Under the pieces are notes generated by a model. That model did no database searches. It was not told the DNA's origin and saw nothing but the letters and a program-made list of their open reading frames with translations. Both the position numbers and the translations under genes were made by a program. A stretch of 38,842 nt of DNA from Cellulomonas algicola (GTDB lineage: Bacteria; Actinomycetota; Actinomycetes; Actinomycetales; Cellulomonadaceae): contig NZ_BHYL01000125.1 of the NCBI RefSeq assembly GCF_003851725.1, forward strand, positions 1-38,842, given 5' to 3'. Below, one piece after another: positions 1 to 38,842 of the stretch. The first letter of the stretch is position 1. Each line of letters starts with the position of its first letter.

Positions 1-12
1 ACACCTCTCACC

Positions 13-43
13 GGGGTGGGGTGCCGACCGGGCACCCCACCCC
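13..43. terminator. Perfect GC-rich hairpin upstream of the GH62 gene
   Basis: A 13-bp perfect inverted repeat (GGGGTGGGGTGCC, loop GACCG, then its complement) lies just before the ribosome-binding site GAAGGAG of the next gene. It is most simply the terminator of a gene left of the window. It could also act as a 5' leader structure of the GH62 mRNA. There is no U tract, as is common in high-GC actinobacteria. Confidence 0.6.
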
Positions 44-70
44 CGAGACCCCCGAAGGAGTGGGAAACAC

Positions 71-1576
71 ATGAGAACGACCCCAGGAGCGCTCGCCGTG
101 AGCGGGAGACGACGCCTGCAGGCGGGCCTGATGGTGCTGAGCGTCGCCGCCGCCGGCATGGTCGCCGCGGTGACGGCGTCGCCGCCGGCGCAGGCCGCGT
201 CGATCGACACCAACGCGTCGTACGTGCTGGTCAACCGCAGCAGCGGCAAGGCGCTCGACGTCTACAACCTCGCGACGACCGACGGCGCGAAGATCGTGCA
301 GTGGGCGCGCAACGACGGCTCCCAGCAGCAGTGGCAGTTCGTCGACTCCGGCGGCGGCTACTACCGCCTGAAGTCGAAGCTGTCGGGCAAGGTCCTCGAC
401 ATCTCGAGCCGCTCGACCGCGGACGGCGCTGCCGTCATCCAGTGGTCCGACGCCAACTCGACCAACCAGCAGTTCAGCATCCAGGACATCGACGGGTACA
501 TCCAGCTCATCGCCCGGCACAGCGGCAAGGCCGTCGAGGTGCAGGGGGCGTCCGGCTCCGACGGTGCCGCCGTCGTCCAGTACTCCGACTGGAACGGCGC
601 CAACCAGCAGTGGCAGCTCGTGCGCCTCGGCGGTGGCACCGACCCGACGACGCCGCCGCCCACCGGTCAGTGCTCCCTCCCGTCGACCTACCGCTGGTCG
701 TCCACGGGTGCGCTCGCGCAGCCGCGGTCCGGCTGGGCCTCGCTGAAGGACTTCACGACCGCGCCGTACAACGGCCAGCACCTCGTCTACGCGACGACGC
801 ACGACTTCGGCACCTCGTGGGGCTCGATGAACTTCGGGCTCGTGTCGAACTTCTCCCAGCTTGGCTCCGCGTCGCAGAACGCCATGTCGTCCGGGACGGT
901 CGCGCCCTCGCTGTTCTACTTCGCGCCCAAGAACATCTGGGTGCTCGCCTACCAGTGGGGCGGTGCGGCGTTCTCCTACCGCACGTCGAGCAACCCCACG
1001 AACGCCAACGGCTGGTCGTCGCCGCAGACCCTGTTCTCCGGCTCCATCTCCGGCTCCGGCACCGGCCCGATCGACCAGACGATCATCGGTGACAGCCAGA
1101 ACATGTACCTGTTCTTCGCCGGCGACAACGGGAAGATCTACCGCGCTTCGATGCCGATCGGGAACTTCCCCGGTTCGTTCGGGTCCACCTCGACCGTCGT
1201 CATGAGCGACACCACGAACAACCTGTTCGAGGCGCCGCAGGTGTACAAGGTCAAGGACCAGAACCTCTACCTGATGATCGTCGAGGCCATCGGCGCGAAC
1301 GGCCGGTACTTCCGCTCGTTCACCGCGACCAGCCTTTCTGGTTCCTGGACGCCGCAGGCTGCGACCGAGAGCCGCCCGTTCGCCGGCAAGGCGAACAGCG
1401 GTGCGACGTGGACCAACGACATCAGCCACGGTGAGCTGATCCGCACCTCCGCGGACCAGACCAACACCATCGACCCCTGCAACCTGCAGCTGCTCTACCA
1501 GGGCCGCTCGCCGTCGTCCGGTGGCGACTACGGCCTGCTGCCGTACCGGCCTGGTCTGCTGACGCTGCAGCGCTGA
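71..1576 (+). CDS. Secreted GH62 alpha-L-arabinofuranosidase with N-terminal ricin-type CBM
   Basis: A secreted enzyme expected to remove alpha-L-arabinofuranosyl side chains from arabinoxylan or arabinan. Residues 1-43 are a signal peptide with an Arg-rich n-region (GRRRLQ) and an AQA-A type cleavage site. Residues about 46-185 form a ricin-B/CBM13 beta-trefoil with three QxW/QxF repeats (QQQWQF, NQQFSI, NQQWQL). A Pro/Thr/Gly linker (about 186-198) leads to the GH62 domain (about 200-501). Likely catalytic acidic residues are D227 (LKDFT), D335 (GPIDQ) and E387 (LFEAPQVY), by comparison with known GH62 enzymes. The start is supported by GAAGGAG upstream. The gene is monocistronic between two hairpins. 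It fits the two sugar importers further on, but no direct regulatory link is visible. Confidence 0.93.
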
Positions 1577-1646
1577 CGGTCGCACCACCGCGTCGCCCCT
1601 GGGGTCGCTGAGGGGCACGGACGCATCACCCAGGCGACGTGGGACG

Positions 1647-1682
1647 GAGAGGGCGGGCTTCCTGTGCGGAGCCCGCCCTCTC
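1647..1682 (+). terminator. Rho-independent-type hairpin after GH62 gene
   Basis: A perfect 13-bp stem (GAGAGGGCGGGCT paired with AGCCCGCCCTCTC) with a 10-nt loop lies 70 nt after the GH62 stop codon. It is followed by a weakly T-containing stretch. Confidence 0.85.
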
Positions 1683-1825
1683 GCGTCGTTCGGTCGGGCG
1701 TCTGTCCGGTCGGCGCGGCGCACCACCGGCGGGCGGACGGCCCGGCGCCACGGCGTGCCGGTAGGCTGACCACCGCGTCGGCACGCCTCCGGGCTGCCGA
1801 CGACGCACGGGCTCCCTCAGCCCGA

Positions 1826-1898
1826 GCGCCTGTAGCTCAGGGGATAGAGCACCGCTCTCCTAAAGCGGGTGTCGGCAGTTCGAATCTGCCCAGGCGCA
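1826..1898 (+). tRNA. tRNA-Arg (anticodon CCT)
   Basis: The cloverleaf folds cleanly. The acceptor stem GCGCCTG/CAGGCGC has discriminator A1898. The D stem is GCTC/GAGC and the anticodon stem CCGCT/AGCGG has loop CTCCTAA, giving anticodon CCT at 1859-1861. The T stem GGCAG/CTGCC has the TTCGAAT loop. The tRNA reads AGG codons. CCA is not fully encoded (ACA follows). A TAGGCT -10-like hexamer at 1762-1767 could serve its promoter. Its 3' half is duplicated near 9493-9536, which marks it as the integration target of the following island. Confidence 0.97.
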
Positions 1899-1899
1899 C
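1857..1899 (+). repeat. attL-like repeat (tRNA-Arg anticodon loop to 3' end)
   Basis: The tRNA segment from the anticodon loop through the acceptor stem matches 9493-9536 with about four substitutions and one inserted base. The intact tRNA lies on this side, as expected for an element that integrated downstream of a tRNA 3' end. Confidence 0.75.
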
Positions 1900-2097
1900 A
1901 AGTGTTTGTGCAGGTCAGCGAGTTCGCGGGTGCGACTGGCGCGGTCCGCGAGACCGCCATGTCTGGTTCGTGGTCAGCGTGTCGTCAGCAGTATCCGCCA
2001 CCCGATACGCCTGACGGCCTCGCCGAGCCTCCAAGTCCTCGTGGCAAGACGTCGCTACCGTTGCGACGCGTCACACGGGCCCAGACGGAGGTACGGC

Positions 2098-2530
2098 ATG
2101 TCATTGTGGGTACCGGTCGTCGCCTCGTTCGGTGCGGCTTTGCTCACCACACTCGGCCCAATGGCGTTGGAGACAAGGCGCTGCAGCTCGAGGTACGCCC
2201 GCGCAACGTCGGCGAGCCGCATACGTGGGTCTCATCCAGGCTGCGAACTGAACGCTAGCTCTAGGTCAGGTCGATCCGTTCGAGCTCGCGTGGCGGTTAA
2301 CGGCCGAGTTCACGCCCCCGCTGAACGCTCAAGCCGAGCTCCTGTCCTGCGGCACGCCACAAGCCTCGATCGCGGCAAACGAAGTCGTGTCTAGCTCGGC
2401 TCAATACCTGCAGGGCGCGACGGTCTTGACCAGTAAGCAGCGCGCGCTCAGAGGTGTCATCCCGTGGAAGCCGACCAAGGAGCAGGACAGGATTGGTGGG
2501 TCCAGATCGCTCCCGTCGGGCTCGGGATGA
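2098..2530 (+). pseudogene. Decayed membrane-anchored protein gene of unknown function
   Basis: A good Shine-Dalgarno (GGAGG) precedes ATG 2098. The first ~25 codons encode one hydrophobic segment (MSLWVPVVASFGAALLTTLG) followed by basic residues. The protein-like signal then moves to the +1 frame (RRRAAYVGLIQAAN). That frame meets an in-frame TGA after QAAN near 2250 and continues as convincing protein (QVDPFELAWRLTAEF, then AQAELLSCG and EVVSSSAQYLQG) to a stop at 2530. At least one frameshift and one nonsense mutation are therefore needed to explain it. No family is recognised. The layout (one N-terminal membrane anchor, Arg-rich stretch, helical cytoplasmic part) resembles many small unknown actinobacterial proteins. 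Confidence 0.5.
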
Positions 2531-3005
2531 GGCACGAGCCCGACAGGGCATTCTTGATCCGGTCCCGTACGTATGTCTCGAGCGTCGGTGGGATCGGCAC
2601 GGTTCGGGTCTGGTGCGTTTTCGTCGGACCAAAGATGGCTCCGCGGGTCTTCTTCGACTGCGGGGCCGCGCGATGGATCCGGACGCCGAGGCCGTGCGGA
2701 GTCTGGACGACGGCGTCGACGCGCCGCGCGCACATCTCCGAGAACCGGCAGCCGGCCAGGCCAAGGAAGAGCACGACCGGGCGGCAGTTCGGCGGCATGG
2801 AGTCCGCGAGCCTCCCAAGCTGTTCCGCGCGCAGCCAGTGCGGCTCGCGTTTGGCGGTGCTCATGGGGGAGCGGGATCGAAGGGCGAGGTCGACGGAGAT
2901 CCGCCGGTCGCGGACGGCGTCGTCGCGCACCAGCCGGAGGACGGATAGGACTCGCCGCCGAGTCGCGTCGCTAGGCCGCGGACCGTCGCTAAGCACGCGG
3001 GTCAT
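2457..3005 (-). pseudogene. Truncated tyrosine recombinase (integrase) remnant
   Basis: The reading frame keeps the middle of a phage-type integrase. It shows the end of the core-binding domain, the segment LFLGLAGCRFSEMC with the first catalytic Arg, and the beta-sheet region ending TKTHQTRTVPIPPTL. The downstream HxLR, (H/W) and Tyr boxes cannot be found in any frame. The N-terminal arm-binding domain is also missing. It sits next to the tRNA, where the integrase of a tRNA-integrated element is expected. It was probably the island's own recombinase and is now inactive. The family assignment is firm; the exact ends of the remnant are not. Confidence 0.75.
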
Positions 3006-3135
3006 CTCCAGCCGACGCCGTCCACCGTCGTCAGGTCACTCGGTGGCCGCGGCGCGGATGGCGAGCTGAGCCTGACGACGGACACCGCGGGCGAGATCGG
3101 ATCGACTCTTCTTGCGTCTTTGCGATGGTCCCCGC

Positions 3136-4563
3136 CTACGGCGCCAGAAGCCAGCCAACGATGGCTGCGGCGACAGCTGTAGGACCGTCGACTTCTCGAG
3201 TCCCGAAGTGGCCACGAACGCTGAAGATCTGACTTCGCTTCATCCTCACGAGTTCGTATCGGTCAGCTTCGATGATCACGGGCGCACCGTGCCCATGGAC
3301 GACGAAGGCGATCTCCCATCTCTGCTCCGTGTCCATCAGGTCGTTCCGTGTCCAGTCGAGGCCTTCGAGGCCCTCGGGGGCGTCAGGCGGAATCGAGTCG
3401 TCTAGGAGTTCGCGCCACCATCCCGAGTCGGGGAAGCCGGGCGCCGCGGCTAGGGCGATGGCAAGAGCGTCCTTGCCTTCGCTGATTGAGTCGTAGCGCG
3501 GAAGATACCCCGAGAACCTTGCCGGAGCCGCCGCGCGGAGCTCTTGAACGTCGGACTCCACGAGATAACCAGAAACGGGAACTTCGATCGCGACATCGTC
3601 GAACTGTCGAGAGGCCAGATGCTCGTGCTCGTCGGGCAATGGGTGCCAGACAGTCGCCGATATGTTGGCGATCAGTGTGAGTGAGGCGGTCACGAGGCTC
3701 CCCACCGGACCATCGGAGGGCCGAGTCGTCTTAAGGTCACCGACTGCCGCTATCCCAGTTATCTCGGTGACGGACGCGGCCAAGACGAGCTCGGACGTGA
3801 GAAACTCCAGCAATGTGTCGTCGATGACCGCGGCCAGGTCATCAAGTTTGCCGGCACGGCCGATTGAGCCGATTGAGGCGGGAAGATTCGCCGCGACGTG
3901 GCGCGCAAGGTTTAGTGCCAGCTCGCTCGCCGGCGCGGGCACGAGGCCGCGAAGTGCCGCGACAAGCTCATTTCTGCGGGCATAGCGCACGGGCAACTGC
4001 AGGCCGAGGTGCGCAATTGCAGCGTCGACGTCGGAGTCGGCCGTCAGCAGGACAAGCCTCGTCGAATCGTGTTCTGCGAGGGCCAGCGCATCATGTACCC
4101 ACGCCATGTCGGCCGCGCCTGTCTTGACCCCGGACTTTCTCTCACCTGGGCCTTGCATCAAGACTTGTGCTCGGAGGCCAGCCAATGCTGCAACGGGCGT
4201 CGCTGGTAGTACTGAGACGTTGTCGAGCCCGGAGAGTAGCCGGGTGAGATGTTCCAGCACCTGTTCGACGGTGACCTCAGGGACGTTGAACCGGTCAACG
4301 ACTGCGGGGAATGCGCCAGCGATTCGTGAGCCGCGCAGCGTCTTCGTGCTCGCTCGGAGAGAGTCGTAGTGGGCGGCGAGGTCAGCGTGAGCATGCTGAG
4401 CCCACTCCCAAAGGACCACTTCAGGGATGACTACCTCGACGTCCGCGCCCTTGAGCTCATTGGCGAGCCCCTCGACCTGGTCGAGTTGAACCTTGCCGCG
4501 GCCAAACGCATTTGCGTCAACGACGGCCCACCGCACCCGCGCTGTCAGGTCGTTGTCGCTCAC
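3136..4563 (-). CDS. PIN-domain (DUF4935-type) putative ribonuclease
   Basis: Predicted 475-residue protein with an N-terminal PIN-like nuclease domain (about 12-195). The acidic positions typical of PIN metal sites are present: D16 in AVVDAN, E48/E53 in IPEVVLWEW, D152/D158 in GAADMAWVHDAL, and D176/D178 in LLTADSDVD. The remaining 270 residues are of unknown type. The longer ATG frame upstream is not favoured. A GTG at 4563 lies 7 nt after a TATCCT -10 hexamer (4571-4576), so the mRNA is probably leaderless. The gene is divergent from the HEPN gene. PIN proteins of this type cut RNA and occur in toxin and anti-phage settings. A role in defence is inferred from the island context. Confidence 0.75.
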   Translation of the reverse strand: MSDNDLTARVRWAVVDANAFGRGKVQLDQVEGLANELKGADVEVVIPEVVLWEWAQHAHADLAAHYDSLRASTKTLRGSRIAGAFPAVVDRFNVPEVTVEQVLEHLTRLLSGLDNVSVLPATPVAALAGLRAQVLMQGPGERKSGVKTGAADMAWVHDALALAEHDSTRLVLLTADSDVDAAIAHLGLQLPVRYARRNELVAALRGLVPAPASELALNLARHVAANLPASIGSIGRAGKLDDLAAVIDDTLLEFLTSELVLAASVTEITGIAAVGDLKTTRPSDGPVGSLVTASLTLIANISATVWHPLPDEHEHLASRQFDDVAIEVPVSGYLVESDVQELRAAAPARFSGYLPRYDSISEGKDALAIALAAAPGFPDSGWWRELLDDSIPPDAPEGLEGLDWTRNDLMDTEQRWEIAFVVHGHGAPVIIEADRYELVRMKRSQIFSVRGHFGTREVDGPTAVAAAIVGWLLAP

Positions 4564-4570
4564 GCGACCC

Positions 4571-4576
4571 AGGATA
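4571..4576 (-). promoter_or_regulatory. -10 element of a probable leaderless promoter for the PIN gene
   Basis: On the minus strand TATCCT (TANNNT type) is followed by seven bases and GTG. No Shine-Dalgarno is visible, which is the usual geometry of actinobacterial leaderless transcripts. The -35 region is weak. Confidence 0.45.
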
Positions 4577-4752
4577 GATGACGCGCGGAGAGAGATCCAC
4601 GAAGGTGAAGTGGTACTCCAGGACGGTAAGGCGATCGAGTGATCGTTCGGCGCTACCACGATCGTCGCCGAGGGCGAGGACACCTGCTCGATCACGGCCT
4701 GTACTTGTTTGGTGCGACAACTTCAGCGCATACGGGCGGGCAGGATCCCCTG

Positions 4753-4766
4753 CCGACGTACGTCGG
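4753..4766. promoter_or_regulatory. 14-bp perfect palindrome, candidate operator
   Basis: CCGACGTACGTCGG lies centrally between the divergent PIN and HEPN start codons. It is a candidate repressor site. No regulator gene is recognised in the island, so its protein partner is unknown. Confidence 0.35.
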
Positions 4767-4893
4767 GTGAATGCAGTGGATCGAACGGCGGGGGCGGCCG
4801 CCAGCGCGCTAGGTTCGCATGAAGGCCACACCCGACCGCTCCACGCGGGCCGGAACGCCAACCGAACCCAATCGCGTTGGGAGGCACTAGACG

Positions 4894-5499
4894 ATGCCAA
4901 TTGCCCCACTGGACTACGCCCTCGACCTCCTTGATCGAGCAGAGGCGATGGCCAAAACGGCCGGGAGGCCGTCCGCGTCCATCCAAGACACAAGAGTCGA
5001 CATCCTGCGGTCTGCCTGGGTGTTCGTGGGCGCCTCAATCGACACGTACTTTCACGAACGGATCAGGCGCAACATGTTGGCCAACATGAGTAAATCCGCT
5101 CGGAAGTTCTCCGTCCCGCTTGGTGACGTTGACGACATGGTAGCGCTGTTTCTGGCGAATCGATCAGGGTCGCGACCGCGAGTGAAACTGGGCAACATCA
5201 TTCACCACGCACTATTAAAAGAGACCTTCCAGGGGGCTACAAATGTCGAGCGGGGACTCGGCCTTATTGGCGTTACGAAGTACTGGGATCGCCTGTCTCA
5301 GGAACTAGGCCAGTCGCCGACTGACATTAAAGAGCGACTCAATGCACAGTACCTTCGCAGAAACAAGATAGCGCACGAGGGCGACTATACGCGCCACGAT
5401 CGACCGCAGCAGTTTTGGTATGACACGATTGATCGCGCTGAAGTCGACGCCGAGATTCAGTGGACGAGGGGCTTCATTAGAGCAATAGATAACTTATAG
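4894..5499 (+). CDS. HEPN-domain protein (RiboL-PSP-HEPN-like), putative RNase
   Basis: A 201-residue, mainly helical protein. The C-terminal half carries RRNKIAH (155-161), a full HEPN RNxxxH active-site motif (R156, N157, H161). The N-terminal helix pair (AWVFVGASIDTYFHERI, 41-57) resembles the first helices of RiboL-PSP-type HEPN proteins. HEPN nucleases usually dimerise and cut RNA, often as abortive-infection or toxin components. GGGAGG lies 11 nt upstream of the ATG. Codon use is clearly AT-richer than in flanking housekeeping genes (for example ATT AAA, AAC TTA TAG), a sign of transfer. It is divergent from the PIN gene and convergent (86 bp apart) with the SIR2 gene. Function as a defence effector is inferred. 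Confidence 0.8.
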   Translation: MPIAPLDYALDLLDRAEAMAKTAGRPSASIQDTRVDILRSAWVFVGASIDTYFHERIRRNMLANMSKSARKFSVPLGDVDDMVALFLANRSGSRPRVKLGNIIHHALLKETFQGATNVERGLGLIGVTKYWDRLSQELGQSPTDIKERLNAQYLRRNKIAHEGDYTRHDRPQQFWYDTIDRAEVDAEIQWTRGFIRAIDNL

Positions 5500-5585
5500 T
5501 TGCCCCTTGGGAGCGGGTCGTGCGACGGGCAAGAGCGAGAGTTGGGCACGAGCACTTAACCAGTGCCCGCGAGAAGTGCAGACGC

Positions 5586-6827
5586 TCACCGAGGCACGAA
5601 CAGGTATCTTAGGTCGGACGAGAAGGGGCTCTCTGCCCTGTGGGCGAACTGATCGCTGATGCTTTCGGAGTAGCGCCCACCGACAAACTCTGCGGCTATG
5701 GACTCCGTGAAGTTCGCTTCGCGAGCTCGATCCCAATCCCTGGGCGTGCCGGAATTCCTGAGTTGTGCTACCTCGGCCAACGTGTCGTCATTGGACGTCA
5801 CAAGAGGTCGGGAATAGCCGTCTCCATCGCGGTCGGTACCCCAAGAGACAATATCGCCCGATGTCACGTCTGTATATTCTAGAACTGAACCGAAGGTCTG
5901 GATTTCTTGCGAGTCTCCAAGCAATTCTCGGACCCGACGTGCAGGTTCAGGAGACGGGTCGACAACGGTGACAAGGTCCCAAGGCCCGGAAAGCAGAATC
6001 ATCTGGCGCACCTGAACGTCACTTGGTGGGAAACTGAACCCTAGAACGACGAGTTCATCCGCCTGCTTTAGTGACGTATAGGCGCGCCGCCACTGAGCGC
6101 GTAAAGACTGATTTGAGTAGAAGGTACTCTTGGCGGCTGTCGGCGGAACAAGAAGAGGCTCAAGATCGTCCAGGAGGACGTCGTATCGCGGCGAGTCGTC
6201 GACTCGGATGCCTCGAGGTGCCCATGAGAAGCCTCCGTCGTCCAGCACGATCCTGGCCGTCGCGGGACTCGTCAGACCGCCGTAGTGCCAGTTGATCGAC
6301 CCGTGCAGTTTGAACAACCTCGGCATCGGGCCCCGAGGCTCGGACGAAGACACGAAGCCGCTCGACCCCGGGGGCCAACGCATCTCCAGAGGGATTGCGT
6401 ACAGGTCGCCGAGGGACCCGTATCGCCCGCTGTTGGCGAGGGCGCGCTCGAAGAGTAGGTCGTAGTTGAAAGTAATTACCGCGGCCTGTTCGTGCGCCAG
6501 TTGCAGTACAAGGCGTTTCAGCCAGAGTGGCGGCGAGCTGTCGAGGACTTGCGCTTCATGACGTGCAACGATGCCGCGAATGGCCCGGCTGGCCTGAAGG
6601 AACGTCGCTTGGTTCCTGAGTGCTTCAAGATCGCTATCCCAGGGCTGACTTGTCGACAAATAGGAGAGCCACGCCTCGAGGTCATCTCCAAAGACAGCAA
6701 GTGTGTCCTCGGGCAATCCCATGTCTCCTAGCAGATCTGCCACCAGGTCAGGCATGAGAGGCATCTCCGCGCTGATCGCCTTTGAGAAGCCTGCACCCGC
6801 AAGAACGGCACGAGTATGCGGTCCCAT
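5586..6827 (-). CDS. SIR2-domain protein, putative NAD-consuming defence effector
   Basis: Predicted 413-residue protein with a bacterial SIR2-like domain. Visible motifs are the NAD-binding loop GAGFS (11-15), TFNYD with N121, KLHGSINW with the likely catalytic H175, and VLGFSFPPSD (261-270). The last ~100 residues match no domain I know. The frame is open far upstream, but ATG 6827 is chosen. It has GGGGAG at the right distance and begins directly before the first SIR2 strand, while the upstream extension is Arg/Pro-rich like non-coding frames. SIR2 domains in prokaryotic immunity (Thoeris ThsA, DSR1, SIR2-APAZ and others) deplete NAD+ on phage infection. This one has no recognised partner domain, so partners may be neighbours in the island. 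Confidence 0.85.
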   Translation of the reverse strand: MGPHTRAVLAGAGFSKAISAEMPLMPDLVADLLGDMGLPEDTLAVFGDDLEAWLSYLSTSQPWDSDLEALRNQATFLQASRAIRGIVARHEAQVLDSSPPLWLKRLVLQLAHEQAAVITFNYDLLFERALANSGRYGSLGDLYAIPLEMRWPPGSSGFVSSSEPRGPMPRLFKLHGSINWHYGGLTSPATARIVLDDGGFSWAPRGIRVDDSPRYDVLLDDLEPLLVPPTAAKSTFYSNQSLRAQWRRAYTSLKQADELVVLGFSFPPSDVQVRQMILLSGPWDLVTVVDPSPEPARRVRELLGDSQEIQTFGSVLEYTDVTSGDIVSWGTDRDGDGYSRPLVTSNDDTLAEVAQLRNSGTPRDWDRAREANFTESIAAEFVGGRYSESISDQFAHRAESPFSSDLRYLFVPR

Positions 6828-7004
6828 TTGGCTCCCCAATCCCCGGGCCCTGCCGGTGGGCCCGGTCTCACGAAGGACCGCACTGGCTGTGGCAAGTGCG
6901 CACGCGGTCCTCGACCGCCCCGAACGGGAGCCTAGTCGGGCGCCGCGGACCGGTGCGCCTTGCGCCGCTCGGTTCGCCCCTCCACCTTGCGCCGGAGCGC
7001 GGAA

Positions 7005-7332
7005 ATGACCGATCGTGGCTTGCGGGATCTGGCACAGGCTCAGCGGCTCGCCGCCGAAGCGTGGCACCAGTCCGGCGCGGTGTGGGTCGGAGATTGGCAC
7101 GCCCATCCCGACGGAGATCGAGCACCGAGTCCGATCGATCTTCGGTCCTACGCCGCACACTTGACCGACTCCGGAACTCGCTTTTCAGAGGTTTGTTGCG
7201 GTCGTGGTCAGCTGCGCCCAGAGCGTGCCCGACGAGATTGCCGCGTGGTTGATCGGCCTGGGAAGTGTCACGTCCGTGCCGCTCCTGGTAACGGATTCTG
7301 GGCTTCTCGCGCGACCGGTGGAGGACCCGTGA
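7005..7332 (+). pseudogene. Frameshifted JAB/MPN metalloprotease (Prok-JAB, Cap3-like) remnant
   Basis: The frame from ATG 7005 encodes DRGLRDLAQAQRLAAEAWHQ, then GDWHAHPDGDRAPSPIDLRS. This is a clear JAMM signature HxHP(x)nSxxD with the upstream RD...AQ pattern of Cap3-like isopeptidases. After SYAAHLTDS (about 7170) the protein-like sequence moves to another frame (ELAFQRFVAVVVSCAQ, then DEIAAWLIGLGSVT and GLLARPVEDP) and ends at 7332. One extra base near GACTCCGGA would explain it. The N-terminal part with the catalytic Glu is not recognisable. No E1 or E2 partner genes are seen. It lies between the tail of the 366-residue gene and the head of the SIR2 gene, on the opposite strand. Confidence 0.65.
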
Positions 7333-7428
7333 GCCCCTCTAGAAGTCGTCGAGAACACGGAACCCTGGTACCTCGAGATCGGTACGCCCGTCCCGAGTTG
7401 GCCCGGCCAGGATGGGACTGGCTGGACG

Positions 7429-8529
7429 TCAGGAGTCCGGGCTGTCGTCCTCGACTACTACACCTTTCTGCACCTGTCCGGTCTGACGCAAGACGTAGGC
7501 CTGCCTGCCGTCCGCGATGATCAGGGGCGGCGTTGCGCCCGCGTCGTCCGTCGTGATCGGCATCCGGATCCCGGCGGCGCCCTTTGCCAGCCGATTCGGG
7601 TGCGGACCGAGCGCCAGACCTGGATGCGCCGGCCCGAGGTAGTCGCGACCTGCGAAATGGCGATCCGCGGCGGCTGCGAACACCGCTCCGTATACCAGCG
7701 TCAACATCAGGCACTCCGCGATGATTTGCGGTGTGCGCAGGTTAAACTGGCTGACTTCCCACGCGCCGGGGTGCGGGCTGTGCTTCCCGTGCTGGCGGGT
7801 CAGGGTCTCTGCTGCGACGTCGTCGACGATGACGATGGCGCCAGTGAACGTCGACAGCGGCAGGTTCCCCTGCTCGTTCGGGCCTTGCCGCGTGAAGACG
7901 ATGCGGTTCTGATCGGTGACGCGGACCGCGAGGCCGTGCTTGAACTTGTTGTTGGCGGCATTGGTGTCGAGCCCGTCCCCGTAGATGAGGTCGATCGCTC
8001 GGAGAATCCAAGCCCATGCCGCCTCGACAGCGGTGCGAACCTTTGGCGGGACCGACGCCTCGTCCTTTGGGATCTCCGCTGCGGTCAGAAGGAGCGGACC
8101 TAGAGGTAGCGGTGCCTTCGCCTCCCCGCGTGCCAGGACGGCGTCGCAGACCTGGCGGTTCGTGGCCCGATCGTCCGACAACGCTGCCCACAGGCACGCG
8201 TCGGGCTGTCCGAAGTTCTCGAGCACCGCACGGACGAGCCGGACAAGAGACTCGGCGATGTGCTGCCGCAGGGCGAAGGCGTCAAGTCGTCGCGAGATGT
8301 CTCGGTCGTCGGTTGCCGGCTCGGTCGAGCTCAAGATGCGTGGGTCCAGACCCAGCTTGAGAACGTCAGCCGTTAGCCCTGCGGTGTGGTCCAGCGGAAC
8401 GGGTTCGGCCAGCAGCCGGTCGATGCGCGATCGCCAGTACGCAACCGGGTCGGACGTGTAGAAGTCGTCGTCGAGGTCGCGGCGCTGCTCCGGGGTGAGG
8501 TCGGGGCCTTCTTTCGAGGCTGAGTACAT
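7429..8529 (-). CDS. Unrecognised 366-residue island protein with HEPN-like NNKFKH motif
   Basis: AGGAGG precedes ATG 8529 and the frame has normal GC-rich codon bias, so this is very likely a real gene. No membrane segment or signal peptide is visible. The first ~200 residues look helical (RQHIAESLVRLVRAVL at 89-104; AWAWILRAIDLIYG near 171-184). They lead into TNAANNKFKHGLAV (N193, N194, H198). Spacing and context (paired helices, polar Asn, then KH) resemble degenerate HEPN active sites of the N-x4-H kind. The C-terminal half is beta-rich and Pro/Gly-rich. I do not recognise a family. The HEPN reading is a hypothesis. It is the first gene on the minus strand upstream of SIR2, separated from it by about 600 bp holding the JAB remnant. 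Confidence 0.65.
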   Translation of the reverse strand: MYSASKEGPDLTPEQRRDLDDDFYTSDPVAYWRSRIDRLLAEPVPLDHTAGLTADVLKLGLDPRILSSTEPATDDRDISRRLDAFALRQHIAESLVRLVRAVLENFGQPDACLWAALSDDRATNRQVCDAVLARGEAKAPLPLGPLLLTAAEIPKDEASVPPKVRTAVEAAWAWILRAIDLIYGDGLDTNAANNKFKHGLAVRVTDQNRIVFTRQGPNEQGNLPLSTFTGAIVIVDDVAAETLTRQHGKHSPHPGAWEVSQFNLRTPQIIAECLMLTLVYGAVFAAAADRHFAGRDYLGPAHPGLALGPHPNRLAKGAAGIRMPITTDDAGATPPLIIADGRQAYVLRQTGQVQKGVVVEDDSPDS

Positions 8530-8674
8530 GCGCCCTCCTGAAGCGACATGGTCGACGTGACATGACTCGGCAGGGCCGTGGCACGCGCAAGTGTGCGGCC
8601 AAAGAGGTCACGACGCACAAGAGACCTCGTGGCAGGCTCACTTCGTGCAAAATCGTGGAGAACTCACGAGTCCG

Positions 8675-8874
8675 ATGTCAGAGGCGCGACGAACTCTCGA
8701 GGAGGGGCAGGTCGAGCTCTCCAAGCTGGCGCGGGACGCTCCCCTGACGATCTTGAGCGCTTGCTCGAACTGATCGACGACTGCCTCGAGGAGGACGCGA
8801 AGCTTCGTCAGGCTCTGCTGCACACCCTAGAGGTGATTGCGTCCAGGCTCCTCAACCGGACCGCCGGCGGCTGA
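8675..8874 (+). pseudogene. Possible broken gene for a small helical protein
   Basis: From ATG 8675 one frame gives MSEARRTLEEGQVELSKLARDAP. Near 8745 a second frame continues with DDLERLLELIDDCLEEDAK and a further amphipathic helix ending at 8874. Joined by a one-base shift the two would make a ~66-residue coiled-coil-like protein. Read literally, the first frame stops at 8773. This is either a decayed gene or chance. No family recognised. Confidence 0.3.
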
Positions 8875-9492
8875 ACCTTCACCGCGCGCTCTCGGGGGAT
8901 GAACGGCTGCCCGCGCTCCTAGCCGGTGGCCGACACACGCCCGATCACGTAAGCGGGTGCCGTGGTTCGGGCGTGGTCAGCACCCCATGTGGACTTGAGT
9001 CACTGTCGACTTCGGCTGATCGCACGAGTCCGTTGATCCTTCCCTCGGCCCAGCCTCGGCGGAACTCGCGCCGTGCACCGAGCTTGATCATCGGATCGAC
9101 CCGGCCGCAATCAGGAGCGTCAGCACGACCAGCAGCCGTGCGCCTCCGGAGCAAGGCGCTGACACCAACAACGATGCAAAGCCACGCGATCAGTGCCGAC
9201 CCCGCCACCCATCGCTTTAATCGCAGATTTGGCGGCTCTACCTCTGCGACCAGCGCGAAGGCGAGAGCCGTATTACCAGGCTAGAGATGGACGTCGTTGG
9301 CAATATCTCCAACTGGCCAGGCGACTTCTTCGGCCGCCCGATCGAAGACGCGGTTGCAATGCTCGAGGCCGCGGCGGCTCGTTCGGAGAGCCAAGCTGGA
9401 CGTGGTCAGCGGAAGCGGTCCCGATACCGCACCATGTGCGCTATACGCGCACATCGCTTCAGGTCACAGGATCGTAATGTTCTCTTGGTCAG
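8875..9492. other. Gene-poor right end of the island
   Basis: No gene is firmly supported. On the minus strand a GTG-started 87-codon frame (9208 to 8945) encodes one N-terminal hydrophobic segment (ALIAWLCIVVGVSALL) then basic residues, without a ribosome-binding site. On the plus strand a short protein-like fragment starts at ATG 9287 (MDVVGNISNWPGDFFGRP) and decays. An 8-bp inverted repeat, ATGTGCGC-N5-GCGCACAT, lies at 9434-9454 close to the right att repeat. Confidence 0.4.
9434..9454. repeat. 8-bp inverted repeat near right att site
   Basis: ATGTGCGC, spacer TATAC, GCGCACAT. It is perfect, with a 5-nt loop, 38 bases inside the right att-like repeat. It could be a recombination-directionality or terminator structure of the former element, or chance. 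Confidence 0.3.
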
Positions 9493-9536
9493 TCTCCCAA
9501 AAGCGGGTGTCGGCGGCCCGAATCTGCCCAGGCGCA
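9493..9536 (+). repeat. attR-like degenerate copy of the tRNA-Arg 3' half
   Basis: TCTCCCAAAAGCGGGTGTCG and the following bases to GGCGCAC match the tRNA from 1858 onward. There is one extra base in the former anticodon loop and four substitutions, three of them in the T-stem/loop (CAGTTCG became CGGCCCG). The 5' half of the tRNA is absent here, so this is an att scar, not a second tRNA gene. Confidence 0.75.
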
Positions 9537-9695
9537 CGGTTGGGTTGTGTGGTTCGCCTCATGCTGGACGCTTGGTGCTCGGCTACAGGGGTGACGGGGG
9601 CTGGGGGGATGCTTGACAAGAGGGTTCGTTCGGCTCCTGATCCGAGTTGGTGCACACGCGCCGAGACGCGCTCCGGTTCATGAGTGGCCGAGACA

Positions 9696-10163
9696 CTAGA
9701 AGCGAGACTTCAACCATCTCCACGCACGCGGCGCTCCGACCCATACGGCCGAACCCCAAAAAGCTGCGGTCAGAACTGCGGTCGCGCAGATGGCGATCGC
9801 CAGCGCATATCGAATCTGCGAAATCCAGAAGGGCTCGAATGGGTCGTAATTGAATGTGGAAAACACGAGCAAGAGGACCCAGCCAGCAAACGCCGACCAC
9901 GCACCTGCGCTCCACAAGACGTCGAGTTGGCGATCCGCGCTTCGTCTAGCCAAGAGGTGTGCAGTCGAGGTAGCGATATGGTCACCGAGTGGCGCGCGCG
10001 CCGGGCTGTTCTTCGGGAGCGCGTTCCAGAGCTCAGCATCGCGGACGATCCGTGCACGTTGCCGGTCATCCCGAGTCCAGCCAGTAAGCCGAGCCACCAA
10101 CGCGACAATGATGGACCCGATGACGCCGACGACTGCGGTAATCATCTCCACAGGGACGTACAT
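9696..10163 (-). CDS. Small membrane protein of unknown function
   Basis: 155 residues with three hydrophobic segments: about 6-27 (MITAVVGVIGSIIVALVARL), about 84-104 (GAWSAFAGWVLLLVFSTF) and about 117-140 (ALAIAICATAVLTAAF). A basic, helical cytoplasmic loop (RDDRQRARIVRDAELWNALP) lies between the first two. ATG 10163 lacks a clear Shine-Dalgarno. ATG 10145 (Met7), preceded by GTGGAG, is an alternative start. It lies just outside the island and after the peptidase E remnant on the same strand. No family is recognised. Codon use is somewhat less GC-biased than in the genes to its right. Confidence 0.6.
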   Translation of the reverse strand: MYVPVEMITAVVGVIGSIIVALVARLTGWTRDDRQRARIVRDAELWNALPKNSPARAPLGDHIATSTAHLLARRSADRQLDVLWSAGAWSAFAGWVLLLVFSTFNYDPFEPFWISQIRYALAIAICATAVLTAAFWGSAVWVGAPRAWRWLKSRF

Positions 10164-10214
10164 TACGGCTCGTGGGGCGTCGCCGGATCGACGTGTTGGC
10201 CGCTATCCGACCGG

Positions 10215-10531
10215 CGGCAAGGACCGCGTCCCTGCTGCGCGCCGAACCGGGCGCGGCGCAACGAGAGCAGCCATTTCTTCCTGCTCCCAGCGCGATGGTG
10301 GGCAGGGCGGTCTGCTCGAGGACGCCGGGGGGCGCCCAGCCCGGGCCGTTGAGGTACTCGGATCCCACCCCCGCTGCCGCGGTCCTCTGCACCAACGACG
10401 GGCGCACGTCGGACGACACTCTGCGCGGTGGGGACGACGAGGGCGTGCCTCTAGTCGATCGGCGTCCGAGCATCTCCACGAGGGCGGCTTCGGATGCTGG
10501 GGTAGGTCATACCGCCGGACGTGAGCTTCAA
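10215..10531 (-). pseudogene. Peptidase E remnant, second copy
   Basis: Starting at TTG 10531 the sequence reads LKLTSGGMTYPSIR. It then shifts frame into AALVEMLGRR and continues with PSLVQRTAAAGVGSEYLNGP, a Gly-Trp and GVLEQTALPTIA. This parallels the intact gene at 12467-13153 (VKLLLTSGGVTNPSIR, PSLVHRTVAAGAGAEHLTGL, GVLELTALATIG). The catalytic half is missing. The bases upstream (about 10545-10605) also resemble those upstream of the intact gene, including a decayed version of its terminator hairpin. It is therefore a partial duplicate that has degenerated. Confidence 0.8.
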
Positions 10532-10635
10532 CGCAGGCCTCGAGGTCGCGTAGTCGGACTGAGCGGGTCGACGGGAAACTGCCGACCCGGACTCGGCGGC
10601 AACCGGCGAATGTCGGCCTGGCCGGTGTCGCCCGG

Positions 10636-12273
10636 CTAGAGACCGGCGGCGAGGTGCTCGTCCATCGTGTCCGTGCGGAGAGCATCCATCAGAGTGCCGA
10701 AGGGGGCGGCGTCGGGGACGAGGGCGGCGGAGTTGCCGGTGGGCACGACCGTTGTCGGGACCGGCACCACAGGCACCTCCTCCGGGCCGAGGTGGCGGAC
10801 GCTCGTGAGCAGGCCGACCAGCTCCGACCGGTCGAAGCTCTCGTCGACGGCGACGGAGCCGGAGACGATGCCGAGCAGGCGGAGCCACGTGGCCGGGCTG
10901 CGCCGGACGTCGTCGTCTCCCAGGCGGTCGAGGATCGCGCGGAGCCACACCGCCGAGCGTTCCGCCCGCGACGTGTCGTCGAGGCCGTCGCCGCGGACCC
11001 AGACGAGGGCCTCCTCGCCCGTGAGCCGGTGACGGCCGGCGGGGAACGTCTGGCCGCCGTCGACCACCAGCCTGCTGTCCAGGTCGATCTCCACGCCGCC
11101 GAGCCCGTCGGTCAGCCGGGCGAATGTCTCGGAGTCGGTCAGCGCCACGTGGTCGAGGCGCACGTTCGTGAGCCGCTCGACCGTCTGCACGGCGCCCGTC
11201 GGGCCGCCCTGCGCGAAGGCGGAGCGGAGCGTCCCCGGGCCCGAACCGGGTACGTCCGCAGAGAGGTCGGGAGGCATCGCGATGACGCTCACGCTGGACC
11301 GGTCGGCCGAGACGTGCACGAGCATCACGATGTCGGTCTGGGCGGCCGCGGCCGCCCAGTCCTGGTCGCCCTCGGTGCGGACGTCGTTCGTCGAGCCGAG
11401 GATGAGGATCGTGACGGGGGCGGGGCCGCCGGCCTCGGCCCGCGGGAGAGGGGCGGGTCGGTCCGTGAGTGCGACGGGGTCGGGGAAGCGCTCGAGCCGG
11501 TTGTCGAGCGTGCCGGCGACGACGAGTGCACCGCCCGTGGCGACCATGATCAGCAGGACCAACGATCCGAGGACCGCGAGCGCGATGTTCCGGCCGCGGT
11601 GGCTGGGCGGAGTTCGAGGGACCTCCGGCGGGGGCGGGCCCGGCTCGTCGGGAGGTGTGAGCACCGTCCACGCGATGCGGTCCACGGCGGCCCGGACCTT
11701 GGCGAACGACCGCTCGTAGCCGCGTCGGCCGGACGCGCCCGGGTCCGGGACGTCGTCGTCCTCGGCCACCGGCGGTGCGGTGCCCACGCGGTGGACCGGT
11801 GCGAGCTGGGCCAGCGCGGAGAGGCGCGCCGCGACGTCGCCCTCCGGCAGGGCCGACGGGCCCAGGGACGTGGCGACGCGGGCCAGCTCGCACAGCGTGA
11901 AGGTCCGCCGGACCGCGGCGGGCACCTTGCGGACGACAGCCGACCGCTCGTGCCGGGTGGCGGTGAGGACGAGGTCGGCCTCCGCCAGCATGGTCGCGTC
12001 GACCTCTCGTGCGTGGGGGCCGTCGACGGCGAGGCCCTCGCGCGCCAGGAGCTCGCTGAGGTGCTCGGGAACCGGGTCGTCGGGAGCGGCGTCGATCGCG
12101 GCGCTCGTCACGGTCACGGCGCTGTCGGCCCCGAGCCGGGCGCGCAGGAGCCGTTCGGCCGCGAGCGAGGGACCCACGTTCGTGGCGCCGACCAGCAGCA
12201 CGTCGAAGTGGTTCGCCACTGCCGTCGGCGGGACGGCACCGGACGGGCCCATCGAGCCAGTGTGTGGGGACAT
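10636..12273 (-). CDS. LMW-PTP-like / LytR-CpsA-Psr (LCP) fusion protein, probably catalytically degenerate
   Basis: 545 residues in three parts. Residues about 21-205 follow the low-molecular-weight protein tyrosine phosphatase fold, ending in the DP acid loop (D177-P178) and a GYERSFAKVRAAVDRI helix. The P-loop, normally CxGNxCRS, reads VGATNVGPS (28-36), so the nucleophile Cys and the Arg are lost. A Pro-rich linker and one membrane helix (229-254) follow. An extracytoplasmic LCP domain (about 286-480) then shows QTDIVMLVHV, IAMPPDL and LDHVALTDSETFARLTDGLGG. LCP enzymes attach polymers to peptidoglycan. Here the Arg of RSDT and of the PRD box are Q312 and P335, so activity is doubtful. 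A cell-envelope sensor or regulatory role is inferred. Met8 is an alternative start. Confidence 0.8.
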   Translation of the reverse strand: MSPHTGSMGPSGAVPPTAVANHFDVLLVGATNVGPSLAAERLLRARLGADSAVTVTSAAIDAAPDDPVPEHLSELLAREGLAVDGPHAREVDATMLAEADLVLTATRHERSAVVRKVPAAVRRTFTLCELARVATSLGPSALPEGDVAARLSALAQLAPVHRVGTAPPVAEDDDVPDPGASGRRGYERSFAKVRAAVDRIAWTVLTPPDEPGPPPPEVPRTPPSHRGRNIALAVLGSLVLLIMVATGGALVVAGTLDNRLERFPDPVALTDRPAPLPRAEAGGPAPVTILILGSTNDVRTEGDQDWAAAAAQTDIVMLVHVSADRSSVSVIAMPPDLSADVPGSGPGTLRSAFAQGGPTGAVQTVERLTNVRLDHVALTDSETFARLTDGLGGVEIDLDSRLVVDGGQTFPAGRHRLTGEEALVWVRGDGLDDTSRAERSAVWLRAILDRLGDDDVRRSPATWLRLLGIVSGSVAVDESFDRSELVGLLTSVRHLGPEEVPVVPVPTTVVPTGNSAALVPDAAPFGTLMDALRTDTMDEHLAAGL

Positions 12274-12466
12274 CCCGCACGCCCGCTATAGAGGTCTTCG
12301 GGGCAATTGTCCGCCGCGAAGACGCCGCCGCCGCGGCCGGTCGCCACCCCTGCTGCTCGCCGACCCGTCCCTGTCTCGATGCGACTGGTCAGGGGCCTGG
12401 GCGCACGGTGACGACGTCGAATCAGGTCGGCGAGGATCGAGGATGCTGCTGGCGGTCCGGACAGGA

Positions 12467-13153
12467 CTACGGGTGCCGTGCCTTCGAGGATCCCGCCTCG
12501 AACCGCGTCCACCGGCCCTCGGAGACGACGTCGACCGAGCCGTCCACGACGGCGACGGCGGTCTGCTCATCGACGACGTACGAGGGGACGTCGAGGTCGG
12601 CGGCCCAGCGTTCGGCGTGGGCCATGGTGTTGGTCGGGAACGCGTCGAGGTGGGGGAAGATCGCGAAGTCGACGACGCCGAGGGTGCGGTCGTCCGGGGC
12701 GCCGGGCCACTCGACGAACAGGTCGCCGATACGGGGCGTCATGACCATGCTGCCGGCACTCACGCCGACCCAGACGGTGTCGGGCAATGACGGGAACAGG
12801 TCGTCGAGGCCGGACTCGCGGATCCAGTGGGCGAGGTAGGTCGCGTCGCCGCCGTCGACCAGGAGGGCGTCGGCCTCGCGGACCCAGGGGATCCAGCGGT
12901 CGGCGCCGATGGTCGCCAGGGCGGTGAGCTCGAGGACGCCGAGGGACGCCCAACCCAGGCCGGTGAGGTGCTCGGCACCCGCCCCCGCGGCCACCGTCCG
13001 ATGCACCAACGACGGGCCGCACATCGGGTGCCCCCACTGCGCGGTCGGGATGACCAGCGCGTGGCTCTCCTCGATGGGCTTGCCGAGCATCTCGACGAGC
13101 GCGGCCCGGATCGACGGATTGGTCACCCCGCCGGACGTGAGGAGCAGCTTCAC
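12467..13153 (-). CDS. Peptidase E-like protein (family S51, class I glutamine-amidotransferase fold)
   Basis: 228 residues. The family opens with (M/V)KLLLTSGGVTNPSI. The nucleophile elbow GVSAGS places Ser132, and VDFAIFPHLDAF (161-172) has the conserved His168. LLVDGGDATYLAHW matches the GG-substrate region. S51 enzymes cleave Asp-Xaa dipeptides in the cytoplasm; some relatives hydrolyse cyanophycin fragments. GTG 13153 is chosen as start because GGAGGT lies 6 nt upstream and family members begin there. The longer frame to 13231 runs across the neighbour's terminator. A degenerate second copy lies at 10215-10531. Confidence 0.88.
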   Translation of the reverse strand: MKLLLTSGGVTNPSIRAALVEMLGKPIEESHALVIPTAQWGHPMCGPSLVHRTVAAGAGAEHLTGLGWASLGVLELTALATIGADRWIPWVREADALLVDGGDATYLAHWIRESGLDDLFPSLPDTVWVGVSAGSMVMTPRIGDLFVEWPGAPDDRTLGVVDFAIFPHLDAFPTNTMAHAERWAADLDVPSYVVDEQTAVAVVDGSVDVVSEGRWTRFEAGSSKARHP

Positions 13154-13184
13154 CAGGGACCTCCGGGTCGCGGGACGAGAACGA

Positions 13185-13215
13185 GCGCGGTCGACATGGA
13201 GACTGTCGACCGCGC
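13185..13215 (-). terminator. Hairpin terminator downstream of the CsoR-type gene
   Basis: A perfect 12-bp stem (GCGCGGTCGACA paired with TGTCGACCGCGC) with a 7-nt loop sits between the regulator stop and the peptidase E ribosome-binding site. A mutated version (CGGGTCG...CGACCCG) precedes the peptidase E remnant near 10565-10585, so it was part of the duplication. Confidence 0.75.
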
Positions 13216-13241
13216 CCGGACTCAGCGGCAACCGGAGGACG

Positions 13242-13511
13242 TCACGCGAGGGAGAGGAAGAGCTTCTCCAGCTTGGCGACGTCCAGGGTGGCCTCCGAGC
13301 CGTCCGTGCCGGGGGTCATGCACTGCTTCATGCCGGAGGCGATGATCGCGAACCCGGCGCGGTCCAGCGCGCGGGACACCGCGGAGAGCTGCGTGACGAC
13401 GTCCTCGCAGTCGCGGCCCTCGTCGAGCATGCGGATGACGCCCGCGAGCTGGCCCTGCGCGCGCTTGAGGCGGTGGGTGACGCTGGTCATCTCGTCGGCG
13501 TCGAGCTGCAT
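13242..13511 (-). CDS. CsoR/RcnR/CstR-family transcriptional repressor
   Basis: An 89-residue all-helical DUF156 repressor. The N-terminal MTSVTHRLKRAQGQLAGVIR (8-27) is the family DNA-binding signature. C35 (DCEDVV) and C64 (MKQCM) are the two thiol positions. The residue at the usual His ligand of Cu(I)-CsoR (position 60) is Gly. The site is thus Cys/Gly/Cys, closer to persulfide-sensing CstR-type proteins than to copper CsoR. It is second in an operon after a 39-residue Cys-rich gene. A perfect palindrome of CsoR-operator type lies upstream of the pair, consistent with autoregulation. GAGGAG precedes the ATG. Ligand identity is inferred, not shown. Confidence 0.9.
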   Translation of the reverse strand: MQLDADEMTSVTHRLKRAQGQLAGVIRMLDEGRDCEDVVTQLSAVSRALDRAGFAIIASGMKQCMTPGTDGSEATLDVAKLEKLFLSLA

Positions 13512-13566
13512 GACGGGCTCCTCGTGCAGGGGCGGAGTGGCGACGGTGGTGTCGCCGCCTGGTGGG

Positions 13567-13686
13567 TCAGCGCGGGCAGGTGCAGCGGTCGGCGAGGGCG
13601 ACGGCGCTCATGACGTCGTCGGCGTGCAGGCCGCAGCCGTCCCACGTGGTCTTGCCGCAGGTGGCGCAGCCGATGGGGTAGCACAC
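13567..13686 (-). CDS. 39-residue Cys-rich putative zinc-binding protein
   Basis: A tiny gene beginning at GTG 13686 with GAGGAG 5 nt upstream. The product is MCYPIGCATCGKTTWDGCGL and a further 19 residues. It contains CxxC (7/10), CxxH (18/21) and CxC (35/37), a pattern expected to bind one zinc ion or another soft metal. Short actinobacterial proteins of this style (CxxCGKTTW.GCG.H) are widespread and usually unannotated; their role is unknown to me. It is the first gene of the operon with the CsoR-type repressor, 55 bp apart, under the palindromic operator. It may be a metal or sulfur-handling partner. Confidence 0.75.
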   Translation of the reverse strand: MCYPIGCATCGKTTWDGCGLHADDVMSAVALADRCTCPR

Positions 13687-13811
13687 GGTGTCTCCTCGGG
13701 GGCGGGTCAGGCGGTCTGGCAGTCAGGCGGTCGACGCGCGCGAGGGCGTGAGGTCCAGCAGGCGTCGATCGGCGGCGACGGAGGGGCATCCGCGCCGTGC
13801 CGATCGGTCGA

Positions 13812-13831
13812 CGATACCCCGCGGGGTATCG
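13812..13831. promoter_or_regulatory. 20-bp perfect palindrome, CsoR-type operator
   Basis: CGATACCCCGCGGGGTATCG matches the ATACCCC...GGGGTAT form of actinobacterial CsoR-family operators. It lies about 125 bp upstream of the Cys-rich/repressor operon start and just past the 3' end of the immunity-like gene. It therefore most likely controls the two-gene operon on the minus strand. Confidence 0.75.
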
Positions 13832-13871
13832 CGTGAAAGGCGTGAGAGGGGTCCGGCCGCTCGCAGGCTCG

Positions 13872-14387
13872 TCACTCGGTGAAGACGTTCCAGCAGATCG
13901 CGTTCCGGAGGCGCTGGTCGTCGACCACCAGATCGCGCACCTCCGACGGGAGGAGCGCCCGCTGCCAGCCGAGCTCCACCACGCGAGCGGCCTCGCGCTC
14001 CGGCTCGGGGGCGGCCGCCGCGGCGGCGCGGATGGCGTAGGCGGCGGCGCCCAGGTCGTGCGCGGCGACGTGCGCCACGGCGACGGCCTGACCGGCGGAC
14101 AGGGCTGCGAACCGCGCCGGGTCGGACAGCCCGCGGCCGGCGGCGTTCGCCTGGAAGGCGGCGTTGTGCGCGTCGCGCATGGTGGCCTCGCCGCGCGTCC
14201 ACGCGTGGCCGACGCGCAGCGCCTCGGACGGTCGGTCGTCGTCGCTCTCCCGGGCGAACAGCGGCAGGACGTGCTCGGCGCACGCGAGCGCCCAGCGGGC
14301 GAGGAGGACGTGGTGCTCGTCGGTCAGCGTGCCGCCGCGGCGGATCGTGATGAGCCGGGGGTCGCGCTCGCGGGGGAGGATCGGCAC
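13872..14387 (-). CDS. Putative immunity protein (Imm-5-like family)
   Basis: 171 residues from GTG 14387 (a frame continues to an ATG at 14429, without better support). The segment DPRLITIRRGGTLTDEHHVL, then ALACAEHVLPLF, matches the opening of a family commonly named putative immunity protein in actinobacteria. AGQAVAVAHVAAHDLGAAAY and a helical tail ending VVDDQRLRNAICWN fit the same family. Such proteins are thought to neutralise polymorphic toxins in the cytoplasm, but biochemical proof is scarce. No toxin gene is seen here. It follows the small conserved unknown gene on the same strand. Confidence 0.7.
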   Translation of the reverse strand: MPILPRERDPRLITIRRGGTLTDEHHVLLARWALACAEHVLPLFARESDDDRPSEALRVGHAWTRGEATMRDAHNAAFQANAAGRGLSDPARFAALSAGQAVAVAHVAAHDLGAAAYAIRAAAAAAPEPEREAARVVELGWQRALLPSEVRDLVVDDQRLRNAICWNVFTE

Positions 14388-14453
14388 GCGCCCATCCTGG
14401 TGCACCGCTCTGACGTGCGCCCCGGCCACACGGGCACGGCCGAGGCGGGACCG

Positions 14454-14741
14454 TCAGTCGTCCTCGCGCTGGATGAGCTCGAAGAACGGGGGCGTGTGCC
14501 CGCCGGGGGTGGCGGGGAGGGGGTACTGGAACGCGAGGTTCGACGCGGCGAGGGCCGCGAAGAACTCCTCCCACGTCGCGCGCTCGGCGCCGGACCCGCT
14601 CGGGCCCTCGGGGAAGATCACGGCGGGCATCCGCGGGTCCTCGGGGTAGACGGCGCGGATCAGCGCGGGGACCGCCTGGTGCCCTTCGATGAACCGCCGG
14701 ATCTCGTCGGGATCGGTCGTGGTCCTGGTCAGCTCGCTCAT
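14454..14741 (-). CDS. Conserved small protein of unknown function (TTDxDEIRRxxE family)
   Basis: 95 residues from ATG 14741 with GGGAG upstream. The start TTTDPDEIRRFIEGHQAVPA, the middle ATWEEFFAALAASNLAFQY and the end FFELIQRED match a widespread ~90-residue bacterial family that begins TTDHDEIRRWAEE and contains WDEFFEKFDE..LAFLYQ. Members are hypothetical proteins, sometimes mislabelled as glucan branching enzymes. The pattern is an alpha/beta mini-domain with no catalytic motif visible. It is probably cotranscribed with the immunity-like gene 66 bp downstream. Confidence 0.7.
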   Translation of the reverse strand: MSELTRTTTDPDEIRRFIEGHQAVPALIRAVYPEDPRMPAVIFPEGPSGSGAERATWEEFFAALAASNLAFQYPLPATPGGHTPPFFELIQREDD

Positions 14742-14772
14742 CGTGCGCTCCCGTCGTCGGCGACGGTCCCAT

Positions 14773-14809
14773 GCTCCCGCCGGGGGAGCGTCGCCGCACG
14801 CGTGCGGCG
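14773..14809 (-). terminator. Double hairpin after the epimerase gene
   Basis: Two adjacent stems, GCTCCC-N5-GGGAGC (14773-14789) and the perfect 18-bp palindrome CGCCGCACGCGTGCGGCG (14792-14809), lie between the epimerase stop codon and the next gene. They probably end the SorC-epimerase transcript. Confidence 0.6.
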
Positions 14810-14872
14810 GACGCGCCCGGGCCGGGCGGCGGAGATCCGGGTCCAGCGGCGACGTTCGATGCGGCCGTCCGT

Positions 14873-15589
14873 CTAGCGGCGCCGCTCCACCACGCGGGCG
14901 TCGTCGGCGGCGCCGACGGGTGCTGCGCTCGCGGTCACCAGCCAGGACGCCGGGTCGGGAGCCCCGCACAGCGCGGAGCCGCTGACGACCCACGTCGCGC
15001 CGTGGCTGGCGCAGTCGTGCGCGTGGTCGAGCGTGACGCCGCCGTCGACGCCGAGCGCCCGGCGCCCCGCGCCACCAGCCACGTCACGGCCATCCTCGGC
15101 GTCAGCCCCCCTGTCGCCGGCGAGCGCGTCCAGACGGGAGAGTGTCGACGGGAGGAAGGTCGAGCCCGCCTGGCCGGGGGTGATGGACATGACGAGGACG
15201 GCGACGTCGGGTGGGAGGTCGTCGAGCGCGGACAGGGGCGTCGACGGGGAGATCGCGACGCCGGCCCGGCGTCCGGCGGCACGGATCCGCGACACGGCCG
15301 TCGCCCAGCCCGCGGCCTCGACGTGCACGATCACGGTGTCGCACACGGCGGTCCACGCGTCGACCTCGGCGAGCGGGTCGCACACCATGAGGTGCGCCTC
15401 CCCGGGCAGGCCGGTCAGGTGGGACAGCCGGGACACGGTGTCCGGGTCGAAGCCGCCGGGCGCGGCGAAGACCCCGTCGGACACGTCCCAGTGCCAGCGC
15501 GTGAGCCCGGCGGCGGCGAGGCGCACGGCCTCGCCGGCGAGGCGGTCGGGCGGGGTGGACCAGAGCGACGCAGCGACGACCAGCGTCAC
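14873..15589 (-). CDS. Ribulose-phosphate 3-epimerase-family enzyme
   Basis: 238 residues, TIM-barrel of the RPE family. Conserved metal/acid-base positions are H33 and D35 (HWDVSDG), H66 (EAHLMV), the phosphate loop MSITPGQAGSTF and the Asp of GVDGGV. GTG 15589 overlaps the SorC stop codon (GTGA), so the two are translationally coupled. A Gly/Asp-rich insert (AGDRGADAEDGRDVAGGAGR) before the last active-site strand makes it a little longer than the usual ~220. It could epimerise Ru5P/Xu5P or a related ketose phosphate (allulose-6-phosphate 3-epimerases share the fold). Its regulon with an XylB-like kinase favours a pentulose phosphate. Confidence 0.85.
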   Translation of the reverse strand: MTLVVAASLWSTPPDRLAGEAVRLAAAGLTRWHWDVSDGVFAAPGGFDPDTVSRLSHLTGLPGEAHLMVCDPLAEVDAWTAVCDTVIVHVEAAGWATAVSRIRAAGRRAGVAISPSTPLSALDDLPPDVAVLVMSITPGQAGSTFLPSTLSRLDALAGDRGADAEDGRDVAGGAGRRALGVDGGVTLDHAHDCASHGATWVVSGSALCGAPDPASWLVTASAAPVGAADDARVVERRR

Positions 15590-16581
15590 GAGCTCGCCCC
15601 TGCGTCGCCACCCTCGACGGGCGCGACCCGCGGCAGCGCGAGCAGCGCCTCGGCGAGCGCGCGGTCGGTGACGAGCTCGGTGCACAGCCCGGCGCGGACG
15701 ATCGCGGCGACGGCCTGCGCCTTCTGCGCCCCGCCGGCGGCGGCGACGATGCGCGGGATGGCGCGCATCTGCGCGAACTCGATGGTCACGCAGCGGTCCT
15801 GGAAGTGCGGGGCGACCAGGTCCCCGGAGTCGGAGACCAGCAACGACGCGACCTCGGCGCGCACCCCGGCCTCGAGCAGGGAGGTCCGCTCCGCATCGCT
15901 GATGGTGCGCAGCAGCTGCGAGTCCGGCGGCTCCCACGACCCGACGGACACGACGGCGGTCGTCACGGAGTCGAACATGCGCAGCGCGGCGGCGACGTCG
16001 GGCTGGCGGCGCAGGGCGTCGGCGGTGCGGGCGTCGTCGACGACGAGCGGCGCGAAGATCGGGCGCGCGGTGCCGCCCGAGCGGAGGGCGACGCGGCGGA
16101 CGATCTCGACGGGCGACTCGTCGAGGTCGGTGCCGATCGCGCCGGTGAGCTGGACGACGTCGACGCGGGGGAGCGGCGGCAGCGCGGCGCTCATGGCGGT
16201 GAGCGTCCGGCCCCAGGCCAGGCCGAGCACCTCGCCCTCGCGCAGGGTCGCGCCGAGGACCTGCGCGGCCGCCTCGCCGACCTGGTGCCGGACGGCGTCG
16301 GGGTCGCCGCTGGTCTCGACGACGGTCACGGACGTCAGGCCGAGGTGCTCGCGCAGCGCGACCCCCAGCGCCGGGTCCTGCAGCCCGTCGGCGTGGATCG
16401 TGATCGTCACGACGCCGGTCGCCTTCGCGTGCTCGAGCAGGCGCGCGACCTTGAACCGGGAGACGCCGAGCTCCTCGGCGATCCGCACCTTGGACACGTC
16501 GTCGACGTAGTAGCGCCGGGCCGCCAGGACCATCAGTCCGCGGTCCTCGGCGCCCGCGCCGCGCACCTCGCTGTCGCTCAT
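15586..16581 (-). CDS. SorC-family sugar-responsive transcriptional regulator
   Basis: 331 residues. The N-terminal helix-turn-helix (about 15-65) reads YYVDDVSKVRIAEELGVSRF, then KVARLLEHA. It is followed by the SorC sugar-phosphate-binding domain: LGLAWGRTL, VDVVQLTGAIGT, and the C-terminal GGAQKAQAVAAIVRAGLCTELVTD segment. Family members bind a sugar or sugar phosphate and control the neighbouring operon. ATG 16581 lies 6 nt after a TATGGT -10 element, so the transcript may be leaderless. A TGAGCA half-site overlaps the predicted transcription start, suggesting autoregulation. It is divergent from the ABC transporter operon and coupled to the epimerase gene. Confidence 0.9.
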   Translation of the reverse strand: MSDSEVRGAGAEDRGLMVLAARRYYVDDVSKVRIAEELGVSRFKVARLLEHAKATGVVTITIHADGLQDPALGVALREHLGLTSVTVVETSGDPDAVRHQVGEAAAQVLGATLREGEVLGLAWGRTLTAMSAALPPLPRVDVVQLTGAIGTDLDESPVEIVRRVALRSGGTARPIFAPLVVDDARTADALRRQPDVAAALRMFDSVTTAVVSVGSWEPPDSQLLRTISDAERTSLLEAGVRAEVASLLVSDSGDLVAPHFQDRCVTIEFAQMRAIPRIVAAAGGAQKAQAVAAIVRAGLCTELVTDRALAEALLALPRVAPVEGGDAGASS

Positions 16582-16582
16582 G

Positions 16583-16593
16583 TGAGCACCATA
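16583..16593 (-). promoter_or_regulatory. SorC gene -10 element and overlapping TGAGCA half-site
   Basis: The minus strand reads TATGGT (16593-16588) followed by six bases and ATG 16581. On the plus strand TGAGCA (16583-16588) overlaps this -10 and the predicted start of transcription. The same hexamer recurs three times near the divergent promoter. Confidence 0.5.
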
Positions 16594-16630
16594 GCGCGCT
16601 CGAACGTGTCCGAATCGTGATCTGACTGAG

Positions 16631-16660
16631 TTGATCCCAACGAGAACCGCGACGTAGTGT
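16631..16660 (+). promoter_or_regulatory. Candidate promoter of the ABC transporter operon
   Basis: TTGATC (16631-16636), 18 bases, TAGTGT (16655-16660). The predicted start of transcription (about 16667) falls immediately before the TGAGCA/TGCTCA cluster, a suitable place for repression. Confidence 0.5.
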
Positions 16661-16670
16661 CGAAGCCAGA

Positions 16671-16698
16671 TGAGCAACGCGAGATGCTCATATGAGCA
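16671..16698. promoter_or_regulatory. Candidate SorC-family operator cluster
   Basis: TGAGCA-N8-TGCTCA-N2-TGAGCA: one inverted pair plus an extra direct half-site, 25 bp before the permease start. With the half-site at 16583 this gives four copies of one hexamer in a 116-bp region between divergent genes. Confidence 0.65.
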
Positions 16699-16723
16699 CA
16701 ACACAGGCTGCGAGGAGGCAGAC

Positions 16724-17776
16724 ATGGTGAAGCGCCGCCGGATCCCGGAGGAGCTCGGCATCGGCGTGGTGATCGTGCTCGTCGCGGTGATCTTCAGCCT
16801 GATGTCCCCGACGTTCCGCACGTTCGACAACGCCAACCTGCTGCTGCTCAACGGCACGGTCATCGCGTTCCTCGCGATGGGCCAGGCGTTCGTGCTGCTC
16901 ACCGGCGGCATCGACCTGTCGACGGGCTCCAACGTCGCCCTGACCGGGATGATCGCCGCCCTCGCGATGCGCAGCGGACTCCCGTGGTGGGCCGCCGCCC
17001 TCGCGGCGCTCGCGGTCGGCGCGCTCGTCGGTGTCATCAACGGCGCGCTCATCCACTACCTGAAGCTGCCGCCGTTCATCGTGACGTTCGCGGCGTTCGG
17101 CGTCGCCGCGTCGATCCCGCTCATCCTCACCGGCGCGAGCTCCGTCAACGTCGCCGACCCGATGTTCGCGATCATCGGCCGCGGGTCGCTGTTCGGGATC
17201 CCCATGCCGGTCGTGCTCGTCGCGGTGTTCGCGATCGTCTTCACGGTCCTGCTGCGGCTCACCCCGACCGGCGTCCACATCTACGCGGTCGGCGGCAACG
17301 CCGAGACCTCGCGCCTGTCGGGCATCCCGATCGGCCGCGTCACGATGCTCGTCTACGCGGTCTCCGGGCTCTGCGCGGGCATGGGCGGCCTCATCGTCAC
17401 GTCGCGCCTCATGGTCGGCTACCCGTCGGCCGGCTCGGGCAACGAGCTCTTCTACTCGATCGCCGCGGCGGTCGTCGGCGGTGTCAGCCTGTTCGGCGGG
17501 ATCGGTTCCCTGCCCGGTGCGCTGCTCGGCGCCGTCCTCATCGCGACCGTGTCCAACGGCATGAACGTCGTCGGCGTCCAGTCGTACTGGCAGCCGCTCG
17601 TCATCGGCCTGATCATCCTCGGCGGCGTCATCCTCGACACCTACCGCCGCCAGTCGTCGCTCAGCGACCTGTTCCGCCGCCACCTGCGCGGCGGACCCCC
17701 GAGCGGCACCGACGCAGCGGTCACCCCCGCGTCCCCCGCGACCCCCGTCACCGCGGGCACCCCCGACCACCGGTGA
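16724..17776 (+). CDS. Sugar ABC transporter permease (RbsC/AraH type)
   Basis: 350 residues, about 8-10 membrane helices. It shows the family segments FVLLTGGIDLSTGSNVALTG, PPFIVTFAAFGVAASIPLIL and YAVGGNAETSRLSGIPIGRV, the last being the cytoplasmic coupling loop before the final helices. It forms the membrane channel of a CUT2-class importer. ATG 16724 is chosen over an in-frame ATG at 16670 because GAGGAG lies 8 nt upstream and the earlier ATG is inside the operator. The C-terminal tail (about 25 residues, Thr/Pro-rich) is disordered. It is first in a six-gene plus-strand operon. Having the permease first is less usual than a binding protein first. Confidence 0.92.
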   Translation: MVKRRRIPEELGIGVVIVLVAVIFSLMSPTFRTFDNANLLLLNGTVIAFLAMGQAFVLLTGGIDLSTGSNVALTGMIAALAMRSGLPWWAAALAALAVGALVGVINGALIHYLKLPPFIVTFAAFGVAASIPLILTGASSVNVADPMFAIIGRGSLFGIPMPVVLVAVFAIVFTVLLRLTPTGVHIYAVGGNAETSRLSGIPIGRVTMLVYAVSGLCAGMGGLIVTSRLMVGYPSAGSGNELFYSIAAAVVGGVSLFGGIGSLPGALLGAVLIATVSNGMNVVGVQSYWQPLVIGLIILGGVILDTYRRQSSLSDLFRRHLRGGPPSGTDAAVTPASPATPVTAGTPDHR

Positions 17777-17817
17777 ACCCGGCACGACCCCGACCCACCC
17801 CCAGGAGAGACAGAGCG

Positions 17818-18837
17818 ATGAAGCTTCGCATCCCCGCCCTCGCGGCCGGCCTGGCCGCCACCACCCTCGTGCTCGGCGCGTGCGGTGCCGTCGACACGGG
17901 CACGGGCTCGTCGAACGGCGGCTCGTCCGGCGCGGCCACCGCCGCCTCCGGCGAGATCCCCCGCCCGGACTCGTGCGACGACGAGACCCCGTTCATCGCG
18001 GTCGCGCTGCCGAACCTCACGAACCCCTACTACGTCGCCATGAAGGCCGGCTTCGAGGAGGCGGCCGAGGCGAACGGGTTCACGGTCGAGGTGCAGATCG
18101 CCGACGACGACGACGCCAACCAGCTCGCGCAGGCGCAGTCGATGCTGCAGAAGAAGCCGTGCGCGCTCGCCCTCAACGCGGTCAAGTCCGAGCCGGGCGC
18201 CGCGATCGTCAAGGCCGCGAACGACGCGGGCGTGCCGGTGTTCACCGTCAACGTGGGCATCGACCCCGAGGCGCTCGAGTCGCAGGGCGCGAGCATCGTG
18301 CAGTACCTCGGCGCCGACAACACCGCGGGCGGCCGCCAGACCGCCGAGCAGGTCCTCGCCGACCTGGGCGCCGACGCCGAGATCAAGGTCGGCTTCGTGA
18401 CCGAGCCCGACGAGACCCCGACGCAGATGCGCGACGCCGGCTTCGAGGAGGCCCTGTCCGCGAACCCGAACGCGTCCGTCGTGGCCAAGGTCGACGGCAA
18501 CGTCAAGCCCGACGACAGCCTGCGCGCGACCACCGAGATGCTCTCCGGCAACCCGGACATCAACGTGATCTTCGCGTCGACGGGCCCGGCCGCCTACGGC
18601 GCGCTCCAGGCCCTCGGCGCCAACAGCGCGGTCAAGGTCTACGGGTTCTGCGCCTCCGAGCAGACGCTGACCGAGCAGTACCCCGCGTGCGTCGCCCAGG
18701 AGCCGAACGCCTACGGCCAGCAGGTCGTCGAGCAGATCCGGGCGTGGGTCGACGGCGCGACGCCCGAGGCGGAGATCCTGCAGTCGCTCAAGCTGTTCAC
18801 CGTCGGCCAGACGCCGGGTCCGGGCGAGGTCGGCTGA
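17818..18837 (+). CDS. Sugar ABC transporter substrate-binding lipoprotein
   Basis: 339 residues. The signal peptide ends in the lipobox LGAC with lipidated C22. A Ser/Gly-rich tether follows, then a periplasmic-binding-protein-type I fold: IAVALPNLTNPYYVAMKAGF (first beta strand and helix), CALALNAVKSEPGAAIVKAA, and an LGADNTAGGRQTAEQ segment. It captures the sugar outside the membrane and delivers it to the permease encoded just upstream (41 bp gap, GGAGAG before the ATG). Ligand unknown; CUT2 proteins of this type bind monosaccharides or small polyols. CxxxC spacing near the mature N-terminus (PDSCDDE) and in the C-terminal lobe may form a disulfide. Confidence 0.93.
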   Translation: MKLRIPALAAGLAATTLVLGACGAVDTGTGSSNGGSSGAATAASGEIPRPDSCDDETPFIAVALPNLTNPYYVAMKAGFEEAAEANGFTVEVQIADDDDANQLAQAQSMLQKKPCALALNAVKSEPGAAIVKAANDAGVPVFTVNVGIDPEALESQGASIVQYLGADNTAGGRQTAEQVLADLGADAEIKVGFVTEPDETPTQMRDAGFEEALSANPNASVVAKVDGNVKPDDSLRATTEMLSGNPDINVIFASTGPAAYGALQALGANSAVKVYGFCASEQTLTEQYPACVAQEPNAYGQQVVEQIRAWVDGATPEAEILQSLKLFTVGQTPGPGEVG

Positions 18838-18838
18838 C

Positions 18839-20446
18839 ATGACCACGACGTCGACCGGGACGCCGGCAGGGCTGAGCGTCCGAGGGATCATCAAGCGGTA
18901 CTCGGGTGTGTCGGTGCTGCACGGCGTCTCGGTCGACGTGCGGCCGGGGGACGTCGTCGGGCTCGTCGGCCACAACGGCGCGGGCAAGTCGACGCTCCTG
19001 CGGACCATCGCCGGGGCGACCACCCCGGACGGCGGCCAGATCGTCGTGGACGGGCGCGCCGCGACGATCGACTCGCCCGCCGCCGCGATCGACGCGGGCA
19101 TCGCGACCGTCTACCAGGAGCTCTCGCTCCTGCCGAACCTCACCGTCGCGCAGAACGTCTACCTCGGCGACGAGCGCTCGCGCGGCGGGCTGCTCCGCCG
19201 GGACGAGATGCGCGCCGGGGCGCGGAAGCTCGTCGAGTCCTTCGGGCTCGACGTGGACGTCGAGCGCAAGCTCGGCGACTACCCCGTCGCGACCCGGCAG
19301 ATGCTCGAGATCGCGGTCGCCACGCACCGCGACGCGAAGTACCTGCTGCTCGACGAGCCGACGACGAGCCTCGAGGGCGGGCAGGTCGAGCGCCTGCTCG
19401 ACATGGTCCGGTCCCTCGCGGCCGACCGCGGGCTCGGCATCGTGTTCGTCGACCACAAGCTCGACGAGCTCTACGCCGTCTGCAACCGGGTCGTCGCGCT
19501 CGTCGACGGGCGCGTCCGGATCGACGCCCGCGTCGACGAGGTCAGCCGGCACGACGTCGTCGCGGCGATCGCGGGCGACGAGGCCGCGGAGATGGACGAC
19601 CGGCTGCGCGCGGGCGACGCCCCCACGCAGGCGACGCACGCGGCGCAGGTCGAGACCGACGAGGCCGACGCGGCAGCGCCCGTCGCCGACGTCCGCCGCT
19701 GGCTCCCCGACGCGTCACGCGGGCCCCGTCTGGAGGTCCGCGACCTGCATGCCCCGGGCGTGCACGGGGTCTCGCTGACCGCCGAGCCGGGCCGTGTCCT
19801 CGGCCTCTACGGGCTGGTCGGCGCGGGTCGCACCGAGGTCATGCGCGCGCTCGTCGGGCTCGCGCCCGTCACCGGCGGGTCGGTGCTGCTCGACGGTCGC
19901 CCGTACCGCCCCGGCACCCCGGCGCGAGCCCAGCGCGCGGGCGTCGTCTACGTCACCGAGGAGCGCAAGAGCGACGGCATCGTGCCCAAGCTCGACTCCC
20001 CGATGAACGTCGCGCTGCCGGTCCTGCGCCGCTACCGGCGCGCGGGCCTGCTCGACAAGCGCCGCATGCTGCGCGACGCCGACGACCTGCTCGGCCAGCT
20101 GCGCGTGCGCGGCGACGTGCACGGACCCGTCGTCAGCCTGTCGGGCGGCAACCAGCAGAAGGTGCTGCTCGCGCGGGCCATCGCGCAGCGGCCGCGGGTG
20201 CTGCTGCTCGACGAGCCGACCAAGGGCGTCGACCTCGGCGTGAAGGCCGAGATCCACCGCATCGTCCGGTCGCTCGCGCACGACGCCGGGCTCACCGTGC
20301 TGCTCGTCTCCTCCGAGGAGGAGGAGATCTGCGAGGTCGCCGACGACATCGTCGTCGTCTCGCACGGCCGCAGCACCGGCGCGCAGGTGCCTGCCGAGCA
20401 CCGCACCCCGCAGGCGCTGCGCCTCGCGGCGTGGGCCGCCGCCTGA
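18839..20446 (+). CDS. Sugar ABC transporter double ATP-binding protein (RbsA/MglA type)
   Basis: 535 residues with two ABC domains. Domain 1 has Walker A GHNGAGKST and Walker B YLLLDEPTTS. Its signature loop reads PVATRQMLEIAVATHRD instead of LSxGQ, so domain 1 probably completes a degenerate site. Domain 2 has the relaxed P-loop GLVGAGRTE usual in this family, a good signature [15 protein letters not shown] and Walker B VLLLDEPTKGVD. It powers the importer. The start codon lies one base after the binding-protein stop. An Asp/Ala-rich linker (about residues 255-290) between domains is longer than usual and explains the size. Confidence 0.93.
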   Translation: MTTTSTGTPAGLSVRGIIKRYSGVSVLHGVSVDVRPGDVVGLVGHNGAGKSTLLRTIAGATTPDGGQIVVDGRAATIDSPAAAIDAGIATVYQELSLLPNLTVAQNVYLGDERSRGGLLRRDEMRAGARKLVESFGLDVDVERKLGDYPVATRQMLEIAVATHRDAKYLLLDEPTTSLEGGQVERLLDMVRSLAADRGLGIVFVDHKLDELYAVCNRVVALVDGRVRIDARVDEVSRHDVVAAIAGDEAAEMDDRLRAGDAPTQATHAAQVETDEADAAAPVADVRRWLPDASRGPRLEVRDLHAPGVHGVSLTAEPGRVLGLYGLVGAGRTEVMRALVGLAPVTGGSVLLDGRPYRPGTPARAQRAGVVYVTEERKSDGIVPKLDSPMNVALPVLRRYRRAGLLDKRRMLRDADDLLGQLRVRGDVHGPVVSLSGGNQQKVLLARAIAQRPRVLLLDEPTKGVDLGVKAEIHRIVRSLAHDAGLTVLLVSSEEEEICEVADDIVVVSHGRSTGAQVPAEHRTPQALRLAAWAAA

Positions 20447-20498
20447 TCCCGGCCTCCTCATGACGTACGACGGACCACCGACGGAAGAGAGCACCCCC

Positions 20499-21143
20499 AT
20501 GACGACGAGCGCTGCGGCGACCCTCCAGACCGCACGGGACATCGTGCGGCGCGAGGGCCAGGGGGTCGCGGACGTCGCCGACCAGCTCGACGAGTCGTTC
20601 GTCGCGGCCGTGGAGCTCGTGGGTCGCGTGACGGGCAAGGTGTTCGTCACCGGCTCCGGGACGTCGGGCGCGGTCGCCCGCCGCATGGCGCACCTGCTGT
20701 CGGTGTGCGGCACCCCGGCGGTCTTCCTGCCGGGCATGGACGCGCTGCACGGCACGATGGGTGCCGTGGTGTCCGGTGACCTGCTCATCACGATCTCGCG
20801 CGGCGGCGAGTCGGACGAGCTCAACGACCTGTCCCGTCGCGTGCAGCAGCGCGGCGTCCCGGTGATCGCGCTGACCGCCTCCCCCACGTCGACGCTCGGG
20901 ACCCTCGCGGACCTCACGGCCGTGATCGACGCCGGTCCCGAGGTCGACCCCGGCGGCGTCATCGCGATGGGGTCGACGCTCGCGACCGCCGCGTGGGGCG
21001 ACGCGCTCGCGGCGGTGCTCATGCAGATCCGCGGGTACGGGTGGGAGCAGGTGCTGTTCACGCACCCGGCTGGTGCCGTCGGGCGCATCGAGGAGCTGCC
21101 CGAGGCGCTGCCGTCGCTCGCCGCCGAGCGTCCGGAGGCCTGA
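20499..21143 (+). CDS. SIS-domain sugar-phosphate isomerase (KpsF/GutQ or 3-hexuloisomerase-like)
   Basis: 214 residues, a single SIS domain without CBS tails. Motifs: GKVFVTGSGTSGAVARRMAH, LLITISRGGESDELNDLSRR (the phosphosugar loop), GSTLATAAWGDALAAVLM and HPAGAVG near the C-terminus, as in KpsF/GutQ arabinose-5-phosphate isomerases. Those enzymes make KDO precursors in Gram-negatives. This organism should lack KDO, so a catabolic aldose/ketose-phosphate isomerisation is more likely. ATG 20499 with GGAAGAGAG upstream is preferred over ATG 20460. Its stop overlaps the kinase start (TGATG). Confidence 0.85.
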   Translation: MTTSAAATLQTARDIVRREGQGVADVADQLDESFVAAVELVGRVTGKVFVTGSGTSGAVARRMAHLLSVCGTPAVFLPGMDALHGTMGAVVSGDLLITISRGGESDELNDLSRRVQQRGVPVIALTASPTSTLGTLADLTAVIDAGPEVDPGGVIAMGSTLATAAWGDALAAVLMQIRGYGWEQVLFTHPAGAVGRIEELPEALPSLAAERPEA

Positions 21144-22615
21144 TGGGCGTCGTCGCGGGCGTCGACTCCTCGACGCAGTCCTGCACGGTCGAGCTGCGCG
21201 ACGCTCAGTCCGGCCGGCTGTTCGGGTCCGGTCGCAGCCCGCACCCGCCGACGTCGCCCCCGGTCAGCGAGCAGGACCCGGCGACGTGGTGGGAGGCGTT
21301 CGGTCTCGCGCTCGCCGGCGCCCTGTCAGCCGCCGGCCTCACGGCGCGCGACGTCGACGCCGTGAGCGTCGCCGCCCAGTGCCACGGCCTCGTGCTGCTC
21401 GACGCGCACGACCGGGTGCTGCGGCCCGCGAAGCTCTGGAACGACACGACGTCGAGCCCGCAGGCCGCCGCGCTCGTGCGCGACCTCGGCACCGCCGGCT
21501 GGGCGGACGCCGTCGGCTCGGTCCCGACCGCCGCGTTCACCATCACCAAGCTCGCGTGGGTCGCGCAGCACGAGCCGGCGCTCCTCGACGCGACGGCCCG
21601 CGTCCTGCTGCCGCACGACTACCTCACCTACCGGCTCACCGGCCGCGCGGTGACCGACCGCTCCGAGGCGTCGGGGACCGGCTACTACGCCGCGCACGAG
21701 GACCGGTACCTGGTCGACCACCTGAACCGCTGGGTCCGTGCCGGGCTGCCGTGGGCCACGATGCTGCCGTCCGTCCTCGGCCCGTCGGAGGCGGCGGGCA
21801 CCGCGTCGACACCCGACGCGCGCGCGCTCGGCCTGCGCGACGACGTCGTCGTCGGTGCGGGTGCGGGCGACCAGCACGCGGGCGCGCTCGGCATCGGCCT
21901 CGCGCCCGGCCAGGTGCTCTACAGCCTCGGCACGTCGGGCGTCGTCATGACGACCTCGCCCACGCCCGTGCACGACGCGACCGCGTGGGTCGACGGCGTC
22001 GCCGACGCCGCGGGCGGCTGGCTGCCGCTCGTCTGCACGCTCAACTGCGCCAAGGTCACCGACACGGCCGCGCGCCTGCTCGGCGTCGACCACCCCGAGC
22101 TCACGCGCCTCGCCCTCGCCGCGCCCCGCCGGGCCGACCGCATGGTCCTCGCCGCGTACCTCGACGGCGAGCGCAGCCCCGACCGCCCGCACGCGCGCGG
22201 CCTGCTCGCCGGCCTGCGGTCCGACACGACCCGCGAGGAGCTCGCGCTCGCCGCCTACGAGGGCGTCGTCCTCGGGCTCGTGCGCGGCCACGACGCGATC
22301 CGCGCCGCGGGGGCTGCCGCCGACGGCGAGGTCGTCGTCACGGGCGGCGGCGCGCGCTCGCTCGCGTACCGGCAGGTGCTTGCCGACACGCTCGGCGCGC
22401 CCGTGCACACGCGCGACGTCGACGAGGCCACCGCGCGCGGCGCCGCGGTGCAGGCCGCCGCCGTCCTCACCGACGCCGACGTCCGCACCGTGCGCGACGC
22501 CTGGACCCCCGCCACGACCGGTGTCGTCGAGCCGCAGCACGCGGTCGACGCCGACGTCTGGCGCCGCTACCGCGCGCTGGCCGACGCCCGCCAGCCCGAC
22601 GAGACCCCGGAGTGA
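21143..22615 (+). CDS. FGGY-family carbohydrate kinase, XylB (xylulokinase)-like
   Basis: 490 residues, typical of FGGY kinases. Features: N-terminal phosphate loop GVDSSTQSCTVELRD, substrate motif AAQCHGLVLLD (QMHG in xylulokinases), PAKLWNDTTS with the Asn-Asp pair, KLAWVAQHEPALL, the catalytic-lobe GAGAGDQHAGALGIG, LGTSGVVMTT, and the C-terminal GEVVVTGGGARSLAYRQVLAD adenosine site. It should phosphorylate a pentulose or related ketose after uptake. It is translationally coupled to the SIS gene and 2 bp from the transaldolase gene. The clade suggests D-xylulose, but ketohexoses or pentitols cannot be excluded. Confidence 0.9.
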   Translation: MGVVAGVDSSTQSCTVELRDAQSGRLFGSGRSPHPPTSPPVSEQDPATWWEAFGLALAGALSAAGLTARDVDAVSVAAQCHGLVLLDAHDRVLRPAKLWNDTTSSPQAAALVRDLGTAGWADAVGSVPTAAFTITKLAWVAQHEPALLDATARVLLPHDYLTYRLTGRAVTDRSEASGTGYYAAHEDRYLVDHLNRWVRAGLPWATMLPSVLGPSEAAGTASTPDARALGLRDDVVVGAGAGDQHAGALGIGLAPGQVLYSLGTSGVVMTTSPTPVHDATAWVDGVADAAGGWLPLVCTLNCAKVTDTAARLLGVDHPELTRLALAAPRRADRMVLAAYLDGERSPDRPHARGLLAGLRSDTTREELALAAYEGVVLGLVRGHDAIRAAGAAADGEVVVTGGGARSLAYRQVLADTLGAPVHTRDVDEATARGAAVQAAAVLTDADVRTVRDAWTPATTGVVEPQHAVDADVWRRYRALADARQPDETPE

Positions 22616-22617
22616 CG

Positions 22618-23259
22618 ATGGACCTCTACCTCGACAGCGCCGACCGCACGGCCCTCGAACCGCTGCTCGCCACGGGCCTGTTCCGCGGCGTCACGACCAA
22701 CCCGCTGATCCTCCAGCGCGGCGACGTGCGCCTCGACGCCGTGCCCGACCTCGTCGGCTGGCTGCTCGAGCGCACATCCGAGGTCTTCGTCCAGACGACG
22801 GCCCACGGCGTCGACGCGATCGTGACCGAGGGCCATGCGCTGCGCGCCCTGTCCGACCGGCTCGTCGTCAAGGTCCCCGCGACGCAGGACGGCCTCGCCG
22901 CGACCCGCCGCCTCGCCGACGACGACGTCCCCGTGCTGGTCACCGCCGTCTACGACGCCCGCCAGGCCGTCCTCGCCGCCGCCGCCGGCGCCCGGTGGAT
23001 CGCCCCCTACCTCGGCCGCATGACCGAGTCCGGGCGCGACGGGCACGCGCAGGTCGCGCAGATGGTGCGCGTGCTGGAGGGCACCGGGACGCAGGTGCTC
23101 GTCGCGAGCATCCGGACCGTCGACGACGTCGTCACGCTCGCCGCCGCCGGCGCGCACGCCGTGACGCTCGGCGCCGCCGTCGCGCAGGACCTCTTCGTCG
23201 AGCCCCTCACCGACGCCGCGCTCGCCCAGTTCGACGAGGCGGTCGCGACACTGCGTTGA
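22618..23259 (+). CDS. Transaldolase / fructose-6-phosphate aldolase-family protein
   Basis: 213 residues, the short TalC/FSA class. The Schiff-base lysine is K85 in LVVKVPAT. D6 (YLDSAD) and the TTNPLIL motif (26-32) match the active site. The C-terminal repeat of the barrel has QVLVASIRTVDDVVTLAAAG and a segment ending GAHAVTL. It would exchange dihydroxyacetone units or cleave a ketose phosphate in the cytoplasm. It is the last gene of the operon, two bases after the kinase stop. The following gene is convergent and begins its 3' end 26 bp away. Confidence 0.9.
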   Translation: MDLYLDSADRTALEPLLATGLFRGVTTNPLILQRGDVRLDAVPDLVGWLLERTSEVFVQTTAHGVDAIVTEGHALRALSDRLVVKVPATQDGLAATRRLADDDVPVLVTAVYDARQAVLAAAAGARWIAPYLGRMTESGRDGHAQVAQMVRVLEGTGTQVLVASIRTVDDVVTLAAAGAHAVTLGAAVAQDLFVEPLTDAALAQFDEAVATLR

Positions 23260-23285
23260 AGGACGTGGGTGCGTCGGCGAGGACG

Positions 23286-24494
23286 TCAGCGGCGCCGGCC
23301 GGCGCGTGCCGCGAACTCGTCCATCGCGACGAGGACGTCGTCCGCCTGCCAGACGCGTGAGCGGCGGCCCGTCGAAGGCGAGCGCAGGACGCCGTCGCGC
23401 TCGAGTACCTCGATCGCGTTGTATGCCGCTCGTTCCGACACGCCGAGCGTCGTCGTCACGAAGTCCGCGGTGACGACGGGCTGCGCGAAGAGCGCGTCGG
23501 CGAGCCGCCACGCGGTCGAGTCGGTACGCGCGTGGATCATGTCGTGCCACCGAGCTCGGGTCGTCGTGATGTCTGCGGCGAGTGCGCGACCGTTCACCGT
23601 CGCGGCCGTGGCGGCATCTGCCACCTGTTCGATGATCGGCCCGATGTCGCCGAGCCGGTACGACCCCAGTGCAGCGAAGTACGCATCGGGATCACGGAGC
23701 AGGCCGGCCGAGACGGGCACCGTGGTGTGCAGCGCGAGGCCGTGGCGGCGAAGCAGGGTGTGCACGAGGACGCGTCCGGTACGACCGTTGCCGTCGGTGA
23801 ACGGGTGGATCGTCTCGAACTGCGCGTGGACGACCGCGGCGTGCACGATCGCGGGGACGTCACCCCGGGCGGCGAACGTGACGAGGTCGTCGACGGCCGC
23901 GGGGACCCGCTCGTGGTGCGGCGGTACGAAGTCGGCACCGTGCGGGCTGATGGCCGACGAGCCCACCCACACCTGCTCCTGACGCCACCGACCCGCCACG
24001 TCGGGCTCGCTCTCGCGCAGGAGCGTGGCGTGAACGCTCAGGATGTGCTCGGGGGTCACCTCGTCACCGCCCGCGAGGGCGGTCGTCATGGCCCGCACGT
24101 TCGCGGCGACGAGCTCGGCGTTCTGGCGCGACGGCGCGCCCAGCGCGGCGAGGGCGAGGTTGCGCGCGTTGGTCGTCAGGTGCTCGATCTGCGAGCTCGA
24201 CGCGGACTCGGTCCGCAGCAGGACGGCGGGCATCGGGACGGGCAGGGCTGCCATCTCCTGGTCGAACCGGGCGACGTCGAGCGTCGCCTGCTCGGCGATC
24301 GCCCGCACGCGCGGCGGCGTGTCGACGGTGAGATCGCCGATGGCCGGCGGGATGGCGGCCTGGTACGGGCGGGTCGTCCGTAGACGTTGGAACGCGTCCA
24401 GGTGCGGATTGTTCGGCGTCCAGTCGCGTGCCTCGAACGACAAGGCGGGCCACGGCGCAGCGGGTGGCTCGGCAGCCGTCGTCGGGGCTTCCAT
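23286..24494 (-). CDS. Fic-domain protein (AMP/nucleotide transferase) with C-terminal winged helix
   Basis: 402 residues. The Fic core carries the full motif HPFTDGNGRTGR (230-241). A helix before it contains an inhibition-type sequence SSQIE (S100..E104), though the next residue is His rather than Gly/Asn. The C-terminal part (about 330-395) looks like a winged helix (VVTADFVTTTLGVSERAAYN, then VLERDGVL), probably binding DNA. Fic enzymes transfer AMP or other nucleotides to Ser/Thr/Tyr of target proteins. A long inverted repeat directly upstream of the strong ribosome-binding site AGGAGGTGA is a likely autoregulatory operator. No separate antitoxin gene is seen, consistent with an internal (class II-like) inhibitor. 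Confidence 0.92.
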   Translation of the reverse strand: MEAPTTAAEPPAAPWPALSFEARDWTPNNPHLDAFQRLRTTRPYQAAIPPAIGDLTVDTPPRVRAIAEQATLDVARFDQEMAALPVPMPAVLLRTESASSSQIEHLTTNARNLALAALGAPSRQNAELVAANVRAMTTALAGGDEVTPEHILSVHATLLRESEPDVAGRWRQEQVWVGSSAISPHGADFVPPHHERVPAAVDDLVTFAARGDVPAIVHAAVVHAQFETIHPFTDGNGRTGRVLVHTLLRRHGLALHTTVPVSAGLLRDPDAYFAALGSYRLGDIGPIIEQVADAATAATVNGRALAADITTTRARWHDMIHARTDSTAWRLADALFAQPVVTADFVTTTLGVSERAAYNAIEVLERDGVLRSPSTGRRSRVWQADDVLVAMDEFAARAGRRR

Positions 24495-24511
24495 CCTTCA
24501 CCTCCTGCGCT

Positions 24512-24547
24512 CGTTAATGAAGGCTACCGCCTTAGCCTTCAGTAACG
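24512..24547. promoter_or_regulatory. 15-bp inverted repeat upstream of the Fic gene, candidate operator
   Basis: CGTTAATGAAGGCTA, six bases, then TAGCCTTCAGTAACG: one mismatch over the arms. A further related half (CGTTCCTGAAGGA) follows at 24554-24566. It covers the expected promoter of the Fic gene. The Fic protein's own winged helix is the obvious candidate binder. Confidence 0.65.
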
Positions 24548-24646
24548 GTACGTCGTTCCTGAAGGATCGACGCCTCCGTGCCGTGACTTCCGTCTGTGAC
24601 GTCGACCAGGAGGTGACGTTCGACGACGCTTGTCGACAGAAGACGG

Positions 24647-25090
24647 TCAGCGGTCGTCGTCGTCCTTCGGTCGCAGGATCTTCAGCGGGATCCCGGCGAT
24701 CGACGGGTCGGGCACGGGGAGCGTGTCGAGGTCGTCGGCGGGCGCGGGGAAGGAGGAAGGCTCCGGCCCCACCCACAGCCGCCACAGCCCGTCCTGGTGG
24801 TAGACGACGCCGGGCACGACGAGCAGCGCCCTCCCGGACGGCAGCTGCGCGGCGAGCAGGGGCACCTCGTCGGGCGGCACGAACCCGATGACCACGTTGC
24901 GCGCGCTCAGGACCAGCCGGGTGCCGCGGCCGCGGTCGACGCGGAGCTCGACGGTGACGGGCCGCTCGGCGGCCCGCTCGTGCAGGGTGAGCGCGGCGAC
25001 GAGGGACGTCTGCAGCGCGGGCGCCTCGGCGGCGACGAACCCGTCACCGACGACGCCGGTGACGTGCGGGCGACGGCCGAACATGCTCAT
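24647..25090 (-). CDS. Small unknown protein translationally coupled to a sugar ATPase
   Basis: 147 residues; the ATG overlaps the ATPase stop codon (ATGA). The sequence VTGVVGDGFVAAEAPALQTS, then VTVELRVDRG and NVVIGFVPPDEVPLLAAQLP suggests a small beta-rich domain. The pattern is loosely reminiscent of HIRAN-type modules, which is a guess. The C-terminus is acidic (PKDDDDR). There is no signal peptide or membrane segment. Tight coupling implies stoichiometric production with the ATPase, but no known component of sugar importers looks like this. Confidence 0.65.
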   Translation of the reverse strand: MSMFGRRPHVTGVVGDGFVAAEAPALQTSLVAALTLHERAAERPVTVELRVDRGRGTRLVLSARNVVIGFVPPDEVPLLAAQLPSGRALLVVPGVVYHQDGLWRLWVGPEPSSFPAPADDLDTLPVPDPSIAGIPLKILRPKDDDDR

Positions 25091-25911
25091 CCGTACCGCC
25101 GGTCCCCGCCCTGGGTGTACTTCGTCGCGCCGGTGATGGCGGCCAGGATGCTCTCGTAGCTCGCGGTGCCGGCGTCGAACGACCCGTTGTTGCGCCCGTG
25201 GCGCAGCACCTCGATGCGGTCGGACACCGCGCGCACGTCGACCATGTTGTGGCTGATGAGGATGACGCCGAGGCCGAGCTCGCGCAGGCGCTCGATGTGG
25301 GTGAGCACCTCGGCGGTCTGCGCGACGGACAGCGCGGCGGTGGGCTCGTCGAGCACGACGATGCGCGGGTTGCCGATGAGCGTGCGCGCGATCGCGACGG
25401 ACTGCCGCTGCCCGGCGGACAGCGCGCGCAGCTCGGTCTTGACCGACGGGATGGGGCTGTTGAGGTCCTGCAGGATCCGCTTGGTGGTCTGCTCCATCTC
25501 GCCGTCCTTGAGCCCCGACCCGCCGCGCGTGAGCTCGCGGCCGAGGAACAGGTTCGCGGTGACGTCGAGGTTGTCGCAGAGCGCGAGGTCCTGGAAGACG
25601 GTCGCGACGCCGAGCGCGTGCGCGGCCGACGGGGACGTGATCGAGACGGGTTCGCCGTCGATCTCGACGATGCCGGAGTCGGGCGTGAGCACGCCGGACA
25701 CGATCTTGGCGAGCGTCGACTTGCCCGCGCCGTTGTCGCCGACCAGCGCGACGACCTCGTGCGCGTGCACCTCGAAGTCGACGCCGACGAGCGCCTCGAC
25801 TGCGTTGAAGCTCTTGGTGATCTGCTTCATGGACAGCAGCGGCACGCGGGGTGGCATCGTCGCCATCGGTCGCACCTGCCCTTCGTCCTTCACGGTCGTC
25901 CCAGTCATCAT
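25087..25911 (-). CDS. Single-domain sugar ABC ATP-binding protein (XylG/FrcA-like)
   Basis: 274 residues with one complete ABC domain: Walker A GDNGAGKST, Q-loop VFQDLALCDNLDV, signature LSAGQRQSVAIARTL, Walker [12 protein letters not shown] and switch His ISHN. Family members serve monosaccharide importers that use a single-domain ATPase homodimer. Here it follows a ROK repressor and the MmsAB-ChvE-type importer, which already has its own double ATPase. It has no adjacent permease or binding protein. GGAGG precedes twin ATG codons (25911/25908). It may energise a permease encoded elsewhere or an alternative assembly. Confidence 0.9.
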   Translation of the reverse strand: MMTGTTVKDEGQVRPMATMPPRVPLLSMKQITKSFNAVEALVGVDFEVHAHEVVALVGDNGAGKSTLAKIVSGVLTPDSGIVEIDGEPVSITSPSAAHALGVATVFQDLALCDNLDVTANLFLGRELTRGGSGLKDGEMEQTTKRILQDLNSPIPSVKTELRALSAGQRQSVAIARTLIGNPRIVVLDEPTAALSVAQTAEVLTHIERLRELGLGVILISHNMVDVRAVSDRIEVLRHGRNNGSFDAGTASYESILAAITGATKYTQGGDRRYG

Positions 25912-25924
25912 GCCTCCGAGCGGT

Positions 25925-27109
25925 TCATGCGTCGGCCCGCTCCTGAGCGGTCACCGGCGGGTCCAGGTCGACGTCGGCGTGCTGCATCACCAACGCGATG
26001 GCCCCCGCGACCTCGGCGGCGTTGCCGAGCTCGGCGGGGATCACCTCGAGCGGGGCGATCTGGTTGAGCAGGACGCGCCGCCGCAGCGCCTCCCGCATGG
26101 GCCGGAGCAGGATCTCGCCGGTCTCGGCGAGCTCGCCGCCGACGACGACGCACTGCGGGTTGACCGTCATGGCCACGCCGGACACGACGGCTCCGATCTC
26201 GGCGCCCGCGTCGGCGATGACCTGGGCGCACCCGGGGTCACCCTCGCGCGCACGCTGCACGACGTCGCGCAGCGTGAGGTTGCCGTGGGTCGCGCGCAGG
26301 GGCTCGACGATCGCGCGCGCACCGACGACGGTGTCGAGGCACCCGCGGCTGCCGCAGCGGCAGATGTCGCCCTGCGGGTCGACCTGGACGTGGCCGATCT
26401 CGCCGGCGGTGCCGGCGAACCCGCGGTGGAGCTGGTGGTTGATGATGATGCCGGCGCCGGTCCCGTAGGACGCGCGCACGTAGACGCTGTCGCGGTACTC
26501 GCGCGACGCGCCGCGCGTGCTCTCGGCGAGGGCGCCCAGGTTGGCGTCGTTGTCGACGTAGACGGGCAGCGCGAGCCGCTTCGACAGGACGTGCCCGACG
26601 TGCACCTCGTCCCAGCCGCGCATGACGCCGCGCACGGAGATCATGCCGGTCGCGTCGTCGACGGGGGCGGGCAGGCCGATGCCGATGCCGACGACGTCCT
26701 GCATCGCGAGGCCGAGGCGCTCGAGCAGGTCGACGACCAGGAGCGCGGTGCGGTCGAGGGACGTGTCGACCGGGTGGTCGACGGGCATCGGGAGCACGCG
26801 CTCGGCGAGCACCTCGTGCGTGAAGTCGGCGATCGCGACGCGGATGTGGCGCTGGCCGACGTGCACCCCGACGGCGAGCCCGACGCGGTGCGCGAGCGTG
26901 ACGAGCTGCGCGCGGCGGCCGGTGCGGATCGTCGTGCGGACCTCGACGACGCCGTCGGAGACCAGCTGCTTGACGATCGTGGAGACGGTCGCGGGGGAGA
27001 GGCCCGTGGCACCGACGAGCTCGACCTGGGTGAGCCCGCCGTGCCGTTTGACGGTCTCGACGACGGCGCTGCGGTTGGCTTCACGCAACGAGGACTGCGA
27101 ACCGGCCAC
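25925..27109 (-). CDS. ROK-family transcriptional repressor
   Basis: 394 residues from GTG 27109. The N-terminal winged helix (about 5-70) reads SLREANRSAVVETVKRHGGL, then TQVELVGATGLSPATVSTIV. The ROK sugar-kinase-like domain has the ATP-loop variants, VDNDANLGALAE, and the ROK signature GTAGEIGHVQVDPQGD with the zinc-type Cys cluster CRCGSRGC. ROK repressors of this build (XylR/NagC type) release DNA on binding a sugar. Location between the importer permease and the single-domain ATPase suggests it controls this cluster. No convincing Shine-Dalgarno is visible, so the start is the least sure part. Confidence 0.9.
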   Translation of the reverse strand: MAGSQSSLREANRSAVVETVKRHGGLTQVELVGATGLSPATVSTIVKQLVSDGVVEVRTTIRTGRRAQLVTLAHRVGLAVGVHVGQRHIRVAIADFTHEVLAERVLPMPVDHPVDTSLDRTALLVVDLLERLGLAMQDVVGIGIGLPAPVDDATGMISVRGVMRGWDEVHVGHVLSKRLALPVYVDNDANLGALAESTRGASREYRDSVYVRASYGTGAGIIINHQLHRGFAGTAGEIGHVQVDPQGDICRCGSRGCLDTVVGARAIVEPLRATHGNLTLRDVVQRAREGDPGCAQVIADAGAEIGAVVSGVAMTVNPQCVVVGGELAETGEILLRPMREALRRRVLLNQIAPLEVIPAELGNAAEVAGAIALVMQHADVDLDPPVTAQERADA

Positions 27110-27192
27110 CGCCTACCGTCCTCTCACGCGGCAGAGACTACCTGGCCTGCGCGAACGCGTCGGTAGGCCGGAAGTCGGATGTGTGTGCGAAA

Positions 27193-27232
27193 GGCCGGGC
27201 CCCGCGGCGTCGAGCGCCGCCGGGACCCGGCC
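27193..27232 (-). terminator. GC-rich hairpin after the importer permease
   Basis: GGCCGGGCCCCGCGGCG, a 5-nt loop, then an 18-nt imperfect complement ending GGCC. It lies right after the MmsB-type permease stop and before the ROK gene, and probably ends the importer transcript. Confidence 0.7.
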
Positions 27233-27241
27233 GGTGCGCGA

Positions 27242-28423
27242 TCAGCGAGCGGCGCCCGCGCGACGCTTGTTGTAGATGTCGAACGCGACGGCGAGCAGCA
27301 GCACGAGGCCCTTGACCATCTGCTGCACCGACTGGTCGATGCCCATGAGCTGCATGCCGTTCGACATGACGCCCATGATCAGACCACCGACCATCGCGCC
27401 GGTGACGCGGCCGACGCCGCCCGTGGTGGACGCGCCGCCGATGAAGCACGCGGCGATCGCGTCGAGCTCGAACATGTTGCCGGCCTGCGGCTGCGCGCCG
27501 TTGGACCGCGAGGAGTACACGACGCCGGCGACGGCGGCGAGGAAGCCCATGTTGACGAAGATCCAGAAGTTGATCTTCTTGACCTTGACGCCGGACAGCT
27601 CGGCGGCGTGCAGGTTGCCACCGATCGCGTAGACGTGGCGGCCGAACACCGTCTTCGTCGTGACGATCTGGTAGGCGAGGATCAGGACGCCGAGGATGAT
27701 CAGCACGATCGGCAGGCCGCGGCTGCGCGACAGCTGGTAGGCGAACGCCATGACGACGGCCGCGATGAGCACCAGCTTGAGCACGAACAGCGGGAACGAC
27801 TCGACGGCCTGCTGGTACTTGATGCGGGCCTGGCGGGCGCGGAGCTGGCTGAAGGCGTAGCCGGCGATCGCGATCGCGAAGATCACGAGCGTGAAGACGT
27901 CGAAGCCGTTGCCGCCGAGGATGCCGTTGAGGAAGCCACCGGCGATCTTCTGGTAGGCCGCGGGGAACGGCGACAGCGAGACGTTCTCGAGCACCTGCAG
28001 CGTCATGCCGCGGAACAGGAGCATGCCGGCCAGCGTCACGATGAACGCGGGGATCCCGACGAACGCCACCCAGAAGCCCTGCCACGCCCCGACGAGTAGG
28101 CCGACGGCCAGCGCGGCGAGCACGCCGAGCCACCAGGGGCTGCCGTTCTTGATGACGACCACCGCCGCGACCGCCCCGGTGAGCGCCACCACCGACCCGA
28201 CCGAGAGGTCGATGTGCCCGGCGATGATCACGATGACCATGCCGATCGCCAGGATCAAGATGTACGAGTACTGCAGGACGATGTTGGTGATGTTGCCGGG
28301 GCTCAGCAGCATGCCGTCCGTGAGGATGGTGAAGAGCCCGATGATGGCGACGAACGCGATGTAGATGCCGCTCGTGCGCAGGTTGCGCGTGAAGATGTCC
28401 TTGAGACCCGCGACGGCAGTCAT
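27242..28423 (-). CDS. mmsB: Multiple-monosaccharide ABC transporter permease (MmsB/GguB type)
   Basis: 393 residues with about ten membrane helices. Diagnostic stretches are AGHIDLSVGSVVALTGAVAA, GIPAFIVTLAGMLLFRGM, and the coupling region YAIGGNLHAAELSGVKVKKI, followed by FIGGASTTGGVGRVTGAMVG. The length (longer than RbsC by ~70 residues, with an extra hydrophobic segment near 200-235) is typical of the MmsB/GguB/XylH group that imports glucose, galactose, arabinose or xylose. Its ATG shares one base with the ATPase stop codon. Confidence 0.93.
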   Translation of the reverse strand: MTAVAGLKDIFTRNLRTSGIYIAFVAIIGLFTILTDGMLLSPGNITNIVLQYSYILILAIGMVIVIIAGHIDLSVGSVVALTGAVAAVVVIKNGSPWWLGVLAALAVGLLVGAWQGFWVAFVGIPAFIVTLAGMLLFRGMTLQVLENVSLSPFPAAYQKIAGGFLNGILGGNGFDVFTLVIFAIAIAGYAFSQLRARQARIKYQQAVESFPLFVLKLVLIAAVVMAFAYQLSRSRGLPIVLIILGVLILAYQIVTTKTVFGRHVYAIGGNLHAAELSGVKVKKINFWIFVNMGFLAAVAGVVYSSRSNGAQPQAGNMFELDAIAACFIGGASTTGGVGRVTGAMVGGLIMGVMSNGMQLMGIDQSVQQMVKGLVLLLAVAFDIYNKRRAGAAR

Positions 28424-29958
28424 CAGGCGTTCTCCCTTTCCTTGGTCATGAGCTCCATGAGGCTCTCCTGGGTGGCCTCACCGCGAGGCAGCTGACCGGT
28501 GACCCGGCCGAAGGCCAGGGTGTAGATCCGGTCGCAGATGCCGAGCAGCTCGGGCAGCTCCGAGGAGATGACGACGATCGCCTTCCCCTGGTCCGCGAGC
28601 CGGTTGATGATCGTGTAGATCTCGTACTTCGCGCCGACGTCGATCCCGCGCGTCGGCTCGTCGAGGATCAGCACGTCCGGGTCGGTGTAGATCCACTTGG
28701 AGAGGACGACCTTCTGCTGGTTGCCCCCGGAGAGCTTCCCGGCGAGCGCCATGACGGTCGGGCTCTTGATGTTCATGGACTTGCGGTAGTCCTCCGCGAC
28801 CTTGATCTCCTCGTTGCCGTTGACGAAGCCCAGGCGGGACAGCTTGCGCAGGCTCGCGGCGGAGATGTTGGTGCGGATGTCCTCGATGAGGTTGAGGCCG
28901 TACTTCTTGCGGTCCTCGGTCGCGTACGCGATGCCGTGGCCGATGGCCTCGTCGACGCTGCGGGTGCGGATCTCCTCACCGCGCAGGTACACGCGGCCGC
29001 GGATGTCGCTCCCGTAGGTGCGGCCGAACAGGCTCATCGCGAGCTCGGTGCGACCGGCGCCCATGAGTCCGGCGATGCCGACGATCTCGCCGGCGCGCAC
29101 GGAGAACGAGGCGTTGTCGACGACCACGCGGTCGGGCTGCGTCGGGTGGTGGACGGTCCAGTCCTCCACGCGCAGCACCTCCTCGCCGGGGGTCGACTCG
29201 TGCGGGGGGTACCGGTGCTCGAGGTCGCGGCCGACCATGCCGCGGATGATGCGCTCCTGCGTGACGCCGTCACGCAACATGTCGAGCGTCTCGATGGTCT
29301 TGCCGTCACGGATGATCGTCGTGGAGTCGGCGATCTCGGCGATCTCGTTCAGCTTGTGGCTGATCATGATCGAGGTGATGCCGTGGTCCTTGAGCTGGCG
29401 CAGCAGCTCGAGCAGGTGCTCGGAGTCGTTGTCGTTCAGCGCGGCGGTCGGCTCGTCGAGGATGAGGAGCTTGACCTTCTTCGACAGCGCCTTGGCGATC
29501 TCGATGAGCTGCTGCTTGCCGACGCCGAGCTGACCGACGGGCGTCACGGGGAGCTCGTCGAGGCCGACGCGCGCGAGGAGCTGCGCGGCCTCCGCGTTCG
29601 TGCGGTTCCAGTCGATGAGGCCGCCGGCGCCCCGCTGCTCGTTGCCGAGGAAGATGTTCTCGGCCACCGACAGGTAGGGGACCAGGGCGAGCTCCTGGTG
29701 GATGATGACGATGCCCTTGTCCTCGGAGTCGTTGATCGACCCGAAGGCGACCTCCTCGCCCTCGAACAGGATCCGGCCGTCGTAGGTCCCGTGCGGGTAC
29801 ACGCCCGACAGGACCTTCATGAGCGTCGACTTCCCGGCGCCGTTCTCCCCGCAGATCGCGTGGATCTCACCGCGCTCGACGACGAGGTTGACGTCCTGGA
29901 GGGCCTTGACCCCAGGGAACGTCTTGGTGATCGACTGCATCTCGAGGATGGTGCTCAT
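28423..29958 (-). CDS. mmsA: Multiple-monosaccharide ABC transporter double ATPase (MmsA/GguA type)
   Basis: 511 residues, two ABC domains. Domain 1: Walker [26 protein letters not shown], Walker [12 protein letters not shown]. Domain 2: [35 protein letters not shown]. The insertion [17 protein letters not shown] in domain 1 is characteristic of the GguA/XylG group. It pairs with the MmsB permease (overlapping stop/start) and the ChvE-like binding protein upstream. The 115-bp gap to the binding-protein gene contains GC-rich inverted repeats that could limit ATPase expression relative to the binding protein. Confidence 0.94.
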
Positions 29959-30000
29959 CCGCGTCCGACCGCCTCTCTGGTTGCTCGTGGCGTGGGCCCG

Positions 30001-30042
30001 CCGGCCGGGCCGACCGACGCCCTCGTGGGGCGCCGGCCGGCC
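30001..30042 (-). terminator. Possible attenuating hairpin between binding protein and ATPase genes
   Basis: GCCGGCC (30001-30007) and GGCCGGC (30036-30042) can pair across a 28-nt loop that contains more GC-rich complementary stretches. This is the usual place for partial termination in binding-protein-dependent importers. The structure is short and the call is tentative. Confidence 0.35.
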
Positions 30043-30073
30043 GCGGCGTGCGGCGTGGCCCGCGGGTGGAAGG

Positions 30074-31231
30074 TCAGGCCTGACCCTTCTCCACCTGCTC
30101 GGCCGTCCAGTAGCCGGAGTCGATCAGCAGCGCCTGGATGTTGTTGGCGTAGACGATGTCCGACGTCAGGAGGTACGACGGCACGACCTTCACGCCGTTG
30201 TCGTACGTGTCCTTGTCGTTCGACTCGGGGGTCTCACCCGAGAGGAACTCGTCGGCGGAGGAGACGGCCTGCTCGGCGAGCTTGCGCGTGTCCTTGAAGA
30301 TCGTCGAGAACTGGACGTCGTCCTGGATGAGCTTGACCGACGCGATCTCGGCGTCCTGGCCGGTGATGACCGGCATGGGCTTGGCGTCGGAGCGCGTCGG
30401 GCCGTAGCCCGCGTTCTGCAGCGCCGTGATGATGCCGCGCGACAGGCCGTCGTACGGGGAGAGCACGCCGTCGAGCTTGGTGCCGCCGCCGTACGTGGAG
30501 GTCAGGAGGTCCTCCATGCGCTTCTGCGCGGTCTCCTGCTGCCAGCGCAGGATGGCCGCCTGCTCGATGTCCGTCTGGCCCGACGGGACGGTGATGACGC
30601 CGTCCGTGATGTAGGGCTCCAGCGTGTCCATCGCGCCCTTCCAGAAGAAGTGCGCGTTGTTGTCGTCCAGCGAGCCCGCGAAGAGCTCGACGTTGAACGG
30701 ACCCGCGACGTCGGGGACGGCGACGCCGTCCTCGTCGAGGACGCCGAGGCCCACGAGCAGCGAGGTCGCCTGCTGCACGCCGACGTTGTAGTTGTCGAAC
30801 GTGACGTAGAAGTCCACGTTCTCGGTGTCGCGGATGAGGCGGTCGTACGCGATGACGGGGATGCCCGCGTCGGCCGCCGCCTGCAGCTGGTTGGCGAGCG
30901 CGGTGCCGTCGATCGAGGCGACGATCAGGAGCTTGGCGCCCTTGGTGATCATCTGGTCGATCTGCGACTGCTGCGTCGGGATGTCGTCGTTGCCGTACTG
31001 GAGGTCGACCTTGTAGCCGGCGGCCTCGAGGCCCTCCTTGACCGCGTCGCCGTCGGCGATCCAGCGCTCGGAGGTCTGCGTCGGCATGGCCACGCCGACG
31101 AGCTGGCCCGCACCGCCGTCGCCGCCACCGCTGGTCGAGTCGTCCGTGCTCCCGGCACCACCGCCGGAGCATGCCGCGAGCCCGAGGGCCAGCGTTGCGC
31201 CGATGGCGGCGATGGAGATCTTGCGTCGCAT
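30074..31231 (-). CDS. chvE: Multiple-monosaccharide substrate-binding lipoprotein (ChvE type)
   Basis: 385 residues from ATG 31231 (AAGGAG upstream; the longer frame has no support). Lipobox GLAAC with lipidated C21, then a Gly/Ser tether. The PBP-I domain has [59 protein letters not shown] and a TFDNYNVG segment; the last two are hallmarks of ChvE/XylF-type proteins binding aldoses. [20 protein letters not shown] marks the C-lobe. It is first in the operon with mmsA and mmsB. Likely ligands are glucose, galactose, arabinose or xylose, which fits release of arabinose by the GH62 enzyme, but the ligand is inferred. Confidence 0.93.
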
Positions 31232-31625
31232 CGTCCACTCCTTCTCGTCGTTGAGACGGCCGCCACTGGGGCGTGCCTGGGTTGTCGAACCGCGGGAGCG
31301 ACCCGCTCGCTGCGCGGTCCCCCGTGGGGCCTGGTCGTCGGGCGACAGCGCCCGGCAGCACGCACCACGCTCCTGTGTTCGAGAATCGAAGTCAAGCGGG
31401 CGGCTCTGATTTTGGGTTTCGAATCCATAACGGTCCAGACGCCGTCGCATCACGGAGGGGAGCGCTTCCCCCGAGCGGGTGAAAGCCGATCGGGCGACGT
31501 CGGGACACGATCAAATCGTTTCGTCCTCGACGGGTCGTATCGATACGATCGATGCCTGACGCGACCGGCACGACCCGACCACCGCGCTCCTCCCCAGCCC
31601 GCCCACTCCTGTCCCGGGAATCGCT
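31232..31625. other. Divergent control region between binding protein and MATE genes
   Basis: No gene is supported in these 394 bases. They contain four symmetric sites: TTCGA-N3-TCGAA (31378-31390), TTCGAA within GGTTTCGAATCC (31418-31423), ACGAT-N3-ATCGT (31507-31519) and the perfect 14-bp palindrome TCGTATCGATACGA (31535-31548). The left pair lies toward the sugar operon, the right pair toward the exporter gene. The different arm sequences suggest two separate regulators. The stretch is AT-richer than its neighbours around 31405-31435. Confidence 0.5.
31535..31548. promoter_or_regulatory. 14-bp perfect palindrome upstream of the MATE gene
   Basis: TCGTATCGATACGA, about 78 bp before the GTG start; a related ACGAT-CAA-ATCGT repeat lies 16 bp further upstream. 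Candidate repressor sites. The cognate regulator is not encoded next to them. Confidence 0.45.
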
Positions 31626-33170
31626 GTGCCCAAGGTCCTCACCGCCGGTCGCCCCTGGCGCGTCATCCTCCTCTTCGCCGTCCCCCTGCTCGTCGGCAAC
31701 GTCGTCCAGCAGCTGTACCAGGCCGCCGACGCCATGGTCGTGGGCCGCATCCTCGGCGTCGACGCGCTCGCCGCCGTCGGCGCCACCGGCTCGCTGCTCT
31801 TCCTGCTGCTCGGCTTCGCGTGGGGCATGACGAACGGCTTCGCGATCCCCACCGCGCAGGCGTTCGGCGCCGGCGACCACCACGCCGTGCGTCGCTCCGT
31901 CGCGGCCGGCGCGATCCTGTCGGGCGTCACGAGCCTCGTGCTCACCGTCGGCGCGCCGCTGCTCGCCGCGCCCGCGCTGCGCCTGCTGCAGACGCCCGAG
32001 GAGCTGCTGCCGCAGGCGACGACGTTCGCCGTCATCAGCTTCCTCGGCGCGAGCACGATGATGTTCTTCAACTTCCTGTCCGCCGTGATCCGCGCCATCG
32101 GCGACTCGCGCACCCCGCTCGTGTTCCTCACGGTGAGCTGCGTGCTCAACATCGTGCTGGTCGTCGGCGCGGTGGCCTGGCTCGACTGGGGCGTCGGCGG
32201 CGCCGCGCTGTCGACCGTCGTCGCGCAGGGCGTGTCCGTCGCGCTCTGCCTCGACCACGTCCGGCGGCGCGTGCCCGTCCTGCGCGTCCACCGGTCCGAC
32301 TGGCGGGTCACCGGCGACGAGCTGCGCCTGCACCTGCGGCTCGGCCTGCCCATGGGCTTCCAGGCGTCGATCATCGCGATCGGCACCCTCGCCGTGCAGG
32401 TCCGGCTCAACGAGCTCGGCTCCGACGCCGTCGCCGCCTACACGACCGCCGCACGCGTCGACGGGCTCGCCGTCGCGCTGCTCGCGTCGCTCGGCCTCGC
32501 CGTGTCCACCTTCGTCGCCCAGAACCTCGGCGGCGGGCGCCCCGACCGCATCCGCCGCGGCGTCGTCCAGGCCGTCTGGATGTCCGTCGTGGGGTCCGTC
32601 CTCATCGGCGCCGTCCTCGTCGCCGGCGGCGGCGCGATCGTCCGGCTCTTCGTCGGCGAGGGCGAGGAGTCCGTGGTCGGCATGGCCGCGCACCTGCTGC
32701 TCGTCAACGGCCTGCTCTACGTCGTGCTCGGCGTGCTCTTCGTGCTGCGCGGCGCCCTGCAGGGCCTCGGGCAGACCGTCGTCCCGACCGTCACGGGCGC
32801 GATCGAGCTCGTCTGCCGCGTCGGCGCCGCCGTCGTCCTCGGGGCGTCCTATGGGTACGACGGAGTCGTCTGGGGCAACCCGCTCGCCTGGATCGGCGCG
32901 GTCGCGCTGCTCGTCCCCGCCTACGTCGCCGCCGCGCGCCGCCTCGCGCAGCAGCCGGTCACCGGGGTCGGCGCGGTGCCGACGACCCTCGTCGCCGACG
33001 GGCCCGCCGACGGGTCGGCCGTGCTCGAGTCGGTCGTGCCCGACGTCGACGCGCTGCCGTCGCCGCGGCCCGCGCCGGAGGAGCCGACGCTCGTCGACCC
33101 GTCCGGTGCGGGCGTCGAGAGCCGGGCCGAGGACGCGGTGGCGCACGACCCCTGCGGCGCCCGCGACTGA
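31626..33170 (+). CDS. MATE-family multidrug/toxin efflux transporter
   Basis: 514 residues, 12 predicted membrane helices in two related halves. The opening VILLFAVPLLVGNVVQQLYQ, then AADAMVVGRILG, and the internal ALAAVGATGSLLFLLLGFAW and MGFQASIIAIGTLAVQVRLN are characteristic of the DinF/NorM-like branch. It exports cationic compounds using Na+ or H+. GTG 31626 has only a weak upstream signal; no closer start precedes the first helix. The last ~65 residues are an acidic, Pro-rich cytoplasmic tail that is not part of the family core. Its 3' end almost touches the convergent L32 gene (7 bp). Confidence 0.9.
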   Translation: MPKVLTAGRPWRVILLFAVPLLVGNVVQQLYQAADAMVVGRILGVDALAAVGATGSLLFLLLGFAWGMTNGFAIPTAQAFGAGDHHAVRRSVAAGAILSGVTSLVLTVGAPLLAAPALRLLQTPEELLPQATTFAVISFLGASTMMFFNFLSAVIRAIGDSRTPLVFLTVSCVLNIVLVVGAVAWLDWGVGGAALSTVVAQGVSVALCLDHVRRRVPVLRVHRSDWRVTGDELRLHLRLGLPMGFQASIIAIGTLAVQVRLNELGSDAVAAYTTAARVDGLAVALLASLGLAVSTFVAQNLGGGRPDRIRRGVVQAVWMSVVGSVLIGAVLVAGGGAIVRLFVGEGEESVVGMAAHLLLVNGLLYVVLGVLFVLRGALQGLGQTVVPTVTGAIELVCRVGAAVVLGASYGYDGVVWGNPLAWIGAVALLVPAYVAAARRLAQQPVTGVGAVPTTLVADGPADGSAVLESVVPDVDALPSPRPAPEEPTLVDPSGAGVESRAEDAVAHDPCGARD

Positions 33171-33177
33171 GCCGGGC

Positions 33178-33348
33178 TCAGAGGTCGAGGCGGAGGAGTC
33201 CGCGCTCGACCGCCCGGACCAGCCGGCGCGGCACGTGCACCGTGCGGCCGTCGACGGTCACCGGGACGAGCGCGGGCTCGTCCGCCTTCCACCGCGAGCG
33301 GCGCGCGCGGGTGCGGGCACGGCTCAGCCGGCGCTTGGGGACCGCCAT
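33178..33348 (-). CDS. rpmF: 50S ribosomal protein L32, cysteine-free paralogue
   Basis: 56 residues starting [20 protein letters not shown], the L32 hallmark. The zinc-binding cysteines of the C+ form are absent. It is the last of six C- ribosomal genes on the minus strand. Its ATG overlaps the L36 stop (TGATG), so it is translationally coupled. Expected to replace zinc-containing L32 in ribosomes during zinc starvation. Confidence 0.93.
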
Positions 33349-33470
33349 CAGCCCTGCCTCGCCTTCCACCGCGGGTTGCGCTTGTTGATCACGTAGGTCG
33401 TGCCGCGGCGCCGGACGACGATCGAGCCGTCCTTCTTCTTGAGCGACGCGAGCGACGCGCGGACCTTCAT
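33348..33470 (-). CDS. rpmJ: 50S ribosomal protein L36, zinc-independent type
   Basis: 40 residues, [20 protein letters not shown] then [17 protein letters not shown], the B-type L36 without the CxxC...CxxxxH zinc knuckle of the A form. Start overlaps the L31 stop (ATGA) and its stop overlaps the L32 start. Confidence 0.94.
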
Positions 33471-33739
33471 GCGGGCTCCTCGGGGGTCTGCGCGGCCGGG
33501 CGGCCGTAGCGGCGGCGGAACTTCTCGACGCGCCCCGCGGTGTCCACGACGCGCGCGGTGCCGGTGGAGAAGGGGTGGCTCGCCGAGGAGATCTCGACGT
33601 CGATGACGGGGTAGGTGTTCCCGTCGGTCCACTCGACGGTCTTCGCGGACGTGGCTGTCGACCGCGTGAGGAACGCGAAGTCGGCGGACGCGTCGCGGAA
33701 GACGACGGGGTGGTAGTCGGGGTGGAGGTCCTTCTTCAC
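33467..33739 (-). CDS. rpmE2: 50S ribosomal protein L31 type B (zinc-independent)
   Basis: 90 residues from GTG 33739 with CAGGAG upstream, where the family begins ([16 protein letters not shown]). It lacks the CxxC of zinc-type L31, and ends with [20 protein letters not shown] and FRRRYG, as in L31B. Thirty-five bases separate it from the S14 gene. A longer upstream frame (MTHPRP...) is not supported. Confidence 0.95.
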
Positions 33740-33774
33740 GGGCGGTGCTCCTGTCGGGGTGGGACGGGGGTGGG

Positions 33775-34080
33775 TCACCAGCTGGACGTGGTGACGCCGG
33801 GCAGCTCGCCGCGGTGCGCCATCTCCCGCAGCCGGATGCGCGACAGGCCGAACGCCCGCCAGTAGCCGCGCGCGCGGCCGTCGACGACGTCGCGGTTGCG
33901 CAGCCGCACTGGTGAGGCGTCGCGGGGGAGGGCGTGCAGCGCGGCCATCGCCGTCGCGCGCTGCTCGGGCGTGCGGGCGGGGTCGACGGACGCGCGCTTG
34001 AGCGCGGCGCGTCGCTCGGCGTACCGGGCGACGACCTGCCGACGCTGCGCGTCGCGGGCGATCTTGCTCGTCTTGGCCAT
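33775..34080 (-). CDS. rpsN: 30S ribosomal protein S14, cysteine-free type
   Basis: 101 residues, the long zinc-free S14 form ([20 protein letters not shown]; end [20 protein letters not shown], then [21 protein letters not shown]). The start codon overlaps the L33 stop (TGATG). It substitutes for the zinc-binding 61-residue S14. Confidence 0.95.
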
Positions 34081-34253
34081 CAGCGCTCCTCGCGGAAGTC
34101 GACGTGACGTCGGACGACAGGGTCGAACTTGCGCAGCACGAGGCGGTCGGGGTCGTTGCGGCGGTTCTTGCGCGTGACGTACGTGAACCCGGTGCCGGCG
34201 GTGGACCGGAGCCTGATGACCGGGCGCAGGTCGGCGCGGCGGGCGCCGCTCAT
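34080..34253 (-). CDS. rpmG: 50S ribosomal protein L33, cysteine-free type
   Basis: 57 residues, [20 protein letters not shown], then [20 protein letters not shown]. No cysteines, where the zinc form has two CxxC pairs. It is overlapped at both ends by its neighbours, L28 (start shares bases with the L28 stop) and S14. Confidence 0.95.
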
Positions 34254-34489
34254 CGCAGCCGCTCGCCGCGCGCGAGCATGCGGGCCACGACGACGTCGAT
34301 GCCCAGCCGGTCGATCGTCCTGATGCCGCGCGCCGAGACGGTGAGAGTGACGCGGCGGCGCAGCGACGGCACGTAGTACCGCCGTCGCTGGACGTTCGGG
34401 TCCCAGCGGCGCTTCGTGCGGCGGTGGGAGTGGGAGACGGCATGGCCGAACCCGGGGGTGGTGCCGAGCACCTGGCAGCGAGCGGACAT
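34250..34489 (-). CDS. rpmB: 50S ribosomal protein L28, zinc-independent type
   Basis: 79 residues, [20 protein letters not shown] then [20 protein letters not shown]; a single Cys5 remains, without the paired zinc cysteines. It is the first gene of the C- ribosomal operon. ATG 34489 lies 7 nt after the -10 hexamer TACGGT and lacks a Shine-Dalgarno, so the mRNA is probably leaderless. The upstream GTG at 34498 overlaps the -10 element and is unlikely to be used. Confidence 0.94.
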
Positions 34490-34496
34490 GGCGGTC

Positions 34497-34536
34497 ACCG
34501 TAGGTATTGATAACCGTTCTCGTCAAGACGTACGGT
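34497..34536. promoter_or_regulatory. Mirror-image divergent promoters with shared Zur-like box
   Basis: Minus strand: TTGACG (34526-34521), 18 bp, TACGGT (34502-34497), 7 bp, ATG of L28. Plus strand: TTGATA (34507-34512), 18 bp, TACGGT (34531-34536), 7 bp, ATG of the COG0523 gene. Both look leaderless. TGATAACCGTTCTCG (34508-34522) is a pseudo-palindrome (GATAAC-C-GTTCTC) resembling actinobacterial Zur boxes, and it covers or touches both -35 elements. Zinc-loaded Zur binding there would silence both operons at once. Confidence 0.7.
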
Positions 34537-34543
34537 GTGCGCC

Positions 34544-35662
34544 ATGACGCCTCCTACGCCGCTCGTCGTCCTCGCGACCGTGGACCCCGTCGTGCGCGAC
34601 ACGACCGTCTTCGGCCTCGTCACCGACCACCCGCGCCTCGTCGTCCTGCGCCACGACATCCTCGACGACGAGGACGGCGGCCGGATCCGCCGCGTGATCG
34701 TGAGCGGTGACGGCGTCCTGGAGGACACCGAGGTCCCGCTCGAGCACGCGTGCCTGTCGTGCGCCGTCCGCGAGGACGCCGTCCCGCAGCTCGAACGTCT
34801 CGCACGCGACCCGCGCTGGGACGCCGTCGTGCTCGCGCTGCCCGTCGGCGCCGAGTCCCTGCCCGTGTCCCGTGCGCTCGCCCGGTCGGGCCGTCGCGCC
34901 GGGTCCGCCGGGCTGCCCGGTGCGCGCGGGCTGCGGCTCGCCGACGTCGTCGCGGCCGTCGACCTCGACACGTTCGCCGACGACCTGCTCGGCGACGACC
35001 TCCTCGCCGAGCGCGGGCTCGCGCTCACGCACGACGACCGGCGCGCGGTCGGCGAGGCGCTCGCGGCCCAGATCGGGCACGTCGACACGCTGCTCGTCGG
35101 CGGCGACCGCGCCGCGCACCCCGTCGCGTCCGACCTGCTCGACCACCTGCGCGCACCCGACAGCCGGCGCGTCGACGGGCGCCACGGCGTCGACCCGCGC
35201 GCGCTGCTCCGCGGCCTCCACGACCCGGCCCGCGCCGACCGTCGCGCTGACCCGCTGCGCGCCGCCCCGCACCCGGGTGCCCCGACGGCGCACGGCGTGT
35301 GGACCCTCGACCTGCGGTCGGCGCGGCCACTGCACCCCGAGCGCCTCGTCGCACACGTGGAGCGGCTCGGCAACGTGCCCGCACGCAGTCGCGGACGGTT
35401 CTGGGTGCCCACGCGGCCCGACTCCGTGTGCGTGTGGGACGGCGCCGGCGGTCAGCTGTCCGTCGGCCAGCTCGGGACGTGGGGGCGCCGAGAGCCCGAC
35501 ACGCGCCTCGTGTTCACCGGCGTCGGGGACTGGGCCGGCGACCTCGTCGACGCGTTCGGCGACGTGCTCACGACCGAGTCCGAGCACCGCGCCGGGCTCG
35601 CGCCGTGGCTCGGGCGGCAGGACGTGCTCGAGCCGTGGCTGGGGGACCGCTCACCGGCCTGA
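34544..35662 (+). CDS. COG0523/CobW-like protein, MRF-type (ribosome hibernation recruiter / zinc-starvation protein)
   Basis: 372 residues. The layout follows COG0523 proteins, with a P-loop-like domain containing the metal-motif region [12 protein letters not shown] (C70, C73), and a C-terminal CobW domain ([20 protein letters not shown], then [12 protein letters not shown]). A proper Walker A (GxxGxGKS) is not found; the corresponding stretch is [20 protein letters not shown]. Position divergent from the C- ribosomal operon under one Zur-like box matches the mycobacterial Mrf protein, which brings a hibernation factor to zinc-starved ribosomes. That function, rather than classical metal insertion, is inferred from context. 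ATG 34544 is 7 nt after its -10. Confidence 0.8.
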
Positions 35663-35718
35663 CCCGACGCGCGCCGCTTCGTCGCGGCGTCGCACGGAGC
35701 AGGCGGCGCCGCGGAAGG

Positions 35719-36135
35719 TCAGCGGGGGAGCAGTCGGCGGCGCGCGTCGGTCGCCGCGAGCGCCCACGCCACGAGCGCCGGCTGGAACACGAGCCGCGCG
35801 GCACGCTTGGCGTCCGAGTCGAGCCCGAAGCCGTCCTTGCGCTCGACGAGCTGCGCGACGTTGCCGGGGAAGATCGCGACGAAGAACGCGGCGGCCGCGG
35901 CTCCGACCCACGCGCGCGCCGGCTGCTTCCACGTCGCGACGAGCGCCGTGCCGAGAGCGAGCTCGACGACGCCCGACACCACGACCACGGTGTCGGCGTC
36001 GGCGGGGAACCACGACGGGACCTGGGCCTGGAACTCCTCCCGGGCGTTGGTCAGGTGGCCGGTGCCGGCGGTGAGGAGCGCGGCCCCGAGGCCCAGCTGA
36101 CCGGCGGCGCGGGCGGCACGTGCGAGGTTCGTCAT
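35719..36135 (-). CDS. DoxX-family membrane protein
   Basis: 138 residues with four hydrophobic helices: AARAAGQLGLGAALLTAGTG, the VVVVSGVVELALGTALVATW stretch, AWVGAAAAAFFVAIFPGNVA, and LVFQPALVAWALAA. The helix-2 motif SGVVELALG and the FPGNVAQL loop match DoxX/DoxD-like quinol-related membrane proteins. Physiological role in actinobacteria is poorly known (redox or stress links have been proposed). It is divergent from the glycerophosphodiesterase gene. Confidence 0.8.
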   Translation of the reverse strand: MTNLARAARAAGQLGLGAALLTAGTGHLTNAREEFQAQVPSWFPADADTVVVVSGVVELALGTALVATWKQPARAWVGAAAAAFFVAIFPGNVAQLVERKDGFGLDSDAKRAARLVFQPALVAWALAATDARRRLLPR

Positions 36136-36210
36136 GAGGCCATCGTCGCCGCCCTCGACGGATCGCGCAGGTCAGCGGGGCTGTGCTGTGCTAGGACCGG
36201 GAGGGCCGAC

Positions 36211-36975
36211 GTGAAGCATCCGTACCTCGACGCACCCGGTGGCGTCGCCGCGCTCGCGCACCGCGGCTTCTCGCCCGACGGGCTGGAGAACTCGCTGACC
36301 GCGTTCCAGGCCGCGGTCGACCTCGGCTTCACGTACGTCGAGACCGACGCGCACGGCACCGCCGACGGGCGGGCCGTGGCGCTGCACGACGCCACGCTCG
36401 ACCGCACGACCGACGGCACCGGACGCGTCTCCGACCTGCCGTGGGACCGCGTGCGGGAGGCGCGGATCGGCGGTGTCGAACCGGTGCCGCTGCTCGAGGA
36501 CGTGCTCGGCACGTGGCCCGACCTGCGCGTGAACGTCGACGTCAAGGAGCGGTCGGGCATCGTGCCCGTCGCCGACGCGATCGAGCGGACCGGCGCGCAC
36601 GACCGCGTGTGCGTCGCGTCGTTCTCGGCGGCGCGGCGCGACGCGACCGTCGCACGGCTGTCGCGGCCCGTCGCCACGTCGGCCGGGACGACCGAGGCCG
36701 TCGCCTTCCTGCGCAGCGGCGGTCGCGTGCGGTTCCACGCGCGGTCCCGTCGACGGTTCGACGTCTACCAGGTGCCGTGGCGGTTCCGCGGGCGGCAGGT
36801 GCTCGCCGCCCGCCACGTCGAGGCAGCCCACGCCGCCGGGGTGCTCGTGCACGTGTGGACGGTGGACGACGCCGACGACATGCGGACGCTGCTCGACCTC
36901 GGCGTCGACGGACTGATCTCCGACCGCGCCGACGTGCTGCGCGACGTGCTGACGGAGCGCGGCCTCTGGCGGTGA
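36211..36975 (+). CDS. Glycerophosphodiester phosphodiesterase family protein
   Basis: 254 residues from GTG 36211 with GGGAGGG upstream. Catalytic and metal residues are visible: H17-R18-G19 (ALAHRGF), E44 and D46 (VETDAHGT), H59 (ALHDATLDRTTDGTG). LRVNVDVKERSG is the strand with the usual D/E-K pair, and VHVWTVDDADDMRTLLDLGV with VDGLISDRAD closes the TIM barrel. Hydrolyses glycerophosphodiesters to glycerol-3-phosphate and an alcohol. No signal peptide, so it acts in the cytoplasm. Confidence 0.92.
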   Translation: MKHPYLDAPGGVAALAHRGFSPDGLENSLTAFQAAVDLGFTYVETDAHGTADGRAVALHDATLDRTTDGTGRVSDLPWDRVREARIGGVEPVPLLEDVLGTWPDLRVNVDVKERSGIVPVADAIERTGAHDRVCVASFSAARRDATVARLSRPVATSAGTTEAVAFLRSGGRVRFHARSRRRFDVYQVPWRFRGRQVLAARHVEAAHAAGVLVHVWTVDDADDMRTLLDLGVDGLISDRADVLRDVLTERGLWR

Positions 36976-36979
36976 CGCC

Positions 36980-37067
36980 CCGTGCGTCGTCTGGTGCCGC
37001 CGCGTGCCTCGCGCGGTGCCAACGCGTGCCTCGGCCGGTGCCGCCGCGCGCGTCAGCCGGTGCCGTC
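36980..37067. repeat. Four imperfect 22-bp tandem units
   Basis: Units at 36980-37001, 37002-37023, 37024-37045 and 37046-37067 follow the pattern GCGTGCCTCGGCCGGTGCCG with the last two bases variable. They fill the gap after the phosphodiesterase gene and run into the last codons of the convergent GrpB gene, whose stop codon lies in unit 4. Confidence 0.7.
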
Positions 37068-37556
37068 ACCGGCAGGATCGCCGGTCCCGTCGGCGGCGAG
37101 GACCCGGTCGAAGAACGCGGACTTGCGCGCCTCGTACTCGTCGGGCGCGCTCTCGTCCGCCTCGGCCTTCACGCGGTTGTGCTCCACGAGCAGGGCGGCG
37201 TCGGCGCGCAGCAGCGCCCACGTGCGCGTGAACCGCACGTCGTGCTCGGAGCCCAGCGGTGTCACGGCCAGGCCCGCGGGCAGGGGTGCGTCGACCGCGA
37301 ACGTCGCGAGCGTCGCGCACCAGATCTCGGGGTGGACGACGGCGTGGTCGCGCCGGACGAGCGCGACGGCCGCGTCGAACTCCTCGGGCGGGACGCGCAG
37401 GTGCAGGTCGACGTCACCCCTGGTCAGCGCACCTGGCACGCTCGACGCGCCGACCCACACGAGCTCGCCCGGGACGCCCGCCGCGGCCAGCGCGGCGCGC
37501 TCGGCGGCGACGACCGCGACGGCCGCGTCGTGCAGCTCCTCCGCGCGGCGCAGCAC
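37053..37556 (-). CDS. GrpB-family nucleotidyltransferase-like protein
   Basis: 167 residues. WVGASSVPGALTRGDVDLHL (34-53) has the G(A/S)S and DxD pattern of the nucleotidyltransferase fold seen in the GrpB/UPF0157 family. The C-terminal RFTRTWALLRADAALLVEHN region with a helical tail is typical too. The exact reaction is unknown. GTG 37556 lies 7 bases after the oxidoreductase stop, without its own Shine-Dalgarno, suggesting translational coupling. The C-terminal codons (GTGDPAGDGTG) come from the 22-bp tandem repeat and may be a recent extension. Confidence 0.8.
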   Translation of the reverse strand: MLRRAEELHDAAVAVVAAERAALAAAGVPGELVWVGASSVPGALTRGDVDLHLRVPPEEFDAAVALVRRDHAVVHPEIWCATLATFAVDAPLPAGLAVTPLGSEHDVRFTRTWALLRADAALLVEHNRVKAEADESAPDEYEARKSAFFDRVLAADGTGDPAGDGTG

Positions 37557-37563
37557 GGTCGGG

Positions 37564-38049
37564 TCAGCCGTCGAGCGCGTCGAGGCGCTCCGCCACGTCG
37601 GCCGGGAAGCCGCCCGTCGCGACCGGGCCCCAGCGTGTCGGCGTCACGCGGATCAGCGACTTGTCCTGCAGGCGCATCGCCGCGCGGTACTCCTCCCAGT
37701 CCGGGTGCTCGCCCGCGATGCAGCGGTAGTAGTCGACGAGTGCGTCCTCCGCCTCGGGCATGTGCAGCACCTCGGCGTCGCCGTCGACCTGCACCCACGC
37801 GCCGCCGAAGTCGTCGGACAGCACGCACACGGTCACGCGCGCGTCGCGCTCGGCGTTGCGCGTCTTGGCCCGGCCCGGGTAGGTCGAGATCACCAGACGG
37901 CCCTGGTCGTCGACGCCGCCGCTGACCGGGGACACCTGCGGGCGGCCGTCGGTGCGCGTCGTGACGAGCAGGAAGTGGTGGCGCGGGCGGACGAAGTCCA
38001 GGAGCTCGGGCAGCTCGACGGTGCGGTGGGTGGCGACGGTGCGAGGCAT
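37564..38049 (-). CDS. PPOX-class F420-dependent oxidoreductase-like protein
   Basis: 161 residues, split-barrel flavin/F420-binding fold: HFLLVTTRTDGRPQVSPVSG, LVISTYPGRAKTRNAERDAR, then VTVCVLSDDFGGAWVQVDGDAEV and the C-terminal RVTPTRWGP. The KTRNAERDARVTV motif is the classical phosphate-binding site of the PPOX/pyridoxamine-oxidase-like superfamily in actinobacteria. Substrate unknown. It is probably cotranscribed with the GrpB-like gene and starts 4 bp after the acyltransferase-like gene stop. Confidence 0.88.
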   Translation of the reverse strand: MPRTVATHRTVELPELLDFVRPRHHFLLVTTRTDGRPQVSPVSGGVDDQGRLVISTYPGRAKTRNAERDARVTVCVLSDDFGGAWVQVDGDAEVLHMPEAEDALVDYYRCIAGEHPDWEEYRAAMRLQDKSLIRVTPTRWGPVATGGFPADVAERLDALDG

Positions 38050-38053
38050 GCCC

Positions 38054-38842
38054 TCACGGTAGGCGCCGGGCGAGGTCCGCGACCTGTCGGAGGCCGTCGC
38101 GCAGGTCGTCGGCGAGGGTCTGCACGAGGTCGGCGGACTCCGGCGCGCACAGGACGGCCGCGTCGAGCCGCCCGCTGATCGAGAGCGCGGCGACGCACGT
38201 CGTGACGTTGCCGACGAGCGGCACGAGCGGGACGGTGGCGACGAGCGGCACGCCGACGAGCCGGACGGGACCCGGCGGGCCGGGCGCGTGCGTGACGACG
38301 GTGCTGATGAGGCGCTGGCGGCACAGGAACCAGGGCAGCAGGCCGAGCCCGGCGACGAGCCGGGCGCCGAACGGGGCGAGCGGCCACGCCCACGGCCGGA
38401 GCCGCCGCTTCGCGGACCGCGTCCGGGCGGCGAGCCGGGCGAGCCCGTCGGCCGGGTCGCCGAGGAGGTCGGCGGGCACGGCGACCCGCAACGTCCCGAG
38501 GTGGTTGCCGAACGGCGTCCCGGGCAGCGTCGCCGGCACCGACAGGGCCACCTGCTCGCCCGGCCCGCCGCGCGCGAGGTCGGCGCGGTGGTACGCGCGC
38601 GCCCACGCCCACAGGAGCGCGTCGTTGACGGTCGCCTCGCACGTCCGGGCGCCCGCGCGCACGGCGGCGGCGTCGACCGAGACGGGCACCGCGACGGTGC
38701 CGCTGGTGACGGGCCGACGAGCGGGCTGCGGCCGGCGCGACCGGTGCGTGGCGGTCGCTCGTCGTCCGCTCGGGAGCGGGAGCCGGTGCCGCCGCCGGCG
38801 CGGGAGCCGGGGCCGGAGTCCGGGCCGGTGCCGGACCCGGCG
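38054..38842 (-). CDS. C-terminal part of a WS/DGAT-like acyltransferase domain protein (truncated by window edge)
   Basis: The frame is open from the right edge to the stop at 38054 (262 codons visible). The edge portion is an Arg/Pro-rich linker. From about codon 58 it reads ARTCEATVNDALLWAWARAY, VALSVPATLPGTPFGNHLGT, and ISTVVTHAPGPPGPVRLVGV followed by PLVGNVTTCVAALSISGRLD. These are the C-terminal landmarks of wax-ester synthase/diacylglycerol acyltransferase folds (TxND, GN, NxPGP-like, PL.GN). The HHxxxDG catalytic motif would lie beyond the window. Either a storage-lipid acyltransferase or a related condensation-domain-like enzyme. An internal ATG-like start (GTG 38689) would give an incomplete domain and is not preferred. 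Confidence 0.7.
   Translation of the reverse strand, partial: RRVRHRPGLRPRLPRRRRHRLPLPSGRRATATHRSRRPQPARRPVTSGTVAVPVSVDAAAVRAGARTCEATVNDALLWAWARAYHRADLARGGPGEQVALSVPATLPGTPFGNHLGTLRVAVPADLLGDPADGLARLAARTRSAKRRLRPWAWPLAPFGARLVAGLGLLPWFLCRQRLISTVVTHAPGPPGPVRLVGVPLVATVPLVPLVGNVTTCVAALSISGRLDAAVLCAPESADLVQTLADDLRDGLRQVADLARRLP

Follow-up and report, generated by a model that had tools for sequence, protein, structure and literature searches.

Three genes encoding a PIN-domain protein, a HEPN protein and a SIR2-like protein lie side by side in a 38,842-nucleotide stretch of contig NZ_BHYL01000125.1 of Cellulomonas algicola (the whole stretch is referred to here as the window), raising the question of whether they form one defence system or are independent modules that came to lie together. 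The first-pass annotation had allowed for both options, and our results favour the second, with a probability of about 0.8: three independent solo effectors appear to have accumulated in a decaying tRNA island, which would be ordinary for a defence hotspot. HEPN RNases and NAD+-depleting SIR2 proteins are presented as established kinds of phage-defence effector in PMC10952713.

The genes are carried by an island of 7.6 kb, bounded by a tRNA-Arg gene and by a copy of the tRNA 3'-end (Table 1). The last 41 nt of the tRNA gene recur at the right border with 37 identities, the best of 30 shuffles having given 25; these repeats point to insertion at the 3'-end of the tRNA-Arg gene. Together with the integrase remnant they bear out the earlier proposal of an integrated island. 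The remnant aligned only to the middle of the PHROG 1 profile (positions 225-372 of 611), it had no Pfam match, and its C-terminal catalytic part was not found by eye in six frames. The Prok-JAB fragment scored 23.8 bits (cut-off, 25) over positions 57-94 of the 114 of the PF14464 profile, and a scan of two frames did not reveal the remainder of this gene. Because both the integrase and the JAB gene are fragments, the element looks decayed. The third-position GC of the PIN, HEPN and SIR2 genes was 0.65-0.72 (computed on the longest ORF for PIN and SIR2), compared with 0.93-0.99 in four flanking genes, so that the island DNA looks foreign. A low-GC3 ORF, membrane-like by eye, was found just beyond the right repeat (9696-10163), suggesting that foreign DNA may continue past this border. 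Further on, a 93-nt repeat with 83% identity occurs at 10293-10385 and 12907-12999; the second copy is inside a peptidase S51 gene, and the first is thus probably a gene fragment.

Table 1. Position of the island features within the window
Feature	Position	Strand	Evidence
tRNA-Arg (anticodon CCT), integration target	1826..1899	+	ARAGORN
att-type repeat, left copy (3'-end of the tRNA-Arg gene)	1859..1899	+	repeat search
Integrase remnant, 182 aa	2457..3005	-	PHROG 1, E 1.1e-15
PIN-domain protein, 475 aa, beta-rich C-terminal part	3136..4563	-	
HEPN protein (RiboL-PSP type), 201 aa, RNxxxH	4894..5499	+	
SIR2-like protein (SIR2_2), predicted NADase, 413 aa	5586..6827	-	
Prok-JAB (JAMM) gene fragment	7050..7163	+	PF14464, E 4.3e-5
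366-aa protein, no family recognised	7429..8529	-	
att-type repeat, right copy, 37/41 identical to left	9497..9537	+	repeat search

The first-pass annotation had assigned the three domains and considered each active site complete, and both points held: the genes are intact and the active-site residues are conserved in relatives. The SIR2 protein has the GAGFS, N-D and HG motifs and scored above the cut-off of the SIR2_2 profile (PF13289). Its profile matched, over the core, the solved SIR2-family chains 8yhx (E 5.9e-7), 8w9l (E 2.6e-6) and, weakly, 8j4u (E 0.022), and PADLOC SIR2 models matched the protein with a best E of 5.9e-9. DSR1, DSR2 and SIR2-HerA share with it a SIR2 core bearing the N and H residues. 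However, DSR1 and DSR2 are long proteins of about 1000 aa with a large C-terminal sensor, whereas the window SIR2, at only 413 aa, has its own short C-terminal tail and no large sensor region, and identity with them was rejected. Identity with SIR2-HerA was rejected as well, given that no HerA ATPase domain was present among the six island ORFs scanned.

The RNxxxH motif of the HEPN protein was found in 14/14 aligned sequences. The protein matched PHROG 13503 (E 1.8e-22) and reached 28.0 bits with Pfam PF18735, just under the cut-off of 28.4; its relative P0016 reached 32.3 bits. PF18735 (RiboL-PSP-HEPN), the probable counterpart of the HEPN MAE_18760 family, comprises, like that family, small HEPN proteins with RNxxxH, as in the window. 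In PMC10952713 this domain is listed for PD-T4-2, PD-T4-5, PD-T7-3 and ApeA. The similarity of the HEPN profile to solved ApeA chains was weak (E 0.036 and 0.63) and these chains are much longer than the window protein, the match being at chance level and giving no sign of membership.

A ParA/Soj-like gene lies directly upstream of HEPN relatives in an actinobacterial genome (G310), in phage Pf1 and in a viral contig (L134), an arrangement recalling the HEPN-ParA dyad, which PMC3710099 (2013) put forward as probably a toxin-antitoxin pair. In the record of the filamentous phage Pf1 (L117, AY324828) the HEPN ORF (1393-1920) is unannotated and stands directly behind the ParA-like Orf317; the same order was seen at L134 (4001-4609) and in an actinobacterial genome (L118, 7961-8557). 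Neither among the genes called at L119 and L121 nor among those annotated on a Streptomyces plasmid (L110) did a ParA-like gene directly precede HEPN. The dyad was rejected for the island, where the HEPN protein has no recognised ParA-like partner: the gene upstream of position 4894 is the divergent PIN gene, and no ParA-type Pfam match was obtained among the six island ORFs scanned. The three genes might nevertheless be addiction or maintenance genes of the former mobile element, that is, toxins whose antitoxins were lost or silenced, as would fit the occurrence of relatives on plasmids, in Pf1 and beside recombinases, and the toxin-antitoxin proposal for HEPN genes behind ParA-like genes. 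We consider this unlikely, because the six island ORFs scanned included no recognisable ParA-like or antitoxin-like gene and because the reading frames are intact, which would be disfavoured for an active toxin without its partner.

The PIN protein had no family match in Pfam, PADLOC, NCBIfam or PHROG. A structure model supports the PIN fold, the acidic active-site residues are present and conserved in relatives, and VapC folds ranked among the best structural matches. The PIN domain is followed by an extra beta-rich part of about 230 residues. A precomputed PF16289 (PIN_12, DUF4935) label is carried by two of eight PIN relatives (P0009 and P0011); in the profile scan P0009 matched PIN_12 with E 1.3e-5, below the cut-off. 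The fold and the acidic active site are therefore common to PIN_12, VapC and the window protein, but the latter differs in its 475 aa, in its C-terminal extra and in having no recognised VapB-like partner. VapBC modules have a short VapC (about 130 aa) and a vapB gene upstream; identity with them was rejected, since the PIN protein is far longer and its gene is preceded by the divergent gene for HEPN.

PIN relatives were found in eight plasmid records, from Streptomyces, Mycolicibacterium, Gordonia and Cellulosimicrobium. None of these eight loci contained HEPN, SIR2 or the gene for the 366-aa protein in flanks of 5-8 kb, where the record allowed it, and no fixed neighbour was found: 12 of the 16 adjacent genes were compared and no pair was similar at E 0.01. 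Phage records, searched for PIN and HEPN, gave HEPN in one (Pf1) and PIN in none.

For the 366-aa protein no family match was found. Its relatives are encoded by two actinobacterial plasmids and by Goekera deserti, and it was present in 1/81 genomes of the genus sample. Besides the window gene, the family members are located at L035 (16980-18095), L114 (5851-7098) and L115 (3873-5036), and NNKxKHG is common to both aligned copies. The relative in L115 directly precedes a DUF4365 gene, the one in L035 is beside a gene that is nuclease-like by eye, and on both plasmids Abi-type genes occur within a few kb.

SIR2 relatives were collected from 84,980 species genomes with one peptide pattern; 222 were found and the best 80 were kept. 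HEPN or PIN was found in 0/80 of these loci in the available flanks, up to 10 kb (both flanks of at least 3 kb in 47/80 and of at least 5 kb in 42/80), and no fixed neighbour of SIR2 emerged. Twelve further SIR2 loci (seven viral contigs, one plasmid and four genomes possibly overlapping the 80) contained no HEPN, PIN or 366-aa gene. In eight proteobacterial loci (L071, L073, L074, L075, L077, L081, L085 and L098) the SIR2 relative is closely preceded by a gene for a small protein (about 70-110 aa), and the two may form a two-gene unit. When the genes of the window island were clustered with those of the best 80 SIR2 loci and of four plasmid loci, relatives emerged for only four window genes: PIN, HEPN, SIR2 and the gene for the 366-aa protein, which had a relative in 1/80 SIR2 loci.

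Neither PIN nor SIR2 accompanied HEPN in seven loci (L110, L118, L119, L121, L122, L133 and L134) or in Pf1, and SIR2 was absent from the five HEPN genomes searched. In a genus sample of 81 genomes, taken as Cellulomonas because G259 and L031 (Cellulomonas sp. ACRRI) share a profile score, PIN and HEPN were each present in our genome only (1/81), and SIR2 in 5/81, three of them strong (our genome, G259 and G269); genome searches of G259 and G269 gave neither HEPN nor PIN. The family sample contained PIN in 2/145 genomes, our own and G707, whose PIN plasmid is apparently that of the Cellulosimicrobium record and which lacked HEPN and SIR2. The HEPN and SIR2 models behind the negatives in G259, G269, G707 and the HEPN genomes matched our own genome in the searches of the genus sample. 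HEPN was found in 3/198 genomes of the order sample, two of them weak. Among 394 genomes of the class, PIN was present in one, HEPN in 12 and SIR2 in 8, overlapping in our genome only; this search scored the best four (PIN and SIR2) or eight (HEPN) candidates per genome, so that distant relatives may be missed, and wider context came from four of the 11 other HEPN genomes (G310, G487, G611 and G472). Plasmid records yielded PIN in eight, HEPN in one, SIR2 in one and the 366-aa protein in two, all distinct, and scans of these loci revealed no second member of the set. Recurrence or a conserved order of the three homologues across genomes, as the first-pass annotation had proposed to look for, was therefore absent from the samples searched. 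It had also held that homologues that never co-occur, each having other fixed partners, would speak against a single system: co-occurrence was indeed lacking, other fixed partners appeared only for some HEPN relatives (the ParA dyad), and the PIN and SIR2 relatives look solo.

The loci scanned leave out the closest relatives by sequence, which are the HEPN proteins of C. cellasea and Brachybacterium sp. NPDC056505 and the PIN protein of Cellulomonas sp. Root137. Because close-type HEPN and PIN genes are rare, chance co-occurrence would seldom be visible, and only the hypothesis of fixed partners is well tested. The argument against a single system thus rests mainly on the SIR2 loci, the PIN loci and the orientation of the genes: PIN and HEPN are divergent and HEPN and SIR2 convergent, which implies that the three have no common operon.

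With their start codons head to head, at 4563 and 4894, PIN and HEPN could form a divergent pair, a toxin and its counterpart controlled from a common 330-bp region, and SIR2 would then be unrelated; in addition, both genes are rare in the genus sample, where each occurs only in our genome. Nevertheless, the lack of a nearby HEPN at the eight plasmid PIN loci and of PIN at the seven HEPN loci and in Pf1 makes such a pair very unlikely, and a sigma-70 scan found no promoter-like site, a weak argument where an actinobacterium is concerned. A single three-component system, with RNA cleavage (PIN and HEPN) coupled to depletion of NAD+ (SIR2), is extremely improbable: the genes span 3.7 kb with no further gene called in between and their active sites are all intact, but they lie on alternating strands (-/+/-) and the trio does not recur (0/80 of the best of 222 and 0/12 SIR2 loci, 0/8 PIN and 0/8 HEPN loci, and the genomes G259, G269 and G707).

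Independent modules in a defence hotspot, the other option of the first-pass annotation, agree with both the opposite strands and the lack of co-occurrence in the related loci examined. The island would have been inserted at the tRNA-Arg 3'-end and then have decayed, carrying three single-gene effectors, putatively a metal-dependent PIN RNase, a HEPN RNase and a SIR2 NADase. Each would act alone once phage infection, or the loss of a silencing element, sets it off, and would cut RNA or consume NAD+, so that growth of the infected cell stops. Their adjacency would reflect the tendency of tRNA islands to collect such genes, not membership of one complex or pathway. The activities and triggers are predictions, and a role in phage defence is suggested by context and family resemblance.

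The PIN protein, with its own C-terminal part and its solo occurrence on plasmids, is the least ordinary and least explained component of the island. Tentatively, it may represent an undescribed family of solo effectors in which a PIN RNase carries a C-terminal domain for sensing or regulation, one gene per actinobacterial plasmid or island, each working on its own as an RNase for abortive infection or for guarding the plasmid. Adjacent toxin-like genes on an island can mimic one system, and the strand layout and the context of relatives tell the two cases apart. If a defence function were confirmed, the large solo PIN protein would be the gene that adds novelty.
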